Below are positions 1-64,000 of a DNA stretch of 64,000 bases, piece after piece. Every line of letters begins with the position of its first letter. Position 1 is the stretch's first letter. The notes under the pieces were generated by a model. It was not told the origin of the DNA. It saw only the letters and a program-made list of their open reading frames with translations, and ran no database searches. The translations under genes were made by a program, and so were the position numbers. This stretch comes from Flavobacterium bizetiae (lineage in GTDB: Bacteria; Bacteroidota; Bacteroidia; Flavobacteriales; Flavobacteriaceae), in NCBI RefSeq assembly GCF_902804475.1, contig NZ_CADCSU010000032.1, positions 23,962 through 87,961 of the forward strand, given 5' to 3'.

Positions 1-902
1 ATTTTGATTGAAGAAACTTTTGCAGGGCTTAATGCTCTTGTAATAAACAATTGAATATTACTTGTATAGTTGATTACGTCGATATTTTCGTTTCCTAACT
101 CACGAACAATTCCGTGAATACGAGATCCTTTCATACCCACACAAGCTCCAACAGGATCAATTCTATCATCATAAGAATCTACCGCTACTTTTGCTTTCTC
201 TCCTGGAATACGCACTACATTTTTAACAGTAATCAAACCATCGAATACTTCAGGAATTTCTTGTTCAAACAATTTCTCTAAAAACTTCTCAGAAGTTCTA
301 GACATAATAATTTGAGGTTTATTTCCTTTCAATTCAACGCTTTCAATGATTCCACGAACGTTATCTCCTTTACGGAAAAAGTCAGACGGAATTTGTTTTT
401 CTTTTGGAAGCACAATTTCATTTCCTTCATCATCGACCAAAATTACAACTCTTGGGCGAACATGGTGCACTTCTGCAGTATAAATATCACCAATAATATC
501 TTTAAATTGTTTATAAAGATTTGTATTATCGTGTTCGTGAATTTTAGATATAAGGTTTTGGCGTAAAGCTAAAATAGCTCTTCTTCCTAAATCGATCAAT
601 TTAACTTCTTCAGAAACTTCTTCACCTATTTCAAAATCCGCTTCGATCATTCTTGCTTCAGTCAAGGTAATTTCTTCGTTCTCAAAATCAAGATCTTCGT
701 CAGCAACAATTACTCTTCGTCTCCATATCTCCATATCTCCTTTATCAGGATTTATGATAATATCGAAGTTATCATCAGAACCGTATTTTTTCTTTAATGC
801 ATTTCTAAACACGTCCTCTAAAATTGCCATAAGCGTTACACGATCAATAAGTTTATTATCTTTAAACTCTGAGAATGAATCGATTAATGCTAAATTTTCC
901 AT
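1..902 (-). CDS. nusA: Transcription termination/antitermination factor NusA (3' part outside window)
   Basis: About 300 residues are encoded, starting at the ATG at 902-900 and running off the left edge, so the C-terminal KH and later domains are missing only because the window ends. The N-terminus reads MENLALIDSFSEFKDN and is followed by the NusA N-terminal domain (MAILEDVFRNALKKKYG), an S1 domain (around VHHVRPRVVILVDDEGNE) and the first KH region with DDRIDPVGACVGMKGSRI. NusA binds RNA polymerase and modulates pausing, termination and antitermination. It lies 13 bases after rimP, the usual rimP-nusA-infB order, and should be cotranscribed from the promoter at 1443-1471. The identification is firm; only the 3' extent is unknown. 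Confidence 0.96.
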   Translation of the reverse strand, partial: MENLALIDSFSEFKDNKLIDRVTLMAILEDVFRNALKKKYGSDDNFDIIINPDKGDMEIWRRRVIVADEDLDFENEEITLTEARMIEADFEIGEEVSEEVKLIDLGRRAILALRQNLISKIHEHDNTNLYKQFKDIIGDIYTAEVHHVRPRVVILVDDEGNEIVLPKEKQIPSDFFRKGDNVRGIIESVELKGNKPQIIMSRTSEKFLEKLFEQEIPEVFDGLITVKNVVRIPGEKAKVAVDSYDDRIDPVGACVGMKGSRIHGIVRELGNENIDVINYTSNIQLFITRALSPAKVSSIK

Positions 903-915
903 GCGAATTCTTTAA

Positions 916-1380
916 TTAAAATGTTACTGTAACAATTGCCTCTTTAATTTCTGTATAAGGTATTTGTTGCTCTTTTTGAACTGTTTCTTTTCCTTTTCCT
1001 ACTTTTTTCGGTTCTCTTGCCTTCCAAGACAAAATTATAAAAACATCGTTAGCTTCTACTAATTCTGCTTCAATTTTTTCATTATTTGTAGTAACAATCA
1101 ATGTTCTACCAATATTTTTCTTGTATTGCCTTGTCATTTTCAATGGTGATCCTACTCCAACCGATGCTACTTCAAGCGAAAAATCCTGCTCTTCACGATC
1201 CAGATTATTCTCGATTGCACGACTTATGTCAATACAATCCTGCAACGCCACTCCATTATCACCGTCTAAACCTACACTAATCTTGAAAGAGTCTGAGATA
1301 GCCAGATCAATCAAAAAGATTGAGGGCTTTTCTAAAAGAGCCTCTGCTATTAATCCGTTTACTTTTTCTTTAAATGTCAT
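916..1380 (-). CDS. rimP: Ribosome maturation factor RimP
   Basis: A 154-residue RimP-family protein needed for maturation of the 30S subunit. Visible family features are the N-terminal alpha/beta domain ([26 protein letters not shown]), the [18 protein letters not shown] segment, and [23 protein letters not shown], matching the RimP 'VSSPGldRpL' region. An upstream in-frame ATG at 1416 would add 12 residues, but the ATG at 1380 (MTFKEKVNG) fits the family length better, and the longer start would lie close behind the promoter at 1443-1471. First gene of the rimP-nusA unit. Confidence 0.93.
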
Positions 1381-1442
1381 AATTTTATAAAAAGAGGGGA
1401 CACTTAGTCCCCTCATTATTTAGATTTTAATAAATAACGGTG

Positions 1443-1471
1443 CAAATATAGTGTTTTTTTTATAAATCAAA
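1443..1471 (-). promoter_or_regulatory. Bacteroidota-type promoter for rimP-nusA
   Basis: On the minus strand TTTG (1471-1468), 17 bases, then TATATTTG (1450-1443). This is an exact match to the TTTG / TAnnTTTG consensus of the Bacteroidota primary sigma factor. It lies about 60 bases upstream of the chosen rimP start. Confidence 0.75.
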
Positions 1472-1554
1472 ATAAATAGATTGCTCTAAAAATATTTCTT
1501 ATCTTTATAATAGCATTAAAACAACAGAATTTCACATTATTTAACCCAAAAACT

Positions 1555-2379
1555 ATGAAACGAATTCTAGTACCTACCGACTTTTCTGAACATGCCGAAA
1601 ACGCCTTAAAAGTTGCTGCACAAATTGCCCAAAAAAACAATTCTGAGATTATCATCTTACACATGCTTGAATTACCAAGCCAAATGAACGATGCTGTTTT
1701 AGGAGGAGCAAGCATTCCTGAAACGATGCTTTTTATGAAAAAAGCGAATGAAATGCTTGACGAAGTCTCATCAAGACCGTATCTGGACGGAATTTCGATA
1801 ACCGAAATTGTAAAGATGGACAAGCCTATTCATGGCATCACACAAGTTAGCAAAGATCATGAAGTAGATTTGATTGTTATGGGATCTCATGGCTCATCAG
1901 GAATCGAAGAATTATTAATTGGTTCTAACACTGAAAAAGTAGTTCGCAATTCAGAAATCCCGGTTTTAGTGATCAAAAAAGGCATTACAAATTTCAATGC
2001 TTCAAATATTGTTTTTGCTTCGGATTTTTCTGACGAAACGAAAAAGCCGTTTGAAAAATTTGTAAACCTAAGCAAACTTTTTGAAGCAAAAATACACCTT
2101 GTTACAATTTGCACTCCTAACAGTTTTAAACCAACTCATGTAGCAGAAAAAGCAATGAATGATTTTACAACTGAATTTAACCTTAGCAATTATCAAACAC
2201 ATATTTACAACGATACTAATATCGAAAAAGGAATTATCAACTTTTCTAACAGTATAAATGCAGACATTATAGGAATGTGCACACACGGAAGAACCGGATT
2301 CGCCCACTTCTTTAACGGAAGTATTAGCGAAGGATTAGTAAATCATGCCGTAAAACCCGTAATTACATTTAAAATTTAA
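1555..2379 (+). CDS. Universal stress protein, tandem UspA domains
   Basis: A 274-residue cytoplasmic protein with two UspA folds. The first domain opens with KRILVPTDFSEHAENALKVA and ends with the ATP-binding G-x2-G-x9-G-S/T type motif in LIVMGSHGSSGIEELLIGSNTEKV. The second domain opens with NIVFASDFSDETKKPFEKF and ends IIGMCTHGRTGFAHFFNGSISEGLV. The nucleotide-binding motif is visible in both halves. It appears monocistronic, with a terminator at 2401-2430; a weak promoter (TTG at 1481, TATCTTTA at 1500) lies upstream. Its stress cannot be told from sequence. Confidence 0.9.
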   Translation: MKRILVPTDFSEHAENALKVAAQIAQKNNSEIIILHMLELPSQMNDAVLGGASIPETMLFMKKANEMLDEVSSRPYLDGISITEIVKMDKPIHGITQVSKDHEVDLIVMGSHGSSGIEELLIGSNTEKVVRNSEIPVLVIKKGITNFNASNIVFASDFSDETKKPFEKFVNLSKLFEAKIHLVTICTPNSFKPTHVAEKAMNDFTTEFNLSNYQTHIYNDTNIEKGIINFSNSINADIIGMCTHGRTGFAHFFNGSISEGLVNHAVKPVITFKI

Positions 2380-2400
2380 AACCTAAATAAATCATATACT

Positions 2401-2430
2401 AAAGCCTCTCAATCGAGAGGCTTTTTCTTT
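2401..2430 (+). terminator. Intrinsic terminator after the universal stress gene
   Basis: Stem AAAGCCTCTC (2401-2410), loop aatc, GAGAGGCTTT (2415-2424), followed by T-rich sequence. The same CCTCTC/GAGAGG stem recurs behind both tRNA-Gln genes. Confidence 0.85.
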
Positions 2431-2473
2431 ATAATCATCACCAACCTACCCTGTAAAGAAAAATATTTTTTCA

Positions 2474-2541
2474 TGAGCTTTTTAACAAAGTTACTTTGAG
2501 CTTTCCAACAAAGTCAACAGCGTAGTTAATCAAGATCTTTG
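2474..2541 (+). promoter_or_regulatory. Two direct repeats (putative AraC-type operator) and -7 element upstream of the aldehyde dehydrogenase
   Basis: TGAGCTTTTTAACAAAGTTA (2474-2493) and TGAGCTTTCCAACAAAGTCA (2497-2516) agree at 17 of 20 positions and are 23 bases apart, about two helical turns. A -7-like GATCTTTG sits at 2534-2541, with no good -33 box. The layout resembles the tandem half-sites of AraC-family activators; the AraC-type gene at 4048 is the obvious candidate to bind them. Confidence 0.6.
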
Positions 2542-2568
2542 TCAAATAAAAATCACAAACAATACAAC

Positions 2569-3984
2569 ATGAAAACAATAGACAAGATTTACGTTAACGG
2601 AGAATTTATCACTCCACAAGGAACAGAATATTTTGATTTAATAAGCCCAACTACAAATGAAAAACTTGGAAAAGTGCTTTTAGGAAATCAAAAAGACACA
2701 CAAAATGCTATTGCAGCTGCCAAAGAAGCTTTTAAAACTTTTTCTAAAACCACAACAGCCGAAAGAATTCAATATTTAAAAAACATTCAGGCTTCTATCG
2801 AAAAAAGAAAAGAAGAATTTATCGATGTAATGATTGAAGAGTACGGAGGAACACGCCAATTTGTAACCATTAGTTACGACTACATGCTAAAAGGTTTTGA
2901 GTCTGCAATTAACTTACTAAACACTTACAACTTTACCAAAACAATGGGAGAATCTGAAGTTCAGATGACACCGCTTGGCGTAGTAGGAATCATTATTCCA
3001 TGGAATTCAAGCAATGGTTTTATATGCAGTAAATTATCGACTGCAATTGTAGCAGGATGTACGACTGTAATAAAACCAAGCGAAATGAGCGCACAACAAA
3101 CGCAATTAATCGCAGAATGTCTTCACGAGGCAGGATTACCAAAAGGTGTTTTTAATATCGTAAACGGATTAGGAGAAATAGTTGGAGCTGAAATAAGCCG
3201 CAATCCGGATATTGCCAAAATCTCTTTTACCGGATCTACGAATGTGGGAAAAATTATTGCAAAAGAAGCGGTTGAAACCATGAAAAGAGTTACTCTTGAA
3301 CTGGGCGGAAAATCTCCTAATATCATTCTTGACGACGCTAATTTTTCAGAAGCAATTCCGCTTGCTATAATCGCTGCTTATATGAATAGCGGACAGGCCT
3401 GTATTGCCGGAACACGATTATTAGTTCCTGAAAACCGACTTGAAGAAGTCAAAGAACTAATCAAAGAAGTTATTTCAAACACTATTGTTGGCGACCCAAA
3501 AAACGAAACCACTGCAGTTGGACCTATGGTAAGCGCAAAACAATACGAACGCGTTCAAAGCTATATTCAGACCGGGATTAACGAAGGTGCAGAAATTTTA
3601 ACAGGAGGCTTAGGAAAACCCGAAGGATTAGAAAAAGGAAATTTTGTAAAACCAACCGTTTTTGTCAATGCAAACAATCAAATGCGAATTGCCAGAGAAG
3701 AAATTTTCGGACCAGTTTTATCTGTTATAACATACAAAACCGAAGAAGAAGCAGTCGAAATCGCCAACGATACCACCTACGGATTACAAGCTTATGTAAG
3801 TTCATCAGATGAAAAAAGAGCTCATAAAATTGCCTCTCAAATAAATGCAGGACGTGTACAAATAAACGGAATGGGACATGATCCTATGGCTCCGTTTGGA
3901 GGATTTAAACAATCCGGAATAGGCAGAGAATTCGGAATAATGGGACTTGAAGCTTATCTCGAACCAAAAGCATTAATTCGATAA
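2569..3984 (+). CDS. NAD(P)-dependent aldehyde dehydrogenase family protein
   Basis: A 471-residue soluble ALDH-superfamily enzyme oxidising an aldehyde to the acid. Visible signatures: cofactor-binding PWNSSNGF and TTVIKPSEMS, FTGSTNVGK, the catalytic-glutamate motif LELGGKSPNI (near residue 246), the catalytic cysteine in NSGQACIAGTRLLV (near residue 280), and EEIFGPVLSV. The frame extends upstream to a TTG at 2539, but the ATG at 2569 (MKTIDKIYVNGEF) begins exactly where ALDH homology begins. Its substrate is not evident. An operator-like repeat precedes it, a strong terminator follows, and a divergently unrelated AraC regulator lies immediately downstream in the same direction. Confidence 0.92.
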   Translation: MKTIDKIYVNGEFITPQGTEYFDLISPTTNEKLGKVLLGNQKDTQNAIAAAKEAFKTFSKTTTAERIQYLKNIQASIEKRKEEFIDVMIEEYGGTRQFVTISYDYMLKGFESAINLLNTYNFTKTMGESEVQMTPLGVVGIIIPWNSSNGFICSKLSTAIVAGCTTVIKPSEMSAQQTQLIAECLHEAGLPKGVFNIVNGLGEIVGAEISRNPDIAKISFTGSTNVGKIIAKEAVETMKRVTLELGGKSPNIILDDANFSEAIPLAIIAAYMNSGQACIAGTRLLVPENRLEEVKELIKEVISNTIVGDPKNETTAVGPMVSAKQYERVQSYIQTGINEGAEILTGGLGKPEGLEKGNFVKPTVFVNANNQMRIAREEIFGPVLSVITYKTEEEAVEIANDTTYGLQAYVSSSDEKRAHKIASQINAGRVQINGMGHDPMAPFGGFKQSGIGREFGIMGLEAYLEPKALIR

Positions 3985-3988
3985 AAAA

Positions 3989-4033
3989 CAAAGATCCGGA
4001 AAATCTTCTTTTACAAAGATTTCCGGATCTTTT
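3989..4033 (+). terminator. Intrinsic terminator between the aldehyde dehydrogenase and the AraC gene
   Basis: A long stem around GATCCGGAAAATCTT (3992-4007) and AAGATTTCCGGATC (4017-4030) closed by a short loop and followed by TTTT. It separates the dehydrogenase from the regulator only 64 bases downstream. Confidence 0.8.
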
Positions 4034-4047
4034 AGTAACTTTACATT

Positions 4048-4854
4048 ATGACAGCAAAATCAACAACAAAACCCCAAATACTCTACTCCTGTTACTATTC
4101 TCGTAGTCGCGAAGGCGAGAATTTCATACCCGAACACGTATTTAGCTATCAGATTTCAGGAGAAATGATTGCTTCCGACAGCAAGAACACTTATACTTCA
4201 AAAGAAGGAGATTTTCGTTTTAGCAGAAGAAATCATTTAGCAAAATTCGTCAAGATTCCGCCCGAAGGAGGTGAATTCAAAACCATATCACTTTTCTTAG
4301 ATCAGGAAATCCTGCGCGAAATTAGTGCCGAATACAACTTTAAAATCAACAAAAAAACAGATTCTGAAGCCATGATTTCATTGGCTCCAAATCCGCTTTA
4401 CAAATCTTTTATGGAATCACTGATTTCTTATCTCGAAGTAGAACAAGAAAACAACGAAGCTCTTTTTCATTTAAAAATAAAAGAAGCCGTTCACCTTTTA
4501 CTTAAAGTAAATCCTGAATTGAAAGATATCTTATTTGATTTTAATGAGCCTGGCAAAATTGACTTAGAAGCATTCATGAATAAAAACTTCCATTTCAATG
4601 TACATCTTACCCGTTTTGCGTATCTCACCGGAAGAAGTTTGGCCACTTTTAAAAGAGATTTTCAAAAAGTGTTTCAGGAAACACCCGGAAAATGGCTTTT
4701 AAATAAAAGATTGCAAGAAGCTTATTACCTAATTAACCAAGGAAGACCACCATCAGAAGTTTATATTGGCGTTGGCTTTGAAGACTTATCTCATTTTTCA
4801 TTTTCATTCAAAAAGAAATTCGGCATTGTTCCGTCTTCTTTATTTTCGAAATAA
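4048..4854 (+). CDS. AraC family transcriptional regulator
   Basis: A 268-residue regulator. The N-terminal half is a sensing domain of the kind seen in small Bacteroidota AraC proteins (YYSRSREGENFIPEHVF then SYQISGEMIASDS). The last 100 residues hold two helix-turn-helix units: FAYLTGRSLATFKRDFQKVFQETPGKW, then LQEAYYLINQGRPPSEVYIGVGFEDLSHFSFSFKKKFG, the AraC consensus. The effector is unknown. Its position just behind an aldehyde dehydrogenase that carries tandem operator-like repeats suggests it is the local activator. Confidence 0.92.
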   Translation: MTAKSTTKPQILYSCYYSRSREGENFIPEHVFSYQISGEMIASDSKNTYTSKEGDFRFSRRNHLAKFVKIPPEGGEFKTISLFLDQEILREISAEYNFKINKKTDSEAMISLAPNPLYKSFMESLISYLEVEQENNEALFHLKIKEAVHLLLKVNPELKDILFDFNEPGKIDLEAFMNKNFHFNVHLTRFAYLTGRSLATFKRDFQKVFQETPGKWLLNKRLQEAYYLINQGRPPSEVYIGVGFEDLSHFSFSFKKKFGIVPSSLFSK

Positions 4855-4865
4855 TAACGGAAAGC

Positions 4866-5043
4866 AAAAATTCCAATTTTTAAATTCCAAATTCCAAACT
4901 GCACAAACTTAGAAGCCGTTATAATTCTAGTTCCCAAGCGTAAAACCACGGAGTATAGACGTAAAATAAATTTCATAAAACCTACCCATTCCCTACCCGT
5001 TCCAGAAATTTGGAATTTGGGATTTAAAAATTGAGATTTTTTC
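4866..5043. repeat. Imperfect inverted repeat built of AAATTCCAAATTCCAA units
   Basis: The left arm (about 4866-4898) is rich in TAAATTCCAAATTCCAA and the right arm (about 5010-5043) has its complement (GGAATTTGGGATTTAAAAA). The same unit recurs at 22550, 28680, 36870, 37150, 43905 and 43970, always between genes, so this is a dispersed intergenic repeat family. No coding sequence is evident in it. Confidence 0.6.
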
Positions 5044-5060
5044 TTAAAATTTATTCCATA

Positions 5061-5090
5061 AAAAAAACCTCTCGATTGAGAGGCTTTTTA
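5061..5090 (-). terminator. Terminator of the first tRNA-Gln gene
   Basis: On the minus strand AAGCCTCTC, loop aatc, GAGAGG followed by a run of T, starting directly after the tRNA 3' end. Confidence 0.8.
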
Positions 5091-5092
5091 TG

Positions 5093-5163
5093 TTGGTCTA
5101 CAAGGACTCGAACCTTGAAAGACTGCACCAAAAACAGTTGTGTTACCATTACACCATAGACCA
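5093..5163 (-). tRNA. tRNA-Gln (UUG)
   Basis: A 71-base cloverleaf. The acceptor stem TGGTCTA/TAGACCA forms 7 pairs, and the D arm TGGTGTAATGGTAACACA is intact. The anticodon stem ACTGT/GCAGT encloses the loop TTTTGGT with anticodon TTG, and the T arm contains the GGTTCGAGTCC core. The discriminator base is A and CCA is not encoded. The second copy at 5261 has the same mature sequence, 168 bases away. Confidence 0.93.
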
Positions 5164-5184
5164 ATAATAATGCTTACGCGAATG

Positions 5185-5215
5185 CAAATTTAAAGCTTTT
5201 TTTAGTTTGCACAAC
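5185..5215 (-). promoter_or_regulatory. Promoter of the first tRNA-Gln gene
   Basis: Minus strand GTTG (5215-5212), 19 bases, TAAATTTG (5192-5185): the TTTG/TAnnTTTG consensus with one change in the upstream box. It lies about 22 bases before the tRNA 5' end. Confidence 0.6.
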
Positions 5216-5229
5216 TTTTTTTTTGAATA

Positions 5230-5257
5230 AAAAAGCCTCTCGGTAGAGAGGCTTTTT
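5230..5257 (-). terminator. Terminator of the second tRNA-Gln gene
   Basis: AAAAAGCCTCTC (5230-5241), loop ggta, GAGAGGCTTTTT (5246-5257); symmetric, so it can end transcription on either strand. It isolates the two tRNA genes as separate units. Confidence 0.8.
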
Positions 5258-5260
5258 ATG

Positions 5261-5331
5261 TTGGTCTACAAGGACTCGAACCTTGAAAGACTGCACCAAA
5301 AACAGTTGTGTTACCATTACACCATAGACCA
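5261..5331 (-). tRNA. tRNA-Gln (UUG), second copy
   Basis: Same 71-base mature sequence as the copy at 5093-5163, with identical flanking terminator geometry. The tandem unit (promoter, tRNA, terminator) has a period of 168 bases, which points to a local duplication. Confidence 0.93.
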
Positions 5332-5351
5332 GCGTTGCTGTTAAGCGAGTG

Positions 5352-5382
5352 CAAATTTAGAGCTTTTTTTAGTTTGCGCAAA
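5352..5382 (-). promoter_or_regulatory. Promoter of the second tRNA-Gln gene
   Basis: Minus strand TTTG (5382-5379), 19 bases, TAAATTTG (5359-5352): a full consensus match, better than the copy upstream of the other tRNA. Confidence 0.7.
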
Positions 5383-5576
5383 CTTTTTCATTAAAAAAAA
5401 TCATTTTTTTTCATTTTTCTTTCTCTCCAACTCGTAATGATTTCACAAGTATTTCACAAACAATACATTACTCCAAACAAATACTTTTGTAGAATTTTAT
5501 GTTAATGCTCTTCTCTTTCAACAAAAAAACATTTTCTTTGTAAGATAGAAAATACACATAATTATAACACCTAAAT

Positions 5577-8500
5577 ATGGCACAATTCAATTTCAATAAA
5601 TGGAATACAATTATTGGTTGGTTTGCATTTGCAATCGCTTTAACTACCTATACATTAACTGTTGAACCAACTATGAGCTTCTGGGATTGTGGCGAATATA
5701 TTGCCACAGCAGCTAAACTAGAAGTTGGTCACCCTCCCGGGGCTCCTTTATTCCAGATGATGGGCGCATTTTTTGCCATGTTTGCCATAGATGCACAACA
5801 TGTCGCTGTAATGGTAAATATGATGTCTGTTTTCTCAAGTGCCTTTACTATTCTATTTATGTTTTGGTCTTCGTCTATGATTTTGAAAAAGATTATAGAA
5901 CGTTTTTCAGAAATCAATCAAAACAATTCTATTGTAATATTAGGAAGTTCTTTTGTTGGAGCTCTAGCCTATACATTCTCTGACAGTTTCTGGTTTAATG
6001 CCGTTGAAGCTGAAGTTTACGCCATGGCTTCTCTATTGATTGCATTACTTTTCTGGCTTGGTCTTCGTTGGGAACAAGACATGGACAAACCTAAAGGAAA
6101 CAAATGGTTATTAGTAATCTCTTTAGTTGTAGGACTTTCTTTTGGAGTTCACTTTATGGCTTTATTGACTATTCCTTCAATAGGTTTTCTTTACTACTTT
6201 AAACATTATGAAAAAGTTACTATCAAAAACTTTCTTATTGCCAATGTTGTAGTAATTGGTATTTTATTATTCATCTTCAAATTGCTTTTACCATTAACTA
6301 TGGAAGCATTTGCTGATACTGAGGTTTTCATGGTAAACAACATTGGACTGCCATTTAACTCAGGAACTATATTCGTAGCATTGGTTTTAATTGCTTTCTT
6401 TTATTTTGGATTAAAATTTACAAAACAAAAAGGCTTAGTTTTCTATAACACTATAATTCTTTGCATCTTATTTATCTTTATTGGTTTCTCAACCTGGATG
6501 ATGTTACCGGTTCGTGCGAATGCAAATCCTGTAATTAACGAAAACAAACCATCTGATGCTGCCGAAGTTTTAGCCTATTATAACCGTGAACAATACGGTG
6601 TAAACCCTTTATTTTATGGACCTCAGTACACAGAAGTTTTTGCCGGTCTTGATGCAAAAAATCCATACTCAGACAAAAAACCTAACTACGAGAGAGATTA
6701 CAAAACAGGTAAATATATTATTACCAATAATTATAAAAACGCCAGTCAAAATTCAGACGACAATCAAAAAGCGATTTTGCCAAGAATGTGGAGTACTGAA
6801 ACAGGACATATTCAAAACTATATCAGTTTTACAAACCCTCCTAAATTCAAAATAAATCCTAACTACGATTACGAACAGGATTTAGGAAAATACGGAATTG
6901 ACGCAAGCCAGTTAACCGAAGAAGAATACAACAAAGCCACAGCACAATTGCGTAATGAGGTTGAAAAAACAATTTCTGAATTCAGAAATGCGTATGCTCA
7001 AAAACAAATTGATAACGAAGGTTACGTTAAGTTCTTAAAAAGCTATGGCGATTATTTAATTATCGAAAAACCAACTACTGTAGATAATTTCAGCTTCATG
7101 TTCGAATACCAATTTGGATACATGTACTGGAGATATTTAATGTGGAATTTCGTTGGACGCCAAAGTGATGTTCAGGGGAAATACGATAATCTTGACGGAA
7201 ACTGGATCAGCGGAATCAAAGCACTTGATTCTCTACACCTTGGTTCTCAGGACAATTTACCGTCAGACGTTTTAAACAACAAAGGAAGAAACGTTTATTT
7301 CTTCTTACCATTTATTTTAGGTCTTATCGGATTAATGTACCATGCCAACAAAGACCTTAAGAGCTTTTATGTACTTCTGGCGTTATTTTTATTTACCGGA
7401 ATCGCATTAAAAATATACCTGAACGAAAGACCATTCGAACCTCGAGAAAGAGATTATGCACTTGTAGGATCTTTTTATGTATTTGCAATCTGGATAGGTT
7501 TTGGAGTTTATTCACTCTACGAAACAATTCAAAAATACATTGCTCCTAAAATTGCAGGTCCGGTTGTTATCGCTGCAAGTTTACTGGCAGCTCCTGTTTT
7601 AATGGCATCTCAAAACTGGGATGATCACGACAGATCAGGAAAATATACTGCCGTTGCAATGGCAAAAGCATACTTAAATTCTTGCGACAAAAATGCCATT
7701 TTATTTACCATTGGAGACAATGATACGTTCCCGCTATGGTATGCTCAGGAAATTGAAGGTATTAGAACTGATGTTAAAATCGTAAATACAAGTTTATTTA
7801 TGACAGACTGGTACATTGATCAAATGAAAGCAAAAGCTTACGAGTCTGATCCTTTACCAATATCTTTCACACATGATCAGTATGTAGGGGATAATTTAGA
7901 TTATGTTGCTCATATTCCTAAAATTGAAACACGTTGGAACATCACTGATTTTATTGATTTTATCAAGAATCCAAAATCAACTGTAGGTTTGCAAAACGGA
8001 CAAACAATTCATTTTTATCCAACAAATAAAATCAGACTTAACGTTGATAAAGCAACCATTATTAAAAACAAAGTCGTTAATCCAAAATACAACGACTCTA
8101 TTGTTCCTTATATGGATATTGACATTAAAGGAAGTGCGTTGTACAAAAACCGTTTAATGATGCTGGATATCTTAGCGAACAATAACTGGAAAAGACCAAT
8201 TTATTTTAGTGGAGGCGCTTTTGACGACGAAGATTATTTATGGTTGAAAGATTATTTACAGCTAGACGGAATGGTTTACAAATTAGTTCCTATTAGAAAC
8301 AAGCCTTCAAAAGATGGCGGACCAATGGATATGGGACAAATTGATGCTGATAAAATGTATGATATTGTAATGAAATGGGATTGGGGAAATAGTAATGGTA
8401 ACATTTATCACGATCCTGAAACCAGAAGAAACAGTATCACATACCGTACAAACTTATCACGCTTAATGAACCAACTTATTGCAGAAGGTAAAATTGATAA

Positions 8501-8855
8501 AGCCAAAAACATTATCAACTTAGCAATAACAAAAATGCCTCTGGATAAATTTGGATACTACTCTTTAGTAGAACCATTTGCAGGAGGATATTATAAAGTT
8601 GGAGAAACTGCCAAAGCACATGATTTACTAAACAAACTAGTAAATAAATACAAAGAGGAGTTAAATTATTATGCGACTTTAACACCTGGCGACCAAAGCG
8701 ATTTAGCAATTGATATCATTACTGACATTGAGCGTTACAGAAGCTTGCTACAAGTTATGAAAGAAAATAAAGATCTTGCTTTCTACGAAAAACACAAAGT
8801 AACATTTAATACTTATGTAAATGTCTTTGAACGTTTTGGAAGAGAAAAAGAATAA
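5577..8855 (+). CDS. DUF2723 (TMEM260-like) multi-pass membrane protein, candidate protein O-mannosyltransferase
   Basis: A 1092-residue inner-membrane protein. The N-terminal half carries about ten hydrophobic helices. The DUF2723 signature is in the first loop (FWDCGEYIATAAKLEVGHPPG, residues about 38-58), where the Asp/Glu pair would match the acidic catalytic motif of GT-C glycosyltransferases. A second helical group around residues 570-680 is followed by a long soluble C-terminal part (NWDDHDRSGKYTAVAMAKAYL, then GDNDTFPLWYAQE) ending in TPR-like helices. Known of the family: the human relative TMEM260 is a protein O-mannosyltransferase. A role in the Bacteroidota general O-glycosylation of exported proteins is my inference. 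A TACTTTTG -7 element lies at 5482-5489. Confidence 0.85.
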   Translation: MAQFNFNKWNTIIGWFAFAIALTTYTLTVEPTMSFWDCGEYIATAAKLEVGHPPGAPLFQMMGAFFAMFAIDAQHVAVMVNMMSVFSSAFTILFMFWSSSMILKKIIERFSEINQNNSIVILGSSFVGALAYTFSDSFWFNAVEAEVYAMASLLIALLFWLGLRWEQDMDKPKGNKWLLVISLVVGLSFGVHFMALLTIPSIGFLYYFKHYEKVTIKNFLIANVVVIGILLFIFKLLLPLTMEAFADTEVFMVNNIGLPFNSGTIFVALVLIAFFYFGLKFTKQKGLVFYNTIILCILFIFIGFSTWMMLPVRANANPVINENKPSDAAEVLAYYNREQYGVNPLFYGPQYTEVFAGLDAKNPYSDKKPNYERDYKTGKYIITNNYKNASQNSDDNQKAILPRMWSTETGHIQNYISFTNPPKFKINPNYDYEQDLGKYGIDASQLTEEEYNKATAQLRNEVEKTISEFRNAYAQKQIDNEGYVKFLKSYGDYLIIEKPTTVDNFSFMFEYQFGYMYWRYLMWNFVGRQSDVQGKYDNLDGNWISGIKALDSLHLGSQDNLPSDVLNNKGRNVYFFLPFILGLIGLMYHANKDLKSFYVLLALFLFTGIALKIYLNERPFEPRERDYALVGSFYVFAIWIGFGVYSLYETIQKYIAPKIAGPVVIAASLLAAPVLMASQNWDDHDRSGKYTAVAMAKAYLNSCDKNAILFTIGDNDTFPLWYAQEIEGIRTDVKIVNTSLFMTDWYIDQMKAKAYESDPLPISFTHDQYVGDNLDYVAHIPKIETRWNITDFIDFIKNPKSTVGLQNGQTIHFYPTNKIRLNVDKATIIKNKVVNPKYNDSIVPYMDIDIKGSALYKNRLMMLDILANNNWKRPIYFSGGAFDDEDYLWLKDYLQLDGMVYKLVPIRNKPSKDGGPMDMGQIDADKMYDIVMKWDWGNSNGNIYHDPETRRNSITYRTNLSRLMNQLIAEGKIDKAKNIINLAITKMPLDKFGYYSLVEPFAGGYYKVGETAKAHDLLNKLVNKYKEELNYYATLTPGDQSDLAIDIITDIERYRSLLQVMKENKDLAFYEKHKVTFNTYVNVFERFGREKE

Positions 8856-8880
8856 TAATATACGAAAAACATAGCAATTA

Positions 8881-8921
8881 AAAAAATGCAGCGCAACTTG
8901 ATAAATAGCGCTGCATTTTTT
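8881..8921 (+). terminator. Intrinsic terminator after the DUF2723 gene
   Basis: AAAATGCAGCGC and GCGCTGCATTTT form a stem of 12 or more pairs around a 13-base loop and end in TTTTTTATTTTT. Confidence 0.85.
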
Positions 8922-8950
8922 ATTTTTACATATCTGTAAAACAAATTAAA

Positions 8951-9586
8951 ATGAGCTTTTATTGGGTAAAAACAAATTCATTCATCAAAAGGGTATTTTC
9001 TAAATATTGTTGGGACATTCCAAACAACGAAAAGAAAATATACCTAACCTTTGATGATGGCCCAACTCCCGAGATTACAGACTGGGTTTTATCTGAATTG
9101 AAAAAGTTTGATGCAAAGGCTACTTTCTTTTGTATCGGAAAAAACATAAAAGCCAATTTAGCTTTATTCGAAAAACTTCTTACAGACGGACACGCAATAG
9201 GAAATCATACCATGAACCATGTTAATGGATGGAAAAGCAACAATGATGACTATATTGAAAACGTTAAGAATTGTGCTGCCGTTTTAGAAGAAGAAAAAAC
9301 ATGCAACCTTATATTTCGCCCGCCTTACGGGAAAATTAAAAAAGCACAATCTAAAATCCTAAGAAAATTGGGGTATAAGATTATTATGTGGGATGTTTTA
9401 AGCGCTGATTTTGATCAGACGATTACTCCTGAAAAGTGCCTTGAAAATGTTACTAAAAATGTAAAATCAGGAAGCGTAATTGTGTTTCATGACAGCATAA
9501 AAGCGTCACCTAATTTAAAGTTTGCCTTGCCTAAAACTTTACACTTTTTAAAGGAAAATGGCTATACATTTGACATTATTCACTAA
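8951..9586 (+). CDS. Polysaccharide deacetylase family protein (NodB homology domain)
   Basis: A 211-residue carbohydrate esterase 4-type hydrolase. Motif 1 TFDDGPTP supplies the catalytic base and metal Asp. Motif 2 HAIGNHTMNH has the two metal-binding His. Motif 3 RPPYGK, motif 4 (MWDVLSADFD) and motif 5 (VIVFHDS) all follow in order, so it should be an active metal-dependent deacetylase, probably of N-acetylated glycans. There is no clear signal peptide, so the location is uncertain. It starts 95 bases after the DUF2723 gene but a terminator intervenes. Confidence 0.92.
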   Translation: MSFYWVKTNSFIKRVFSKYCWDIPNNEKKIYLTFDDGPTPEITDWVLSELKKFDAKATFFCIGKNIKANLALFEKLLTDGHAIGNHTMNHVNGWKSNNDDYIENVKNCAAVLEEEKTCNLIFRPPYGKIKKAQSKILRKLGYKIIMWDVLSADFDQTITPEKCLENVTKNVKSGSVIVFHDSIKASPNLKFALPKTLHFLKENGYTFDIIH

Positions 9587-9611
9587 ATAACCTCAAACAA
9601 AAAGTAGTATT

Positions 9612-9914
9612 TTATTGATTGAATTGTTCCTGGACAATTCCGATAATGGTATTGGCATCAAGTTCTCCGGATTGTCTCCAGATCATTTGCCCTTCTTTAT
9701 AAATCATTAAAGTAGGCAATCCTTTTATACGTAAAGCTTCTGCAAGCTCCTGATTTTTATCTACATCAATCTTAATCACTTTGGCTTTATCGCCTAGCGC
9801 AGCCGCAACATCCTTAATAACAGGATGCATCGATACAGATGATTCGTTCCAATCTGTGTAAAAATCAATTAACACCGGAACCTGAGCATTTATAAGTTCT
9901 CCAAATTTTGACAT
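9612..9914 (-). CDS. Thioredoxin-fold protein lacking the CXXC active site
   Basis: A 100-residue protein with clear thioredoxin architecture: VPVLIDFYTDW at the end of strand 3, KVIKIDVDKNQELAEALRIKGLPTLMIYKEG with the cis-proline, and the C-terminal helix. Where thioredoxin has WCGPC this protein has WNESS, and the whole chain contains no cysteine. It cannot be a dithiol reductase; a binding or chaperone-like role is possible. The gene is convergent with the deacetylase and lies 75 bases after the metallophosphoesterase gene on the same strand. There is no signal peptide, so it should be cytoplasmic. Confidence 0.88.
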   Translation of the reverse strand: MSKFGELINAQVPVLIDFYTDWNESSVSMHPVIKDVAAALGDKAKVIKIDVDKNQELAEALRIKGLPTLMIYKEGQMIWRQSGELDANTIIGIVQEQFNQ

Positions 9915-9988
9915 AAAACCAAAAATTTAATTCTTTTTTATTCTGTTAAAAAGAGATAATTATATACAAATGTAGCATTTTTAACGAA

Positions 9989-11224
9989 TTAAGCCACATT
10001 GTTCCCTTTTTTTAGTTCAATCACTGTTATTTCAGGCATTATACCTACTCGCCCCGGATAAGCGTGAAAACCAAATCCGCGATTTACATAAACGTATCGG
10101 CCAACATTTTCGTATAATCCTGCCCATTGTTTATAAATGTACTGCGCCAGACTCCACTTAAAATATCCCGGAATTTCAATTCCAAACTGCATTCCATGTG
10201 TATGACCTGCTAAAGTCAAATGAAAGTTTTTAGGATGATTTTTAATCTCATACTCCCAATGACTCGGATCATGACTCATTAAGACTTTAAAATCGTCCTG
10301 ATGCACATTTTGAGAGGCTTTATTTAAATCTCCGGCCTTTTTAAAATTGTGCCCCCAATTCTCTACTCCAATCAGCGCGATTTTATCATCGCCTTTTTGA
10401 ATGTAAGTATGCTCATTTAACAAAAGCTCAAAACCTATTTGTCCGTAAAGATTTTTAATTTCTTTGAAGTTTTCGTCTTTTTCTTTTTCAGAAGGCCACG
10501 TTACATATTCGCCGTAATCATGATTTCCTAAAACTGAAAACTTCCCGTATTTATAATCTTTTATTCTATTAAAAGTCTCCAACCACGGATGCATTTCTTT
10601 AGCATGAGTATTTACAATATCTCCGGTAAATAAAATCATATCTGCCTCTTGCTCATTAATCAAATCAATGGCATAATTTATTTTGTCCGGATTATCAAAA
10701 CTTCCGCTATGAACGTCTGAAATCTGAGTAATTTTAAACCCATCAAAAGCGTCCGGTAAATCAGGAAAATAAATCGTCTGCCTGAAAACTTTAAAATTAT
10801 ATTTACCTTCAAAAATTCCGTAAATCAGCGATAAAAAAGGAACAGCAGCCAAACCTAATGCTATCTGACTCACAAATTTTCGCCTGTTTGGCATCATCTC
10901 AGAACGCGGCGTGTTATACATGAAATAATTCAGGATACTTGCTCCTATTCTAAAAATATCTTCTCCAAACATCACAAGTGTCAAAACTATTTTTGGCACA
11001 TAAACCAATAACATCAACCCCATTGTAAACATGGTTTGCTTGGTTTGCCCAACAGAACGATCAAATTGCGTAAAAGAGTAAATGATAAAAATTAAAAGCA
11101 GTAAACTTATAATTTGATAACTCACCAAAACCCATCTCAATTTCACTAAGGTACGAAAGGCTTGATAAGAATAGAACTCAATAAATAAAAAAAGAGCACA
11201 TAGAATTATAAAACGAATGATCAT
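9989..11224 (-). CDS. Membrane-anchored metallophosphoesterase
   Basis: A 411-residue protein. Three to four hydrophobic segments cover residues 1-110, and a twin-arginine-like stretch RRKFVSQIALGLAAVPF precedes the last one. The catalytic domain has the calcineurin-like metal motifs in order: QISDVHSG, FTGDIVN, LGNHDYGE, SHDP and LAGHTHGMQFG. The family includes YkuE/YaeI-type lipid phosphoesterases acting on UDP-diacylglucosamine-like substrates; the substrate here is unknown. The ATG at 11224 is kept because the first helix begins at once (MIIRFIILCALFLFI). Confidence 0.9.
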   Translation of the reverse strand: MIIRFIILCALFLFIEFYSYQAFRTLVKLRWVLVSYQIISLLLLIFIIYSFTQFDRSVGQTKQTMFTMGLMLLVYVPKIVLTLVMFGEDIFRIGASILNYFMYNTPRSEMMPNRRKFVSQIALGLAAVPFLSLIYGIFEGKYNFKVFRQTIYFPDLPDAFDGFKITQISDVHSGSFDNPDKINYAIDLINEQEADMILFTGDIVNTHAKEMHPWLETFNRIKDYKYGKFSVLGNHDYGEYVTWPSEKEKDENFKEIKNLYGQIGFELLLNEHTYIQKGDDKIALIGVENWGHNFKKAGDLNKASQNVHQDDFKVLMSHDPSHWEYEIKNHPKNFHLTLAGHTHGMQFGIEIPGYFKWSLAQYIYKQWAGLYENVGRYVYVNRGFGFHAYPGRVGIMPEITVIELKKGNNVA

Positions 11225-11303
11225 TATTTATAGTTTTAAGCAAAGTAACAAAGAATGAAATTTCAAATGGTTTTTATTATCAAAAATTTAACTCAATAAG
11301 AAC

Positions 11304-11335
11304 AAAAAGCTGATAGATTTCTCTACCAGCTTTTT
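11304..11335 (-). terminator. Terminator downstream of the first Lys/Ala-rich small protein gene
   Basis: AAAAAGCTG (11304-11312) and CAGCTTTTT (11327-11335) around a 14-base loop. It resembles in sequence the hairpin at 13803-13830, which ends the paralogous pair, so gene and terminator seem to have been duplicated together. It also lies ahead of the metallophosphoesterase gene. Confidence 0.65.
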
Positions 11336-11398
11336 CTCTACCAAATTTTTTAAAACCTTTATAATCCACAACACGGTTTACATCAAACCTGTATTGTT

Positions 11399-11587
11399 TT
11401 ATTTTTTAGCTTCTGGTTTAGCTGCTTCTGCTTTAACTTCAGCTTTTTTAGCTTTTTTGTCTGCTTTTTTCTCTTTTTTAGGAGCTTTTGCTTCTTTTGC
11501 CGGAGTTGTTTGTGCTGGAGTTGTTTGAGCGCTTACCATTGCAGTTGTTCCTAAAACAGCTACTGCTAACATTACTAATTTTTTCAT
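11399..11587 (-). CDS. Small exported Lys/Ala-rich protein (Asr-like composition), paralogue 1
   Basis: A 62-residue protein: signal peptide MKKLVMLAVAVLGTTAMVSA, then about 42 residues of Gln-Thr-Thr-Pro-Ala repeats and KEAKAPKKEKKADKKAKKAE-type sequence, very basic and probably disordered. A longer frame begins at 11623, but the ATG at 11587 puts the signal peptide at the N-terminus and matches the two paralogues at 13913 and 14147. No domain is recognised. In composition it recalls the E. coli acid-shock protein Asr. The upstream region holds a direct-repeat box (11653-11670) shared with the paralogue operon, next to a two-component system. Confidence 0.8.
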   Translation of the reverse strand: MKKLVMLAVAVLGTTAMVSAQTTPAQTTPAKEAKAPKKEKKADKKAKKAEVKAEAAKPEAKK

Positions 11588-11634
11588 GATTGAAGTGTTT
11601 ATGATTATTATTATTATTTTCATTTATTATACCT

Positions 11635-11670
11635 CAAAGATATATACGCTAAATGAAGACAAAATGAAGA
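11635..11670 (-). promoter_or_regulatory. Promoter with OmpR/PhoB-type direct-repeat box, Lys/Ala-rich gene 1
   Basis: Minus-strand -7 element TATCTTTG (11642-11635). Ten bases upstream lies ATGAAGACAAAATGAAGA (11653-11670 on the plus strand), that is ATGAAGA repeated with an 11-base period. The same 18 bases occur 10 bases from the -7 element of the other operon (14388-14423). An 11-base direct repeat replacing the -33 box is typical of OmpR/PhoB-family activation. Confidence 0.7.
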
Positions 11671-11696
11671 TTGCACTACTTTGAAAAAATTAACGT

Positions 11697-13037
11697 TTAA
11701 TTGTGTTTTATGATTTCAGGAAACAGCAATACAAAGGTTGTACCTTCATCAGGAGCCGAAGAAACCTTTATCTCGATATGATGAAAAGAGGCAATACTAT
11801 CAGCAATAGCAAGCCCTAATCCCTGCCCTTCCTGATCTGAACTAATTCTGGCAAACCTGCTGAATATTTTTTCGATTTGAGAAGCATTCATCCCAATTCC
11901 GGAATCTGCTATCGAAATAAAATAACGTTCCTCTACAAAACCATCTGTAACTATAATACTTCCGTTCGGTTTATTGTACTTTATTGCGTTCGTTACCAGG
12001 TTATAAATCAAAATATGAATAAGGGTTTTATTTCCTGTAAAGGAAAAATCATGCTCCATTTTATTTAAAAACTGAATTTCTCTATCATCAATTCGATCTT
12101 GCAAATCTTCCTGAAGATCTGTAACAATCTCATGAAAATTTACCTCTTCATTTGCTTCGTACTGATTGTTTTCGATTCTGGAAATCAGCAATAAATTATT
12201 GATGATTTTTTTTAGCATATCAAGAGTTCGCAATGAACCCGCAATTTTATCAAAAGCATTATCATCTAAAGAATCATTTTGAAGCAAATTCTCGAACTTG
12301 TTTTTAAGCAACGCAATAGGCGTTAACAATTCATGCGAAACATTTGATATAAACTGTTTTTCTTTTTTAAAAAGTTCCGCAATACGATCCATCATCTGAT
12401 TTAAAACAAAATCAAGTTCCCTAAAATCTCTCGATCTTGCTTTTATGGGTGTATGATCAAAAGCTTCAGGCTCGTTGACACGCCTTATTTTCGTATCAAT
12501 AATTTTGTAGAAAGGTTTTAGTAAATATTCAATATAAAAAGTATCTGCCAAAAAAGTAATCAGCAAAATAACCACAAAGACAATTATAATAAAGAACCTG
12601 ATAATAAATGTAAGATCCTTTACTTCACCAAGACTACTTCCTATTTCGAGTTGATATCCCTGATTATCGTATGTAAAATGATATTGAAGAATGCGATACT
12701 CATTTTCTTCTCCTTCTATAATACGGTATTCATTGGTAAAAACAGCTTTCTTTTGATTTGCTTTTTTTACAGAAGATTTAGAAAGTACCAAAAACTCACT
12801 ATGTAGTGTAGAAAATTGCGAGTAGGTTTCAGTCGAATCGTCTTCATTTTCTATAAAATCATCAATTTCATTTCGATCCAAATGCTGTATGAACTTTTGT
12901 TTCTTCTCCAGCAATCCATTATTAATATGTCGGTAAACAACATTTTCAACCAGAATGGGCAACATTAGCCATAAAACCAAAATCACTAACAATCTGGTTA
13001 GCGCATTAAAAATAGCCAATTGATGCTTTATCTTCAC
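11697..13037 (-). CDS. Sensor histidine kinase of an OmpR-type two-component system
   Basis: A 446-residue membrane kinase. Transmembrane helix 1 is at about residues 10-32. An extracytoplasmic sensor segment of about 110 residues, rich in acidic side chains (NEIDDFIENEDDSTETY), follows, then helix 2 at about 142-165. Next come a linker, the phosphoacceptor H-box FISNVSHELLTPIALLKN, the N-box NLVTNAIKYNKPNG and the G-boxes DSGIGM and GQGLGLAIAD. All catalytic motifs are intact. It lies 11 bases after the response regulator gene and is surely cotranscribed. The ligand is unknown; acidic sensor loops sometimes bind cations or basic peptides, which is only a suggestion. Confidence 0.92.
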   Translation of the reverse strand: MKIKHQLAIFNALTRLLVILVLWLMLPILVENVVYRHINNGLLEKKQKFIQHLDRNEIDDFIENEDDSTETYSQFSTLHSEFLVLSKSSVKKANQKKAVFTNEYRIIEGEENEYRILQYHFTYDNQGYQLEIGSSLGEVKDLTFIIRFFIIIVFVVILLITFLADTFYIEYLLKPFYKIIDTKIRRVNEPEAFDHTPIKARSRDFRELDFVLNQMMDRIAELFKKEKQFISNVSHELLTPIALLKNKFENLLQNDSLDDNAFDKIAGSLRTLDMLKKIINNLLLISRIENNQYEANEEVNFHEIVTDLQEDLQDRIDDREIQFLNKMEHDFSFTGNKTLIHILIYNLVTNAIKYNKPNGSIIVTDGFVEERYFISIADSGIGMNASQIEKIFSRFARISSDQEGQGLGLAIADSIASFHHIEIKVSSAPDEGTTFVLLFPEIIKHN

Positions 13038-13048
13038 AATGTTTTTAT

Positions 13049-13723
13049 TTACTCATTAATACGATAACCAACGTTTCTAACGGTTTCAAACCAATCTATT
13101 GCGGTATGTTTGTCTAGTTTTTTTCGAAGATTTCGAACATGAACATCAATAAAATTAGAATCTGAATTTACTTCGAGAATATCGCCCCAAATATGTTCGG
13201 TTAATTGTAATCTGGTAATTACGCGATTTTTGTTCAGCACTAAATACTGAAAAATATCAAATTCCTTTTTGGTAAGACTGATCGGAATATTATCGTAACT
13301 CACTTTATAATCCTGAAGCTGCAACAAAAAACCATGAATACTCAAACTGTTCACGGTAAAACCATGAATTCTTCGAATTACAGCAAATAATCTCGCACTA
13401 AGTTCTGTTAGCGCAAAAGGTTTCGTCAAATAATCATCGGCTCCCAAATGCAGTCCATTTATTCTGTCGTCTAGCTCTCCTCTGGCCGTAAGCACAATAA
13501 CCGCAATTTTTGATTTTGTTTTTCGAACTGTTTGCAAAACCTCAAATCCATCTCCGTCAGGCAAGCCAAGATCAAGAAGCATCGCATCATAATCGTTACT
13601 ATTTACCTCTTCAAGAGCATCGCTGCAATTATGAGCAATCTTGCAAACGTAACCTACGTTGCACAAAAAATCATAAACCTCTACGGCAAGTTCTTTATTA
13701 TCTTCAACAATTAGAATATTCAT
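13049..13723 (-). CDS. OmpR/PhoB family response regulator
   Basis: A 224-residue regulator. The receiver domain has the acidic pocket (VEDN), phospho-acceptor Asp in MLLDLGLPDGDGFEV (about residue 51), the Thr switch in VIVLTARGE and the Lys in YLTKPF. The C-terminal winged helix (about 125-222) includes LTKKEFDIFQYLVLNKNRVI and DVHVRNLRKKLDKH, the DNA-recognition part. It is first in the operon with its kinase. A perfect 16-base palindrome lies upstream (13768-13783). The shared direct-repeat boxes in front of the flanking small-protein genes are its most likely targets. Confidence 0.93.
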   Translation of the reverse strand: MNILIVEDNKELAVEVYDFLCNVGYVCKIAHNCSDALEEVNSNDYDAMLLDLGLPDGDGFEVLQTVRKTKSKIAVIVLTARGELDDRINGLHLGADDYLTKPFALTELSARLFAVIRRIHGFTVNSLSIHGFLLQLQDYKVSYDNIPISLTKKEFDIFQYLVLNKNRVITRLQLTEHIWGDILEVNSDSNFIDVHVRNLRKKLDKHTAIDWFETVRNVGYRINE

Positions 13724-13767
13724 AATACAGCGTTTAAGCGCAACTAAATTTAAGCAATTCTAAAAAA

Positions 13768-13783
13768 AATATTGCGCAATATT
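13768..13783. promoter_or_regulatory. Perfect 16-base palindrome upstream of the response regulator
   Basis: AATATTGCGCAATATT, self-complementary over all 16 bases, 45 bases upstream of the response regulator start. A degenerate -7 element (TAAATTTA, 13752-13745) follows 15 bases later on the minus strand, so the palindrome covers the -33 position. An operator is likely but the binding protein is unknown. Confidence 0.5.
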
Positions 13784-13802
13784 AAAAAAATTAACGAATC
13801 AA

Positions 13803-13830
13803 AAAAAGCTGATAAATTTCTTTATCAGCT
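13803..13830 (-). terminator. Terminator of the Lys/Ala-rich gene pair
   Basis: AAAGCTGATAAA and TTTATCAGCTTT around a 4-base loop, a perfect 12-base stem. It follows the gene at 13913-14095 and separates the pair from the two-component operon. It is related in sequence to the hairpin at 11304-11335. Confidence 0.75.
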
Positions 13831-13912
13831 TTCGCCATCTGCATTCTCATAATCATTACTTCTGTTTTGCCTCCTTTACAATTCTTCGAAAGCAAAACGA
13901 AAACAATTTCTA

Positions 13913-14095
13913 TTATTTTACTTTAGCTGCCTCTGCTTTTGGAACTTCTGTTTTTGCTTTTTTATCAGCTTTATTTTTGTGGTGTTTTGTTGCTTTAACT
14001 TCTTTTGCAGGCGCTGCCGGAGCTGGAGTTGTTTGAGCACTTACCATTGCAGTTGTTCCTAAAACTGTTACTAATAACATCAATAATTTTTTCAT
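13913..14095 (-). CDS. Small exported Lys/Ala-rich protein (Asr-like composition), paralogue 2
   Basis: A 60-residue protein: signal peptide MKKLLMLLVTVLGTTAMVSA, then QTTPAPAAPAKEVKATKHHK and a Lys/Ala tail ending EAAKVK. The signal peptide is nearly identical to paralogue 1 and the KEVKATKH core is shared with paralogue 3. The TTPAP and KATKHHKNK pieces closely resemble the composition of enterobacterial Asr. It is second in a two-gene unit with paralogue 3 (51 bases between them, no promoter seen in the gap) and is followed by a terminator. Confidence 0.78.
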   Translation of the reverse strand: MKKLLMLLVTVLGTTAMVSAQTTPAPAAPAKEVKATKHHKNKADKKAKTEVPKAEAAKVK

Positions 14096-14146
14096 GATTT
14101 CTAAATTTTTAAATTAATTAACCTTTTGTTTTATAATAACCTTTTC

Positions 14147-14344
14147 TTATTTTTTTACTTTAGCAGTCTCTACTTTAGCAGCTTCGCTTTTTTCTGATTT
14201 TACTTTTTTATCAGATTTGGTTTTTGGATGTTTTGTTGCTTTAACTTCTTTTGCAGGAGTTGCTTTAACATCTTTTGCAGGAAACGCACTAACCATTACA
14301 CTTGTGCCTAAAACTGCCACTAATAACATCAATAAATTTCTCAT
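14147..14344 (-). CDS. Small exported Lys/Ala-rich protein (Asr-like composition), paralogue 3
   Basis: A 65-residue protein: signal peptide MRNLLMLLVAVLGTSVMVSA, then FPAKDVKATPAKEVKATKHP, an internal repeat of PAK(D/E)VKAT, and a Lys-rich tail. First gene of the two-gene unit with paralogue 2. Its promoter has the 18-base direct-repeat box at the same spacing as that of paralogue 1. No cysteine or catalytic residue pattern is present; a charge-based or chaperone role in the periplasm is conceivable. Confidence 0.77.
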   Translation of the reverse strand: MRNLLMLLVAVLGTSVMVSAFPAKDVKATPAKEVKATKHPKTKSDKKVKSEKSEAAKVETAKVKK

Positions 14345-14387
14345 GATTTCTATTATTTAAAAAATTAATTCCTTTTATTTTATAGAT

Positions 14388-14423
14388 CAAATGTACCCCT
14401 GTAATATGAAGACAAAATGAAGA
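14388..14423 (-). promoter_or_regulatory. Promoter with OmpR/PhoB-type direct-repeat box, Lys/Ala-rich genes 3 and 2
   Basis: Minus-strand -7 element TACATTTG (14395-14388), 10 bases, then ATGAAGACAAAATGAAGA (14406-14423 on the plus strand), identical in sequence and spacing to the box at 11653-11670. Flanking sequence is otherwise unlike, so the box is conserved by function or by limited duplication. Confidence 0.7.
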
Positions 14424-14475
14424 AATTCCTGATCATAACTATTTTAACTTGACATTAACTATTGGTGCTTTTTTC

Positions 14476-14605
14476 ACCATATAAGTAATATAAGTTCATT
14501 TAATTTTATCAATGAAATTTTAGACGCACTGCTGTGCGTCTCTACAATGCAGTGCGTCTCTAGAGAATGCGTACTGCTAAAATGAACTTATATTACTTAT
14601 ATGGT
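14476..14605. mobile_element. MITE-like element with 26-base perfect terminal inverted repeats
   Basis: Bases 14476-14501 and 14580-14605 are perfect inverted repeats (they begin ACCATATAAGTAATATAAG). Between them lies a copy of the dispersed palindrome AGACGCACTGCTGTGCGTCT and a partial second copy. The element is 130 bases and encodes nothing; no clear target duplication is seen. It fills most of the gap before polA. Confidence 0.55.
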
Positions 14606-14672
14606 AAAAAATTTCTTTTTTGATTAATTTTTGAAACCCAATTGTTTATTTTTACAGACTAATATTTTTTTT

Positions 14673-17519
14673 ATGTCAACTCAAAAACGTCTTTTTCTTC
14701 TCGATGCTTATGCACTAATTTTTCGTGGTTATTATGCCTTTATAAAAAATCCGCGAATTAATTCAAAAGGAATGGATACATCAGCGATCATGGGATTCAT
14801 GAATTCGCTTTTAGATGTTATTAAACGTGAAAAACCAGACCATTTGGCTGTAGCTTTTGATAAAGGCGGAAGCCAATTACGTAACGAAATATTCCCTGAA
14901 TATAAAGCAAATCGCGACGTTACGCCCGAAGCGATTAAAATTGCCGTACCTTATATATGTGAGCTTTTAAAAGCCATGCACATTCCTATTATTCAGGTTG
15001 AAGGTTTTGAAGCCGATGATTTGATTGGAACAATTGCCAAACAAGCCGAAAAAGAGAACTATAAAGTTTTTATGGTAACTCCTGATAAGGATTTTGCACA
15101 ATTAGTATCAGAGAATATCTTCATGTACAAACCAGCCCGTATGGGTAATGGTATTGAAATTTGGGGTGTTCCTGAAGTTTTAGCCAAATTTGAAATCGAA
15201 AGACCGGAACAGGTAATTGACTTTCTGGGTATGATGGGTGATGCTGCCGATAATATTCCTGGACTTCCCGGAGTTGGAGAAGTAACAGCCAAGAAACTTT
15301 TGAAAGAATTTGGAACAATGGAAAATCTTTTAGCGAATACAGATAAGCTGAAAGGAAAAATGAAAGAGAATATCGAAGCTAACAAAGAGAAAGGATTACT
15401 TTCTAAAACATTAGCCACAATATTATTAGATTGCCCGGTAACTTTTAATGAAGATGATTACGAGTTAACCCGTCCTGATATCGAAAAAACTGACGCTATT
15501 TTTCAGGAATTGGAATTTAGAAGAATGGCAGAACAATTTGATAATTTATTCAAAGTGGGTGGCGGAAATGAACTTGCAAATACATCACAGTCAGCAGACC
15601 CTAAATTATATAAAAAACCACAACCTAAAAACGAGGATCAATTTGATCTTTTTGGAGGCGGTGCCACTACAGATGAAAACACTGAAGAAAGAACTTCATT
15701 TTACAATACTTTAGAAAATACACCTCACTCCTATCAGGCTATTGAAGGCGATTTAGGAATTAAATTACTAATTCAAAATTTACAAAAACAGACTGCTGTT
15801 TGTTTTGATACTGAAACTACTGGTTTAGATGCTTTGCATGCTGAATTGGTAGGAATGTCTTTTGCTTACGAAAAAGGAAAAGCATTTTACGTTCCGTTTC
15901 CGGAAAGTCAGGAAGAAGCTCAGATTTTAGTAGATAAATTTAAACCATTTTTTGAGAATGAAAACATCGAAAAAATTGGTCAGAATTTAAAATACGATCT
16001 CAAAATCCTTTCGAATTATGGCGTTGCTGTAAAAGGAAAACTTTTTGATACGATGATAGCGCATTATTTGATTAATCCGGATATGCGTCATAATATGGAT
16101 ATTTTAGCCGAAACGTATTTAAAATATTCTCCAAAATCAATTGAAACTTTAATTGGCAAAAAAGGTAAAAACCAAATCACAATGCGTGACGTAGCTCTTG
16201 AAGACATCAAGGAATATGCTGCTGAAGATGCCGATATTACATTACAATTAAAAGAGCTTTTTACTACTGAATTAGACAAAACTGAAACTAAAAAGTTATT
16301 TGACGAAATCGAAATTCCGTTAGTAAGCGTTTTAGCCGACATGGAAACAGAAGGAATTCGGTTAGATGTTGAGTTTTTAAGTGTAATGTCTAAAGAAATG
16401 GACATTGAGATTAAATCTCTCGAAGAAAAAATATATGAGACTGCCGGTGAGAAATTTAATCTTGCCTCTCCAAAACAATTAGGAGATATTTTATTTGATA
16501 AAATGAAAATTGGCGGAGCTAAACAAAAGAAAACCAAAACTGGTCAATATGCGACTGGCGAAGAAGTTTTAACGTATTTGGCGAACGACAATCCAATTGT
16601 AAAACAAATTCTGGATTGGCGTCAGATGGTAAAACTTCAAAGTACTTATATTTTGGCTTTACCGGAACAAGTAGACAAAAAAACTTTGCGTGTTCATACT
16701 GATTATATGCAAACTGTTGCTGCAACAGGACGTTTGAGTTCTAATAATCCGAACTTACAAAATATCCCGATTCGTACTGAAAGAGGCCGCCAGATTCGTA
16801 AAGCTTTTGTCGCTCGCGATGAAAACCATACTTTAATCTCTGCCGATTACTCGCAAATAGAATTAAGAATTATTGCCGCTTTAAGTGGTGAAGAAAATAT
16901 GATTGCCGCTTTCCAGAACGGAGAAGACATTCACAAAGCTACTGCTGCAAAAGTATTCGATGTACCGTTAGACGAAGTTTCACGCGAACAAAGAAGCAAT
17001 GCCAAAACGGTAAACTTTGGTATTATATATGGTGTTTCTGCTTTTGGGTTAAGTAATCAAACTTCATTATCCCGTAGCGAAAGTGCTGCCTTGATCGAAG
17101 CGTATTACAAAACATACCCAAGATTACGTTCCTATATTAATGAACAAATAGAGTTTGCACGCGAAAAAGGTTACGTACAAACTATTCTTGGTCGTCGTAG
17201 ATATTTAAAAGACATTAATTCTGCAAATGCTGTAGTTCGTAGCGCCGCAGAAAGAAATGCCGTAAACGCACCAATTCAGGGAAGCGCTGCCGATGTTATT
17301 AAAATCGCGATGATCAACATTCATAAAAAATTAAAAGAAGAAAACTGGAAATCTAAAATGTTACTTCAGGTACATGATGAGCTTGTGTTCGATGTTCACA
17401 ATGATGAACTAGAAAAAATTCAACCAATGATTAAACACGAAATGGAAAATGCATTTATGATGAGCGTTCCTTTAGATGTTGAACTTGGTTTAGGTAAAGA
17501 TTGGTTAGAAGCGCATTAA
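14673..17519 (+). CDS. polA: DNA polymerase I
   Basis: A 948-residue polymerase with all three domains. 5'-3' exonuclease: LFLLDAYALIFRGYYAF, FEADDLIGTIA, GDAADNIPGLPGVGEVTA. 3'-5' proofreading exonuclease, apparently active: CFDTETTGLDALHAELVG, IGQNLKYDL, AAEDADIT. Polymerase: QTVAATGRLSSNNPNLQNIP, SADYSQIELRI, NFGIIYGVSAFGL, QVHDELVFDV. The ATG at 14673 (MSTQKRLFLLDA) is chosen over an in-frame one 42 bases upstream because the family begins here. It repairs and fills gaps in Okazaki fragments. Monocistronic. Confidence 0.97.
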   Translation: MSTQKRLFLLDAYALIFRGYYAFIKNPRINSKGMDTSAIMGFMNSLLDVIKREKPDHLAVAFDKGGSQLRNEIFPEYKANRDVTPEAIKIAVPYICELLKAMHIPIIQVEGFEADDLIGTIAKQAEKENYKVFMVTPDKDFAQLVSENIFMYKPARMGNGIEIWGVPEVLAKFEIERPEQVIDFLGMMGDAADNIPGLPGVGEVTAKKLLKEFGTMENLLANTDKLKGKMKENIEANKEKGLLSKTLATILLDCPVTFNEDDYELTRPDIEKTDAIFQELEFRRMAEQFDNLFKVGGGNELANTSQSADPKLYKKPQPKNEDQFDLFGGGATTDENTEERTSFYNTLENTPHSYQAIEGDLGIKLLIQNLQKQTAVCFDTETTGLDALHAELVGMSFAYEKGKAFYVPFPESQEEAQILVDKFKPFFENENIEKIGQNLKYDLKILSNYGVAVKGKLFDTMIAHYLINPDMRHNMDILAETYLKYSPKSIETLIGKKGKNQITMRDVALEDIKEYAAEDADITLQLKELFTTELDKTETKKLFDEIEIPLVSVLADMETEGIRLDVEFLSVMSKEMDIEIKSLEEKIYETAGEKFNLASPKQLGDILFDKMKIGGAKQKKTKTGQYATGEEVLTYLANDNPIVKQILDWRQMVKLQSTYILALPEQVDKKTLRVHTDYMQTVAATGRLSSNNPNLQNIPIRTERGRQIRKAFVARDENHTLISADYSQIELRIIAALSGEENMIAAFQNGEDIHKATAAKVFDVPLDEVSREQRSNAKTVNFGIIYGVSAFGLSNQTSLSRSESAALIEAYYKTYPRLRSYINEQIEFAREKGYVQTILGRRRYLKDINSANAVVRSAAERNAVNAPIQGSAADVIKIAMINIHKKLKEENWKSKMLLQVHDELVFDVHNDELEKIQPMIKHEMENAFMMSVPLDVELGLGKDWLEAH

Positions 17520-17564
17520 TTTATTTTAGATTTTTGATTGTAGATTTTAGATTTCTACCCAATC

Positions 17565-17667
17565 TTGTCATTTCGACGAAGGAGAAATCTTCGCAAGGTA
17601 ACTCCGCAATGAGAATCCAATCTTTGTCGAGCTTCTCACGAAGATTTCTCCTTCGTCGAAATGACAA
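17565..17667. repeat. Palindromic intergenic repeat with 29-base perfect arms
   Basis: Bases 17565-17593 (TTGTCATTTCGACGAAGGAG and following) and 17639-17667 are exact inverted copies around a 45-base centre. A diverged relative lies at about 36963-37065 (TTGTCATTTCGACCGAAGGG). This is one of several REP-like families in the window. Confidence 0.75.
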
Positions 17668-17680
17668 AAAATGCACAAAC

Positions 17681-17715
17681 AAAAAAAAGACTATCCTTTC
17701 GGATAGTCTTTTTTT
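17681..17715. terminator. Bidirectional terminator between polA and the LacI-type gene
   Basis: AAAAGACTATCC, loop tttc, GGATAGTCTTTT with long A and T tracts on both sides; it serves the two convergent genes. Confidence 0.88.
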
Positions 17716-17731
17716 ATACACATATTGTGTT

Positions 17732-18757
17732 TTATTTTTTTCTAGTCGATTCTCTTTCTTTCAACTTCGTCTTAATAACGATAGTTTCGTAATCAGAAGT
17801 TTCTTCTTCAGACTCTTCTAAACGTTTAATCAATTGCTTAGCGGCAACTTCTCCAATTTCGATTCCGTGTTGACTTACGGTTGTTAAACTTGGTGATAAA
17901 CGTCTTGAAGCTAAAATTCCATCGGCAAAACCAATGATCGAAATATCTTCAGGAACTTTATATCCTTTTTTCAAACTCACACGTAATGCAGCAACTGAAT
18001 CATTTTCATCCAAAGCAAAAATAGCGTCGATTTTGTTATCGAAAATAGCATCAATTTTAGCTTTCATATCATCCTCAGAATCGGTACGTAGAATAATTTT
18101 TTCGTTTACCGGAATATTATTATCAGCCAAAGCTTTTAAATATCCATCTGCTCTTAATTTTCCAACACTTAAATTATCAACCGAAGAAATTAAGGCGATA
18201 TTTTTACATCCTAAATTAATCAAATGCTGCGTTGAATTTAAAGCCGAATCGAAATCATCAACTACCACTTTATCACATTCTACTTCATCAGCAATACGAT
18301 CAAACATCACGATTGGAGTTCCGTCGTTTATAATTGCAGAGAAATGAGTATAGTCCTGTAATTTTTGAGCCTCTTCAGAAACAGACAAAATGAATCCGTC
18401 AATTGTTCCGTTACTCAACATTTCAAGCGTATGAATTTCTTTCTCTAAAGATTCGTTCGAAATACATGTAATTACGTTATATCCTTTTTTATCGGCTACT
18501 TTTTCGATACCACTAAACACCTTAGCAAAAAAGGAGTTTAATATATTAGGTATAATTACACCAATTGTTTTCGTTTTACGGTTCTTTAAATTTAAACCAA
18601 TAACATTCGGCTTATAATTTTTGAGTTTGGCATACTCCTTAATCTTCACCTTCGTTTGCTCACTAATCTCCGGACTGTCATTTAACGCCTTAGAAACTGT
18701 AGAAACAGAAACACCTAATTCTTTCGCAATTTGTTTTAGAGTTGCTTTAGCTTTCAT
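17732..18757 (-). CDS. LacI/GalR family transcriptional regulator
   Basis: A 341-residue repressor-type protein. The N-terminal LacI helix-turn-helix is ATLKQIAKELGVSVSTVSKAL with the hinge helix LNLKNRKTKTIGVIIPN. The periplasmic-binding-protein-like ligand domain fills the rest (FAKVFSGIEKVADKKGYNVI, IVMFDRIADEVECDKVVVDD, IGFADG). The effector is probably a sugar or nucleoside, but no catabolic genes adjoin, so the regulon is unknown. It has its own consensus promoter at 18785-18817. Confidence 0.93.
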   Translation of the reverse strand: MKAKATLKQIAKELGVSVSTVSKALNDSPEISEQTKVKIKEYAKLKNYKPNVIGLNLKNRKTKTIGVIIPNILNSFFAKVFSGIEKVADKKGYNVITCISNESLEKEIHTLEMLSNGTIDGFILSVSEEAQKLQDYTHFSAIINDGTPIVMFDRIADEVECDKVVVDDFDSALNSTQHLINLGCKNIALISSVDNLSVGKLRADGYLKALADNNIPVNEKIILRTDSEDDMKAKIDAIFDNKIDAIFALDENDSVAALRVSLKKGYKVPEDISIIGFADGILASRRLSPSLTTVSQHGIEIGEVAAKQLIKRLEESEEETSDYETIVIKTKLKERESTRKK

Positions 18758-18784
18758 TTAAAAATAATTTTTATGTAATTAATA

Positions 18785-18817
18785 CAAATATAGTAGAATT
18801 ACCTAAAATAAAACAAA
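18785..18817 (-). promoter_or_regulatory. Promoter of the LacI-type regulator
   Basis: Minus strand TTTG (18817-18814), 21 bases, TATATTTG (18792-18785), about 30 bases before the start codon. Confidence 0.7.
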
Positions 18818-18906
18818 AAACACCTACCAGTATTTGAATTTGTAAGGTCTTTTTAAAATAATTTTAAAATAGTGCCATTTTTCAAAACCGCCTCTCTTAA
18901 AATTAC

Positions 18907-18933
18907 GTTAATAACTTAATACATGTTATTAAC
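18907..18933. promoter_or_regulatory. Inverted repeat upstream of the ferritin-like genes
   Basis: GTTAATAAC (18907-18915) and GTTATTAAC (18925-18933) are perfect inverted 9-mers with a 9-base spacer, ending 21 bases before the start codon. No convincing -7 element is visible, so this could be an operator for an alternative promoter. Confidence 0.45.
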
Positions 18934-18954
18934 CTTTTTTAAAAAACCTAGATT

Positions 18955-19701
18955 ATGAAAAACGAAGTTAAAATTCATGAAGTTGATCCTTCATTGAATA
19001 ACAGAAGGAGCTTCTTAAAGCTCAGTGGCTTAGCACTAGCAGGCGCAGGTCTTGTAATAGCTGGCTGCAGCGACAATGATCATGATAACGATATGGAAGA
19101 CACATCATTACCAGGTGTAAAAAATGGTGTTTTTGATTTAGGCTCTGGAGATTTTGGAGTATTAACTTATGCGTATGCTCTTGAACAACTAGAAGCCGAC
19201 TTTTATACTAAAGTTGTAAACTCTACAAGTTTTAATACTACATTTAATGATATTGAACGTCAGGTTCTAACTGATTTGTATCATCACGAAGTAATTCACA
19301 GAGATTTTTTCAAAGCTGCTTTATCCGGGGCACTACCAAATCCAAGTGCGCAATTACTTCCTACTTTAGCTTTTAATTATGGTTCTTTAAATTTCAACAG
19401 CCGTACTGAAGTTCTTGCTACAGCAAAAGCTTTAGAAGATACAGGAGTTGCTGCTTATAATGGAGCCGGAAAACTAATTAAAAGCGCCGACTATTTACTA
19501 TTAGCAGGAAAAATTGTTTCGGTAGAAGCCCGACATGCATCCGCTATTAGAAGTTTGATCAATCCTAATTCTAAGGATTTTGCTGGTGATGATATTATAA
19601 GTACATCAACTGGTTTGGATGTTGCTAAAGATCCTTCTAAAATTTTACCAATTGCCGGAGGTTTCATTACTACAAAATTTACTGCCAAATATTTACCTTA
19701 A
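18955..19701 (+). CDS. Exported ferritin-like domain protein, Tat lipoprotein signal
   Basis: A 248-residue protein. The N-terminus has a twin-arginine motif (NRRSFLKLSG), a hydrophobic stretch and a lipobox (VIAGCSD), so it is probably exported folded and lipidated. The remainder is a four-helix ferritin-like domain with putative di-iron residues: YALEQLEADFY, LYHHEVIHRDFF, KALEDTGVAAY and VSVEARHASAI. The family is that of bacterial ferritin-like (DUF-type, Ferritin_2) proteins of unknown substrate. The next gene, 26 bases on, is a paralogue, so the two may form a heteromer. Confidence 0.85.
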   Translation: MKNEVKIHEVDPSLNNRRSFLKLSGLALAGAGLVIAGCSDNDHDNDMEDTSLPGVKNGVFDLGSGDFGVLTYAYALEQLEADFYTKVVNSTSFNTTFNDIERQVLTDLYHHEVIHRDFFKAALSGALPNPSAQLLPTLAFNYGSLNFNSRTEVLATAKALEDTGVAAYNGAGKLIKSADYLLLAGKIVSVEARHASAIRSLINPNSKDFAGDDIISTSTGLDVAKDPSKILPIAGGFITTKFTAKYLP

Positions 19702-19727
19702 TCTTAACTAGCTAAAACTTAGAAATT

Positions 19728-20540
19728 ATGAATATTTTAAAATTTATAGAAACATTTACTGATGACAGCTTAATGAGAAGCACTGGCTCTAGAAGAGATA
19801 GTTTTAATCAGTTTGGAAACATAGGAAAAACTTTGGCATATGCATCAATCCCATTTGGATTATCTGCTATGGCTAATAAAGCATTAGCAAAAGATATTAC
19901 TGCAACACCGGCTACACCTATCGGAGCTTTGCAATTTGCATTGACCTTAGAATACCTGGAAAACGAATTTTATGCTATGGCATTAGATTCAGGAGTAATT
20001 CCTGCATCAGAAAATGGCGGGCGGGATTTAAAAGTTTTTCAGCAAATAGCAGCACATGAGTCAAGTCATGTTAAATTTTTAATTGCAGGATTAGGAGGAC
20101 CGGGAGGCGCAAACTTCGTTGCTAAACCTACTTTTGATTTTACCGTTGGCGGAGCTTTTGATCCGTTTGGCAACTATCAAACCTTTTTAGCATTGGCACA
20201 AGCTTTTGAAGACACAGGAGTAAGAGCATACAAAGGTCAGGCAGGAAATTTAATTTCTACACCGGACTTATTGACTGCTGCACTACAAATTCATTCTGTA
20301 GAAGCGCGTCATGCCTCTGAAGTACGAAGACTACGCGGATTAAAAGGATGGATTACAAATGACGAAAGAGGCGCAGGAATGCCATCTGCAACACAAGCAG
20401 TTTATGCTGGCGAAGGAGTAACTGTTCAGGCAGGATTCAACACTGCCGCAGCATTTGGAGCTGCCGCAGGATCAGAAGCTTACGACGAGCCACTTAACAC
20501 ACAACAAGTTGTTGATATTGCCAATTTATTCATTGTTTAG
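19728..20540 (+). CDS. Exported ferritin-like domain protein, partner paralogue
   Basis: A 270-residue protein of the same fold as its neighbour. The di-iron pattern is again complete: LTLEYLENEFYAMAL, IAAHESSHVKFL, QAFEDTGVRAYKGQ and HSVEARHASEV. The N-terminus has RRDSFNQFG and a weak hydrophobic stretch ending at ALAKD, a poor Tat-like leader; no lipobox. A Gly/Ala-rich C-terminal tail is specific to this copy. Cotranscribed with the lipoprotein paralogue; terminator at 20565. Confidence 0.84.
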   Translation: MNILKFIETFTDDSLMRSTGSRRDSFNQFGNIGKTLAYASIPFGLSAMANKALAKDITATPATPIGALQFALTLEYLENEFYAMALDSGVIPASENGGRDLKVFQQIAAHESSHVKFLIAGLGGPGGANFVAKPTFDFTVGGAFDPFGNYQTFLALAQAFEDTGVRAYKGQAGNLISTPDLLTAALQIHSVEARHASEVRRLRGLKGWITNDERGAGMPSATQAVYAGEGVTVQAGFNTAAAFGAAAGSEAYDEPLNTQQVVDIANLFIV

Positions 20541-20564
20541 CAAAAACAATTCTAAATATTGAAC

Positions 20565-20597
20565 CACCTTCGCGTTATTGTGAAGGTGTTTTTTTTT
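20565..20597 (+). terminator. Terminator of the ferritin-like operon
   Basis: CACCTTC (20565-20571) and GAAGGTG (20582-20588) followed by ten T. Confidence 0.85.
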
Positions 20598-20659
20598 TAT
20601 TGTTTTAAATACAAAACTGACACGCTGATTTTCAGCATATAAAATATTCTTTTAAGGTA

Positions 20660-20690
20660 TTTGGTTTTAAAATAATTAATTGTACTTTTG
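20660..20690 (+). promoter_or_regulatory. Promoter of rplM-rpsI
   Basis: TTTG (20660-20663), 19 bases, TACTTTTG (20683-20690): full consensus. A short hairpin CATCCC/GGGATG (about 20691-20709) would form at the start of the transcript, 25 bases before rplM. Confidence 0.75.
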
Positions 20691-20733
20691 CATCCCATTT
20701 ATTGGGGATGGAATGTTTAATTAAAATAATATT

Positions 20734-21189
20734 ATGGACGCATTAAGCTACAAGACAATTTCAGCTAGCAAAGCCACTGTAACTAAAGAGTGGATTGTTG
20801 TTGATGCAGAGGGTCATAACTTAGGTCGTCTTGCTTCAAAGGTTGCAATGATCTTAAGAGGTAAGTACAAGCCAAGTTACACACCACACGTTGACTGTGG
20901 AGATAACGTAATTGTTATCAACTCAGAAAAAATTAACCTTACAGGTACAAAAATGAATGACAAAATTTACATGCGTCATACAGGTTACCCAGGAGGACAA
21001 AGAACTTTAACTGCTAAAGTATTGCAATCTAAAAACCCTGCATTATTAGTAGAAAAAGCTGTAAAAGGAATGTTACCTAAAAATAAATTAGGTGCTGAAC
21101 TTTTTAGAAATCTAAATGTTGTTGTAGGATCTGAGCACAAACAAGGAGCTCAAAAACCTAGAACTGTTAACCTAAACGATCTTAAGTAA
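20734..21189 (+). CDS. rplM: 50S ribosomal protein L13
   Basis: A 151-residue L13. Typical features are KEWIVVDAEGHNLGRLASKVA, LRGKYKPSYTPHVDCGDNVIVINSEK and MRHTGYPGGQR, then KGMLPKNKLG. It assembles early into the large subunit. Its TAA overlaps the ATG of rpsI by one base (TAATG), so the two are translationally coupled. Confidence 0.98.
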   Translation: MDALSYKTISASKATVTKEWIVVDAEGHNLGRLASKVAMILRGKYKPSYTPHVDCGDNVIVINSEKINLTGTKMNDKIYMRHTGYPGGQRTLTAKVLQSKNPALLVEKAVKGMLPKNKLGAELFRNLNVVVGSEHKQGAQKPRTVNLNDLK

Positions 21190-21575
21190 TGGGAGTTATT
21201 CACAAAATCGGTAGAAGAAAAACCGCTGTTGCACGTGTATATGTTTCTGAAGGAACAGGAAAAATCACTGTAAACAAAAAAGAATTCGCAACTTACTTTC
21301 CAACTGCAACTTTACAATACAAAGTTTTACAACCATTGTCTATGACAGAAAATGTAAACAACTTTGATGTAAAAGTAAACGTTTACGGAGGTGGTTCAAC
21401 TGGTCAGGCAGAAGCTGTAAGAATGGCATTAGCACGTGTTATGTGTGAAGTAAATGCTGAAAACAGAGGTATCCTTAAACCAGAAGGTTTATTAACAAGA
21501 GATCCAAGAATGGTTGAACGTAAGAAATTCGGTCAGAAGAAAGCTCGTAAGAGATTCCAATTCTCTAAACGTTAA
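21189..21575 (+). CDS. rpsI: 30S ribosomal protein S9
   Basis: A 128-residue S9 with the characteristic IGRRKTAVARVY start, VNVYGGGSTGQAEAVRMALAR core and the basic C-terminal tail ARKRFQFSKR that reaches the tRNA in the P site. Second gene of the rplM-rpsI operon. Confidence 0.98.
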   Translation: MGVIHKIGRRKTAVARVYVSEGTGKITVNKKEFATYFPTATLQYKVLQPLSMTENVNNFDVKVNVYGGGSTGQAEAVRMALARVMCEVNAENRGILKPEGLLTRDPRMVERKKFGQKKARKRFQFSKR

Positions 21576-21582
21576 TATTACC

Positions 21583-21607
21583 TGTCTTGTTCAATTAGGA
21601 CAAGACA
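21583..21607 (+). terminator. Hairpin after rpsI, possible terminator
   Basis: TGTCTTGT (21583-21590) and ACAAGACA (21600-21607) form a perfect 8-base stem with a 9-base loop. No U tract follows directly, so it may be a weak terminator or a processing site. Confidence 0.45.
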
Positions 21608-21639
21608 TGATCAATTATTTATTGAAATTAAAAAACACA

Positions 21640-21731
21640 GTTGTTGTTGCTCTCCTATCGAGGTAGGAAATAGTTTAGCATCTAAATGTATAAAGCCTGG
21701 GAAACCGCCATTTATACATTGCTAATCAACA
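21640..21731 (+). ncRNA. Structured leader RNA of rpsB-tsf, candidate S2 autoregulatory element
   Basis: The 5' region folds into a junction. An outer stem TGTTG/CAACA (about 21642-21646 with 21727-21731) encloses hairpin 1, CCTA/TAGG (about 21654-21667), and a long hairpin 2. In hairpin 2, TTAGC (21675-21679) pairs with GCTAA (21721-21725), and AATGTATAAA (21685-21694) with TTTATACATT (21711-21720), around a 16-base loop GCCTGGGAAACCGCCA. The rpsB start follows 20 bases later. Autoregulation of rpsB by S2 is known in other bacteria; applying it here is inference. Confidence 0.5.
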
Positions 21732-21751
21732 GAACGTAAACTAGTACAAAA

Positions 21752-22543
21752 ATGGCAAACAAAATAGAAGTAAAAGACTTACTAGAAGCAGGTGTTCACT
21801 TTGGACACATGACTAGAAAATGGGACCCAAACATGGCCCCTTACATTTATATGGAGCGTAATGGTATTCACATTATCAATCTATATAAAACTGCAGCTAA
21901 AATTGAAGAAGCTAACGAAGCTTTGAAAAAAATCGCTGCATCAGGTAGAAAAATCTTATTCGTAGCTACCAAAAAACAAGCAAAAGACATCGTTGCTGAA
22001 AAAGCAAAAGCTGCAAACATGCCTTACATCACTGAAAGATGGCCTGGTGGAATGCTAACTAACTTTGTAACTATCAGAAAGGCAGTTAAAAAAATGTCTT
22101 CTATTGATAAAATGAAGAAAGATGGTACTTTCATGACGTTATCTAAAAAAGAGCGTTTGCAAGTTGATCGTCTACGTGCGAAACTAGAGAAAAACTTAGG
22201 TTCAATTGCTGACATGTCTAGACTACCAGCTGCATTGTTCGTAGTAGATATCAAAGCTGAACATATCGCAATAAAAGAAGCACAAAAATTAAACATTCCA
22301 GTTTTCGCAATGGTTGATACGAATTCTGACCCAAGAGAGGTTGATTACGTTATTCCTGCAAATGATGATGCTTCTAAATCAATTGACAAAATTTTATCTT
22401 TAGTTACTGCTGCTGTAATCGACGGTCTTTCTGACAGAGGTTCTGACAAAGAAACTGAAGCTACAACAGAAGAAGCTACTGCTGCTCCTGCTGTAGAAGC
22501 TGCGCCAGCTGTTGAAGCTGCTGCTCCTGCAACTGAAGAATAA
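21752..22543 (+). CDS. rpsB: 30S ribosomal protein S2
   Basis: A 263-residue S2. Visible: LLEAGVHFGHMTRKWDPNMAPYI at the start, FVATKKQAKDIV, RWPGGMLTNFVTI and FVVDIKAEHIAIKEAQKLNIPVFAMVDTNSDP. The last 35 residues are an Ala/Glu/Pro-rich low-complexity tail (EEATAAPAVEAAPAVEAA) beyond the usual S2 core. It pairs with tsf in the conserved rpsB-tsf order. Confidence 0.98.
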   Translation: MANKIEVKDLLEAGVHFGHMTRKWDPNMAPYIYMERNGIHIINLYKTAAKIEEANEALKKIAASGRKILFVATKKQAKDIVAEKAKAANMPYITERWPGGMLTNFVTIRKAVKKMSSIDKMKKDGTFMTLSKKERLQVDRLRAKLEKNLGSIADMSRLPAALFVVDIKAEHIAIKEAQKLNIPVFAMVDTNSDPREVDYVIPANDDASKSIDKILSLVTAAVIDGLSDRGSDKETEATTEEATAAPAVEAAPAVEAAAPATEE

Positions 22544-22549
22544 ATCAAA

Positions 22550-22655
22550 TTTAAATTCCAAATTTTAAATTCTAAAATCCAAACACAAATTAAAAACGTT
22601 ATGTTGATAATTTAATAAAATTGGAGTTTAGAATTTAAAAGATGGAATTTTTACT
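22550..22655. repeat. Imperfect inverted repeat between rpsB and tsf
   Basis: A left arm rich in AAATTCCAAATTTTAAATTC and a right arm with its rough complement (GGAGTTTAGAATTTAAAAG). It belongs to the AATTCCAA family seen elsewhere in the window and would form a long hairpin in the rpsB-tsf transcript, where it might tune expression of tsf. Confidence 0.5.
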
Positions 22656-22679
22656 TTTAACATTAAAATTCAAAATATT

Positions 22680-23642
22680 ATGGCAACAATTACTGCTGCA
22701 GACGTAAATAAATTAAGACAATCTACAGGTGCCGGAATGATGGACTGTAAAAAAGCTTTAGTTGAGGCTGACGGAGATTTCGATAAAGCTATACAAGTCC
22801 TTAGAGAAAAAGGACAAAAAGTTGCTGCTAACCGTTCTGACCGTGAGTCTTCTGAAGGAGCTGCTGTTTCTTTTATCAATGCTGACAATACTAAAGGAGC
22901 TATCATCACTTTAAACTGCGAAACTGATTTCGTAGGTAAAAATGAGGCTTTCGTAACTTTAGCTAAAGAATTAGTAGAAAAAGCTATTAACTTCTCTTCT
23001 AAAGAAGAATTTTTAGCTTCAGATTTCAACGGAATTACTGTTGCTGAAAAATTAATCGAGCAAACTGGAGTTATCGGAGAAAAAATCGAAATCGGTGGTT
23101 TCGAAATTTTAGAAGGTGCTTTCGTTGGATCTTATGTTCACGTTAACAAAATTGCTGCATTAACTGCAATTTCTGCTGCAATTCCTAACGCTGACGTTTT
23201 AACTAAAGATGTTTCTATGCAAGTAGCTTCTATGGGAGCTGATACATTATCTTACAAAGATTTTGATCCTGCTTTTGTTGAATCTGAACTTGCTGCTCGT
23301 ATTGCTGTAATCGAAAAAGATAATGAAGAAGCTAAACGTTTAGGAAAAACTTTAAAAAATGTTCCTAAATATATTTCTTTCTCTCAATTGACTGAAGAAG
23401 TTTTAAAACAAGCTGAAGAAGATGCTAAAGCTGAATTAAAAGCTGAAGGTAAACCAGAGCAAATTTGGGACAAAATTATCCCAGGAAAAGTGCAACGTTT
23501 TATCTCTGACAACACTACTTTAGATCAAGAGAAAGCTTTGTTAGATCAAAACTTTATCAAAGATGATAGTAAAAAAGTTGGTGATTACGTTAAAGGATTC
23601 AACGTTGAAATCACAGGTTTCAAAAGAGTTACTTTAGGTTAA
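22680..23642 (+). CDS. tsf: Translation elongation factor Ts
   Basis: A 320-residue EF-Ts, the nucleotide exchange factor for EF-Tu. It begins ITAADVNKLRQSTGAGMMDCKKALVEADGDFDKAI (the UBA-like N-terminal domain), has the core TLNCETDFVGKNEAF that contacts EF-Tu, and ends with the usual C-terminal module. It is longer than the E. coli protein, as is common in Bacteroidota. Confidence 0.97.
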   Translation: MATITAADVNKLRQSTGAGMMDCKKALVEADGDFDKAIQVLREKGQKVAANRSDRESSEGAAVSFINADNTKGAIITLNCETDFVGKNEAFVTLAKELVEKAINFSSKEEFLASDFNGITVAEKLIEQTGVIGEKIEIGGFEILEGAFVGSYVHVNKIAALTAISAAIPNADVLTKDVSMQVASMGADTLSYKDFDPAFVESELAARIAVIEKDNEEAKRLGKTLKNVPKYISFSQLTEEVLKQAEEDAKAELKAEGKPEQIWDKIIPGKVQRFISDNTTLDQEKALLDQNFIKDDSKKVGDYVKGFNVEITGFKRVTLG

Positions 23643-23658
23643 TATATTATTTCAATAT

Positions 23659-23694
23659 AAAAAGCCCTGAATATTTATTTATTCAGGGCTTTTT
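23659..23694 (+). terminator. Terminator of rpsB-tsf
   Basis: AAAGCCCTGAAT and ATTCAGGGCTTT around an 8-base AT-rich loop, then TTTTT. Confidence 0.88.
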
Positions 23695-23717
23695 TTTGCT
23701 TTAATAGTTTTCAAAAG

Positions 23718-23750
23718 AGCTTTGTCAAAGTTTAAAACTTTGACAAAGCT
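23718..23750. repeat. Perfect palindromic repeat, 16-base arms
   Basis: AGCTTTGTCAAAGTTT (23718-23733), one base, AAACTTTGACAAAGCT (23735-23750). A relative with the same CTTTGTCAAAGTT core lies at about 36920-36950. Confidence 0.7.
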
Positions 23751-23806
23751 TCTAGTAAATCAGCTATTTAAAATATGTAAAAAAATCAATCCTAAACCTA
23801 ACAAAA

Positions 23807-23838
23807 AAATCCCTGCATAAAATAATATGCAGGGATTT
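23807..23838 (-). terminator. Terminator of the M3 peptidase gene
   Basis: AAATCCCTGCATA (23807-23819) and TATGCAGGGATTT (23826-23838), 6-base loop, A tract on the minus-strand exit side. Confidence 0.8.
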
Positions 23839-23856
23839 CATTAAAAATTTAATCTC

Positions 23857-25974
23857 TTATTTTTTATCCTTAATCGGAAAATTTCTTGCACGCATTAAAG
23901 CATCAGATTTAGGAGCTCTGCCTCTAAAGTTTTCATAAGCTTTCTCCTGATCGATAGTGTTTCCTACGCTAAAAACATTATCATAAAGACGTTTTGCGAC
24001 ATCTTTATCATAAGGGCCTTTTCCTTCTGTAAAAGCTTCCCAAGCATCTGCATTGATAACATCAGCCCATAAATAGCTATAATATCCGGCAGCATAACCA
24101 TCACCAGAGAAAATATGGCCGAATTGAGGAATTCTATGACGCATAACAATTTCTGACGGCATACGAAGCGCCTCTAATGTCTCTTTTTCGAATTTATGAG
24201 GATCAATAGGCGAAGTCGTTAAATGTAGCTTCATATCGATCAAAGAACTAGAAATTGTTTCTACAGTAGAGAAACCTTCACCAAAATTAGACGCTTTTTC
24301 GATTCTGTCTACTAATGATTGTGGCAATGGTTGATTTGTTTTATAATTTAAAGCAAATTTATTCAATACCTCAGGAGTAGCCAACCAGTGCTCTAATAAT
24401 TGAGACGGGAACTCTACATAATCTCTTGCAACAGATGTTCCTGCAAGACTTGGATACGTTACATTAGAACATAATCCGTGAAGCGCGTGCCCAAATTCAT
24501 GAAAAAGAGTTGTTGCATCTTCCCAAGAAATTAAAACCGGCTCGTTTCCTGTTCCTTTTATAAAATTACAGTTATTAGATACAATGGTCAAAACCTCACC
24601 ATCCATTCTTTGCTGATCACGATATGCATTCATCCATGCACCAGAACGTTTTCCTGCACGTGCATAAGGATCAAAATACCATAATCCAACAACTTTACCG
24701 GTTAACTTGTTGCTTACTTCCCAAACGCGTACATCTGGATGGTAAACCGGAACGTCTTTAATTTGTTTGAAACTTAAATTGAATAATTCTCCCGCAACCC
24801 AAAACATACCTTCACGTAAGTTTTCTAATTGCAAATAAGGTTTCACCTCATTTTGATCTAAATCGTATTTTGCTTTTCTAACTTTTTCAGCATAATAACG
24901 GTAATCCCAAGGCTGAATTTTAAATTTACCACCTTCGGCATCAACAATCTTTTGCATTTCGGCAACATCCTGATGTACTTTTTCTACAGCTGGCTCCCAA
25001 ACGGACATCATTAAATCTATTGTTTTCTTAGGATCTTTTGCCATTTTGTTAGACAAACTCCAATCAGCAAAAGTAGGGAAACCTAACAATTTTGCTTTTT
25101 GAGTACGCAATTGCAAGATAGAAACTAATGTAGCGTTGTTATCATTTGCATTACCATTATCACCACGCTTAACAAAAATGTCAAATGCTTTTTCTCTTAA
25201 ATCTCTACGAGTTGAGAAAGTTAAAAATGGTTCAATAGACGAACGTGTATTTGCAACACAACCCAGAACATCTAATTTTCTACTTTTTGCTTCAGCAATT
25301 GCAGCATTTTTTACTTCAGCCGGTAAACCATCAAAATCACTTTCGGTTTTTAAAGCTACATATTGATTGTGCTCTTCTGCCAATAAATTTTGACTGAATT
25401 TAGTAAAAAGACTCGCCAGTTCCTGATTAATCTTAGCTACTTTTTCTTTGTCCTGCACACTTAATTTAGCTCCTTCACGAACAAAATCAGTATAGTACAA
25501 CCAAATCAAACGTTGTTGCTCACTAGTAAGTTTTTTGCTTTCTTTTGAGTTGTACAAAGTCTCTATTCTGGTAAATAATTTTTTATTTTGTAAAACTTTG
25601 TCATTAAAAGCAGAAAGTTTAGGAGACATTTCTGTTTCGACAGCGTCAAATTCCGGAGTACTTAAAGTAGAACCATAAATTCCGTAAACGGTATAAATTC
25701 TGGATATTGTTTTTCCTGAACGCTCTAAAGCAGCAATTGTATTATCAAAAGTTGGTGCTTTCGGATTATTTGCAATAGCATCAACCTCGTTTAGTTTTTC
25801 CTGAATCGCAAATTCAAGTGCTGGTTTAAAATCTGAAACCTTGTACTCATTAAAAGCAGGAACTCCACCATAAGGACCTGTCCATTTTTTCAACAATGGA
25901 TTATCAGAATTGTTTTGCGCAGTGGCCGTAAATAAAGTTGTCCCCATGAGAAAAATTGTAATTAATTTCTTCAT
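23857..25974 (-). CDS. dcp: M3 family metallopeptidase (peptidyl-dipeptidase Dcp-like), exported
   Basis: About 705 residues. Signal peptide MKKLITIFLMGTTLFTATAQ, then a large helical M3 fold. The zinc site is TLFHEFGHALHGLCS (HExxH), with the third ligand in YVEFPSQLLEHW, and the C-terminal substrate region is FGHIFSGDGYAAGYYSYLWADV. Known M3 peptidyl-dipeptidases remove C-terminal dipeptides from oligopeptides; export would place this one in the periplasm. An ATG two codons upstream (25980) is equally possible. Symbol by family resemblance. Confidence 0.9.
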   Translation of the reverse strand: MKKLITIFLMGTTLFTATAQNNSDNPLLKKWTGPYGGVPAFNEYKVSDFKPALEFAIQEKLNEVDAIANNPKAPTFDNTIAALERSGKTISRIYTVYGIYGSTLSTPEFDAVETEMSPKLSAFNDKVLQNKKLFTRIETLYNSKESKKLTSEQQRLIWLYYTDFVREGAKLSVQDKEKVAKINQELASLFTKFSQNLLAEEHNQYVALKTESDFDGLPAEVKNAAIAEAKSRKLDVLGCVANTRSSIEPFLTFSTRRDLREKAFDIFVKRGDNGNANDNNATLVSILQLRTQKAKLLGFPTFADWSLSNKMAKDPKKTIDLMMSVWEPAVEKVHQDVAEMQKIVDAEGGKFKIQPWDYRYYAEKVRKAKYDLDQNEVKPYLQLENLREGMFWVAGELFNLSFKQIKDVPVYHPDVRVWEVSNKLTGKVVGLWYFDPYARAGKRSGAWMNAYRDQQRMDGEVLTIVSNNCNFIKGTGNEPVLISWEDATTLFHEFGHALHGLCSNVTYPSLAGTSVARDYVEFPSQLLEHWLATPEVLNKFALNYKTNQPLPQSLVDRIEKASNFGEGFSTVETISSSLIDMKLHLTTSPIDPHKFEKETLEALRMPSEIVMRHRIPQFGHIFSGDGYAAGYYSYLWADVINADAWEAFTEGKGPYDKDVAKRLYDNVFSVGNTIDQEKAYENFRGRAPKSDALMRARNFPIKDKK

Positions 25975-26018
25975 TATCATTAATTTGATTTAAAATAAAA
26001 TAAAACATGTTATTGTTT

Positions 26019-26046
26019 CAAATGTAACTAAAAATCAGCATTCAAA
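26019..26046 (-). promoter_or_regulatory. Promoter of the M3 peptidase gene
   Basis: Minus strand TTTG (26046-26043), 16 bases, TACATTTG (26026-26019); the spacer is one short of the usual range. Confidence 0.55.
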
Positions 26047-26155
26047 ATAAAATTTTAACTTTCACATTTACCTCACACCCTATTTAATTTAATAATTATC
26101 CATTCTCAATTATAAAAGAAATAGTTTAAATTTGGCACATCATTTACCACATCAC

Positions 26156-26836
26156 ATGTTTAAAACCCGAAAAGAAATTGTTTTTGTCGTTCTGGCAGGA
26201 ATTTTCATAACGAATGCCGTTGTCGCTGAACTAATTGGAGGAAAATTAATTCAGATTGGACCATTTGTTATGAGTATTGGTATTTTGCCCTGGCCTGTCG
26301 TTTTTTTAACTACAGATTTAATCAATGAATATTTTGGCGAAAAAGGAGTAAAAAAACTATCTTTTATTACCGCTTGTCTAATCGCTTATGCTTTTCTAAT
26401 ACTATTTATGGCAATTGTAATTCCGGCTGCAAAAGGAATTAGCCCCGTAAACGACGAGCAATTTCTAGCTGTTTTTGGGCAAAGTATGTGGATAATTGTA
26501 GGTAGCTTAATCGCCTTTATGGCATCTCAATTAATTGATGTTTGGATTTTCTGGTTCTTTAAAAGACGAACCGGAGAAAGAAAAATTTGGCTTAGAACTA
26601 CCGGATCAACTGTAGTTTCGCAACTATTTGATTCCTTTATTGTACTCGGAATTGCCTTTTGGTTACCCGGAAAAATCAATTTCGACACCTTTCTTTCCTC
26701 TGCTTTAATTGGCTACACATTCAAATTAACGATAGCTATTTTATTGACTCCGCTGATTTATGTTGGACATCATTTAATTAAAAAATATCTTGACGAAGAG
26801 AAATCTGCAGAGAAAAAAGAAGATACTATCGAATGA
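26156..26836 (+). CDS. yhhQ: Queuosine precursor transporter, YhhQ/VUT family
   Basis: About 226 residues with six hydrophobic helices. Family features are FITNAVVAELIGGKLIQIG, LPWPVVFLTTDLINEYFGEKGVK and QLIDVWIFWFFKRRTGERKIWLRTTGSTVVSQLFDS. YhhQ proteins import queuosine precursors (preQ0/preQ1) across the inner membrane. The frame is open from a TTG at 26132, but that TTG is the end of a TAAATTTG -7 element (26127-26134), so the ATG at 26156 is the start. Its stop overlaps the next gene (ATGA). Confidence 0.9.
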   Translation: MFKTRKEIVFVVLAGIFITNAVVAELIGGKLIQIGPFVMSIGILPWPVVFLTTDLINEYFGEKGVKKLSFITACLIAYAFLILFMAIVIPAAKGISPVNDEQFLAVFGQSMWIIVGSLIAFMASQLIDVWIFWFFKRRTGERKIWLRTTGSTVVSQLFDSFIVLGIAFWLPGKINFDTFLSSALIGYTFKLTIAILLTPLIYVGHHLIKKYLDEEKSAEKKEDTIE

Positions 26837-27474
26837 AAAATCAAAATCTAATTGTACTAGTTTTCGTTTTCTGTCTTCTTATTAGTTGTAATAAAAATGA
26901 TCGCGAAAAAATATTACAATCAACCACAAGCATTTCCGATAAAATAAAAGACATTTCAAAAAGTACAGCCGAAACCATAACAGCGGTTACAGATTCGATT
27001 ACAAAAACATTTGTGCCAAAGAAAATAAAAAACAACAAAGCCATTACAGAAGAAGCAAGCATTGTAAAAGACAGTATTGAAATAGAAAATCCGAATAACG
27101 AAAAACTCAAAGGTTTTAGCTATTTTAGAAAATTACTTTTGACTTGTAAAACTGGAGAAACATTAACCCAAAAAGAATTAATCGAAGATCATAACATCCC
27201 GAAAGAAGGCGTGAAATTAATAAAAAGCATTACTAAAACTGCCGAAGACGAAATTGCCATTAAATGGAAATCGACCTGGTTTGTCGAAAAAATTTCGGAT
27301 GCTAAATTTACAGATGCGCGAATGAAGATAAAATTCGAAGCCAACAAAATGTACACCTCGGGAAAAGCAATCGGAATAAAATACAACAAAAAGATTTACA
27401 ACGATTTAATTATCATCGGGAACTCAGCCTATATTCCTTCTGTAAAAGGGTATCACTGGAAAATTGGAAAATAA
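26833..27474 (+). CDS. Hypothetical lipoprotein
   Basis: A 213-residue protein of unknown function. It begins MKNQNLIVLVFVFCLLISCNK, a lipoprotein signal with the Cys at about residue 19. A Ser/Thr/Lys-rich linker follows (DKIKDISKSTAETITAVTDSI), then a compact C-terminal part (FSYFRKLLLTCKTGETLTQKEL to GYHWKIGK) that may be a small beta-rich domain. It overlaps yhhQ by four bases and tag by one, so all three are translationally coupled. Confidence 0.8.
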   Translation: MKNQNLIVLVFVFCLLISCNKNDREKILQSTTSISDKIKDISKSTAETITAVTDSITKTFVPKKIKNNKAITEEASIVKDSIEIENPNNEKLKGFSYFRKLLLTCKTGETLTQKELIEDHNIPKEGVKLIKSITKTAEDEIAIKWKSTWFVEKISDAKFTDARMKIKFEANKMYTSGKAIGIKYNKKIYNDLIIIGNSAYIPSVKGYHWKIGK

Positions 27475-28046
27475 TGGAAAATACAGATCTAATACGATGC
27501 GGTTGGTGTTCTGCCAGCGATTTATACAAAAAATACCATGACGAAGAATGGGGTAAACCCGTTTACGACGATGAGTCATTATTCGAGTTCTTAATTCTCG
27601 AAACTTTTCAGGCAGGATTAAGCTGGATCACGATTCTAAACAAAAGAGAAAATTTCAGAACAGCTTTTGATCATTTTGATTATAAAAAAATAGCCCAGTA
27701 TCCCGAAGAAAAAATCGAAGCATTACTTCAGGACACCGGAATTATTCGCAACAAATTAAAAATCCGTTCAGCAGTTACAAACGCTCAGGCCTTCATGAAA
27801 ATTCAGGAAAAATTTGGCAGTTTCTCTACGTATATCTGGAAATTCACCAACGGAAAACCCATCAACAACAATCCCAAAACATTAAAAGACGTTCCCGCCA
27901 CTACTCCACTTTCAGACGAAATCAGTAAAGATTTAAAAAAAAGAGGCTTTAAATTCGTAGGCTCAACCGTAATTTACGCGCACATGCAAGCCACCGGAAT
28001 GGTCAACGATCATATCGAAGATTGCTTTACCCGAAAGGAAAAATAG
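27474..28046 (+). CDS. tag: DNA-3-methyladenine glycosylase I
   Basis: A 190-residue Tag glycosylase that excises 3-methyladenine from alkylated DNA. Zinc-binding pieces are visible at the N-terminus (RCGWCSAS) and C-terminus (YAHMQATGMVNDHIEDCF). The substrate pocket region is YHDEEWGKPVYDDESLFEFLILETFQAGLSW. It is translationally coupled to the preceding lipoprotein gene and is well apart from the ada/alkB cluster at 56-59 kb. Confidence 0.95.
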   Translation: MENTDLIRCGWCSASDLYKKYHDEEWGKPVYDDESLFEFLILETFQAGLSWITILNKRENFRTAFDHFDYKKIAQYPEEKIEALLQDTGIIRNKLKIRSAVTNAQAFMKIQEKFGSFSTYIWKFTNGKPINNNPKTLKDVPATTPLSDEISKDLKKRGFKFVGSTVIYAHMQATGMVNDHIEDCFTRKEK

Positions 28047-28136
28047 TTTGCAGTCACAGTCGCAGTTTTCAGTTTTTTTGAACCTGAAACTTGAAACCTG
28101 AAACTTTTAAACAAAAATTACATATATTTGCTTCAC

Positions 28137-28220
28137 ACTTTAGGGGTGTCTACAACTTTGTAGGCTGAGATTTTACCCTCTGAACCTGATCTAGTTCATA
28201 CTAGCGTAGGGAAAAGTAAG
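28137..28220 (+). ncRNA. TPP riboswitch (THI element) of the thiamine operon
   Basis: The conserved THI core is present: AGGGGTG, GGCTGAGA, ACCCTCTGAACCTGATCTAG and GCGTAGGGAA, in the standard order. A -7 element TATATTTG (28123-28130) places the transcript start just before it. Downstream, AGATTCAC/GTGAATCT (28271-28290) forms a hairpin without a U tract, so control may act at translation of thiS, or by a structure I cannot resolve. Confidence 0.95.
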
Positions 28221-28315
28221 ATGACTTCTGCGCGCATTTCTATGCGCAATTGTAGCCATTCCTAAGGTATAGATTCACCCGAGTGAATCTTAGATAAACC
28301 AAAAAAAACAAAGGA

Positions 28316-28522
28316 ATGGAACTAAAAATCAATCAACAAACAAAACATTTCAATGCTGAATCGCTAAGCGTTCAATCATTGCTCGATCTCGAAATTCCGC
28401 ACAAACAAAACGGAATCGCCGTTGCCATCAACAACACCGTTGTTCCAAAAACGAACTGGAACCAACATCTCGTACACGAAACCGACGAAATCTTAATTAT
28501 TTCAGCAACACAAGGAGGATAA
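28316..28522 (+). CDS. thiS: Sulfur carrier protein ThiS
   Basis: A 68-residue ubiquitin-like protein ([17 protein letters not shown]) ending in the required di-glycine (ATQGG). ThiF adenylates that end, and the resulting thiocarboxylate gives sulfur to the thiazole ring made by ThiG. First gene after the riboswitch. Confidence 0.95.
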
Positions 28523-30650
<2,128 letters not shown>

Positions 30651-30685
30651 GAAGAGGTTAGAAAATAGAGTAAAGAAGAAAGACT

Positions 30686-31276
30686 ATGATCGTAATTACC
30701 AATCCTTCTGCAATTGCAAACGAAATCAGTAGTATAGATTCCTTGTTTAAGGAAGGATTGTCTTTGCTTCATATCAGGAAACCCAATTTTTCTGCGATCG
30801 AAATGGTTGAGTTTATTCATCAGATAAAACCCGAATATCGGGATCGTTTGGTAGTACATAAACATCACGATTTAGCCGAAGATTTCGGGATTAAAAGAAT
30901 TCATTTTTCCGAAAAGAACAGAGAAAATAGTTTTTCAATTCGTTCGAATCAAAAGATATTTTCAACATCGACGCACTCTATTGAGGATTTTAATTCCTTA
31001 GAAAATGATTTTGATTATGCTTTTTTAAGTCCTGTTTTCACAAGTATTTCTAAAGAAGATTATCATCCAAAAACAAACCTTTTTAAAGCTTTACAGTCAA
31101 GAACAAACCACAATACAAAAGTCATTGCTTTAGGCGGAATCGACTCTAAAAACATTCAAAAAGCACTTGAAAACGGTTTTGATGATGTAGCTCTTTTAGG
31201 AAGTATCTGGAATAACGAAAACCCAATAAAACAATTTAAATTATGTCAACAAATCGCCCTTTCGTACTCAGTATAG
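30686..31276 (+). CDS. Thiamine phosphate synthase family protein (ThiE/TenI-like)
   Basis: A 196-residue protein of the ThiE/TenI fold: LSLLHIRKPNF, LVVHKHHDLAEDFGIKRIHF, FSTSTHSIEDF, YAFLSPVFTSISKEDYHPK, KVIALGGIDSKN. It is shorter and more diverged than the standard ThiE at 31988, so it may be a TenI-type thiazole tautomerase or a second synthase; sequence alone does not settle this. It overlaps thiD by 34 bases. Confidence 0.85.
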   Translation: MIVITNPSAIANEISSIDSLFKEGLSLLHIRKPNFSAIEMVEFIHQIKPEYRDRLVVHKHHDLAEDFGIKRIHFSEKNRENSFSIRSNQKIFSTSTHSIEDFNSLENDFDYAFLSPVFTSISKEDYHPKTNLFKALQSRTNHNTKVIALGGIDSKNIQKALENGFDDVALLGSIWNNENPIKQFKLCQQIALSYSV

Positions 31277-31998
31277 CAGGTTTTGACCCAACTGGCGGTG
31301 CAGGTGTTTTGGCTGATGTCAAAACATTTGAGCAACATCAGGTTACCGGATTTGCGATTACGACCGCGAATACCATCCAGACCGAAAATGAGTTTTTTGA
31401 CATTGAATGGACAAACTTGAATTTTGTAATTCGATCGATCGAAACCTTGTTTAAAAACTATAATATTCAATCTGTAAAAATTGGAATAATTCCTTCGTTA
31501 GATTATTTAAACCAAATTTTTTCGACGATAAAAACCTTATCTCCAGCAACAAAAATTATTTGGGATCCGGTTTTAAAATCGACTACAAAATTTGAATTTA
31601 TGAAGATGAAAGATCAATCCGACTTAAATCAGGTTTTATCTAAAATAGATTTGATTACACCTAATTACAACGAAATGGAGGTTTTGTTTCCGAGATTTAT
31701 TTCAGAGAAACTTTGGTTACAAAATCAAATTCCAACTTCTGTTTTACTAAAAGGCGGACATAATCCTTTTGAAACAGGAACAGATCGTTTATTTTTTAAA
31801 AATGAAATTATTGATTTGCTTCCGTCCAAAGAAAAATGTTTTGAAAAACACGGTTCCGGCTGTGTATTATCATCTGCAATTACAGCAAATTTAGCTTTGA
31901 ATTTTCCCCTAATCGAAGCGTGTAAGAATGCTAAAACCTACATCGAAAAATACCTGAGTTCAACTTCAAATTTAATCGGATATCACTATGTACCATAA
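31243..31998 (+). CDS. thiD: Hydroxymethylpyrimidine (phosphate) kinase ThiD
   Basis: A 251-residue ribokinase-fold kinase phosphorylating HMP-P to HMP-PP. Key motifs: LSIAGFDPTGGAGVLADVKTF (substrate site), WDPVLKST, ITPNYNEMEVL, LLKGGH and the anion-hole KHGSGCVLSSAI. The start overlaps the preceding gene and the end overlaps thiE by 11 bases. Confidence 0.94.
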   Translation: MSTNRPFVLSIAGFDPTGGAGVLADVKTFEQHQVTGFAITTANTIQTENEFFDIEWTNLNFVIRSIETLFKNYNIQSVKIGIIPSLDYLNQIFSTIKTLSPATKIIWDPVLKSTTKFEFMKMKDQSDLNQVLSKIDLITPNYNEMEVLFPRFISEKLWLQNQIPTSVLLKGGHNPFETGTDRLFFKNEIIDLLPSKEKCFEKHGSGCVLSSAITANLALNFPLIEACKNAKTYIEKYLSSTSNLIGYHYVP

Positions 31999-32626
31999 AT
32001 TGCAATACATCTCACAAGGAAATACAATCGAAGAACAATTGTACAATATTCATCAGGCATTAGACGCTGGTTGCGATTGGGTACAAATGCGATTTAAAAA
32101 TCAAACCGCAAAAGACACTTTTGCATTGGCGGAAGCCGTAAAATTTTTATGCGAAGAATATCTCGCCAACTTTATTGTAAACGACAATCTTTATCTCGCA
32201 CAACAAATTGCTGCCGACGGCGTGCATTTAGGACTCACAGACATGAAAATAGAGGAAGCCAGAGCCATTTTAGGCAGTACCAAAATCATTGGAGGAACTG
32301 CCAATACGTTTGAAGACATCGAAAATCACGTGAAAAATGGTTGTGATTATATTGGTTTAGGGCCATTTAGATTCACCAGTACAAAAGAGAAATTAAGTCC
32401 CATTTTAGGTTTATCAGGGTATTTTGATATTCTTGAAAAAATGAAAAAAAACAAAATAGAAATCCCGGTGTATGCCATTGGAGGAATCGATTTAAAAGAT
32501 ATAAGTCCGTTAATGGAAACAAGAATTCATGGCATTGCAGTTTCAGGAATGATTACAAACAGCGATCAAAAGAAAAAATTAATTCAACAATTAAACGAAA
32601 AGTTATATGCAAACGTCATTGTTTAA
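31988..32626 (+). CDS. thiE: Thiamine phosphate synthase ThiE
   Basis: A 212-residue synthase joining HMP-PP and the thiazole phosphate. Canonical motifs: [55 protein letters not shown] and PVYAIGGI. It overlaps thiD upstream and thiG downstream (20 bases). Confidence 0.95.
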
Positions 32627-33383
32627 AATTGGAGACAAAACCTTAACCTCCCGCCTATTTTTAGGCACGGGTAAATTTGGTTCGAACCTTGAAATGGAAG
32701 AAGCTATTTTAGCCTCAGAAAGTGAGTTAGTAACTGTTGCCCTAAAACGCATTGATTTAGAGACAGAAACGGATGCTATATTATCACACTTACAACATCC
32801 TAATATTCATTTATTACCGAATACTTCGGGCGCAAGAAATGCCAAAGAAGCCGTTTTTGCAGCACAATTAGCGAGAGAAGCTTTAGAAACAAACTGGCTG
32901 AAACTAGAAATTCATCCGGATCCTAAATACTTAATGCCGGATCCTATTGAAACCTTAAAAGCAACAGAAGAACTGGCCAAACTTGGTTTCTTTGTTCTGC
33001 CTTATATTCACGCTGATCCTGTTTTATGCAAACATTTAGAGAATGCAGGAACTTCGGCTGTTATGCCTTTAGGTTCGCCAATTGGAAGCAATAAAGGTCT
33101 TAAAACAATCGATTTCCTCGAAATTATAATCGAACAAAGCAATGTTCCCGTAATTGTAGACGCCGGAATTGGCGCACCATCTGACGCTGCAAAAGCAATG
33201 GAAATTGGTGCCGATGCTGTTTTGGTAAACACAGCAATTGCCGTAGCCGGAAATCCGAAATTAATGGCGGAGGCTTTTAAGGAAGCTGTTATTGCTGGCC
33301 GAAAAGCTTTTGAAGCGCGTATTCCGAATCAGCATAATTATGCTGTGGCTTCTAGTCCTTTGACATCATTTCTTTACGAATAA
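32607..33383 (+). CDS. thiG: Thiazole synthase ThiG
   Basis: A 258-residue TIM-barrel enzyme forming the thiazole phosphate from 1-deoxyxylulose 5-phosphate, dehydroglycine and ThiS thiocarboxylate. Motifs: [10 protein letters not shown] (Schiff-base region), [45 protein letters not shown] and [15 protein letters not shown]. Confidence 0.97.
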
Positions 33384-33530
33384 TTTAACCGCAAAGTTCG
33401 CAAGGTTTTTTCGCAAAGTTCGCTAAGCTTTGCGAACTTTTAGACAAACATAAAGAACACAAAGCTTAGCGAACTTTGCGTAAATCTTAGCGCACTTTGC
33501 GGTAAAAAAACTCGCAGTTAAAACACAATC
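33384..33530. repeat. Repeat cluster GCAAAGTTCGC / TTAGCGCACTTTGCGGT between thiG and thiH
   Basis: Several inverted copies of TTCGCTAAGCTTTGCGAAC-type sequence. The 3' part GCGTAAATCTTAGCGCACTTTGCGGT also occurs at about 56640-56665. A dispersed, possibly hairpin-forming repeat within the operon transcript. Confidence 0.55.
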
Positions 33531-33532
33531 CA

Positions 33533-34660
33533 ATGAAAACATTCAAATCGGTTTTTGAGAACTATGATTGGGATACTATTCAATCTAAAATATACCAAAC
33601 CACATCAAAAGATGTAGAATGCTCTTTATCTAAAACCAAACGAAATCTCGATGACTTTTTGGCTTTGATTTCTCCTGTTGCACAAAATTATCTGGAGCAA
33701 ATGGCGCAGGAATGCCATGAAATCACCAAAAAACGTTTCGGAAAAACCATTCAAATGTATGCGCCGCTGTATTTAAGCAACGAATGCCAAAACATCTGTA
33801 CTTATTGCGGCTTTAGTTTAGACAATAAAATCAAACGAAAAACCCTTTCTGATGCAGAAATTAAACTTGAAGTAGAAGCTTTAAAAGACCTTGGGTTCGA
33901 TCACGTTTTATTGGTTACAGGCGAAGCCAATTATACCGTAAACATTAATTATTTCCTGAATGCCATTGCTTTAATACGAAAAGAGTTTTCGATTATTTCA
34001 GTTGAAGTTCAACCGCTTTCTACCGAAGATTATGAGCGATTGCATGAAGCTGGTGTTTATTCGGTTTTAGTTTATCAGGAAACGTATCATCAGGAGGTTT
34101 ATAAAAAGTATCATACAAAAGGCAAAAAATCAAATTTCGATTATCGATTAGAAACGCCTGACAGAATTGGAACAGCTGGAATTCACAAAATAGGTTTGGG
34201 CGTTTTATTAGGATTGGAAGACTGGCGAACAGATAGTTTTTTTAATGCTTTGCATCTGGATTATCTTCAGAAGAAATATTGGCAAACGAAATATTCTGTT
34301 TCTTTCCCCAGATTACGTCCTGCCGAAGGCATTATCGAACCTAATTTTATTATGGATGATAAAGATCTGACCCAACTTATTTGCGCATATCGTTTATGGA
34401 ATGAAGATCTTGAAATCTCTATTTCGACCCGTGAAAATGAGAAATTCAGAAACAATATTATTCCAATTGGCGTTACAAGTATGAGCGCGGGTTCTAAAAC
34501 CAATCCGGGTGGTTATGTCGTTGATCCGCAATCTTTGGAACAATTTGAAATCAGTGATGAACGTTCTGCAAAAGAAATTGCCCAAATTATAACAAACTCA
34601 GGCTATGAACCTGTTTGGAAAGATTGGGACAGAAATTTTATTTCAAATTTTAGATTTTAG
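33533..34660 (+). CDS. thiH: 2-iminoacetate synthase ThiH
   Basis: A 375-residue radical-SAM tyrosine lyase making dehydroglycine for ThiG. The cluster motif is CQNICTYC (CxxxCxxC, about residues 84-91). Also visible: HVLLVTGEANY, YQETYHQEVYKKYHTKGKK and MSAGSKTNPGGY. The presence of ThiH rather than ThiO implies an oxygen-sensitive thiazole route. Confidence 0.96.
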   Translation: MKTFKSVFENYDWDTIQSKIYQTTSKDVECSLSKTKRNLDDFLALISPVAQNYLEQMAQECHEITKKRFGKTIQMYAPLYLSNECQNICTYCGFSLDNKIKRKTLSDAEIKLEVEALKDLGFDHVLLVTGEANYTVNINYFLNAIALIRKEFSIISVEVQPLSTEDYERLHEAGVYSVLVYQETYHQEVYKKYHTKGKKSNFDYRLETPDRIGTAGIHKIGLGVLLGLEDWRTDSFFNALHLDYLQKKYWQTKYSVSFPRLRPAEGIIEPNFIMDDKDLTQLICAYRLWNEDLEISISTRENEKFRNNIIPIGVTSMSAGSKTNPGGYVVDPQSLEQFEISDERSAKEIAQIITNSGYEPVWKDWDRNFISNFRF

Positions 34661-34726
34661 ATTTCTGATTTTTTTAATCCTATTTCAACAATCTAAAATC
34701 TAAAATCAACAATCTAAAATTACAAA
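34661..34726. repeat. AATCTAAAATCTAAAATC repeat between thiH and thiF
   Basis: TTTTAGATTTTAGATTTCTG at the left and its complement CAATCTAAAATCTAAAATC at the right form a hairpin in the thi transcript. The same low-complexity unit follows ahcY (51877-51915) and polA (17525-17555). Confidence 0.5.
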
Positions 34727-35437
34727 ATGAGTATTATACAAGAATTCCTCCGCTATAACAGACAAACTATTCTACCCGAAATTGGTGACGAAGGACAGGA
34801 AAAACTAAAAAAAGCTAAAGTTTTGGTTATTGGTGCCGGAGGTTTAGGCTGTCCGATTTTGCAATATATTTCGACTGCCGGAGTTGGTTGTATTGGCATT
34901 ATTGATTTTGATAGGATCGAAATTCACAATTTGCATCGTCAGATTTTATATACCGAAAATGAAATTGGTCAACTGAAAGCTGTTGTTGCCAAAGAAGTTC
35001 TTTCAGAATTAAATCCCTTGATAAAAGTGGAAGCTATTACTGAAAAACTGACTTTAGAAAATGCATCAAAAATCATTGAACAATATGATATTGTGGTAGA
35101 TGGTTGCGATAATTTCACCACCCGTTATTTGGTTAACGATACTTGTGTGACTTTACAAAAACCGTTAGTTTACGGAAGTATTTTAAAATTTGAAGGACAG
35201 GTTGCCGTTTTCAATCATAACGGAAGTAAAAATTTACGTGATTTATTTCCCGAAATGCCAGATCCAAAAGATGTCCCGAATTGTAATTTAAATGGCGTTT
35301 TAGGAACCTTACCTGGCATGATTGGTACTATGATGGCGCACGAAACCCTTAAATTAATTCTGGATTTACCTACTTTAAAAAATGAATTGGTGCTTTTTAA
35401 TACCTTAAACTGGAACTTTACAAAACTGAATTTCTAG
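34727..35437 (+). CDS. thiF: ThiF/HesA/MoeB family adenylyltransferase
   Basis: A 236-residue E1-like enzyme expected to adenylate ThiS. The nucleotide site is VLVIGAGGLGCPILQYISTAGVG, with DFDRIEIHNLHRQILY, DGCDNFTTRYLVND and CNLNGVLGTLPGMIG. It ends after the core: no rhodanese domain follows, and the CxxC pairs that bind zinc in many family members are not seen. The stop codon shares CTAG with that of the convergent MOSC gene. Confidence 0.92.
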   Translation: MSIIQEFLRYNRQTILPEIGDEGQEKLKKAKVLVIGAGGLGCPILQYISTAGVGCIGIIDFDRIEIHNLHRQILYTENEIGQLKAVVAKEVLSELNPLIKVEAITEKLTLENASKIIEQYDIVVDGCDNFTTRYLVNDTCVTLQKPLVYGSILKFEGQVAVFNHNGSKNLRDLFPEMPDPKDVPNCNLNGVLGTLPGMIGTMMAHETLKLILDLPTLKNELVLFNTLNWNFTKLNF

Positions 35438-36228
35438 ATAACAATTTCATCCCCAACATTAATAATTCCTGAATTTAAACTCACAATATTGGTCCCGAAT
35501 AGAACTGAATTGTTTACATTTCTGTATTTACTTAAGGTTTTCAGAGGTTCTTTTTTTAATTTACCATTGTCAGGATCATTATTCACCATAATGCATCTTC
35601 CGCAGGGTTTTATGTTTTTAAACTGAACTTCTCCTATTTTAAAAGTTGTAAAATCATCTTCTTCATGCGGACTTTGACTACTGATTACGATGTTAGGACG
35701 GAATCTTAAAACGGTAATTTTATCCGTTAATTTTTCATTTAGAAAATCTAAACTTTGACTTCCTATCATTAAATACGGATAACCATCGGCAAGACTTACA
35801 TTGAAGGTTTCTTTTAGTTTCGAACTTTCGTGTTTGCGATCTCCGTTTTTAATGATTTTAACCAATTTACATTCAAAACCTAAATGTTGGCTAAACCATT
35901 TAGAAGTGGATTTATTTACTTCTATAACTTCACTTTTATCATCCCAGACATTCACTGCTATAGAATTTTCTAAATGTTCCTCAATAGAAAATTCATGCTT
36001 TTGATCCTGAAAAGTAATACTGATTTTTCCGTCTGAAATTTGCGGATAAAACTGACTCATAATGCGATGTTCTCTTTGCGTTATCATTTGATCTTCAGCA
36101 TCGATCAACATCCATCTGCGGTCATTTTCGAATCCCATTTCTTCGGCTAAAGCATTTTGACAGCTAATTCCGGCCAGACTTTTTATTGGGTAGATATAAA
36201 TTTCTTTTACACTGTAAACTGCGCTCAT
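35434..36228 (-). CDS. MOSC domain-containing protein
   Basis: A 264-residue protein: N-terminal MOSC_N beta barrel (VKEIYIYPIKSLAGISCQNA, GFENDRRWMLID) and C-terminal MOSC domain (TVLRFRPNIVIS, EDDFTTFKIGEVQFKNIKPCGRCIMVNNDPDNG). The conserved Cys in KPCGRC would bind a molybdenum cofactor sulfide, as in mARC-type reductases. It is coupled to aat by a one-base stop/start overlap. Confidence 0.92.
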   Translation of the reverse strand: MSAVYSVKEIYIYPIKSLAGISCQNALAEEMGFENDRRWMLIDAEDQMITQREHRIMSQFYPQISDGKISITFQDQKHEFSIEEHLENSIAVNVWDDKSEVIEVNKSTSKWFSQHLGFECKLVKIIKNGDRKHESSKLKETFNVSLADGYPYLMIGSQSLDFLNEKLTDKITVLRFRPNIVISSQSPHEEDDFTTFKIGEVQFKNIKPCGRCIMVNNDPDNGKLKKEPLKTLSKYRNVNNSVLFGTNIVSLNSGIINVGDEIVI

Positions 36229-36869
36229 TATTCCTTATTTTCTATAATAGACATAAATTCTTCACGATCGATTTCGCGGCAACCTAAACTTTCTAAATGC
36301 GGATTATAAACCTGACAATCTAAAAGTTTATAATTTTCTTTTTTTAGATGATTAACCAAAGCAATAAAAGCTACTTTTGAAGCATTTGACACTTTTGAAA
36401 ACATACTTTCTCCACAAAAAACATGGCCTAAATCTATTCCGTACAAACCTCCAACAAGAACCTCATCTTGCCAAACCTCAACAGACTTTGCAATTCCCTG
36501 TTCGTTCAGTTTACAATAAGCATCAATCATTTCGTTTGAAATCCAGGTTCCGTTCTGACCATCACGTTTTATATTCTGGCAATTCGAAATAACAGCCGCA
36601 AAGTTTTGATTAAACGTAACTTTAAACTGATTTCTATTCAGGATATTACGCATACTTTTAGACACAATCAATTCATCCAGAAACAAAACCATTCTTGGAT
36701 CCGGTGACCACCAAAGAATTGGATCTCCTTCATTAAACCAAGGAAAAATTCCGCTTTTGTAAGCCAACTTCAATCGTTCCGGATCTAAGTCGCCACCAAT
36801 GGCCAAAATTCCTTCTTCATCAGACTCTGAAACCGGAGGAAAAAATAAATCGTTGAATACGTAGTACAT
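36228..36869 (-). CDS. aat: Leucyl/phenylalanyl-tRNA-protein transferase
   Basis: A 213-residue L/F-transferase that adds Leu or Phe to N-terminal Arg/Lys of proteins, marking them for ClpS-ClpAP degradation. Motifs: GDLDPERLKLAYKSGIFPWFNEGDPILWWSPDPRMVL and GESMFSKVSNASKVAFIALVNHL. Full length. First gene of a two-gene unit with the MOSC protein. Confidence 0.96.
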   Translation of the reverse strand: MYYVFNDLFFPPVSESDEEGILAIGGDLDPERLKLAYKSGIFPWFNEGDPILWWSPDPRMVLFLDELIVSKSMRNILNRNQFKVTFNQNFAAVISNCQNIKRDGQNGTWISNEMIDAYCKLNEQGIAKSVEVWQDEVLVGGLYGIDLGHVFCGESMFSKVSNASKVAFIALVNHLKKENYKLLDCQVYNPHLESLGCREIDREEFMSIIENKE

Positions 36870-37216
36870 TTTTTAAATTCCAAAATTTTTAAATTCCAAA
36901 TTCCAAGCGTTGAGTAAACCTTTGTCAAAGTTTTGAACTTTGACAAAGGTTTATGTACACAATCTTGTCATTTCGACCGAAGGGAGAAATCGCACTAGTT
37001 GCTCACAATTATCGATATTTTTTGACGATTTTCGTGTGTGATTTCTCGTTCCTCGAAATGACAACATTGCATCAAACATTGCGGATGCTGTAAACGAAGA
37101 TTCCTCATTCTTCGGAATGACATAAAATGCGTTGAGTCTTCAATACAAAAAATTCCAAACCCCAATTGCATATTTATGAATTGGAATTTGGAATTTATTT
37201 TTTGAATTTTAAACTT
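36870..37216. repeat. Repeat-rich 350-base intergenic region
   Basis: No gene. In order: AAATTCCAAATTCCAA units (36875-36905), a palindrome ACCTTTGTCAAAGTT/AACTTTGACAAAGGT (about 36919-36951), a TTGTCATTTCGA...TCGAAATGACAA palindrome (about 36963-37065, related to 17565-17667), and another AATTCCAA inverted pair (37150-37200). Four repeat families side by side suggest a hot spot for repeat insertion or rearrangement. Confidence 0.65.
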
Positions 37217-37588
37217 TTAGAACGGTAAATCGTCTGGTTCGTCTTCGTTTAAGTTAGTTGCCGGAGCAAAAGCTTCTGCAGCTGGCATAGCTGGAGTTTG
37301 TCCAGGACCTTCTGGTGCTAATCTTTCGATTCTCCAACCTTGAATACTATTGAAATATCTGGTTTCTCCTTGTGGATTAACCCATTCTCTTCCTCTTAAA
37401 TTGATAGAAACTTTTACGGCCTCACCTTGCTTGTAGCTACTTAATAAATCGCATTTATCTTGTGTAAATTCGATCAAAATATGCTGTGGATACTGCTCAT
37501 CTGTGGTAACAACCAACTCTCTTTTTTTGAATGCAGCACTAACTTGTTGCTCTGGGTTAACCACTTTTACTTTTCCTGTAACTTCCAT
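37217..37588 (-). CDS. DUF3127 protein, OB-type with SSB-like acidic C-terminal tail
   Basis: A 123-residue protein of the Bacteroidota DUF3127 family. The N-terminal 85 residues look OB-fold-like (MEVTGKVKVVNPEQQVSAAFKKRELVV, VSINLRGREWVNPQGETRYFNSIQGWRIERL). A Pro/Ala-rich linker follows and the chain ends NEDEPDDLPF, much like the -DDDIPF tip by which SSB recruits repair and replication proteins. A single-stranded DNA or partner-binding role is inferred. Confidence 0.85.
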   Translation of the reverse strand: MEVTGKVKVVNPEQQVSAAFKKRELVVTTDEQYPQHILIEFTQDKCDLLSSYKQGEAVKVSINLRGREWVNPQGETRYFNSIQGWRIERLAPEGPGQTPAMPAAEAFAPATNLNEDEPDDLPF

Positions 37589-37619
37589 CTTCTTCTATAT
37601 TAATTATTGTTTCTTTTCT

Positions 37620-38495
37620 CTATTTCTTTGCTAAAAGCACTTTCCATGCCGATGAAATATCATCTTTATTGAGATATTTTTTCGCTTCTAAGTGCACCTT
37701 TTCCTGATCATCGGAACTTAATACTCCTTTTACTGAAAAGTTTTCTTTCACAAATATACTAACTTCTTCCGTTGTAGGCAAGGCTTCAATGTTACCTAAT
37801 TTACCCAGGTCATTTCCGTTAAAAACGGGACTTTGCCTAATATGATTCGGGATCACATCTACTCCAACCCCCAGCGTTGTTAAGGGTTTTGGCACTTCAA
37901 AAAGTCCTTCATTCGATCTTGAATACCAGTTACTTCCTAATCTCGAAACCAGATCAATTTTATGCTGATCGATGGCTCCGTTTTCATCTAAAATAGCTTC
38001 GTGAATGTGAATTTTTACTACTTCACAAAGAATCAAATTCCCTGCTCCGCCCTGATTTCCTAACGGAATAATCTGCGTGACTTTGCATTCAAACTGCACC
38101 GGCGACTCTTTTACGCGATAAGGTTTAACAAAATCCGAAGGGATTTGTGTTAATCCTGCTTTGATAAATTCGTTTACCCCTTCTCCATATTCTGTACTTG
38201 CCAATGAGGTTTGCTGTACAATATCATAATTGACAACATTAATCACCACTTCGCGGGTCGCCTCTGCATTGATTAAGGTATGTTTTACAGTATTATCACG
38301 TACACGACGTGCCGGCGAAAAAACCAAAATTGGCGGATTGGCACTGAACACATTAAAGAAACTAAATGGCGACAAATTCGGGATTCCTTTTGTACTAATG
38401 GTACTTGCAAATGCAATAGGCCTTGGCCCTACAGCACTTTGCAAATAACCCTGCAGTTTTGCCGTTGGTATTTCTTTAGGATCGATACTAATCAT
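37620..38495 (-). CDS. Flavin reductase family protein (FMN-binding split barrel)
   Basis: About 291 residues. Motifs of the DIM6/NTAB flavin reductase family: AVGPRPIAFASTISTKGIPNLSPFSFFNVFSANPPILVFSP, then TREVVINVVNYDI and FECKVTQIIPLG. These enzymes bind FMN and reduce flavin with NAD(P)H. An in-frame ATG at 38522 is too close to the promoter (TACTTTTG on the minus strand at 38541-38534), so 38495 (MISIDPKEIP) is chosen. A C-terminal helical extension of about 70 residues has no assigned role. Confidence 0.9.
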   Translation of the reverse strand: MISIDPKEIPTAKLQGYLQSAVGPRPIAFASTISTKGIPNLSPFSFFNVFSANPPILVFSPARRVRDNTVKHTLINAEATREVVINVVNYDIVQQTSLASTEYGEGVNEFIKAGLTQIPSDFVKPYRVKESPVQFECKVTQIIPLGNQGGAGNLILCEVVKIHIHEAILDENGAIDQHKIDLVSRLGSNWYSRSNEGLFEVPKPLTTLGVGVDVIPNHIRQSPVFNGNDLGKLGNIEALPTTEEVSIFVKENFSVKGVLSSDDQEKVHLEAKKYLNKDDISSAWKVLLAKK

Positions 38496-38533
38496 AGAAT
38501 TTTCTTTTTTACCAAATCTCATTTTGGTAACTG

Positions 38534-38541
38534 CAAAAGTA
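38534..38541 (-). promoter_or_regulatory. -7 element of the flavin reductase gene
   Basis: TACTTTTG on the minus strand; TTTG lies 15 bases upstream, a short spacer. It decides the start codon of the gene, since an mRNA starting about 7 bases on leaves no leader for the upstream ATG. Confidence 0.5.
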
Positions 38542-38656
38542 GAGAAATGGTTTATTCAAAAGAAATAGTTTTAGATTTAAAAACAAAAAATCTTTAGCTG
38601 TTTATAAAATATTAAATGTGTTTATTTCGTTATATTTATACCACAAAAAAATATTT

Positions 38657-39805
38657 ATGTCTTTTTCCGAAAGAAGAAATACAACCCGTTGGATTATTAT
38701 TTTTATTTCCTTTTTAATCATTTCGTTGATTCTTTGGAACACTTATACTTTTTTTCAAATTTTTAAAAACGAAGAAAGACTAAAGATGAATCTTTGGGCG
38801 AATGCGCAAAAGACATTGGTTAACGCAGATGAAAATACTGATTTAGATTTACCTCTCGATATTTTAAACAACAACACTTCGGTTCCTGTTATGCTTACCA
38901 TGTATAACAAAGTGATTAGTTCTGTAAATGTTCCTGAAGAAGTTCTGGCAGACAAAAAGAAATCAATGTCTTACCTGAATAGTTTAAAAAGCGAAAATGA
39001 GCCCATCATAATCGAATACGCACCGGGAAAACATCAGGAAGTTTATTACGGAAACTCGGCATTACTTAACAAACTCAAGTACTATCCGGTAGCTTTATTA
39101 CTGATTATCTTTTTGTTTGGCGCTCTGATTTATAACTTTTACAGAAGTAACAAAATGGCAACCCAAAATAAACTCTGGGCGGGAATGGCCAAAGAAACCG
39201 CACATCAAATTGGGACGCCTTTATCTTCTTTAATTGGCTGGGTCGAAATATTAAAAACAGAAGAAATTGATCAGTCTATAACGACTGAAATAGAAAAAGA
39301 TATCGAGCGATTGCAAACCATTACGGATCGTTTTTCTAAAATTGGATCGGTTCCTGTTTTAGAACAACATGATATTATTACGGAAACATTGCGTACTTAT
39401 GAATACTTGCAATCCCGTTTTTCTAAACAGGTTACTTTTTCCTATAATGCTCCAAAAGAACCTATTTTAGTCATGATAAATCCAACGCTGCACAGCTGGA
39501 CGATCGAAAATTTAGTCAAAAATGCTATTGATGCCATGAAGGGAAAAGGCAGCTTAGATCTTCGAATTGAACAAGATGCACATCATGTAAAAATAAACGT
39601 AAAGGATTCGGGAACAGGAATTGCTAAAAACCAGTTTAAAACCATTTTCGAACCTGGTTTTACAACTAAAAAACGCGGTTGGGGATTGGGACTTTCTTTA
39701 ACCAAACGAATCGTTGAGGAATATCATAGCGGCAAAATAAAAGTTTTACATTCTGAAATTGGAAAAGGAACTACATTTCAGATTTCTCTAAATAAAAAAG
39801 TGTAG
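38657..39805 (+). CDS. Orphan sensor histidine kinase
   Basis: About 382 residues. Helix 1 follows the start (RWIIIFISFLIISLILWNTYTFF), a short extracytoplasmic segment of about 100 residues, then helix 2 (KYYPVALLLIIFLFGALIYNFY). The kinase core has the H-box WAGMAKETAHQIGTPLSSLIGW, the N-box NLVKNAIDAMKGKG and G-boxes DSGTGIA and GWGLGLSLTKRI. No response regulator is adjacent. The ATG at 38657 (MSFSERRNTTRW) is preferred to one at 38618. Confidence 0.9.
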   Translation: MSFSERRNTTRWIIIFISFLIISLILWNTYTFFQIFKNEERLKMNLWANAQKTLVNADENTDLDLPLDILNNNTSVPVMLTMYNKVISSVNVPEEVLADKKKSMSYLNSLKSENEPIIIEYAPGKHQEVYYGNSALLNKLKYYPVALLLIIFLFGALIYNFYRSNKMATQNKLWAGMAKETAHQIGTPLSSLIGWVEILKTEEIDQSITTEIEKDIERLQTITDRFSKIGSVPVLEQHDIITETLRTYEYLQSRFSKQVTFSYNAPKEPILVMINPTLHSWTIENLVKNAIDAMKGKGSLDLRIEQDAHHVKINVKDSGTGIAKNQFKTIFEPGFTTKKRGWGLGLSLTKRIVEEYHSGKIKVLHSEIGKGTTFQISLNKKV

Positions 39806-39829
39806 CAAAAATTACTTTACTACACTTTT
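39795..39829 (+). terminator. Terminator overlapping the end of the histidine kinase gene
   Basis: AAAAAGTGTAG (39795-39805, containing the stop codon) pairs with CTACACTTTT (39820-39829). Confidence 0.7.
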
Positions 39830-39855
39830 AATGTTTTTTTATTTCTGAACATTTT

Positions 39856-39924
39856 GTCAGGTTGAGCGAAGTCGAAACCCTTTATATTCAATCAGGACCT
39901 GGCTTCGACTTCGCTCAGCCTGAC
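39856..39924. repeat. Palindromic repeat GTCAGGTTGAGCGAAGTCGA
   Basis: GTCAGGTTGAGCGAAGTCGA (39856-39875) and its near complement TTCGACTTCGCTCAGCCTGAC (about 39904-39924) around a 28-base centre. An imperfect hairpin, downstream of both convergent genes. Confidence 0.65.
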
Positions 39925-39948
39925 ATCCGTCAAAACAATTATTATTAA

Positions 39949-40335
39949 CTATAAATTCGCCTGAATACTTTTAGCCAAAGCTTCAAACTCTTCTTTAGAA
40001 AGTTTTACTTTATTATGAAAACGCATTTCATCCATTTCGTTTAGCGGAATTAAATGTACGTGCGCATGAGGTACTTCTAATCCTACAACGGCTATACCTA
40101 CTCTTTTGCAAGGAACAGTTTTTTCTAAAGCGATTGCAATTTTCTTAGAAAACTTCATTAAACCTAAATACAACTCATCATCCATATCAAAAATCTTATC
40201 GATTTCTTGTTTAGGAATACAAAGTGTGTGTCCTTTTGCATTTGGATTTACATCTAAAAAAGCCAAAAAATTATCGTCTTCAGCGATTTTGTATGCAGGA
40301 ATTTCTCCGTTTACTATTTTAGTGAATATTGACAT
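39949..40335 (-). CDS. HIT family protein
   Basis: A 128-residue nucleotide-binding protein. It begins MSIFTKIVNGEIPAYKIAEDDNFLAFLDVNPNAKGHTLCIPK and carries the catalytic histidine triad in VPHAHVHLIP. Such proteins hydrolyse nucleotide phosphoramidates or dinucleoside polyphosphates. It follows greA on the same strand after 87 bases. Confidence 0.95.
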   Translation of the reverse strand: MSIFTKIVNGEIPAYKIAEDDNFLAFLDVNPNAKGHTLCIPKQEIDKIFDMDDELYLGLMKFSKKIAIALEKTVPCKRVGIAVVGLEVPHAHVHLIPLNEMDEMRFHNKVKLSKEEFEALAKSIQANL

Positions 40336-40422
40336 CTTGTAATCGTTAATTTGGTGAATCGTTTAATCGTTTTTAACCGATTAAAATCTTAATAGTGAGA
40401 TTGCTTCGTTCCCCGCAAGGAC

Positions 40423-40899
40423 TTAGTCTCTTGTAATTTCAAGGATTTCGAATTTCAAAACTCCGTTTGGTACTGTAATTTCAGCTACTTCTCCAACAGA
40501 TTTTCCTAGTAAACCTTTTCCAATAGGAGATGTTACAGAGATTTTTCCTGTTTTTAAATCTGCTTCACTTTCTGCAACAAGCGTATATTTCATTTCCATT
40601 CCGTTGCTTTGGTTTTTAATTTTTACATTAGAAAGTACCAACGCTTTCGAAACATCTAATTGAGATTCGTCTATTAATCTTGCATTAGAATACACTTCTT
40701 CAAGTTTAGAAATTCTCATTTCAAGTAAACCTTGTGCTTCTTTTGCGGCATCATATTCGGCGTTTTCAGATAAATCACCTTTGTCTCTTGCTTCTGCTAT
40801 ATCTTGAGATGCCTTTGGACGCATTACACTTTTTAAATGCTCCAACTCATCTTTTAATTTTTTTAATCCTTCTGCTGTATAATAAGATACTTTACTCAT
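40423..40899 (-). CDS. greA: Transcription elongation factor GreA
   Basis: A 158-residue GreA. N-terminal coiled coil with SYYTAEGLKKLKDELEHLKS and the tip acidic pair in ARDKGDLSENAEYDAAKEAQGLLE that reaches the polymerase active site and stimulates transcript cleavage. C-terminal FKBP-like domain with SPIGKGLLGKSVGEVAEI. Confidence 0.97.
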   Translation of the reverse strand: MSKVSYYTAEGLKKLKDELEHLKSVMRPKASQDIAEARDKGDLSENAEYDAAKEAQGLLEMRISKLEEVYSNARLIDESQLDVSKALVLSNVKIKNQSNGMEMKYTLVAESEADLKTGKISVTSPIGKGLLGKSVGEVAEITVPNGVLKFEILEITRD

Positions 40900-40920
40900 A
40901 ACTTCGTCGTTTATATAAAT

Positions 40921-40962
40921 ACAAAAAATCCCATCGGGACGGGATTTTGTATTACAAATATA
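40921..40962 (-). promoter_or_regulatory. greA promoter element and leader hairpin
   Basis: A -7 element TATATTTG lies at 40962-40955 on the minus strand. The leader that follows contains an inverted repeat (ACAAAATCCC / GGGATTTTTTGT, 40950-40921) with a run of six T in its descending arm, resembling an attenuator hairpin 20 bases ahead of greA. Confidence 0.5.
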
Positions 40963-41054
40963 CTATTATTTTTTATAGTACATAATTATATGTTAATCAT
41001 ATAAAAATCAAATCTAAATAAATTATTTTTGTTTCACTAATTCTTATTAAAATA

Positions 41055-41468
41055 ATGAAAAAATTCTGGATCTTAATTGCGTTTGTTTCTATCCTCTTCT
41101 CTTGTAGCGATAATGGCGTTAGCAACAAAAACCCAAACATACCAAGTTATCCTGTTAACCTGACAGTTGATATGAACTTACCGGCGTATTCAAATCTTAA
41201 GTTTGCAAGTAACGGTATTATTGTTCCTAATTACGGAGCAAAAGGAATTATTATTTTTAATACAGGAAGCGGCTATAATGCATTTGATGCTGCTTGTCCT
41301 AATCAGGTTGTTACTTCATGTATTGCTATGACAATTAATGGTATTAATGCTGTTTGTTCCTGTGATAAAACAGAGTACAGTTTATTTACTGGACTTGGAG
41401 GAAAAGAATATCCACTAAAACAATATCGCGTTGAAGTAGGCGGAAGCGTCATTCACGTTTATAATTAA
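41055..41468 (+). CDS. Rieske-fold lipoprotein without iron-sulfur ligands
   Basis: A 137-residue lipoprotein: signal MKKFWILIAFVSILFSCSD with the lipidated Cys near residue 17. The rest resembles a Rieske domain in outline (FNTGSGYNAFDAACPNQ, then AVCSCDKTEYSLFTGLGGKEYPLKQYRVEVGGSVIHVYN). The ligand motifs CxH and CxxH are altered: CPN and CSCD, so the histidines are absent and no [2Fe-2S] cluster is expected. Function unknown. Own terminator follows. Confidence 0.78.
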   Translation: MKKFWILIAFVSILFSCSDNGVSNKNPNIPSYPVNLTVDMNLPAYSNLKFASNGIIVPNYGAKGIIIFNTGSGYNAFDAACPNQVVTSCIAMTINGINAVCSCDKTEYSLFTGLGGKEYPLKQYRVEVGGSVIHVYN

Positions 41469-41471
41469 TAA

Positions 41472-41508
41472 AAAAAGCCTGAAAGTGTAAATTTTCAGGC
41501 TTTTTTTA
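41472..41508. terminator. Bidirectional terminator between the lipoprotein and the TonB receptor gene
   Basis: AAAAAAGCCTGAAA (41472-41485) pairs with TTTCAGGCTTTTTT, with AT-rich flanks on both strands. Confidence 0.8.
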
Positions 41509-41520
41509 TTTTGAGAAGTA

Positions 41521-43710
41521 TTAGAATTTCAATGTCAATCCGGCTAAGAAATTAATTCCCGCCTGAGGATAATAATACGGATAGATATCCCACATGGCTC
41601 CGTTTGAAACATATTTTTTATCCAGAATATTATTTACCAAACCAGTAATTGTAATGGATTTAAAAACAGATTTTGGTTTTATTTCGTAAGATACATTCAA
41701 ATCATTTACAAAATAATCTGCCAATTTTGCTGAAGGCAATTCGATATTGTTCATGTATTGCTCGCCAACATATTTCTGCAATAGCGAAATGTGTAGACTT
41801 TCTAAAGGGCTGTAAACAATTATATTTCCTGCAATAATCTCCGGAGAATATGCAATTTTAGTCGTTCCGTAATACTGTCCTTCAACCGCTAAATCAACAT
41901 TTTTATTGCTGCTTAAAGTAAAGTTGGGTCTAAGAATAAATTTCTCCGAAAGTTTAATTGTGGCATCAACTTCAAAACCTAAACGGTAACTTTTTTCAGT
42001 ATTCGCACGAATTGGCGCTCCAACATCATCTAATCTTCCGGTTAAAATCAATTGATCTTTATATCCCATATAATAGAAGTTAGAATTCAATTGGAATTTT
42101 TCTGAATTGAATCTCCATCCTAATTCAAAATCATTTAATTTCTCAGGTTTTACGTTTCCACCTTCGTAATCGGTTCTGTTAGGTTCACGATTGGCACGTG
42201 CATAAGAAAAATAAAGCGTACTTTTTTGATCGATTTCGTAGTTTAAACCTGCTTTTGGATTAAAGAAATTGAAAGTATCATTTACCAGACCTGTTTCTTT
42301 TGAATTTGCTTTGTATTGCACTCTTCGGTATTGTAAATCACCATAAAAGCTTAGTTTTTCTGTCAACTGATAATTTGCTTTTGCGAAAATATTTCCGTCT
42401 GTTTTTGATGAGTAATCATCGTAATAATGATCTCCTAATTCTGAAGGCCCTGAATTTCTAGCCCAAATTACTTTACCATAATGATCTCCTTCATATTTGT
42501 TCCAGCCACCACCAAGAATAGCATCAAGTTTCTCCTCTTTGTATTTCACTGAAAAAGTAGTTCCGTAGAAATTATTATCTAGCCATTTCTGACGAATTAA
42601 ATCAGTTCCGGGAACTAGTTCTCCTAAATCATTCTCTACCATTTTTGTTGGCAGAATTGGTCCATATCCTGCAATTGGCTCATCGTATTTATAATTTTCG
42701 TAATATCCCAGTCCTTTTGTATAATGCAAAGCGAAGTTGCTGCTCCATTTATCAGACCAAGATTCACTCCAATGCAATTGGTAATGATTTTGTTTATAGT
42801 TATCCGTTTCATTATTATAAAAATGAACATTTCCTGCTTCATCTTTATACTTACCTGCTGAATTATAGGTACGGTTTGAATTTAAAGTTTCGCCATCAAT
42901 TCCGTTCCAGGATTGGTAAGTTTCTTCTGTTCCTCCAAAAACCAATGCTTTAATTAAAGTTGTTTTACCCACATAAGTTCCCTGAAGAAAATAAGATTTA
43001 AGATCTGAACTTCCGCGATCGATATAACCATCAGATTTAATAGTTGACAAACGTCCAGCCAATTCAAAATGATCATTTAACAAACCTGTACTGAATTTTA
43101 CGGTATTTTTATTTGAATTGAAACTTCCGTAAGAACTCGAAATTTCTCCCGTTGGTTTTGATGCATAATTATCGGTAAGCATGTTTAAACTTGCACCAAA
43201 AGCAGAAGATCCGTTAGTAGAAGTTCCTACTCCACGTTGCAATTGCAGACTTTCTACAGAAGAAGCAAAATCGGGCATGTTTACCCAAAAAGTTCCCTGG
43301 CTTTCAGCATCATTATACGGAATTCCGTTGATGGTTACGTTTACCCTTGTAGCATCGCTACCACGTACTCTGATTCCTGTATAACCTATTCCGCCTCCTG
43401 CATCAGAAGTTGTTACTACAGATGGCAGATAATTCATTAAAACAGGAATATCCTGTCCTAAGTTTCTAAATTTAATTTCTTTTTTATCCATATTACTAAA
43501 CGTAACCGGAGTTTTTGTAGTAACACGAACTGCCGAAACTAACACATCATCAAGCTTGTTGACTTTGGTTGAATCTTGTTCCTGTGCGAAAGAGTAAAGA
43601 GAATAGAATAAAGAGAATAGAATAAAGAAAATAGACTTTTGAGTAAGCTTTGAACCTTTGTACCTTTGTACCATTGTACCTTTGAAAGTACCTTTAAAAA
43701 TAGTTTTCAT
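41521..43710 (-). CDS. TonB-dependent outer-membrane receptor, probable thiamine transporter
   Basis: A 729-residue receptor. The N-terminus carries a signal peptide (about KSIFFILFSLFYSLYSFAQ). The plug domain starts at LDDVLVSAVRVTTKTPVTFSNMDKKE and includes GIRVRGSDATRVNVTINGIPYND, followed by a 22-strand-type barrel ending in the outer-membrane C-terminal aromatic (LTLKF). A TPP riboswitch lies directly upstream, which marks it as a thiamine (or precursor) uptake receptor; such riboswitch-controlled receptors are known in Bacteroidota. The N-terminal codons consist of 8-base and 14-base tandem repeats (43596-43687). ATG 43674 is an alternative start. Confidence 0.9.
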   Translation of the reverse strand: MKTIFKGTFKGTMVQRYKGSKLTQKSIFFILFSLFYSLYSFAQEQDSTKVNKLDDVLVSAVRVTTKTPVTFSNMDKKEIKFRNLGQDIPVLMNYLPSVVTTSDAGGGIGYTGIRVRGSDATRVNVTINGIPYNDAESQGTFWVNMPDFASSVESLQLQRGVGTSTNGSSAFGASLNMLTDNYASKPTGEISSSYGSFNSNKNTVKFSTGLLNDHFELAGRLSTIKSDGYIDRGSSDLKSYFLQGTYVGKTTLIKALVFGGTEETYQSWNGIDGETLNSNRTYNSAGKYKDEAGNVHFYNNETDNYKQNHYQLHWSESWSDKWSSNFALHYTKGLGYYENYKYDEPIAGYGPILPTKMVENDLGELVPGTDLIRQKWLDNNFYGTTFSVKYKEEKLDAILGGGWNKYEGDHYGKVIWARNSGPSELGDHYYDDYSSKTDGNIFAKANYQLTEKLSFYGDLQYRRVQYKANSKETGLVNDTFNFFNPKAGLNYEIDQKSTLYFSYARANREPNRTDYEGGNVKPEKLNDFELGWRFNSEKFQLNSNFYYMGYKDQLILTGRLDDVGAPIRANTEKSYRLGFEVDATIKLSEKFILRPNFTLSSNKNVDLAVEGQYYGTTKIAYSPEIIAGNIIVYSPLESLHISLLQKYVGEQYMNNIELPSAKLADYFVNDLNVSYEIKPKSVFKSITITGLVNNILDKKYVSNGAMWDIYPYYYPQAGINFLAGLTLKF
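43596..43687 (-). repeat. Two short tandem repeats inside the start of the TonB receptor gene
   Basis: Tract 1: AAAGAGAATAGAAT twice without change (43596-43609, 43610-43623) and a third diverged copy to 43637. Tract 2: 8-base units CTTTGAAC, CTTTGTAC, CTTTGTAC, CATTGTAC, CTTTGAAA (43648-43687), as read on the plus strand. Neither 14 nor 8 is a multiple of three. Confidence 0.7.
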
Positions 43711-43806
43711 TCGTAAAGAATTACGAATAAAAGGGGGAATTATTCTTTGTTAAATTAATAAAATGTTTCACGACAAAATATAGTGTGCACGCTAAAATTG
43801 TCGTTT

Positions 43807-43880
43807 TTTCCCTTAGCAACATTACTCGCTCAGGTTCTTTGGGTATGATCTCAGCTCGTTATTTAGAGCACCCCTTTGAG
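43807..43880 (-). ncRNA. TPP riboswitch (THI element) of the TonB receptor gene
   Basis: Read on the minus strand: AAAGGGGTGCTC, GAGCTGAGATCATACCC, AAAGAACCTGAGCGAG, TAATG and AAGGGAAAAAA, the complete THI core in order. It ends about 95 bases before the receptor start and is driven by the promoter at 43887-43916. Confidence 0.93.
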
Positions 43881-43886
43881 ACAGTG

Positions 43887-43916
43887 CAAATGTAGTGTTA
43901 AAAAACAAATTCCAAA
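43887..43916 (-). promoter_or_regulatory. Promoter of the riboswitch/TonB receptor transcript
   Basis: Minus strand TTTG (43916-43913), 18 bases, TACATTTG (43894-43887). The transcript would start right before the riboswitch. Confidence 0.65.
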
Positions 43917-44041
43917 AATTAAATTCCAAATTCCAAAACTTACAAATCTTCAATTTTAAACTGCAAAAAATAAATTCCAAATTCCAATTGAAGCCCGCTT
44001 CAGGTGAGCCTTTTGGAATTTGGAATTTATAAATTGGAATT
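43905..44041. repeat. AATTCCAA-family repeats between arfB and the riboswitch
   Basis: Several TAAATTCCAAATTCCAA units (43905-43990) and the complement TTGGAATTTGGAATTTATAAA (44013-44034). The distal part is an inverted pair able to form a hairpin downstream of arfB. No gene visible. Confidence 0.55.
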
Positions 44042-44446
44042 TTAATCCAAATCCGGCTTTCTTCGAGATTGTTTTCTTTCAGAAATATTCTTTTTGTCTT
44101 TGATTCTTTTTTTAATCACCGACTTTGGAATCTTGGTTGCTTTTCGAATTTTAGGCACAAACAATCCTTTTTTGATAATCTCCAGGAAACGTTTTATCAC
44201 GATATCTTTGTTTTTAAGCTGACTTCTGTCTTCGTCACAATTTAAAATTAAGATATTTTCTGTGGTTAAACGTGGTGCAATATTCGTTAGCAAAAGCAAT
44301 TTCTCTTCTTCAGATAAAGCCTGAGAAGTATTCAGATCAAAAGTCAAAACGACTTTTGATGATACTTTGTTTACATTTTGTCCGCCCGCACCACTACTTC
44401 GAACAGCTTTAAAACTTAACTCTGATATGATTTTTTCGCTATCCAT
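44042..44446 (-). CDS. arfB: Alternative ribosome-rescue peptidyl-tRNA hydrolase ArfB (YaeJ-like)
   Basis: A 134-residue protein with the release-factor GGQ motif in VRSSGAGGQNVNKVSSKVVL and no codon-recognition domain. The basic C-terminal tail (KKRIKDKKNISERKQSRRK) is the part that enters the empty mRNA channel in ArfB. It frees ribosomes stalled without a stop codon. Start/stop overlap (TAATG) with the upstream kinase-DUF4301 gene. Confidence 0.92.
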   Translation of the reverse strand: MDSEKIISELSFKAVRSSGAGGQNVNKVSSKVVLTFDLNTSQALSEEEKLLLLTNIAPRLTTENILILNCDEDRSQLKNKDIVIKRFLEIIKKGLFVPKIRKATKIPKSVIKKRIKDKKNISERKQSRRKPDLD

Positions 44447-46560
44447 TATTGCGGTTGATGTGCTGCTTTTAATAAATCGTTTACTGTTTTTACCGGATTA
44501 AAAGTAATTAAAGGTACTGCTACAAATATAGTCAACCAGTTTGCCATTGCGCCATTCCATAAGCCCGGTAATTCGTAGCTCTTAACTATTTTTCCGTCGA
44601 CACTTTTCTCGACTATAAAACCTGCTTTTTGATCTACAAATTGCAGTAAATCAAACTTTTCATTTTTATAATTTTTAATCCCGCAAACCAAATCAACAGG
44701 ATTAAAATGAGTGGCTTCAGCAAGAATTTCTGTTTGTTTTTTATTGGCTAAATCTACTTGAGATGTTTCTACAATCTGCAACGAAACAGCCCCTTTATCA
44801 TTTCTTACCCAAAATGGTCCTCCGCCAGGTTCTCCTTCATTTTTTACCATTCCGCAAACACGAATTGGCCTGTCTAATAGTTCTTTGATTTTATTGACTT
44901 TATTTTCGAAAGTAAACTTATTAAAATCGCTGCTTAATTCGATATTGAGTTTTTGCATTAAAAAAGCAACCATTTCTTCGATGTTTTCTTCTTTAATTTC
45001 CCTTTGTTCAATTGCATTTAAATAGCCAAAAACCTTTTGCTGTACTTTTATTAAAACTCCTGCCAGAGCTTTTTTATATAATGCAATTGTATCAATATGA
45101 TTTTGAATTACATTATCGATGTTCTTTATAAAAATAACATCCGAATCGAGTTCTTTTAAGTTCTCGATTAATGCGCCATGTCCTCCTGGTCTAAAAACCA
45201 AATTATTGTTTTTATCTCTAATAGGAATATTTTTAGCATCTACACAAATAGAATCTGTGCTTTTGTTTTGGTACGAATAACTAATCGCTATTTCAACTCC
45301 TGAGTCTGCCTCAACTTTTTCCTTAAGTACCTCAACTTCATTTTCAAATAAATTTTGATGAATTTCAGAAACGGTAAAATGCAAATTAGAAACCTGATTA
45401 GAAGAAGCATAATGTACGCATTCGTTCAAATGTTCTTCTATTGGGTTTGCGATATGAGTTTTATATTGATGAAATGGCAAAACTGCTTTAGGCTTGTTTG
45501 CAAAATCAAAATAATCAGGATCCAGTAATATTTTTACGAAATAATAATTTTTATAATCACGGTCTAAAGTTTCAAAATCAGGATAAACCTCTTTAAGCTT
45601 TTGGTCTACTGATTTAAAGAACGGAAACTTATCCATTGCCACAATAAAAATAGACAAATCACTGTCTTTTTTTCTGTTGATATAAGCGTTTATTGTTTCT
45701 TTTTTAATGTCAAAATCATTCAAAAAAGCACTTAAAAACTTAAACATTCTGCTTGCCGCGCCCGATGCCGGAACAAACTTTTTTAGTTTTAATTTTTCTT
45801 TTTGAAGATCAAAAAAATTGGCTCTTTCTTCAAATTCAGCTTCTGAGAGACTTAAAATTCCGTTATTAATTGTAGCGGGACTTATTAAATTGCTTTTTAA
45901 AATTCCGTTCTTAAAAATTTCAAGTTGTTTTAGAATTTTATCAAACGAAATTCCGTGATTGTATATCTGCACAAAATCAGCTGATGAAAAACCGTGCTGT
46001 TTTGCGATCGATAAAGCATCAATTATTGAAGTTGCCTTAGCCAAACGGCTTTCTTTATTACCAGAAAGTGTTATAAAAGGCTTTTTGGTATCAATTAAAG
46101 TTTGTTTGAATACAGAAAACACAGATTCTCTTCCGTCAGGAGTATCTCTAATATCATCTTTCTCCCAAGGAACGTCTATATCAGTAAGGAAAAATAAATC
46201 GTAATCATGTTCTAATGCCGCTTCGTTTAAAAGCGGATCACAAAAATCATAATACATTTCAGAAAAAACTTTGGTCACCATCAAATTAGTATCAGAAAAC
46301 AAATACTTTTTTGCTGAAGCCAGTTTTTTATTTTCTAATGCAACTTGTCCGTATGCAATAGGCAACATATCATCGGCAACACAAATGTGCTGGTTCTCTT
46401 CCCATTTTTCCTGTAAATAATCGCGTGCGAATTCAGGAACCCATTCGGTTTCGTAATAGTCTGCAAGTTGTTTTGCCAATGTGGTTTTCCCTGTACTTTC
46501 AGGGCCAAATAAAGCAATTTTTATGATAGCTGTTTTTTGCTGTCTAAGATTTTTCTCCAT
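44446..46560 (-). CDS. NadR-like kinase fused to DUF4301
   Basis: About 704 residues. Residues 1-190 are a P-loop kinase of the NadR ribosylnicotinamide-kinase type (KIALFGPESTGKTTLAKQLA, VPEFARDYL, FSDTNLMVTKVFSEMY, LFFLTDIDVPWEKDDIRDTP). From about residue 200 the chain is DUF4301 (KKFVPASGAASRMFKFL, FRPGGHGALIENL, RVCGMVKNEGEPGGGPFWV), a family with a nucleotidyltransferase-like look but no firm role. The frame is open further up, but MEKNLRQQ at 46560 fits: it overlaps the end of the pnuC-type gene by 40 bases. The partner transporter suggests trapping of an imported vitamin by phosphorylation. Confidence 0.85.
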   Translation of the reverse strand: MEKNLRQQKTAIIKIALFGPESTGKTTLAKQLADYYETEWVPEFARDYLQEKWEENQHICVADDMLPIAYGQVALENKKLASAKKYLFSDTNLMVTKVFSEMYYDFCDPLLNEAALEHDYDLFFLTDIDVPWEKDDIRDTPDGRESVFSVFKQTLIDTKKPFITLSGNKESRLAKATSIIDALSIAKQHGFSSADFVQIYNHGISFDKILKQLEIFKNGILKSNLISPATINNGILSLSEAEFEERANFFDLQKEKLKLKKFVPASGAASRMFKFLSAFLNDFDIKKETINAYINRKKDSDLSIFIVAMDKFPFFKSVDQKLKEVYPDFETLDRDYKNYYFVKILLDPDYFDFANKPKAVLPFHQYKTHIANPIEEHLNECVHYASSNQVSNLHFTVSEIHQNLFENEVEVLKEKVEADSGVEIAISYSYQNKSTDSICVDAKNIPIRDKNNNLVFRPGGHGALIENLKELDSDVIFIKNIDNVIQNHIDTIALYKKALAGVLIKVQQKVFGYLNAIEQREIKEENIEEMVAFLMQKLNIELSSDFNKFTFENKVNKIKELLDRPIRVCGMVKNEGEPGGGPFWVRNDKGAVSLQIVETSQVDLANKKQTEILAEATHFNPVDLVCGIKNYKNEKFDLLQFVDQKAGFIVEKSVDGKIVKSYELPGLWNGAMANWLTIFVAVPLITFNPVKTVNDLLKAAHQPQ

Positions 46561-47144
46561 TCTAAATAAGCTGAAATAGCTAAAATTGTAAAAATTAAAT
46601 ATTGTAACGACAACATCCCTAAACCGCGATAGGCATAAAGAGGCACTACAATAATATCGCCAATGATCCAAAGTGTCCAGTTTTCGATCTTTTTTCTGGC
46701 CATGTACCACATTCCTGCAAAAAATATTCCAGACGAAATCATGTCGACATAATTGTCATTATGTATCTCGTAATCAAAATATTTATAAATTCCGAAAACT
46801 ACAAAAACAGTTACAAAAAATAGTATAACTCCAATTATTTTTTCATTAACATTCGTTCTCGTAATAGGCAAATTATCTTCTACGGTTCCTCCTTTTGCCC
46901 AAACATACCAACCGTAGATACTCATGATAGAGAAATACCCATTAATAATCATATCGCCAATATATCCGGCAATGTATAACAGATATACCGAAATTACGGT
47001 TGCGATTAAACCTGTTGGATATACCCAAATGTTTTCTTTTTTTGCAAACCAAACACTCAAAATCCCACAAACAAAAACCAAAAATTCAAGGGCAATATGC
47101 CAAAGAGGAGCGTTTTTGTAACTTTCAAGAAAAAAATCTATCAT
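46521..47144 (-). CDS. PnuC family vitamin transporter
   Basis: A 207-residue protein with about seven hydrophobic helices. PnuC features: SIMSIYGWYVWAKGG and the C-terminal block GMWYMARKKIENWTLWIIGDIIVVPLYAYRGL. PnuC moves nicotinamide riboside and its relative PnuT moves thiamine, both by facilitated diffusion with intracellular phosphorylation. The overlapping NadR-like kinase favours nicotinamide riboside; the riboswitch-controlled receptor 3 kb downstream favours thiamine. The gene itself is not behind the riboswitch. Confidence 0.9.
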   Translation of the reverse strand: MIDFFLESYKNAPLWHIALEFLVFVCGILSVWFAKKENIWVYPTGLIATVISVYLLYIAGYIGDMIINGYFSIMSIYGWYVWAKGGTVEDNLPITRTNVNEKIIGVILFFVTVFVVFGIYKYFDYEIHNDNYVDMISSGIFFAGMWYMARKKIENWTLWIIGDIIVVPLYAYRGLGMLSLQYLIFTILAISAYLEWRKILDSKKQLS

Positions 47145-47174
47145 TTTGGATGGTTGTTTTTGGTTGTTCTTAAT

Positions 47175-47903
47175 TTATGATTCAAAAAAGTGACTGTCGT
47201 TTTCAAAAGCAGTTCCAATAACTACTAAATCTGCACCGGCTTTGTACGCATTTTGAATTCCGTGCAAATCTACAATTCCTCCTCCAACAATAATAGGAAT
47301 ATCAACATTTTGAGTTATTAACTGTATCATTTCCAGCGGAACGGGTTGCTTTGCTCCGCTTCCGGCTTCTAAATAGATCAACTGGTTGCCCAGCATTTCT
47401 CCCGCTTGTGCAGTGGCTAAAACCAAATCAAAATTTTCTCTGTTTAATGGTTTTGTTTTGCTTACTCGTGCTACGGCAGTTTCATTACCGCTTTCGATCA
47501 AAATATATCCTGTAGAAATAACTTCAAGATTTGTCTTTTTAAGAATTGGCGCTGCCTGAACCTGATATTCTATCAAATAATCCGGGTTACGACCGGATAA
47601 TAAAGACAAAAATAAAATAGCATCGGCCTGAGGTGAAATCTGCGACGGATTGCCCGGAAATATTACCACAGGCAATTTTGTTTTTTGTTTTAATGCTGCA
47701 ATTAAATCTTCTAAAATTGTCGATTCTACAATACTTCCTCCCACAAAAATATGTGTTGCAGGAGATTGATTTATTTTAAGCAATAAATGATCTAAATTTT
47801 CCCAAACAATTTTATCAGGATCCAAAAGTATGGCCAGCAATTTTTGTCCGTTACTTTTAGCTTCCAGAATCTGCTGGCGTATATTGGGTATTTTTTGTCT
47901 CAT
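47175..47903 (-). CDS. Geranylgeranylglyceryl phosphate synthase family protein (bacterial group)
   Basis: A 242-residue TIM-barrel prenyltransferase joining glycerol-1-phosphate to a polyprenyl diphosphate by an ether bond. Motifs: LLAILLDPDKI, THIFVGGSI, LPVVIFPGNPSQIS, FLSLLSGRNPDYLIEYQV, ISTGYILIESG, IYLEAGSGA, PIIVGGGI. Most bacteria lack it; Bacteroidota have a distinct group, with F. johnsoniae enzymes characterised. The final lipid product in these bacteria is unclear. Divergent from the Crp/Fnr regulator. Confidence 0.92.
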   Translation of the reverse strand: MRQKIPNIRQQILEAKSNGQKLLAILLDPDKIVWENLDHLLLKINQSPATHIFVGGSIVESTILEDLIAALKQKTKLPVVIFPGNPSQISPQADAILFLSLLSGRNPDYLIEYQVQAAPILKKTNLEVISTGYILIESGNETAVARVSKTKPLNRENFDLVLATAQAGEMLGNQLIYLEAGSGAKQPVPLEMIQLITQNVDIPIIVGGGIVDLHGIQNAYKAGADLVVIGTAFENDSHFFES

Positions 47904-47985
47904 AACGGGCGTAAAAGTAAAAGTTTTTTAATGTAGAAGAACTATTTTGAATGAATTATATTTGTGTTATACCTAAAACAAAATT

Positions 47986-48582
47986 ATGATTGCAATTGAT
48001 CTGCTGGAAAAATATGGTGCGTTGAAAAAAACTTTCGATAAAAATGATTTCATTTTCGAAGAAGGCAATCTTCCTACACATTATTATCAGATCATTTCCG
48101 GCGAAGTAAAAATGAGCAATTATAATGATGAAGGCCGCGAATTTATTCAGGGTATTTTTTATAAAGAACAATCTTTTGGCGAACCTCCTTTATTCCTGAA
48201 CCAAAATTATCCTGCGAATGCAATTGCCGTAGAAGATGCCGAAATTCTTTTACTGCCCAAAGATAACTTTATGAAGTTGCTGCAAGAAAATGCAGCCGTT
48301 AGCATTAAAATAATCGAGAATTTAGCGCAGCGATTGTATTATAAATCGGTTATGGCGGCAGAAATGTCTACACAGGAACCGGAACATCGCATTCTAAAAC
48401 TAATTGATCACGGAATTGCTTATTTTAATTTTAAAAAAGAAGAAAACGGATACCTCATCAATTTTACCAGACAGCAAATAGGAGATTTAACCGGTTTGCG
48501 GGTAGAAACCGTAATTAGAACCATAAAAGCATTAGAAAAAAAGGGCGTTCTAAAAATTATAAACAGAAAAGTATACCGATAA
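47986..48582 (+). CDS. Crp/Fnr family transcriptional regulator
   Basis: A 198-residue regulator: cyclic-nucleotide-binding-like beta roll (FIFEEGNLPTHYYQIISGEVKMSNY, GEPPLFLNQNYPANAIAVEDAEILLLPK), long dimer helix, and C-terminal winged helix (FTRQQIGDLTGLRVETVIRTIKALEKKGVLKI). No N-terminal cysteine cluster of true FNR is present, so sensing is probably by haem, NO or a redox partner. A TATATTTG -7 element is at 47957-47964. An FNR-like palindrome follows the gene at 48596-48613. Confidence 0.93.
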   Translation: MIAIDLLEKYGALKKTFDKNDFIFEEGNLPTHYYQIISGEVKMSNYNDEGREFIQGIFYKEQSFGEPPLFLNQNYPANAIAVEDAEILLLPKDNFMKLLQENAAVSIKIIENLAQRLYYKSVMAAEMSTQEPEHRILKLIDHGIAYFNFKKEENGYLINFTRQQIGDLTGLRVETVIRTIKALEKKGVLKIINRKVYR

Positions 48583-48595
48583 AAAAGTTCTTGTT

Positions 48596-48642
48596 TTATG
48601 ATTTTAATCATAAATACAAGCTCTAAAGTGCCTGTACCTTTG
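48596..48642 (+). promoter_or_regulatory. FNR-like operator and promoter of the truncated haemoglobin operon
   Basis: TTATGATTTTAATCATAA (48596-48613) has perfect 8-base arms and contains TGAT-N4-ATCA, the core of Crp/FNR-family boxes. A -7 element TACCTTTG lies at 48635-48642. With transcription starting at about 48646-48648, the box is centred near -42, the classic position for FNR-type activation. Confidence 0.65.
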
Positions 48643-48662
48643 TTACTCTAAAAACAAATATT

Positions 48663-48950
48663 ATGACACTTTATCAAACAACATTCGAAAATTTCAATAA
48701 AAATTATATTGGTTCTGCAACAATGGCTGTCATTGGTCAAAGCTGTTTAGGTGCAGCTGCAGCTATGTATATTCTATCTCACGGAACCTCTATTGGTCAA
48801 ATGCTGCAATTGGGTGTGATTGTTTTGGCTTGTATATTGGCCAATACTTCTATCCTGGCGCAAATGAAACACAAAGTAGTTTTTAACTTTATTCTTACCA
48901 GCGTTATACTAAGTATTTTACTGATCATCCTGAACAACTTTATAGTATGA
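48663..48950 (+). CDS. Small membrane protein of unknown function
   Basis: A 95-residue protein with three hydrophobic segments (about GSATMAVIGQSCLGAAAAMYIL, MLQLGVIVLACILANTSILA, VVFNFILTSVILSILLIILN). I do not recognise a family. It is translationally coupled (ATGA) to the truncated haemoglobin gene and shares its FNR-like operator, so it may be a membrane partner in the same stress or respiratory response. Confidence 0.8.
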   Translation: MTLYQTTFENFNKNYIGSATMAVIGQSCLGAAAAMYILSHGTSIGQMLQLGVIVLACILANTSILAQMKHKVVFNFILTSVILSILLIILNNFIV

Positions 48951-49345
48951 GAAAACAAATAGAAAATAGAGCTGATGTTTCTTTTTTGGTACATCAGTTC
49001 TATGATAAAATAAGAGCCGATAAAGAAATCGGCTTTTATTTTAATGAAATAATAACCGATTGGGACCATCACCTGGAAAAACTAACGGATTTTTGGGAAA
49101 CGAATTTGTTTGCCGTGAAAAAATACAAAGGCGATCCGCATGTAGCGCACAATGAAGTAGACGAGCATTTTAATGAAAAAATTACGTCGAATGAATTTGG
49201 CATCTGGCTTAACTATTGGTTCCAGACTTTAGACGAACATTTTGAAGGCGAAAACGTAGAAACATTAAAAAGACGTGCCCGTAAAATGAGTACTTTTTTA
49301 TACATGAGTATGTTTAAGCACAGACAAAAAGAAAGTGAGATTTAA
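48947..49345 (+). CDS. Group III truncated haemoglobin
   Basis: A 132-residue globin-like protein. Group III features: VSFLVHQFYDKIRADKEIGFYFNEII near the B-C helices, DWDHHLEKLTDFWETNLF in the E region and WLNYWFQTLDEHFEGENVETLKRRARKM at G-H. Proximal His is probably that in PHVAHNEVDEHF or DEHF; I cannot fix it without alignment. Group III trHbs bind ligands such as O2, CO or NO; a role in NO or low-oxygen response fits the FNR-like operator. Confidence 0.9.
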   Translation: MRKQIENRADVSFLVHQFYDKIRADKEIGFYFNEIITDWDHHLEKLTDFWETNLFAVKKYKGDPHVAHNEVDEHFNEKITSNEFGIWLNYWFQTLDEHFEGENVETLKRRARKMSTFLYMSMFKHRQKESEI

Positions 49346-49354
49346 TTATTCTGC

Positions 49355-49429
49355 TGTCATTGCGAGGAACGAAGCAACCTCACTCTGATTGATTTAGCAG
49401 GTGAGATTGCTTCGTTCCTCGCAATGACA
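49355..49429. repeat. Palindromic repeat TGTCATTGCGAGGAACGAAG
   Basis: Bases 49355-49383 and 49401-49429 are inverted copies with two mismatches around a 17-base loop. A fragment of the same family (GATTGCTTCGTTCCCCGC) is at about 40400-40420. It is followed by a GGATGGATT/AATCCATCC hairpin at about 49450-49470. Confidence 0.7.
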
Positions 49430-49587
49430 AAATCGTGGTTACATTTCGCAGGATGGATTAAAATCCATCCCTACAATATATTTCGTTCCTCCGGAACTAT
49501 TTCTCAATTTTGATTTTTATTATAGAAATCGAAATGAAAAAATTGTCGCATTCACTGAAAACTGCCACTGAATACTGTGACTAAAAA

Positions 49588-50238
49588 TCACTTCTCAAAA
49601 GCATAAACCAAAGTAAAATCCTGCCCTGAAGTGTTTGATTTTATTTCTTTATAATGCACATCAAAATCTACTACAAGATCATTAAAATGCAAACTAGCCT
49701 CTGTTAGATTTTGATCTAACGAAAAAACATTTACCCTGATATGATCTTTAAAGCTGATTCCTTTTTCGTTTCTGATTTTAAAGATGGCTTCTTTTGCTCC
49801 CCAAATTACGGTTAATTCCTTGATGTAATCGGGAGTATTTTGAGTATTTAAATAACTGGTTTCGGTATCAACAAATTTATCGGCGATTCTTAAGATTTTT
49901 TCGCGTTGTAATTCCATGTCTATTCCTACAGTTTCGTCGCTAATGATAATGGCGGCAAAATCGTGCGAATGTGTAATCGAAATATGATTATGACAATTAA
50001 AATAAGGTTTTCCAAATTCGTCATAATGCATTTCATGATCTGTAAAACCCATTTCCTGTATTAGCATACGAACGCTCAAAAAGGCACGCTGGTGCATTTG
50101 CGACTTCATTCCGTTAAGTCTTTGCTGCGTTTTTTCTTTCAAAACTACCTTGCTCAATAACTCTTCAAAAGATTCTGTTATGTGCCAAATTAAGATTTTG
50201 GTAGTTTCGTTGAATTGTATGGTTTGAAATAAAGGCAT
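49588..50238 (-). CDS. 4'-phosphopantetheinyl transferase superfamily protein
   Basis: A 216-residue transferase that moves the phosphopantetheine arm of CoA to carrier proteins. Sfp-type signatures: ISITHSHDFAAIIISDETVGIDMELQREKI (magnesium-binding Asp) and VIWGAKEAIFKI (catalytic WxxKEA). Two-domain Sfp length rather than the short AcpS form, so it may serve secondary-metabolite or fatty-acid carriers; none is in the window. Confidence 0.92.
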   Translation of the reverse strand: MPLFQTIQFNETTKILIWHITESFEELLSKVVLKEKTQQRLNGMKSQMHQRAFLSVRMLIQEMGFTDHEMHYDEFGKPYFNCHNHISITHSHDFAAIIISDETVGIDMELQREKILRIADKFVDTETSYLNTQNTPDYIKELTVIWGAKEAIFKIRNEKGISFKDHIRVNVFSLDQNLTEASLHFNDLVVDFDVHYKEIKSNTSGQDFTLVYAFEK

Positions 50239-50559
50239 TGCTTTTTAATTATGAATTATGAGTTTTAAGTTATGAATTATTTTCCTGATTTGAAAACGAA
50301 ACTTCTTATTTAACGTCTCGTGTTTCTAGCCCTGATGGGAGCGGCATCCTTTTTCTTGCTCCTTTAGCAAGGAAAAGATATAGCGGACAGCAGGAAATAG
50401 CTCCTTATTTTCAAAATCATCTTACAACAAGTAAATTATTTAGCTAAAGTTCAAAAGATTAAGAAATTAAACATTTCACAAATCTTATAGAAAGTAGTCA
50501 AAATTAAAAACCTATTCCGTAAATTTGCAAAAATTTTACAATATACAAATATACTATAA
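50239..50559. repeat. Intergenic region with the flavobacterial AGCCCTGATGGGAGCGGCAT repeat
   Basis: No gene. A block at about 50325-50405 begins AGCCCTGATGGGAGCGGCAT, has the inner hairpin TTGCTCCTTTAGCAAGGA and ends AGCGGACAGCAGGAAATAGC; similar blocks are common between genes in this group as far as I recall. The ahcY -7 element TAAATTTG is at 50520-50527. Confidence 0.55.
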
Positions 50560-51876
50560 ATGAGTACTACAACTACGCCTTTTGTGGCTTTCAAAGTAAA
50601 AGACATCTCTCTAGCGGCTTGGGGAAGAAAAGAAATTGAATTGGCTGAAGCTGAAATGCCAGGTTTAATGGCACTTCGCGCTGAATATAAAGACGAACAA
50701 CCTCTAAAAGGTGCTCGTATCGCTGGATGTTTACACATGACGATCCAGACTGCAGTTTTAATCGAAACTTTAATCGCTCTTGGTGCAGAGGTTACTTGGT
50801 CTTCTTGTAACATTTTCTCTACTCAGGATCAGGCTGCTGCTGCTATTGCTGCTGCTGGAATTCAGGTTTATGCTTGGAAAGGTCTTGATGAGCAATCATT
50901 TGACTGGTGTATTGAGCAAACTTTATTCTTTGGTGAAGACAGAAAACCATTGAACATGATTCTTGATGATGGTGGAGATTTAACTAATATGGTTATTGAT
51001 CGTTTCCCAGAATTGATTCCTGGAATCAAAGGATTATCTGAAGAAACTACAACTGGAGTTCACAGACTTTACGAAAGAGTAAAAGCGGGAACTTTACCAA
51101 TGCCTGCAATCAACATTAACGACTCTGTTACTAAATCTAAATTTGATAACAAATACGGATGTAAAGAATCTGCTGTAGATGCTGTACGTCGTGCAACTGA
51201 CTTAATGTTAGCTGGAAAAAGAGTTATCGTTTGTGGATACGGTGATGTTGGAAAAGGAACTGCTGCTTCTTTTAGAGGTGCTGGATCTATTGTAACTGTT
51301 ACTGAAATCGATCCAATTTGTGCTTTACAAGCTGCAATGGACGGTTACGAGGTTAAAAAATTAAACACTGTAATTGCTAATGCTGATATCATCATTACAA
51401 CTACAGGAAATAAAGATATCGTTCTTGGAGAGCACTTCGAGCAAATGAAAGACAAAACTGTTGTTTGTAACATTGGTCACTTTGATAACGAAATTGATAT
51501 GGCTTGGTTGAACAAAAACCACGGTGCATCTAAAATCGAAATCAAACCACAAGTTGACAAATATACTATCGCTGGAAAAGATATCATCATTCTTGCTGAA
51601 GGTCGTTTAGTAAACCTTGGTTGTGCTACAGGTCACCCAAGTTTTGTAATGAGTAACTCATTTACAAACCAAACTTTAGCTCAAATCGAATTATGGAACA
51701 ACAGCGCTGCTTACAACAACGACGTTTATATGTTACCAAAACATTTAGATGAAAAAGTTGCTGCTTTGCACTTAGCTAAATTAGGAGTTGAATTGGAAAC
51801 TTTACGTGACGATCAGGCTGCTTATATTGGTGTTCCGGTTGAAGGTCCATTCAAACCAGAATACTACAGATACTAG
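50560..51876 (+). CDS. ahcY: Adenosylhomocysteinase
   Basis: A 438-residue NAD-dependent S-adenosylhomocysteine hydrolase, removing the product inhibitor of methyltransferases. Motifs: [78 protein letters not shown] (NAD site), [12 protein letters not shown] and the C-terminal FKPEYYRY. Translated from the ATG at 50560. Confidence 0.98.
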
Positions 51877-51926
51877 TAAATTTTAGATTGAAGATTTCTG
51901 ATTTTAGATTTCTTTAATTACATATC

Positions 51927-51960
51927 AAACCCGACAGGTTTTTAAAACTTGTCGGGTTTT
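51927..51960 (+). terminator. Terminator of ahcY
   Basis: AAACCCGACA and TGTCGGGTTT-type arms (51927-51936, 51950-51959) with a GT-rich inner extension. The same CCCGACAGG/CCTGTCGGG hairpin ends alkB at 59583, so the terminator itself is a repeated sequence. Confidence 0.8.
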
Positions 51961-52092
51961 GTTTTTAAAAATGAGAGACTTATTTCCGGACAAAAAAAGA
52001 TTTCTATAAAAAACATACTTTTTAAAGAATAACTCCTTAATTTTAAGAATCAGAATAAGTTACTATTTCTCAACTACATAAAAACTGTACTC

Positions 52093-54411
52093 TTGAAAAA
52101 AACATCTTATTTATTCGTCTTATTGTTTTTGTTGTGTCTTCCGCACGTAATTTTTTCGCAGGAAAAAAAGCCTAAAGTTGTTTTAGTGTTAAGTGGTGGC
52201 GGTGCAAAAGGAATTGCACACATTCCGCTTTTGCAAAAACTGGATTCTCTTCATATCGTTCCGGACCTTATTGTGGGTAACAGTATGGGAAGTATTATAG
52301 GCGGTTTGTACGCCATGGGATATTCTGGTGACAGCATAGAAAAACTAACCAAAAACATTAATTGGGATAAGTTACTTGGCGGAGGTCAATCGCTGCAATC
52401 TGTAAGCGTAGAAGAAAAAAGAGAGTTTCAGCGGTATTTAGTCGGAATTGGGATTAAAAACAAAAAACTTAACAGTATTGGCTCTTTATTAAATGACCAA
52501 AATTTAAGAGAATATCTTTCTGAACTCACGTATCCGGTATATAACATTAGAGATTTTGACAGCCTGCCTATTCCGTTTAGAGCCATGGCTACCGATTTGT
52601 CTGAAGGAAAAGAGGTTATTTTAAGCAAAGGAAGCTTAGCTTATGCCATGAGAGCCAGTATGTCATTACCGGCTATTTTTAAACCTATGTCATACGAAAA
52701 AACAGTTTTGGTTGATGGAGGGGTTTTGAATAATTTCCCTACAGATGTTGCCAAACAAATGGGTGCTGATATTATTATTGGTAGTGATGTTGGTGGCGGA
52801 CTGGAACCGATAGACAAACTGAACAATGTTTTAACGATACTGACACAAACCAGTATGTTCCCGAGTAACATTAAAAATCCTGCTAATAGAAAACTCTGCG
52901 ATATTTTAGTAGATCACATGCCAAACCTTCGTTTTTCGACCGCAGATTTTGCAGATAGTGCCGAAATCTATAAAGATGGTAAAATTGCAACCAACGAAAA
53001 TCTTCCGGCTTTAGTAGCATTATCCGAAAAATTAAAAGGCTATCAGCAACGAGTTCACGAATTACCACACATGCCTTCAGAAATTATTTTGGATACTATT
53101 GTATACAAAAAAATCAGTCCGGAGAACCTTGCGCTGGTATTAGGAAGAATAAATCTTAAAACACATGTAAAATATACCACACAAGATTTAATAGCAGGTA
53201 TTAACAGGGCAATGGGTACCAATCTTTTTGACGAGATTACGTACAACTATTTCATCAAAGACGACAACAAACTAGGCGTTACCATCTTTGGTCACGAACG
53301 TGCCAAAAACCAACTGAATACATCGGTTCATTATGACACGTATCGAGGCGTTGGAATCATTTTTAATTACACCGCCAGAAATGTTCTCGCCAGAGCATCC
53401 CGCCTTCTGGTAACGATTGATATCGCCGAACAACCCAAAGCAAGAATCAATTATCAGAAAAATTTTGGAGGAAACCGAGATTGGTGGTGGTCATCTGAAC
53501 TTTATGGAGCCTTATTAAGACAAGAAATTTTCTTCAATGGCAAGGCTTCAGATAACGTACTCTATAATTCTGTCGAATTTACTAATGAGATCAACAGAAA
53601 TATAAACTCCCTTAAAAGCTATTTTGGTTATGGCTTACACTATCAATATTCTAATCTAAAACCAAAATACGACAGAGAATATAATCCCAACTCTCCCAAC
53701 ATTTCTAATTATAATTTAAATACTATAGAAATAAATGCGCACTATGCTTACAATGATATGGATAAAGTTTTCTTTGCTGAAAACGGAACAATTATGAAAG
53801 CCAATATAACCCGATCATTGCTCACAAATGTCTACACCTCTTTTAACGATCCTGAGCATTCAAGCATATCTGGTGCAACCAATGGCTATACAAAATTTGG
53901 TTTCAGTTATCAAAAAAGAGCACTTTTAAGAAAGAAGATTACAGGAATCGTTGGGTTCGATTCTTATTTTATTTTTGAGGATAAATACAAAGACGATCAA
54001 ATCCCTTATTCAGATTTTGGTTATGCTTCAAAATATTTCTTAGGCGGCATCATACCAAGCTCCGGCAGCAATCGTTTTTCATTTCCCGGCCTGCATGAAG
54101 ACGAGCTCAATGTTTCGCAATATATGGGCTTAAAACTAGCTTCGCAGATCAACCTTATGGGCAAAATTTACCTGACTCCCCATTTTAATATCGCAACTGT
54201 TGGGTTTGAATCTTTCGATAAATACATCAACAAAGCCTTTAGTCCAAAAGGAAAATGGGATGATGGCTTTGACCCAAGTCTTGTAATATCCGGAGGCGCT
54301 GCAATTTCCTATCAATCCATTTTGGGCCCTATACATTTCGATACTTCATGGATCAATAATATCGACAAAGTAAGACTGTTTTTCAGCGTAGGATTATCGC
54401 TCAATCCATAA
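52093..54411 (+). CDS. Patatin-like phospholipase fused to an outer-membrane barrel (type Vd-like)
   Basis: A 772-residue protein starting with TTG (52093) because the signal peptide MKKTSYLFVLLFLLCLPHVIFSQ follows at once and no ATG precedes. The patatin domain (about 30-260) has the oxyanion loop SGGGAKGIAH, the nucleophile GNSMG and the catalytic Asp in VDGGVLNNFP. After a POTRA-like stretch the C-terminal 350 residues are beta-rich and end SVGLSLNP, an Omp85/BamA-type barrel. This is the PlpD-like architecture: lipase carried on an outer-membrane barrel. Confidence 0.88.
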   Translation: MKKTSYLFVLLFLLCLPHVIFSQEKKPKVVLVLSGGGAKGIAHIPLLQKLDSLHIVPDLIVGNSMGSIIGGLYAMGYSGDSIEKLTKNINWDKLLGGGQSLQSVSVEEKREFQRYLVGIGIKNKKLNSIGSLLNDQNLREYLSELTYPVYNIRDFDSLPIPFRAMATDLSEGKEVILSKGSLAYAMRASMSLPAIFKPMSYEKTVLVDGGVLNNFPTDVAKQMGADIIIGSDVGGGLEPIDKLNNVLTILTQTSMFPSNIKNPANRKLCDILVDHMPNLRFSTADFADSAEIYKDGKIATNENLPALVALSEKLKGYQQRVHELPHMPSEIILDTIVYKKISPENLALVLGRINLKTHVKYTTQDLIAGINRAMGTNLFDEITYNYFIKDDNKLGVTIFGHERAKNQLNTSVHYDTYRGVGIIFNYTARNVLARASRLLVTIDIAEQPKARINYQKNFGGNRDWWWSSELYGALLRQEIFFNGKASDNVLYNSVEFTNEINRNINSLKSYFGYGLHYQYSNLKPKYDREYNPNSPNISNYNLNTIEINAHYAYNDMDKVFFAENGTIMKANITRSLLTNVYTSFNDPEHSSISGATNGYTKFGFSYQKRALLRKKITGIVGFDSYFIFEDKYKDDQIPYSDFGYASKYFLGGIIPSSGSNRFSFPGLHEDELNVSQYMGLKLASQINLMGKIYLTPHFNIATVGFESFDKYINKAFSPKGKWDDGFDPSLVISGGAAISYQSILGPIHFDTSWINNIDKVRLFFSVGLSLNP

Positions 54412-54459
54412 ATAAGCACTCCTTTCACTCTAAAATCTAAACTCAGAAATCTAAAAATA

Positions 54460-54590
54460 AGTTGGGCGTGCCACCATCCCGTCAAGAGGGCAACTTACTT
54501 TGCGCTTATACGCCCTCTTGCCGGGACGCTGTCGGGCTATCCACGCTACTTCGGTAGCCTGCTCCTATCCCTCACGCTCACGTAAATCAA
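54460..54590. repeat. Dispersed repeat TTGGGCGTGCC / GCGCTTATACGCCC between genes
   Basis: A GC-richer block unlike its surroundings, with arms GTCAAGAGGGC (about 54481) and GCCCTCTTGCCGGGAC (about 54511) and the tail CTATCCACGCTACTTCGGTAG. Related to 28537-28660. Function unknown; no open frame of note. Confidence 0.5.
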
Positions 54591-54678
54591 GAACATCAAT
54601 TTTAATCAGATATTCAGTATATTCTTAAGTTTAAGTTTTACATTTGAAATTCAAATCCCCAATATCCAAAACCTACCT

Positions 54679-55248
54679 ATGAGAACACGCCTTACTTTAA
54701 CCCTATTATTACTGTTGCCTTTTTTTACCAACGCCCAATCTAGCATGCAAAGACAAATGCAAGCCTCGAATGCAATGTTAAGACAACAAAATCATATGTT
54801 TTTGCAGCAGCAACAGCAACAACGCGCTCTGGCAACCATGATGAACAACATCGAAACCAAAGAAGAAAAATTAGCCAAAGAAGAAAAAAAACGCACAAAA
54901 CTTCAGGAAAAAACAAATCAAAGAGAAGCTGATTTAAAAACAAAAACCGAAGAACTAAAAACTCTAGAAACCAATGCTGATACTAATGCAACCACTTTAA
55001 AAGCTATCGAAAAATCTAAAAAAGAAGTTGCCAAGTTCGAAGAAAAAATAAGCCAATCAAAAACCGAAATCGAAAAAAGTTCCAATAAAATTCAGGATTT
55101 ACAAAACCAGATACAGGCCGATAAAATCAAAAAAGAAGAATTAGAGAAAAAACACGAAGAAGAGAAAAAGGCCAAAGAAGAAGAAAAAAGATTAAAAGAA
55201 GAGGAAAAAGCTAAAAAGGAAAAAGAAAAGCAAGACAAGAAAAAATAA
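54679..55248 (+). CDS. Hypothetical exported coiled-coil protein
   Basis: A 189-residue protein. Signal peptide MRTRLTLTLLLLLPFFTNAQ. A Gln-rich stretch (FLQQQQQQRALATMM) precedes a long charged coiled coil (about 55-189) with heptads rich in Lys and Glu, ending KEKEKQDKKK. No domain is recognised. It resembles periplasmic or envelope coiled-coil spacers in composition. Confidence 0.75.
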   Translation: MRTRLTLTLLLLLPFFTNAQSSMQRQMQASNAMLRQQNHMFLQQQQQQRALATMMNNIETKEEKLAKEEKKRTKLQEKTNQREADLKTKTEELKTLETNADTNATTLKAIEKSKKEVAKFEEKISQSKTEIEKSSNKIQDLQNQIQADKIKKEELEKKHEEEKKAKEEEKRLKEEEKAKKEKEKQDKKK

Positions 55249-55280
55249 TACCTCTTTTACAATTTCAGAACAATACAAAT

Positions 55281-55565
55281 ATGATCGAGAAAGTTTTATG
55301 TGACCAACACGGTTCTAAAGACATGTCTTTTACCTGCATACATATTGCAATGGCATTAGACGAAAAAGAAAAAGTAGGCTTTTATTATTCAGAAGCCGAA
55401 GAAGATCTCCCTCAAATTGCCTGGTGCGGAGCATGCGAACAATGGCTATTGGATAACGGTGAAGAATGGACTGACGTTTTTAAAACCAACGCCGATTTTA
55501 AAATGTTATGTGCCGACTGTTTTGATGAGGCAAAAAACAAAGAATTAGAAATTCATCTGAGGTAA
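55281..55565 (+). CDS. Hypothetical small zinc-ribbon-like protein
   Basis: A 94-residue protein. Cysteine/histidine pairs in CDQHG, TCIHIAM, CGAC and CADC could bind one or two zinc ions. The sequence is acidic (YYSEAEEDLPQI, LDNGEEWTDVF). I do not recognise a family. It stands alone between the coiled-coil protein and the SMR pump. Confidence 0.75.
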   Translation: MIEKVLCDQHGSKDMSFTCIHIAMALDEKEKVGFYYSEAEEDLPQIAWCGACEQWLLDNGEEWTDVFKTNADFKMLCADCFDEAKNKELEIHLR

Positions 55566-55607
55566 ATAAATCTCATGAAAAAAGTAACTTTGTAAAAAAC
55601 CTCAATC

Positions 55608-55940
55608 ATGAAGAACTTTTTATTTTTATTCATTGCTATTATTTTCGAAATCATCGCAACAACCGCATTAAAAAAGTCGGAACAATTTACTCAGCTTATC
55701 CCAAGTATTATTACACTTATAGGCTATTTTGCTGCGTTTTACTTTTTAAGTTTTGCTATCAGAACCATTCCTGTCGGATTTGCTTATGCCATTTGGTCTG
55801 GAGTTGGAATTGTATTAATTACTACTATTGGCGCAATATTCTTCAAAGAAATTCCAGATTTACCCGCTATAATTGGATTGAGTTTAATTATAATTGGCGT
55901 TATTGTAATTAATGTTTTTTCTAAAACTACGGCGCATTAA
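55608..55940 (+). CDS. SMR family multidrug efflux transporter
   Basis: A 110-residue protein with four helices. The conserved membrane Glu is in FIAIIFEIIATTALKKSEQF, followed by YFAAFYFLSFAIRTIPVGFAYAIWSGVGIVLIT, typical of EmrE/Gdx. Whether it exports quaternary cations or guanidinium cannot be told. A 10-base inverted repeat lies right after it. Confidence 0.9.
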   Translation: MKNFLFLFIAIIFEIIATTALKKSEQFTQLIPSIITLIGYFAAFYFLSFAIRTIPVGFAYAIWSGVGIVLITTIGAIFFKEIPDLPAIIGLSLIIIGVIVINVFSKTTAH

Positions 55941-55960
55941 AACTTTTTAAATCAACAAAT

Positions 55961-55982
55961 GATAGTATCATTTGATACTATC
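55961..55982. promoter_or_regulatory. Perfect inverted repeat between the SMR and acetyltransferase genes
   Basis: GATAGTATCA (55961-55970), two bases, TGATACTATC (55973-55982). It ends 33 bases before the acetyltransferase ATG. Operator or RNA hairpin; it also argues against a start at 55959. Confidence 0.5.
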
Positions 55983-56015
55983 ACAAGCATTATTACCTTA
56001 AAAATCAAATCATTG

Positions 56016-56480
56016 ATGTTTTTCAAAAAAGCCAAAATTTCAGATTTGAAAGAAATGCAGCAATTGTATCTCGAAACCATACAATCTGTATGCAAAGACG
56101 ATTATAATGTTGCGCAAAGAGAAGCCTGGAGTTCCGGTGTAAACAATACCGAACGATGGACAGAAGTTATCGAAACACAATTTGTTTTATTAGCCATTAT
56201 CAAAGATCAAATCGCTGGTTTCGGAACTTTAAAAGATGGAAATTATATTGATTTCTTCTACATACATAAAGATTTTCAACGACAAGGAATTGCCGACAAA
56301 CTTTTAACCGAACTTGAACTTGAAGCGAAAAATCACAATTCAAAAATCATAACATCAGATATTAGCATAACCGCAAAACCATTCTTTGAAAAGAAAGGAT
56401 ATATTGTAAAAGCTGAGCAAAAAATCATAAGATTAGATATTGAATTGATTAATTACAAAATGGAAAAGCATTTATTTTAA
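56016..56480 (+). CDS. GNAT family N-acetyltransferase
   Basis: About 154 residues from the ATG at 56016 (MFFKKAKISDLKEMQQLY); a longer frame from 55959 contains the palindrome and is less likely. Motif A is IDFFYIHKDFQRQGIADKLLTELE, the acetyl-CoA site (Q/RxxGxG/A). Small-molecule or protein acetylation; substrate unknown. Confidence 0.88.
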   Translation: MFFKKAKISDLKEMQQLYLETIQSVCKDDYNVAQREAWSSGVNNTERWTEVIETQFVLLAIIKDQIAGFGTLKDGNYIDFFYIHKDFQRQGIADKLLTELELEAKNHNSKIITSDISITAKPFFEKKGYIVKAEQKIIRLDIELINYKMEKHLF

Positions 56481-56670
56481 TAATCTCTCGCAAAGACGCA
56501 GAGTCGCAAAGTTATATTTTAAAATTTAAGTCAATCTTTATAGAGTTCCTTTATGTCCTTAGACTTCGCTCAGAGTGACAATTATTGAAAAAAAACTTTG
56601 CGCCTTCGCGTCTTTGCGAGCAAAACTATCGCGAGCTTTGCGTAAATCTTAGCGCACTTTGCGGTTAAAA
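56481..56670. repeat. TCTCGCAAAGACGC / GCGTCTTTGCGAG repeat region
   Basis: The CTCGCAAAGACGCAGAGTCGC arm (about 56486) and CGCCTTCGCGTCTTTGCGAG (about 56600-56620) form a long imperfect hairpin. The last 25 bases match the repeat after thiG (33480-33505). No gene seen. Confidence 0.55.
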
Positions 56671-56736
56671 AAAAGACAGCAAGTTTCGGATTTTATGCCC
56701 GCAAAAACCAATCGATATTTGCATTATAAAATTGAA

Positions 56737-57591
56737 ATGAAAATGAACACACAGGAAAACATCAATTATAATCGAATAGCCGATGCGATCGATTATATCA
56801 AAGTTAACTTTAAGGAACAACCCAACTTAGATGAGGTTGCCGAGAAAGTGCATTTAAGTCCGTTTCACTTTCAGCGCTTGTTTACCGAATGGGCAGGAAC
56901 AAGCCCTAAAAAGTTTTTGCAATATATTAGTGTCGAACACGCCAAAAAAATCCTCAAAGAAAACAAAGCCACTTTATCTGATGCCGCTTTTGATACCGGA
57001 TTATCCGGAACAAGCCGACTTCATGATCTGTTTGTAAATATCGAAGGAATGACTCCCGCCGAATATAAAAATGGCGGTAAAAATCTAGAAATTAATTTCA
57101 GTTTTGCCGAAAGTCCGTTTGGAAATATCATTGTTGCTTCTACCAATAAAGGAGTTTGTTTTATGGCTTTCGCCGAAGATGAAGAAGCCGGATTTCAGGA
57201 TTTAAAAAACAAATTCCCAAATGCATCATTCTCTCGAAAATTGGATTTAACACAACAAAATGCTTTATTTATTTTCCAAAACGATTGGAGTAAATTATCT
57301 GAAATCAAACTGCACTTAAAAGGAACCGATTTTCAATTGAAAGTTTGGGAAACATTATTAAAAATCCCAATGGGACAACTTTCTACTTACGGTTCGATTG
57401 CGCAGCAAATTGAGAAACCAAATGCGTCAAGAGCTGTCGGAACCGCGATTGGCAGCAATCCAGTTGCCTTTTTAATTCCGTGTCATCGTGTTATTCAGTC
57501 TTCAGGAACCTTTGGTGGTTATATGTGGGGAAACACCCGTAAAACGGCTATTATTGGCTGGGAAGGCGCGCAGATAAATCCAACAATCTAA
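56737..57591 (+). CDS. AraC-type HTH plus methylated-DNA-cysteine methyltransferase (Ada lacking its sensor domain)
   Basis: About 284 residues. The first 100 are an AraC HTH pair (DEVAEKVHLSPFHFQRLFTEWAGTSPKKF, then LSDAAFDTGLSGTSRLHDLF). The rest is O6-alkylguanine-DNA alkyltransferase with the active-site motif IPCHRVIQSSG and the DNA-binding Arg region GSIAQQIEKPNASRAVG. The N-terminal methylphosphotriester-sensing domain of E. coli Ada is absent; a stand-alone version lies 1.1 kb downstream. The ATG at 56737 or 56743 is chosen as the domain begins there. Confidence 0.93.
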   Translation: MKMNTQENINYNRIADAIDYIKVNFKEQPNLDEVAEKVHLSPFHFQRLFTEWAGTSPKKFLQYISVEHAKKILKENKATLSDAAFDTGLSGTSRLHDLFVNIEGMTPAEYKNGGKNLEINFSFAESPFGNIIVASTNKGVCFMAFAEDEEAGFQDLKNKFPNASFSRKLDLTQQNALFIFQNDWSKLSEIKLHLKGTDFQLKVWETLLKIPMGQLSTYGSIAQQIEKPNASRAVGTAIGSNPVAFLIPCHRVIQSSGTFGGYMWGNTRKTAIIGWEGAQINPTI

Positions 57592-57640
57592 AAATATTAT
57601 CAATTGTTACGATTGATATAACATTTTCAACACAAAGTAT

Positions 57641-57740
57641 ATTGTAGAGACGCACAGCAGTGCGTTTACACAAAGATTGTCGACAAAAATCTTTGTAAAA
57701 AACACATCACGTTAGACGTACTGCTGTGCGTCTCTACAAT
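57641..57740. mobile_element. MITE-like palindromic element, copy upstream of the 2OG oxygenase
   Basis: ATTGTAGAGACGCACAGCAG begins the left arm (57641-57665); 57716-57740 is its complement with one mismatch. The centre contains GATTGTCGACAA, as in the other copy at 58558-58646. The arms carry AGACGCACTGCTGTGCGTCT, which is itself self-complementary at its ends. Confidence 0.65.
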
Positions 57741-57790
57741 AAAAAAATGCGCAAAAAATTCTTTGGCATTTAATCCTATCTAAAATTACT

Positions 57791-58504
57791 ATGCAAAATA
57801 TACAATCAAAAATTGCTTCTCTTAATTGGGAAAGCATCACCGAATCTATGCACGAAAATGGATTTGCCATAATCCCAAACGTGCTCAATAACGAACAATG
57901 CGAAGATTTAAAATTCGATTATGATAACCCAACTTTATATCGAAAAACGGTTGTTATGGAACGTTACCGATTTGGTTTGGGCGAGTACAAGTATTTTAAT
58001 TATCCGTTACCGGATTTAATTCAAAACATTCGATCTTCAATTTATCCTAAATTAGCGCCAATTGCAAATGCGTGGATGAAAGCGCTGAATATCAATACCG
58101 TTTTCCCTGAAACACACGAAAAACTATTAGAACAATGTCACGCCAATAGTCAGCTCAAAGCAACGGTTTTGATTTTAAAATACGGCAAAAGCGGATTTAA
58201 TACGTTACATCAGGATTTGTATGGCGATGTTTATTTCCCCATTCAAATTGTACTTTTCCTCAACGAACCTGACGAAGATTTTACCGGTGGCGAATTTGTT
58301 TTGACACAACAAACTCCACGAGCACAATCGAAAGCGATTGTCCTGAAACCCAAAAAAGGTGATATTTTAGTTTTTACAACCAATTTCAGACCCGTAAAAG
58401 GCACAAAGGGATATTATCGTGTAAATATGAAACATGGCGTGAGTGAGATTCATTCGGGAGAACGACATACGTTAGGGATTATTTTTCATGATGCGTTAAG
58501 TTAA
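57791..58504 (+). CDS. 2-oxoglutarate/Fe(II) dioxygenase family protein
   Basis: A 237-residue enzyme. The iron triad is suggested by HQDLYGDVYFPIQIVLFLNEP (H-x-D) and KHGVSEIHSGERHTLGIIFHDA (distal His and Arg for 2-oxoglutarate). Its sequence is closer to prolyl-4-hydroxylase/phytanoyl-type enzymes than to AlkB. It stands between the HTH-methyltransferase and the ada/alkB genes, flanked by two copies of a palindromic element, so a role in alkylation repair or RNA/protein modification is possible but unproven. Confidence 0.85.
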   Translation: MQNIQSKIASLNWESITESMHENGFAIIPNVLNNEQCEDLKFDYDNPTLYRKTVVMERYRFGLGEYKYFNYPLPDLIQNIRSSIYPKLAPIANAWMKALNINTVFPETHEKLLEQCHANSQLKATVLILKYGKSGFNTLHQDLYGDVYFPIQIVLFLNEPDEDFTGGEFVLTQQTPRAQSKAIVLKPKKGDILVFTTNFRPVKGTKGYYRVNMKHGVSEIHSGERHTLGIIFHDALS

Positions 58505-58557
58505 GGTGCAAAGAGACAGAGGTGCAAAGGTTCAGAGGTTTCAACACATCGTATATC

Positions 58558-58646
58558 TGTAGAGACGCACAGCAGTGCGTCTCCTCAACGATTGTCGACA
58601 AGATTAATTATACGTAACGTTAGACGCACTGCTGTGCGTCTCTACA
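58558..58646. mobile_element. MITE-like palindromic element, copy downstream of the 2OG oxygenase
   Basis: The arms 58558-58582 and 58622-58646 are perfect 25-base inverted repeats beginning TGTAGAGACGCACAGCAG; the centre again has GATTGTCGACAA. Related half copies lie at 14521-14560 and 28749-28773. Confidence 0.7.
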
Positions 58647-58729
58647 ATATAAAAACCAATAATTTTTTCACGCAGATTTTTTAAATCATTTTAATCCTGT
58701 AATCTGTGGCAAAAAAAAATGACAAACAA

Positions 58730-58975
58730 ATGATCGAACACAATAAAATTCCCGACGGCGATCTCCGAAATAAAATTAAAAATGCAGAAATTTGCTTTGG
58801 TGGAAACCGAAAACTAAAAATCTACGGAACTTTAAAATGTTCTTCAGGAAAAAGAATGAAACGAGAAAATCGGGTTTTCTTTTTCTCTGAAAATGAAGCC
58901 AGACAAAATGGTTTCAGACCTTGTGGACATTGCATGAAAACCGAATATCAAAACTGGAAAAATGGACTTATTTAA
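58730..58975 (+). CDS. Stand-alone Ada metal-binding domain protein
   Basis: About 81 residues. It carries the complete methylphosphotriester-sensing motif of Ada's N-terminal domain: CFGGNRKLKIYGTLKCSSGKRM with the two first cysteines, and GFRPCGHCMKTEY with the last two. In full Ada this zinc-thiolate accepts methyl groups from DNA phosphates and switches on the regulon. Here it is an independent protein. A GTG at 58706 would add 8 residues, but ATG 58730 is preferred. It overlaps alkB by 14 bases. Confidence 0.9.
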   Translation: MIEHNKIPDGDLRNKIKNAEICFGGNRKLKIYGTLKCSSGKRMKRENRVFFFSENEARQNGFRPCGHCMKTEYQNWKNGLI

Positions 58976-59570
58976 TCCCGAAACTGACGAAACGACCAAT
59001 TTACTTCCTAAAGACGGGACGGTAAATTATTATGGAAAACTTTTTTCGAGAGAAAAAGCAAATCATTATCTGGACGTACTTTTGAATACCATCGAATGGA
59101 AAAATGATGAAGCCATTATCTTCGGGAAATTGATTCTTACCAAACGAAAAGTCGCCTGGTATGGCGATTCTGGTTTTGAATATACGTATTCGAATACTAC
59201 AAAAAAAGCTCTTCCGTGGACAAAGGAACTTCTCGAATTAAAAGCTATTATTGAACACGAAACAGGCGAAACATTCAATTCTTGTTTGCTGAACTTATAT
59301 CATTCCGGCGATGAAGGAATGGCGTGGCACAGTGATGCCGAAAAAGATTTAAAGAAAAACGGTGCCATTGGTTCAGTGAGTTTTGGTGCTGAACGAAAGT
59401 TTGCTTTCAAACACAAAGAAACAAAAGAAACGGTTTCATTAATTTTAGAACACGGTAGTTTATTAGTGATGAAAGGCACGACTCAAACGCACTGGTTACA
59501 TCGTTTACCACCCACCAAAACAACACAAAAACCCCGAGTGAATTTGACTTTTAGAACTATTATGGAATAA
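58962..59570 (+). CDS. alkB: DNA oxidative demethylase AlkB
   Basis: A 202-residue AlkB dioxygenase, reversing 1-methyladenine and 3-methylcytosine lesions. Motifs: SGDEGMAWHSDAEKDLKKNG (H-x-D), SFGAERKFAFKHK, and HWLHRLPPTKTTQKPRVNLTFR (distal His plus the two Arg that hold 2-oxoglutarate). It overlaps the stand-alone Ada domain gene, so the two are coupled. Terminator follows. Confidence 0.95.
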   Translation: MDLFNPETDETTNLLPKDGTVNYYGKLFSREKANHYLDVLLNTIEWKNDEAIIFGKLILTKRKVAWYGDSGFEYTYSNTTKKALPWTKELLELKAIIEHETGETFNSCLLNLYHSGDEGMAWHSDAEKDLKKNGAIGSVSFGAERKFAFKHKETKETVSLILEHGSLLVMKGTTQTHWLHRLPPTKTTQKPRVNLTFRTIME

Positions 59571-59582
59571 ATACATACTCGT

Positions 59583-59615
59583 AAACCCGACAGGTTTTTG
59601 AAACCTGTCGGGTTT
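59583..59615. terminator. Bidirectional terminator between alkB and the DoxX-like gene
   Basis: AAACCCGACAGGTTT, loop ttg, AAACCTGTCGGGTTT; identical core to the ahcY terminator. Confidence 0.85.
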
Positions 59616-59616
59616 G

Positions 59617-59976
59617 TTAATTCAAAAGAACTTTAGAAAAAGGATATTTCCAATACACCAAAATAATATTCATCAATAGAAAAGGTATTTCGATAACTGC
59701 TCCTTTTATATTTTGGTTTTGAATTTGGAGGAAAATTAAAAGTACAATAGTTGCTCCCATTATTAAATTCCCCATAAAAAAAGTTTTCGGATGAAGTATC
59801 AAAATAGCACCAATCAAAGTAACTATTCCGAACAACAGAATTTCAGTTTTATTGAAACTTAAATCTTCTAACATTTTCACTATCTCCGGCGAACCACTTA
59901 TCATTCCGTAGCCTTGTTTTATTCCCATAAAAACAACAAATAGCAGCAATCCTGAATGTATTATTCTTAGCATCAT
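59617..59976 (-). CDS. DoxX-like membrane protein
   Basis: About 119 residues with four hydrophobic segments (HSGLLLFVVFMGIKQGYGMI, NKTEILLFGIVTLIGAILIL, FFMGNLIMGATIVLLIFLQ, EIPFLLMNIILVYW), the DoxX-like family layout. Role unknown. The ATG at 59976 or 59973 is chosen since residues before it are not hydrophobic. It follows the first SDR gene by 62 bases. Confidence 0.8.
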   Translation of the reverse strand: MMLRIIHSGLLLFVVFMGIKQGYGMISGSPEIVKMLEDLSFNKTEILLFGIVTLIGAILILHPKTFFMGNLIMGATIVLLIFLQIQNQNIKGAVIEIPFLLMNIILVYWKYPFSKVLLN

Positions 59977-60038
59977 CTTTTTAAATTTAAAAAAGCAGTA
60001 AAACATCTTACCATTTTACTACTTTTTGATTCTTATAT

Positions 60039-60791
60039 TTAATTTGTTGCTCCTCCATTTACCAATAAATGCTGGCCGTTAACGAAAGAAGATAAATCAC
60101 TGGCAAAAAATTCGGCTACATTGGCAACATCTTCCACTTCCGCCAAACGCTGCATGGGGCAACTGTCCAGCAATTGTTTTCTTAATTCCGGATAACTATT
60201 CGCTTCTGCAAAAATCCCGGAATGATCTACTGCAAACGGAATAATCGAATTTACGGTAATACCTTTATGACCAATTTCTTTAGAAAGGATATCTACCAGG
60301 TATCTAGGCGTAGTTTTACTTCCGCCATAAACCGCCATTCCCGGAACTGGGAAAGAAGTTGTGCTTGACGCGATGTAGATGATTCTGCCGTTATTTTCAA
60401 CGTGTTTTGCTGCTTGTTGCAAAGTAAAATAAGTTCCTTTTGTATTGATCGAAAATACTTTATCGAATTGTTCCTCCGTAAATTCGGTTACGGGAACTTC
60501 TACCATTTCGATTCCGGCATTGGCTACCACAATATCTATTTTTCCGAATGCTTTTTTAGCTTCCTCAAATAAATATTCTAAATCGGCTACTTTGCTTACA
60601 TCAGCTTTTATTGCAATTGCTTTTACGCCCATTGCCAGAACATTACTCAAAACTTCATCGGCGGAAGCCTTATCTTTTGAATAATTAATAACGATATCTG
60701 CTCCTAAAGCGGCATAACGTTCTGCGATTGCTTTTCCTAATCCTCTTGCTGATCCTGTAATAAGGGCTACTTTATTTTTTAAATTTTTCAT
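60039..60791 (-). CDS. Short-chain dehydrogenase/reductase
   Basis: A 250-residue classical SDR. NAD(P) site VALITGSARGLGKAIAERYA, catalytic YxxxK in MAVYGGSKTTPRYLV with upstream Ser (IYIASSTT). NVVANAGIE is the NAG motif (VANAG). Substrate unknown. Downstream paralogue-like neighbour on the same strand at 60879, and the AraC regulator at 61713 are probably one unit. Confidence 0.93.
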   Translation of the reverse strand: MKNLKNKVALITGSARGLGKAIAERYAALGADIVINYSKDKASADEVLSNVLAMGVKAIAIKADVSKVADLEYLFEEAKKAFGKIDIVVANAGIEMVEVPVTEFTEEQFDKVFSINTKGTYFTLQQAAKHVENNGRIIYIASSTTSFPVPGMAVYGGSKTTPRYLVDILSKEIGHKGITVNSIIPFAVDHSGIFAEANSYPELRKQLLDSCPMQRLAEVEDVANVAEFFASDLSSFVNGQHLLVNGGATN

Positions 60792-60878
60792 AATTTAGAT
60801 TTTTAGATTTCTTAGACTGACTTAGATTTTTTGACATTGAAATTGTCATTGATTTTTGTAATTGTAATTGCCATTTGC

Positions 60879-61619
60879 TTACGCCATTCCTCCGTTTACG
60901 CCAATGTTTTGTGCTGTAATCCATTTGGCGTTATCACTGGCCAAAAACACTACGATTTTTGCAATATCATCCGGTTCTCCTAATCGATTGAAGGCAGAAA
61001 GTGAAGCCAAACGATCAATTACTTCCTGAGGTTTTCCGTTGGTAAATAATTCAGTGTTGGTTGGCCCCGGAGAAACTGAGTTTACATTGATTCCTTTGCT
61101 TCCTACTTCTTTAGAAAATACGCGGGTTAATTGTTCTACAGCAGCTTTTGTAGCCACGTATGTTGCATAAGATGGCAACATAATACGATTTACAGAAGTT
61201 GAGAAATTGATGATACTTCCGTTGTTTTCCAAACGGGTTGCAGCTTCGCGCATCGTGTTGAAAGTGCCTTTTACATTGATGTCGAATTGTCTGGTAAAAT
61301 CTTCGTCGGTAGTATCTTTAATGAGTTTGGTAATCATGATTCCTGCGTTGTTTACCAACACATCTATTTTACCAAAATGTGCTATTGCAACATCAAACAA
61401 GTTTTTTACTTCGTCTGTTTTACTTACGTCGGTCTGAACTGCGATTGCATCACCGCCTTTTGCAATAATTTGTTCAACTACTTTATCAGCAGCCTCTTTG
61501 TTACCTGAATAGTTCACGATTACTTTGGCTCCAGCCTCTGCAATTTGATTGGCAATTGTGGCTCCAATTCCTCTTGAAGCTCCTGTAACTAATACTACTT
61601 TTCCGTTTAAAGTTTCCAT
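60879..61619 (-). CDS. Short-chain dehydrogenase/reductase, second gene
   Basis: A 246-residue SDR: VVLVTGASRGIGATIANQIA, VLVNNAGIM, catalytic SYATYVATKAAVEQLTRVF. It resembles the neighbour at 60039 at the same motifs, likely through duplication and divergence. Substrate unknown. It lies 93 bases after the AraC regulator. Confidence 0.94.
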   Translation of the reverse strand: METLNGKVVLVTGASRGIGATIANQIAEAGAKVIVNYSGNKEAADKVVEQIIAKGGDAIAVQTDVSKTDEVKNLFDVAIAHFGKIDVLVNNAGIMITKLIKDTTDEDFTRQFDINVKGTFNTMREAATRLENNGSIINFSTSVNRIMLPSYATYVATKAAVEQLTRVFSKEVGSKGINVNSVSPGPTNTELFTNGKPQEVIDRLASLSAFNRLGEPDDIAKIVVFLASDNAKWITAQNIGVNGGMA

Positions 61620-61712
61620 TTTTTCTTTGTTTTAAAATTATAGTACAAAGATCCGATGGAGGTGCTTCTGAAAAAGTACGCGTTTTACAGCAAAAGATGC
61701 AAATTTCTAAGA

Positions 61713-62639
61713 TTAGGCTTTTTTGTGTTCCTTTTTATAATTCGCAGGCGTAGTTTGGGTATTTTTTTTGAAGTAATTACTAAAATGAGCCGACTCTGTA
61801 AAGCCCAGAAGAAAAGCAATTTCTTTGATACTCATTTCTGAATTCTGAAGTAATGATTTGGCTTCGGCAATAGTTTTCTCGGACAACCAGGTCATAATAG
61901 TTTTTCCGGTTTTGGTTTTGATTACATTGCTCAAATAATTAGGATGCAAACTTTGGAGTTCGGCATAATCGTTTACACGAAAAATTCTTTCGGTTTTATG
62001 ATGTACTAAATCACGGTAATGGTTTTCTACATTTTGTTTGAAGGTTTTTACGATTTGAGAACTTCTGTTTCCTTCGTATATTGGGTCGTAATCTTTCCAG
62101 AAATGTTCTTTTATTTTTAGAAGTATAACAATAAATAGGTTTCCGATAATTCTATATTTATAAATCGAATTCTCATGGTATTCTTTATGGATCTGAAGAT
62201 ACAGACGTTCCATTTCGGCGAAAGCCTCAACTTCCATTTTTTTAGGCTGAATGGTTTCTGTCAATAAAAAAGAAAATTCATTGAAAATATCGTGATGTAA
62301 ATTCTCCTTCAGGAAAGTTTCATCAAAAGTAATTAGATAGATTTCTTCGATCGTATTCCACCTGAAAGTTCTGTAATTACTTGGATTGGTGAAATAGATA
62401 GAACCGGGAAGAATTTCAAAAGTATTTCCGTCTATGGTATATTGGCCTGAACCACTTTTTACAAAAACAAAAGAAAAATAATTAGGACGAAAAACAGGTG
62501 ATTGATACGGTAACTCAAACGGAATATCGATCAGATTATGAATCGTAAATCCTGAATCCTGATGAATTAAATCTACCGGAAGCCCTAAATCATTATATAA
62601 ATCATACAATGTTTTGGATATGATTTCTTTTTCTTTCAT
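61713..62639 (-). CDS. AraC family transcriptional regulator
   Basis: A 308-residue regulator: cupin-type N-terminal sensing domain (PVFRPNYFSFVFVKSGSGQYTIDGNTFEILPGSIYFTNPSNY) and C-terminal HTH pair (LSNVIKTKTGKTIMTWLSEKTIAEAKSLL, then EIAFLLGFTESAHFSNYFKKNTQTTPANYK). It probably controls the two SDR genes following it on the same strand. Confidence 0.94.
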   Translation of the reverse strand: MKEKEIISKTLYDLYNDLGLPVDLIHQDSGFTIHNLIDIPFELPYQSPVFRPNYFSFVFVKSGSGQYTIDGNTFEILPGSIYFTNPSNYRTFRWNTIEEIYLITFDETFLKENLHHDIFNEFSFLLTETIQPKKMEVEAFAEMERLYLQIHKEYHENSIYKYRIIGNLFIVILLKIKEHFWKDYDPIYEGNRSSQIVKTFKQNVENHYRDLVHHKTERIFRVNDYAELQSLHPNYLSNVIKTKTGKTIMTWLSEKTIAEAKSLLQNSEMSIKEIAFLLGFTESAHFSNYFKKNTQTTPANYKKEHKKA

Positions 62640-62668
62640 GTGGTATTTTTAAATTTCAAAGGCTGAAA

Positions 62669-62989
62669 TTACTTCTTTTTTGGTGCAACATTCTGATAAG
62701 ATAATTTCAACGCATCTTCGAACATTTCTGGTCTTACTTTAAAAAGCTCAACAATTGTCCAGCCTTGTTTGCCCCATTTATTCGGTATTGGATAAAAAAT
62801 TATTTCGCTTGACGCACAAAAAACAGATTGATCTATTTCGTTTAATTTCAAAATTGCATGATGATTCTTTTCATCAAAAGTGGCAAAAATCTTTTTGTTA
62901 ACACGAAACGAAGTCTTCTCGAAATGTGGTTCTTCGATTGCATTTTCGAATGATAAGGCTAATTTTCTAAATGTGTCAATATTTACCAT
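62669..62989 (-). CDS. MmcQ/YjbR family protein
   Basis: A 106-residue protein of the CyaY-like YjbR fold (MVNIDTFRKLALSFENAIEEPHFEKTSFRVNKKIFATF, then KWGKQGWTIVELFKV). Implicated in DNA binding for some members; the cellular role is unknown. 29 bases separate it from the AraC gene on the same strand. Confidence 0.88.
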   Translation of the reverse strand: MVNIDTFRKLALSFENAIEEPHFEKTSFRVNKKIFATFDEKNHHAILKLNEIDQSVFCASSEIIFYPIPNKWGKQGWTIVELFKVRPEMFEDALKLSYQNVAPKKK

Positions 62990-63029
62990 ATCGTATCAAT
63001 TTAGTAGTTGTTGAAGCCTAACACAAAAT

Positions 63030-63785
63030 TTACCAACCTTGATTCAGGCCATTTTTAAGGACTTCTTCGTATTTGTCTTTATCAAAAGTATAAAGATTTG
63101 GTGCTTTATGTGCTACGTTACTTTTCTTTTCGTCAAGTTTATTTAAGATGCCAATATTGTTTATTTTACGCAGAAAGTTTCTTCTGTCAAGTTTTTTATC
63201 CAAAATCGTTTCATACAATTTTTGCAGTTCCGGCATCGTAAATTTTTCAGGCAATAAATTATATCCAACCGGCATTAAATTCAATTCAATTCTGAGAGTG
63301 TCTAATGCTTTATCTAAAATTTCTGCGTGATCTAAAATAAGTTCAGGCACTTCTTTATGATCGATCCATTCTATAACTTCTTCTTTATTGGCAGATTTCG
63401 GAATTGTTTTTAAAAAATCGACCAAAGCATAATACCCAATCGTTACAAAACGCTGCGTAAGCCATTTTCCTTTTGCTTCTTCAATTTTTAAAAATTCTAA
63501 AACTTCTTTGCTAAAATGCTGATCGTTGCGTTTTATCTTTCCAAAAGTGGCGAATTGCCTCAGGAAAATACCTTCTACTCCTGTTCTTTCATTCAAAACC
63601 GTTACCGCTGCGGTATCAATATCCTGATCAATCGGGATAAAACCACCTGGTAATGACCATTTTTCGCTATGCGGAATTTTAATTAATAAAACCTTGAGCT
63701 GATTGTCATGAAAACCAAAAATCACACAATCTATCGAAAGTCCGGGTTGATAATTTTGATTATTTTCTATAATGTCTTTTAACAT
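63030..63785 (-). CDS. Nudix-related transcriptional regulator (NrtR-like)
   Basis: A 251-residue protein. A Nudix domain (about 1-150: SIDCVIFGFHDNQLKVLLIKIPHSEKWSLPGGFI) is followed by a winged-helix C-terminal domain (FTMPELQKLYETILDKKLDRRNFLRKINNIGILNKL). The Nudix box GGFIPIDQDIDTAAVTVLNERTG lacks the catalytic REXXEE pattern (here TVLNER), so it should bind but not hydrolyse a nucleotide-sugar or similar ligand. NrtR-type regulators in Bacteroidota control NAD or sugar catabolism; the target is unknown. Confidence 0.88.
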   Translation of the reverse strand: MLKDIIENNQNYQPGLSIDCVIFGFHDNQLKVLLIKIPHSEKWSLPGGFIPIDQDIDTAAVTVLNERTGVEGIFLRQFATFGKIKRNDQHFSKEVLEFLKIEEAKGKWLTQRFVTIGYYALVDFLKTIPKSANKEEVIEWIDHKEVPELILDHAEILDKALDTLRIELNLMPVGYNLLPEKFTMPELQKLYETILDKKLDRRNFLRKINNIGILNKLDEKKSNVAHKAPNLYTFDKDKYEEVLKNGLNQGW

Positions 63786-64000
63786 TTACTGCTTATTAAT
63801 TACAACTTTCGTTTTCGATTTGGCTCTGCAATTTAAAGCATTTTTATAAAACCAAAACATTTTTATCCAATTCAGCTTAATAAGTCTGAAAAAAACAGGC
63901 CTCAAAAGAAGTGTTAAAATCACAATTTTTCAGTTAAAAAACAAACAACAAATTAAAAAAATAAGTACATTGCGTCATAATAACACATTAAGTATTTATT
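63786..64000. other. Upstream region of the Nudix-type regulator, no gene seen
   Basis: AT-rich 215 bases up to the right edge, with no open frame I can support. A pseudo-regular run CAGTTAAAAAACAAACAACA and AAGTACATTGCGTC near the end may belong to the promoter of a gene outside the window. Confidence 0.3.

Follow-up and report, generated by a model that had tools for sequence, protein, structure and literature searches.

Within the 64,000-nucleotide stretch of Flavobacterium bizetiae DNA that was analysed (the window), an OmpR-type response regulator and a sensor histidine kinase lie between three small genes for proteins with export signals, and the list of open reading frames places the whole cassette on the minus strand (Table 1). 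This layout, described in an earlier note on the same DNA, is confirmed by the reading frames and by Pfam domains, with a receiver and a Trans_reg_C domain in the regulator beside HisKA and HATPase_c in the kinase, as is typical for OmpR/PhoB-type systems. Small gene C is counted from the ATG of its signal peptide, a longer frame to 11623 being less likely. The mature parts of the small proteins are basic, of low complexity and rich in Lys and Ala, and these proteins are probably disordered polycations with a net charge of about +8 to +9.

Both small-gene promoters carry the same 18-base box, and the coordinates agree with the earlier claim that it stands exactly 10 bases before a TAnnTTTG element in each case. 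The further claim, that one operator is common to three small genes, stands as regards the identity of the box at two promoters, but there are only two boxes, one of them shared by A and B. Between the first and second upstream genes there is no box in any of the 36 named loci that have at least two such genes (best 7-9 mismatches), and two boxes thus serve three genes. Judged by its sequence, this tandem direct repeat with an 11-base period has the form of an OmpR/PhoB operator.

Table 1. Features of the cassette in the window
Feature	Position	Strand	Description
Small gene A	14147-14344	-	65 aa; signal peptide and basic mature part
Small gene B	13913-14095	-	60 aa; paralogue of A, in one transcription unit with A
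Response regulator, OmpR-type	13049-13723	-	224 aa; Response_reg and Trans_reg_C
Sensor histidine kinase	11697-13037	-	446 aa, GTG start; HisKA and HATPase_c
Small gene C	11399-11587	-	62 aa; signal peptide and basic mature part
Box 1	14406-14423	-	TCTTCATTTTGTCTTCAT; direct repeat, 11-base period; A-B promoter
Box 2	11653-11670	-	TCTTCATTTTGTCTTCAT; all 18 bases as in box 1; C promoter
-7 element, A-B promoter	14388-14395	-	TACATTTG; 10 bases after box 1
-7 element, C promoter	11635-11642	-	TATCTTTG; 10 bases after box 2
Predicted intrinsic terminator after B	13804-13833	-	fold -15.1 kcal/mol, z -4.34
Predicted intrinsic terminator after C	11304-11335	-	fold -20.2 kcal/mol, z -5.38

Occurrence of the box and candidate targets elsewhere

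The pattern TCTTCATN4TCTTCAT has exactly two exact occurrences in the 5.8-Mb genome, both at this locus. Boxes with one mismatch are found at eight further places, which is near chance, since a reversed control pattern gives six places at no more than one mismatch across the whole genome. When two mismatches are allowed, the count of 2 in the window does not stand out from the shuffled mean, 1.44; both window boxes are exact, however. Six of the one-mismatch boxes of this genome were examined: four lie inside frames of at least 120 codons, and the other two are not followed by a gene within the next 150 bases. When the box is combined with the -7 element and one mismatch is tolerated, the reversed control yields no occurrence among 199 Flavobacterium genomes.

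The promoter of kdsA was considered as a third target. It carries a one-mismatch composite site in the window's genome, which recurs in other genomes. The survey searched 65 genomes and compared 60 promoters, leaving out G091, G112, G159, G168 and G175; the genus-wide scan for box plus -7 element finds a one-mismatch kdsA site in G091 and G159. Among the 45 kinase-bearing genomes, the half-sites have one mismatch in 13, two in 8, three in 4, four in 5 and at least six in 15; among the 15 kinase-less genomes, one has four mismatches and 14 have at least six. Because conservation is higher in the bases that follow the box than in the box itself and distant kinase-bearers are without the site, kdsA is kept only as a weak, clade-limited candidate.

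Several scattered sites were also observed. In G162 and G015, a box-like site lies in the promoter of a gene for an exported protein of about 156-165 residues, judged PepSY-like by eye alone (L137, L201); G006 and G049 contain comparable sites. A lone one-mismatch site stands ahead of a gene of 710 codons in G053 and of one of 485 codons in G094, and G140 has one more, in L205. A small K-rich gene distant from the cassette in G094 (L200) was set aside; its product contains cysteines and is a protein of another kind.

Distribution and conservation in Flavobacterium

The kinase is present in 52 of the 199 Flavobacterium genomes, and the box with its -7 element in 53, comprising all 52 kinase genomes and G017, in which no gene lies within 150 bases downstream of the site. 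The cassette is thus found in about a quarter of the sampled species, these species counts being statistically non-independent. The earlier note had proposed to look in other Flavobacterium genomes for the box 10 bases from TAnnTTTG beside small exported K/A-rich genes, and it is this arrangement that recurs; the pairing of an OmpR-type system with one type of operator at both small-gene promoters is accordingly supported by comparative sequence across the genus. Small protein C was detected in 28 of 101 genomes, namely all 27 kinase carriers among them and one weak match (G033).

In 80 named loci, every promoter covered has the box 10 bases before TAnnTTTG (box 1 in 78/78 and box 2 in 79/79 loci covering its place), followed by one to four K/A-rich signal-peptide genes at the upstream promoter and by one at the downstream promoter. 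The small gene starts 38-46 bases past the -7 element for A in 76/78 and for C in 78/78 named loci. Across the dereplicated loci, the half-sites carry 1.85-2.00 bits, compared with 0.81-1.07 for the flanks. One T that is not part of the search pattern likewise reaches 2.0 bits in both boxes. The TAnnTTTG positions of the A-B promoter are near 2 bits (70 loci), and the -7 element of the C promoter is conserved as well (74 loci). At least one site with no more than one mismatch is kept in all 17 distant loci, in which kinase identity is 53-72%; the script found no A-type gene in six of these (L237, L238, L241, L242, L252, L253).

Relatives that lack the kinase also lack the box and the small genes, and the polA-phosphoesterase junction is empty in 8 of 15 kinase-less genomes, indicating that the cassette is gained or lost as a unit. 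Median dN/dS values are 0.18-0.34, indicative of purifying selection, and a search for the kinase on plasmids found no match. Kinase, box and small genes are tightly linked across the genus.

The region upstream of the regulator gene is different. No box is found there in 71 of 73 loci, the exceptions being L239 and L240, from two species. A palindrome occurs before the gene in only 1 of 98 loci, so it is not a conserved site, and in 4 of 98 an exact TAnnTTTG lies no more than 80 bases ahead of the gene. A degenerate TAnAATTG was seen before the regulator gene in several of 14 inspected loci.

The reader of the box and the role of the small proteins

The regulator is predicted to bind TCTTCATnTnnTCTTCATnT at both promoters, most likely activating two to five K/A-rich miniproteins with export signals that would protect the envelope, a reading of the sequence to which we assign a probability of roughly 0.6. 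Asp51 is conserved in all 98 regulators, and the equivalents of three base-reading residues of PmrA are invariant in all 98 loci. PmrA, of the PmrA/PmrB (BasR/BasS) system, is the second-best solved relative of the regulator, and the PmrA box, TCTTAATATTATCCTAAGC, is close to the cassette box in its half-site and five-base spacing, its first half-site being TCTTAAT where the cassette has TCTTCAT. PmrA is known to act on genes for lipid A modification, whereas the cassette box serves genes for small basic proteins, and the regulator scores 184 bits against the PmrA model NF007928, below its cut-off of 330. The best NCBIfam match of the kinase, in which His235 is invariant among 29 sequences, is PorY of the type IX secretion system, at 265 bits and below the cut-off of 350. 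The make-up of PorX differs from that of an OmpR-type DNA-binding regulator, and the kinase partner here is the adjacent regulator of that type, not PorX. An OmpR-family regulator mutation, C269T, is reported for F. johnsoniae in PMC10197871; codon 90 of the present regulator encodes Gly in L092, the cassette locus of F. johnsoniae strain CI04, and in the window, and as a Gly codon cannot have C in second position, that mutation is not tied to this regulator.

That the regulator represses, or that another transcription factor reads the boxes, is decidedly unlikely. The position of the box is in itself compatible with activation or repression, and linkage, being common to regulator and small genes, does not alone identify the reader. 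The box overlaps the place of the -33 element, where TTG is found in 42 of 70 A-B promoters and 36 of 74 C promoters; these frequencies leave some room for a repressor, yet such inconsistent retention of TTG beneath the box is the pattern expected of an activator-dependent promoter. The fit between PmrA-like contact residues and a PmrA-like half-site, and the presence in two species of a box ahead of the regulator gene itself, likewise argue for the regulator as reader. It is very improbable that the boxes are alike merely through duplication of two transcription units. Duplication is the likely origin of the units, as the A/B unit resembles the C unit from promoter through terminator (repeat families D3, D4, D5 and D9), but it does not explain the retention of the boxes, whose sequence hardly varies among 75 dereplicated loci even where kinase identity falls to 53%, in contrast to the diverging spacer and flanks.

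A possible, though improbable, alternative concerns the products: the small proteins could feed back on the kinase or serve as its signal ligands (compare DbfQ-DbfS and MgrB-PhoQ), the basic products binding the acidic sensor domain and so tuning the system, and not acting as protectants. The net charge of the sensor domain (median -6, range -9 to +1, 29 sequences) is opposite to that of the products, the small genes flank the kinase, and PMC12714742 and PMC8404706 describe small exported proteins that regulate a neighbouring kinase, the former for DbfQRS, in which a small exported protein is likewise coded beside a two-component system. However, DbfQ, a PepSY protein of 135 residues, binds its kinase, whereas PepSY is absent among the matches listed for 45 small-protein members (25 of 26 matched families, E 0.1) and gives no Pfam match for A, B or C at E 1. 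The sensor charge is not kept in all sequences, and up to four tandem upstream copies with low-complexity mature parts better fit a bulk product. Sequence searches with the kinase matched only its catalytic half or the stretch immediately preceding that half.

An envelope-protective or buffering role of the small proteins is speculative and draws on their composition and on analogy with E. coli asr, the small proteins reaching no family model; envelope stress as the signal, suggested in the earlier note, is an inference. Under acid, RstA binds to the asr promoter and turns the gene on (PMC11135836), and PMC10746267 presents Asr as a disordered chaperone that helps to keep the outer membrane intact. 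The cassette resembles RstAB/asr in joining an OmpR-type regulator to an exported, basic, Lys/Ala-rich small protein, but asr is one target among others, whereas here the recurrent sites adjoin the system and the small genes stand in tandem. The earlier comparison with asr is thus fair in the sense of "works like", but not as family membership: B scores 15.1 bits against the Asr model NF033636 (cut-off 50 bits), and 3 of 45 small-protein members match it at E ≤0.1, the best at 0.011. Databases label K/A-rich exported proteins of this sort "Acid-shock protein". The literature searched, with most subscription papers outside its scope, yielded no title or abstract describing the cassette circuit and nothing joining Flavobacterium, acid shock protein and two-component.

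Proposed circuit and its meaning

On the best reading, an OmpR-type system is dedicated to a regulon of two promoters that yields Asr-like exported polycations, and its regulator likely switches on just the small genes beside it. A cue outside the inner membrane would act on the acidic sensor domain, upon which the kinase would autophosphorylate at His235, as family relationship suggests, and pass the phosphoryl group to Asp51 of the regulator. A regulator dimer may then bind the direct repeat head to tail, covering the place of the -33 element, and A-B and C would be transcribed. Regulator and kinase may also be raised by terminator read-through, or by their own box in the two species that have one. 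The exported polycations might, speculatively, chaperone the envelope as Asr does or provide counter-ions. A more far-reaching version, unlikely as a joint proposal, is a closed charge-control loop whose whole regulon is the adjoining polycation genes: the acidic sensor would detect free negative charge or envelope damage, up to five kinds of disposable Lys-rich polycations would replace magnesium on lipopolysaccharide and neutralise the sensor, switching it off, and the cassette would be gained and lost whole.

Because the operator is a short, exact sequence that much of the genus retains, and because related species with an empty site provide a built-in control, one deletion strain can prove or kill the circuit. 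The circuit would offer a testable role for the K/A-rich exported proteins that carry the acid-shock label. If the products do resemble Asr in function, bacteria other than enterobacteria would have arrived at a comparable response to envelope stress, starting from sequences with no detectable relationship, placing it under a regulator of its own and adjusting it through the number of gene copies.

The cassette and its repeated promoter sequence

In the window the cassette occupies the minus strand, with polA on one side and a phosphoesterase gene on the other, and reads, in order, box 1, the small genes A and B (which have one promoter in common), a predicted terminator, the genes for an OmpR-type regulator and a sensor kinase, box 2, the small gene C and a second predicted terminator. 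The earlier note had described a two-component system and exported Lys/Ala-rich microproteins that share one operator, and this observation is confirmed: both boxes read TCTTCATTTTGTCTTCAT, a direct repeat, TCTTCATN4TCTTCAT, placed 10 bases before a TAnnTTTG -7 element. The exact repeat occurs twice in the 5.83-Mb genome, both times inside the cassette. With one mismatch it occurs in eight places, near the chance level (six for the reversed pattern at up to one mismatch).

Positions of the cassette's small genes and of side observations
Sequence	Positions	Feature	Setting
Window	11399-11587; 13913-14095; 14147-14344	small genes; LGTxAMVxA at signal-peptide residues 12-20	cassette, minus strand
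Window	14470-14611	short element; inverted arms of 32 bases with 97% complementarity, 78 bases apart	between cassette and polA
L133	3049-3084	box-like site at a cassette-like distance from TACCTTTG	promoter, presumably of kdsA (Kdo-8-phosphate synthase; named by eye); window's own clade
L137; L201	3044-3079; 1453-1488	box-like site	promoter of an exported-protein gene, in genomes G162 and G015
L200	1455-1631	Lys-rich exported small protein, 58 aa, with cysteines	far from the cassette in genome G094

Among Flavobacterium genomes the box with its -7 element (up to one mismatch) is found in 53 of 199 and the reversed control in none; most of the 53 carry a pair of sites separated by 2.2-3.0 kb. 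Of the 199, 52 have the kinase, and all of these have the box, leaving G017 as the sole box genome without the kinase (Fisher p about 2e-47, kinship ignored). Matches to protein C occur in 28 of 101 genomes, namely 27 kinase-bearing ones and, weakly (E 6e-4), G033. In other genera the box occurs no more often than expected by chance: 1 of 297 genomes has it, within a reading frame, and the reversed control matches three; no kinase at E 1e-50 or better was seen in 197 other-genus genomes, with up to eight candidates scored in each.

A scan of species genomes yielded 119 relatives, the best 80 of which, all Flavobacterium or close, were retained as named loci. Allowing two mismatches, box 1 is found in 78 and box 2 in 79; the two stretches without box 1 start beyond its place, and the one without box 2 stops short of it. 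Start codons lie 38-44 bases past the -7 element for the first upstream gene (76/78) and 38-46 for C (78/78). A simple gene finder placed C after box 2 in 78 of 79 loci (missing L102) and counted one upstream small gene in 42 loci, two in 32, three in 3 and four in 1 (n=78), some counts being rough, as in L066, where a single frame covers two units. At least one site (up to one mismatch) is retained in all 17 distant loci, whose kinases are 53-72% identical to that of the window; for six of them the script returned no A-type gene.

Regulator and box

Among 96 loci, reduced to 75 once near-copies were removed, the half-sites hold 1.85-2.00 bits, compared with 0.81-1.07 in the flanks and 0.95-0.99 in the 10-base spacer, values at pattern positions being inflated by site selection. 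A T two bases past the second half, outside the search pattern, reaches 2.0 bits in both boxes, and the unit is therefore TCTTCATnT. TTG stands in the -33 zone of 42/70 box 1 and 36/74 box 2 promoters.

By sequence, PmrA/BasR is the second-best relative of the regulator among solved structures. The PmrA residues that read bases, Asn188, Asn196 and Arg210 (PMC4660055), align to Asn190, Asn198 and Arg216 of this regulator, invariant in 98/98 loci; 16 of 18 positions are invariant over the recognition helix versus 49 of 118 in the receiver. The Klebsiella PmrA box, TCTTAATATTATCCTAAGC (PMC3973317), has a first half one base off TCTTCAT, and its six-base half-sites, too, are spaced five bases apart. 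Because the contact residues are kept and the boxes are alike, the regulator would be the natural reader of the box. It is not PmrA by score (184 bits against a cut-off of 330). An additional box precedes the regulator gene in G133 and G082 (loci L239 and L240), as autoregulation would predict; none was found there in 71 of 73 loci examined.

The exported-protein gene of L137 and L201 adjoins a LytTR-type regulator gene, and its product is PepSY-like by eye.

Small polycations and the kinase

Mature parts, delimited by a simple rule, have median lengths of 45 (A) and 42 (C) residues and median net charges of +9 and +8, with 30-32% Lys and 17-25% Ala. Median dN/dS of 0.18-0.34 in signal and mature parts indicates that the small proteins are constrained. 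Across 45 aligned members, the invariant residues include Gly13, Thr14, Met17 and Ala20, all in the signal peptide, as well as a Lys-Glu in the KEVKA core; LGTxAMVxA, holding four of seven invariant positions, is more strongly conserved than signal peptides generally require. A, B and C fall below every Pfam and NCBIfam cut-off, and family-model matches of the 45 are weak and mixed. The homologues listed come, where named, from Flavobacterium or Flavobacteriaceae (46 matches and, separately, 120 of 128 listed); UniRef calls some of the matches listed 'Acid-shock protein'. The L200 protein is another polycation family.

It is proposed that a cue would act on the kinase, which would set a regulator dimer on the 11-base repeat, covering the -33 zone, whereupon A-B and C would be transcribed and small polycations exported. 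That the regulator acts on both promoters is the main reading, with a probability put at about 0.9; that it activates them is likely. The final step is modelled on Asr, described as a disordered, strongly acid-induced chaperone supporting outer-membrane integrity (PMC10746267), whose gene RstA binds and activates in acid (PMC11135836). By this analogy the products may protect the envelope directly, although this is slightly the less probable side of an even question. The main rival holds that they are feedback ligands, as DbfQ is (PMC12714742). The kinase, with HisKA and HATPase_c domains and an invariant His235 (29 sequences), has a presumed extracytoplasmic part, residues 32-142, whose net charge has a median of -6 and ranges from -9 to +1; stretches rich in acidic residues fall near 51-75 and 104-116. 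The invariant His79 and almost invariant His37 of the same 29 kinases might hint at pH sensing, a lead and no more.

Gain and loss of the cassette

Eight of 15 kinase-less genomes have a polA-to-phosphoesterase gap of 153-222 bases (measured to a motif six residues into polA) in which no gene was found; gaps are larger in G019 (474 bases) and G051 (1021 bases), and in five the stretch examined lacked polA. None of the 15 has a box or a small-gene match. PolA is divergent and upstream of the cassette in 77/80 named loci. The phosphoesterase tree has 69 rows (39 of 40 named loci, every second one being taken; 15/17 distant; 14/15 kinase-less; the window, nearest to Flavobacterium sp. SLB02 at 99% identity) and requires at least eight gains or losses, four of them forced by well-supported branches, bootstrap not settled. 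The cassette thus appears, from these sequences, to be gained and lost as a unit. Genomes that carry the kinase are large, at a median of 5.25 Mb. The inverted-arm element beside polA belongs to a MITE- or REP-like repeat family, its arm having 49 matches in its own genome (up to three mismatches) and the reversed control none.

Small exported proteins are already known as targets of OmpR-type systems; the literature searches brought up no cassette that has its only well-conserved sites next to itself, where they drive polycation genes in tandem. The earlier note's finding is real and mostly well read, and is now extended: roughly one in four of the sampled Flavobacterium genomes keeps the cassette.
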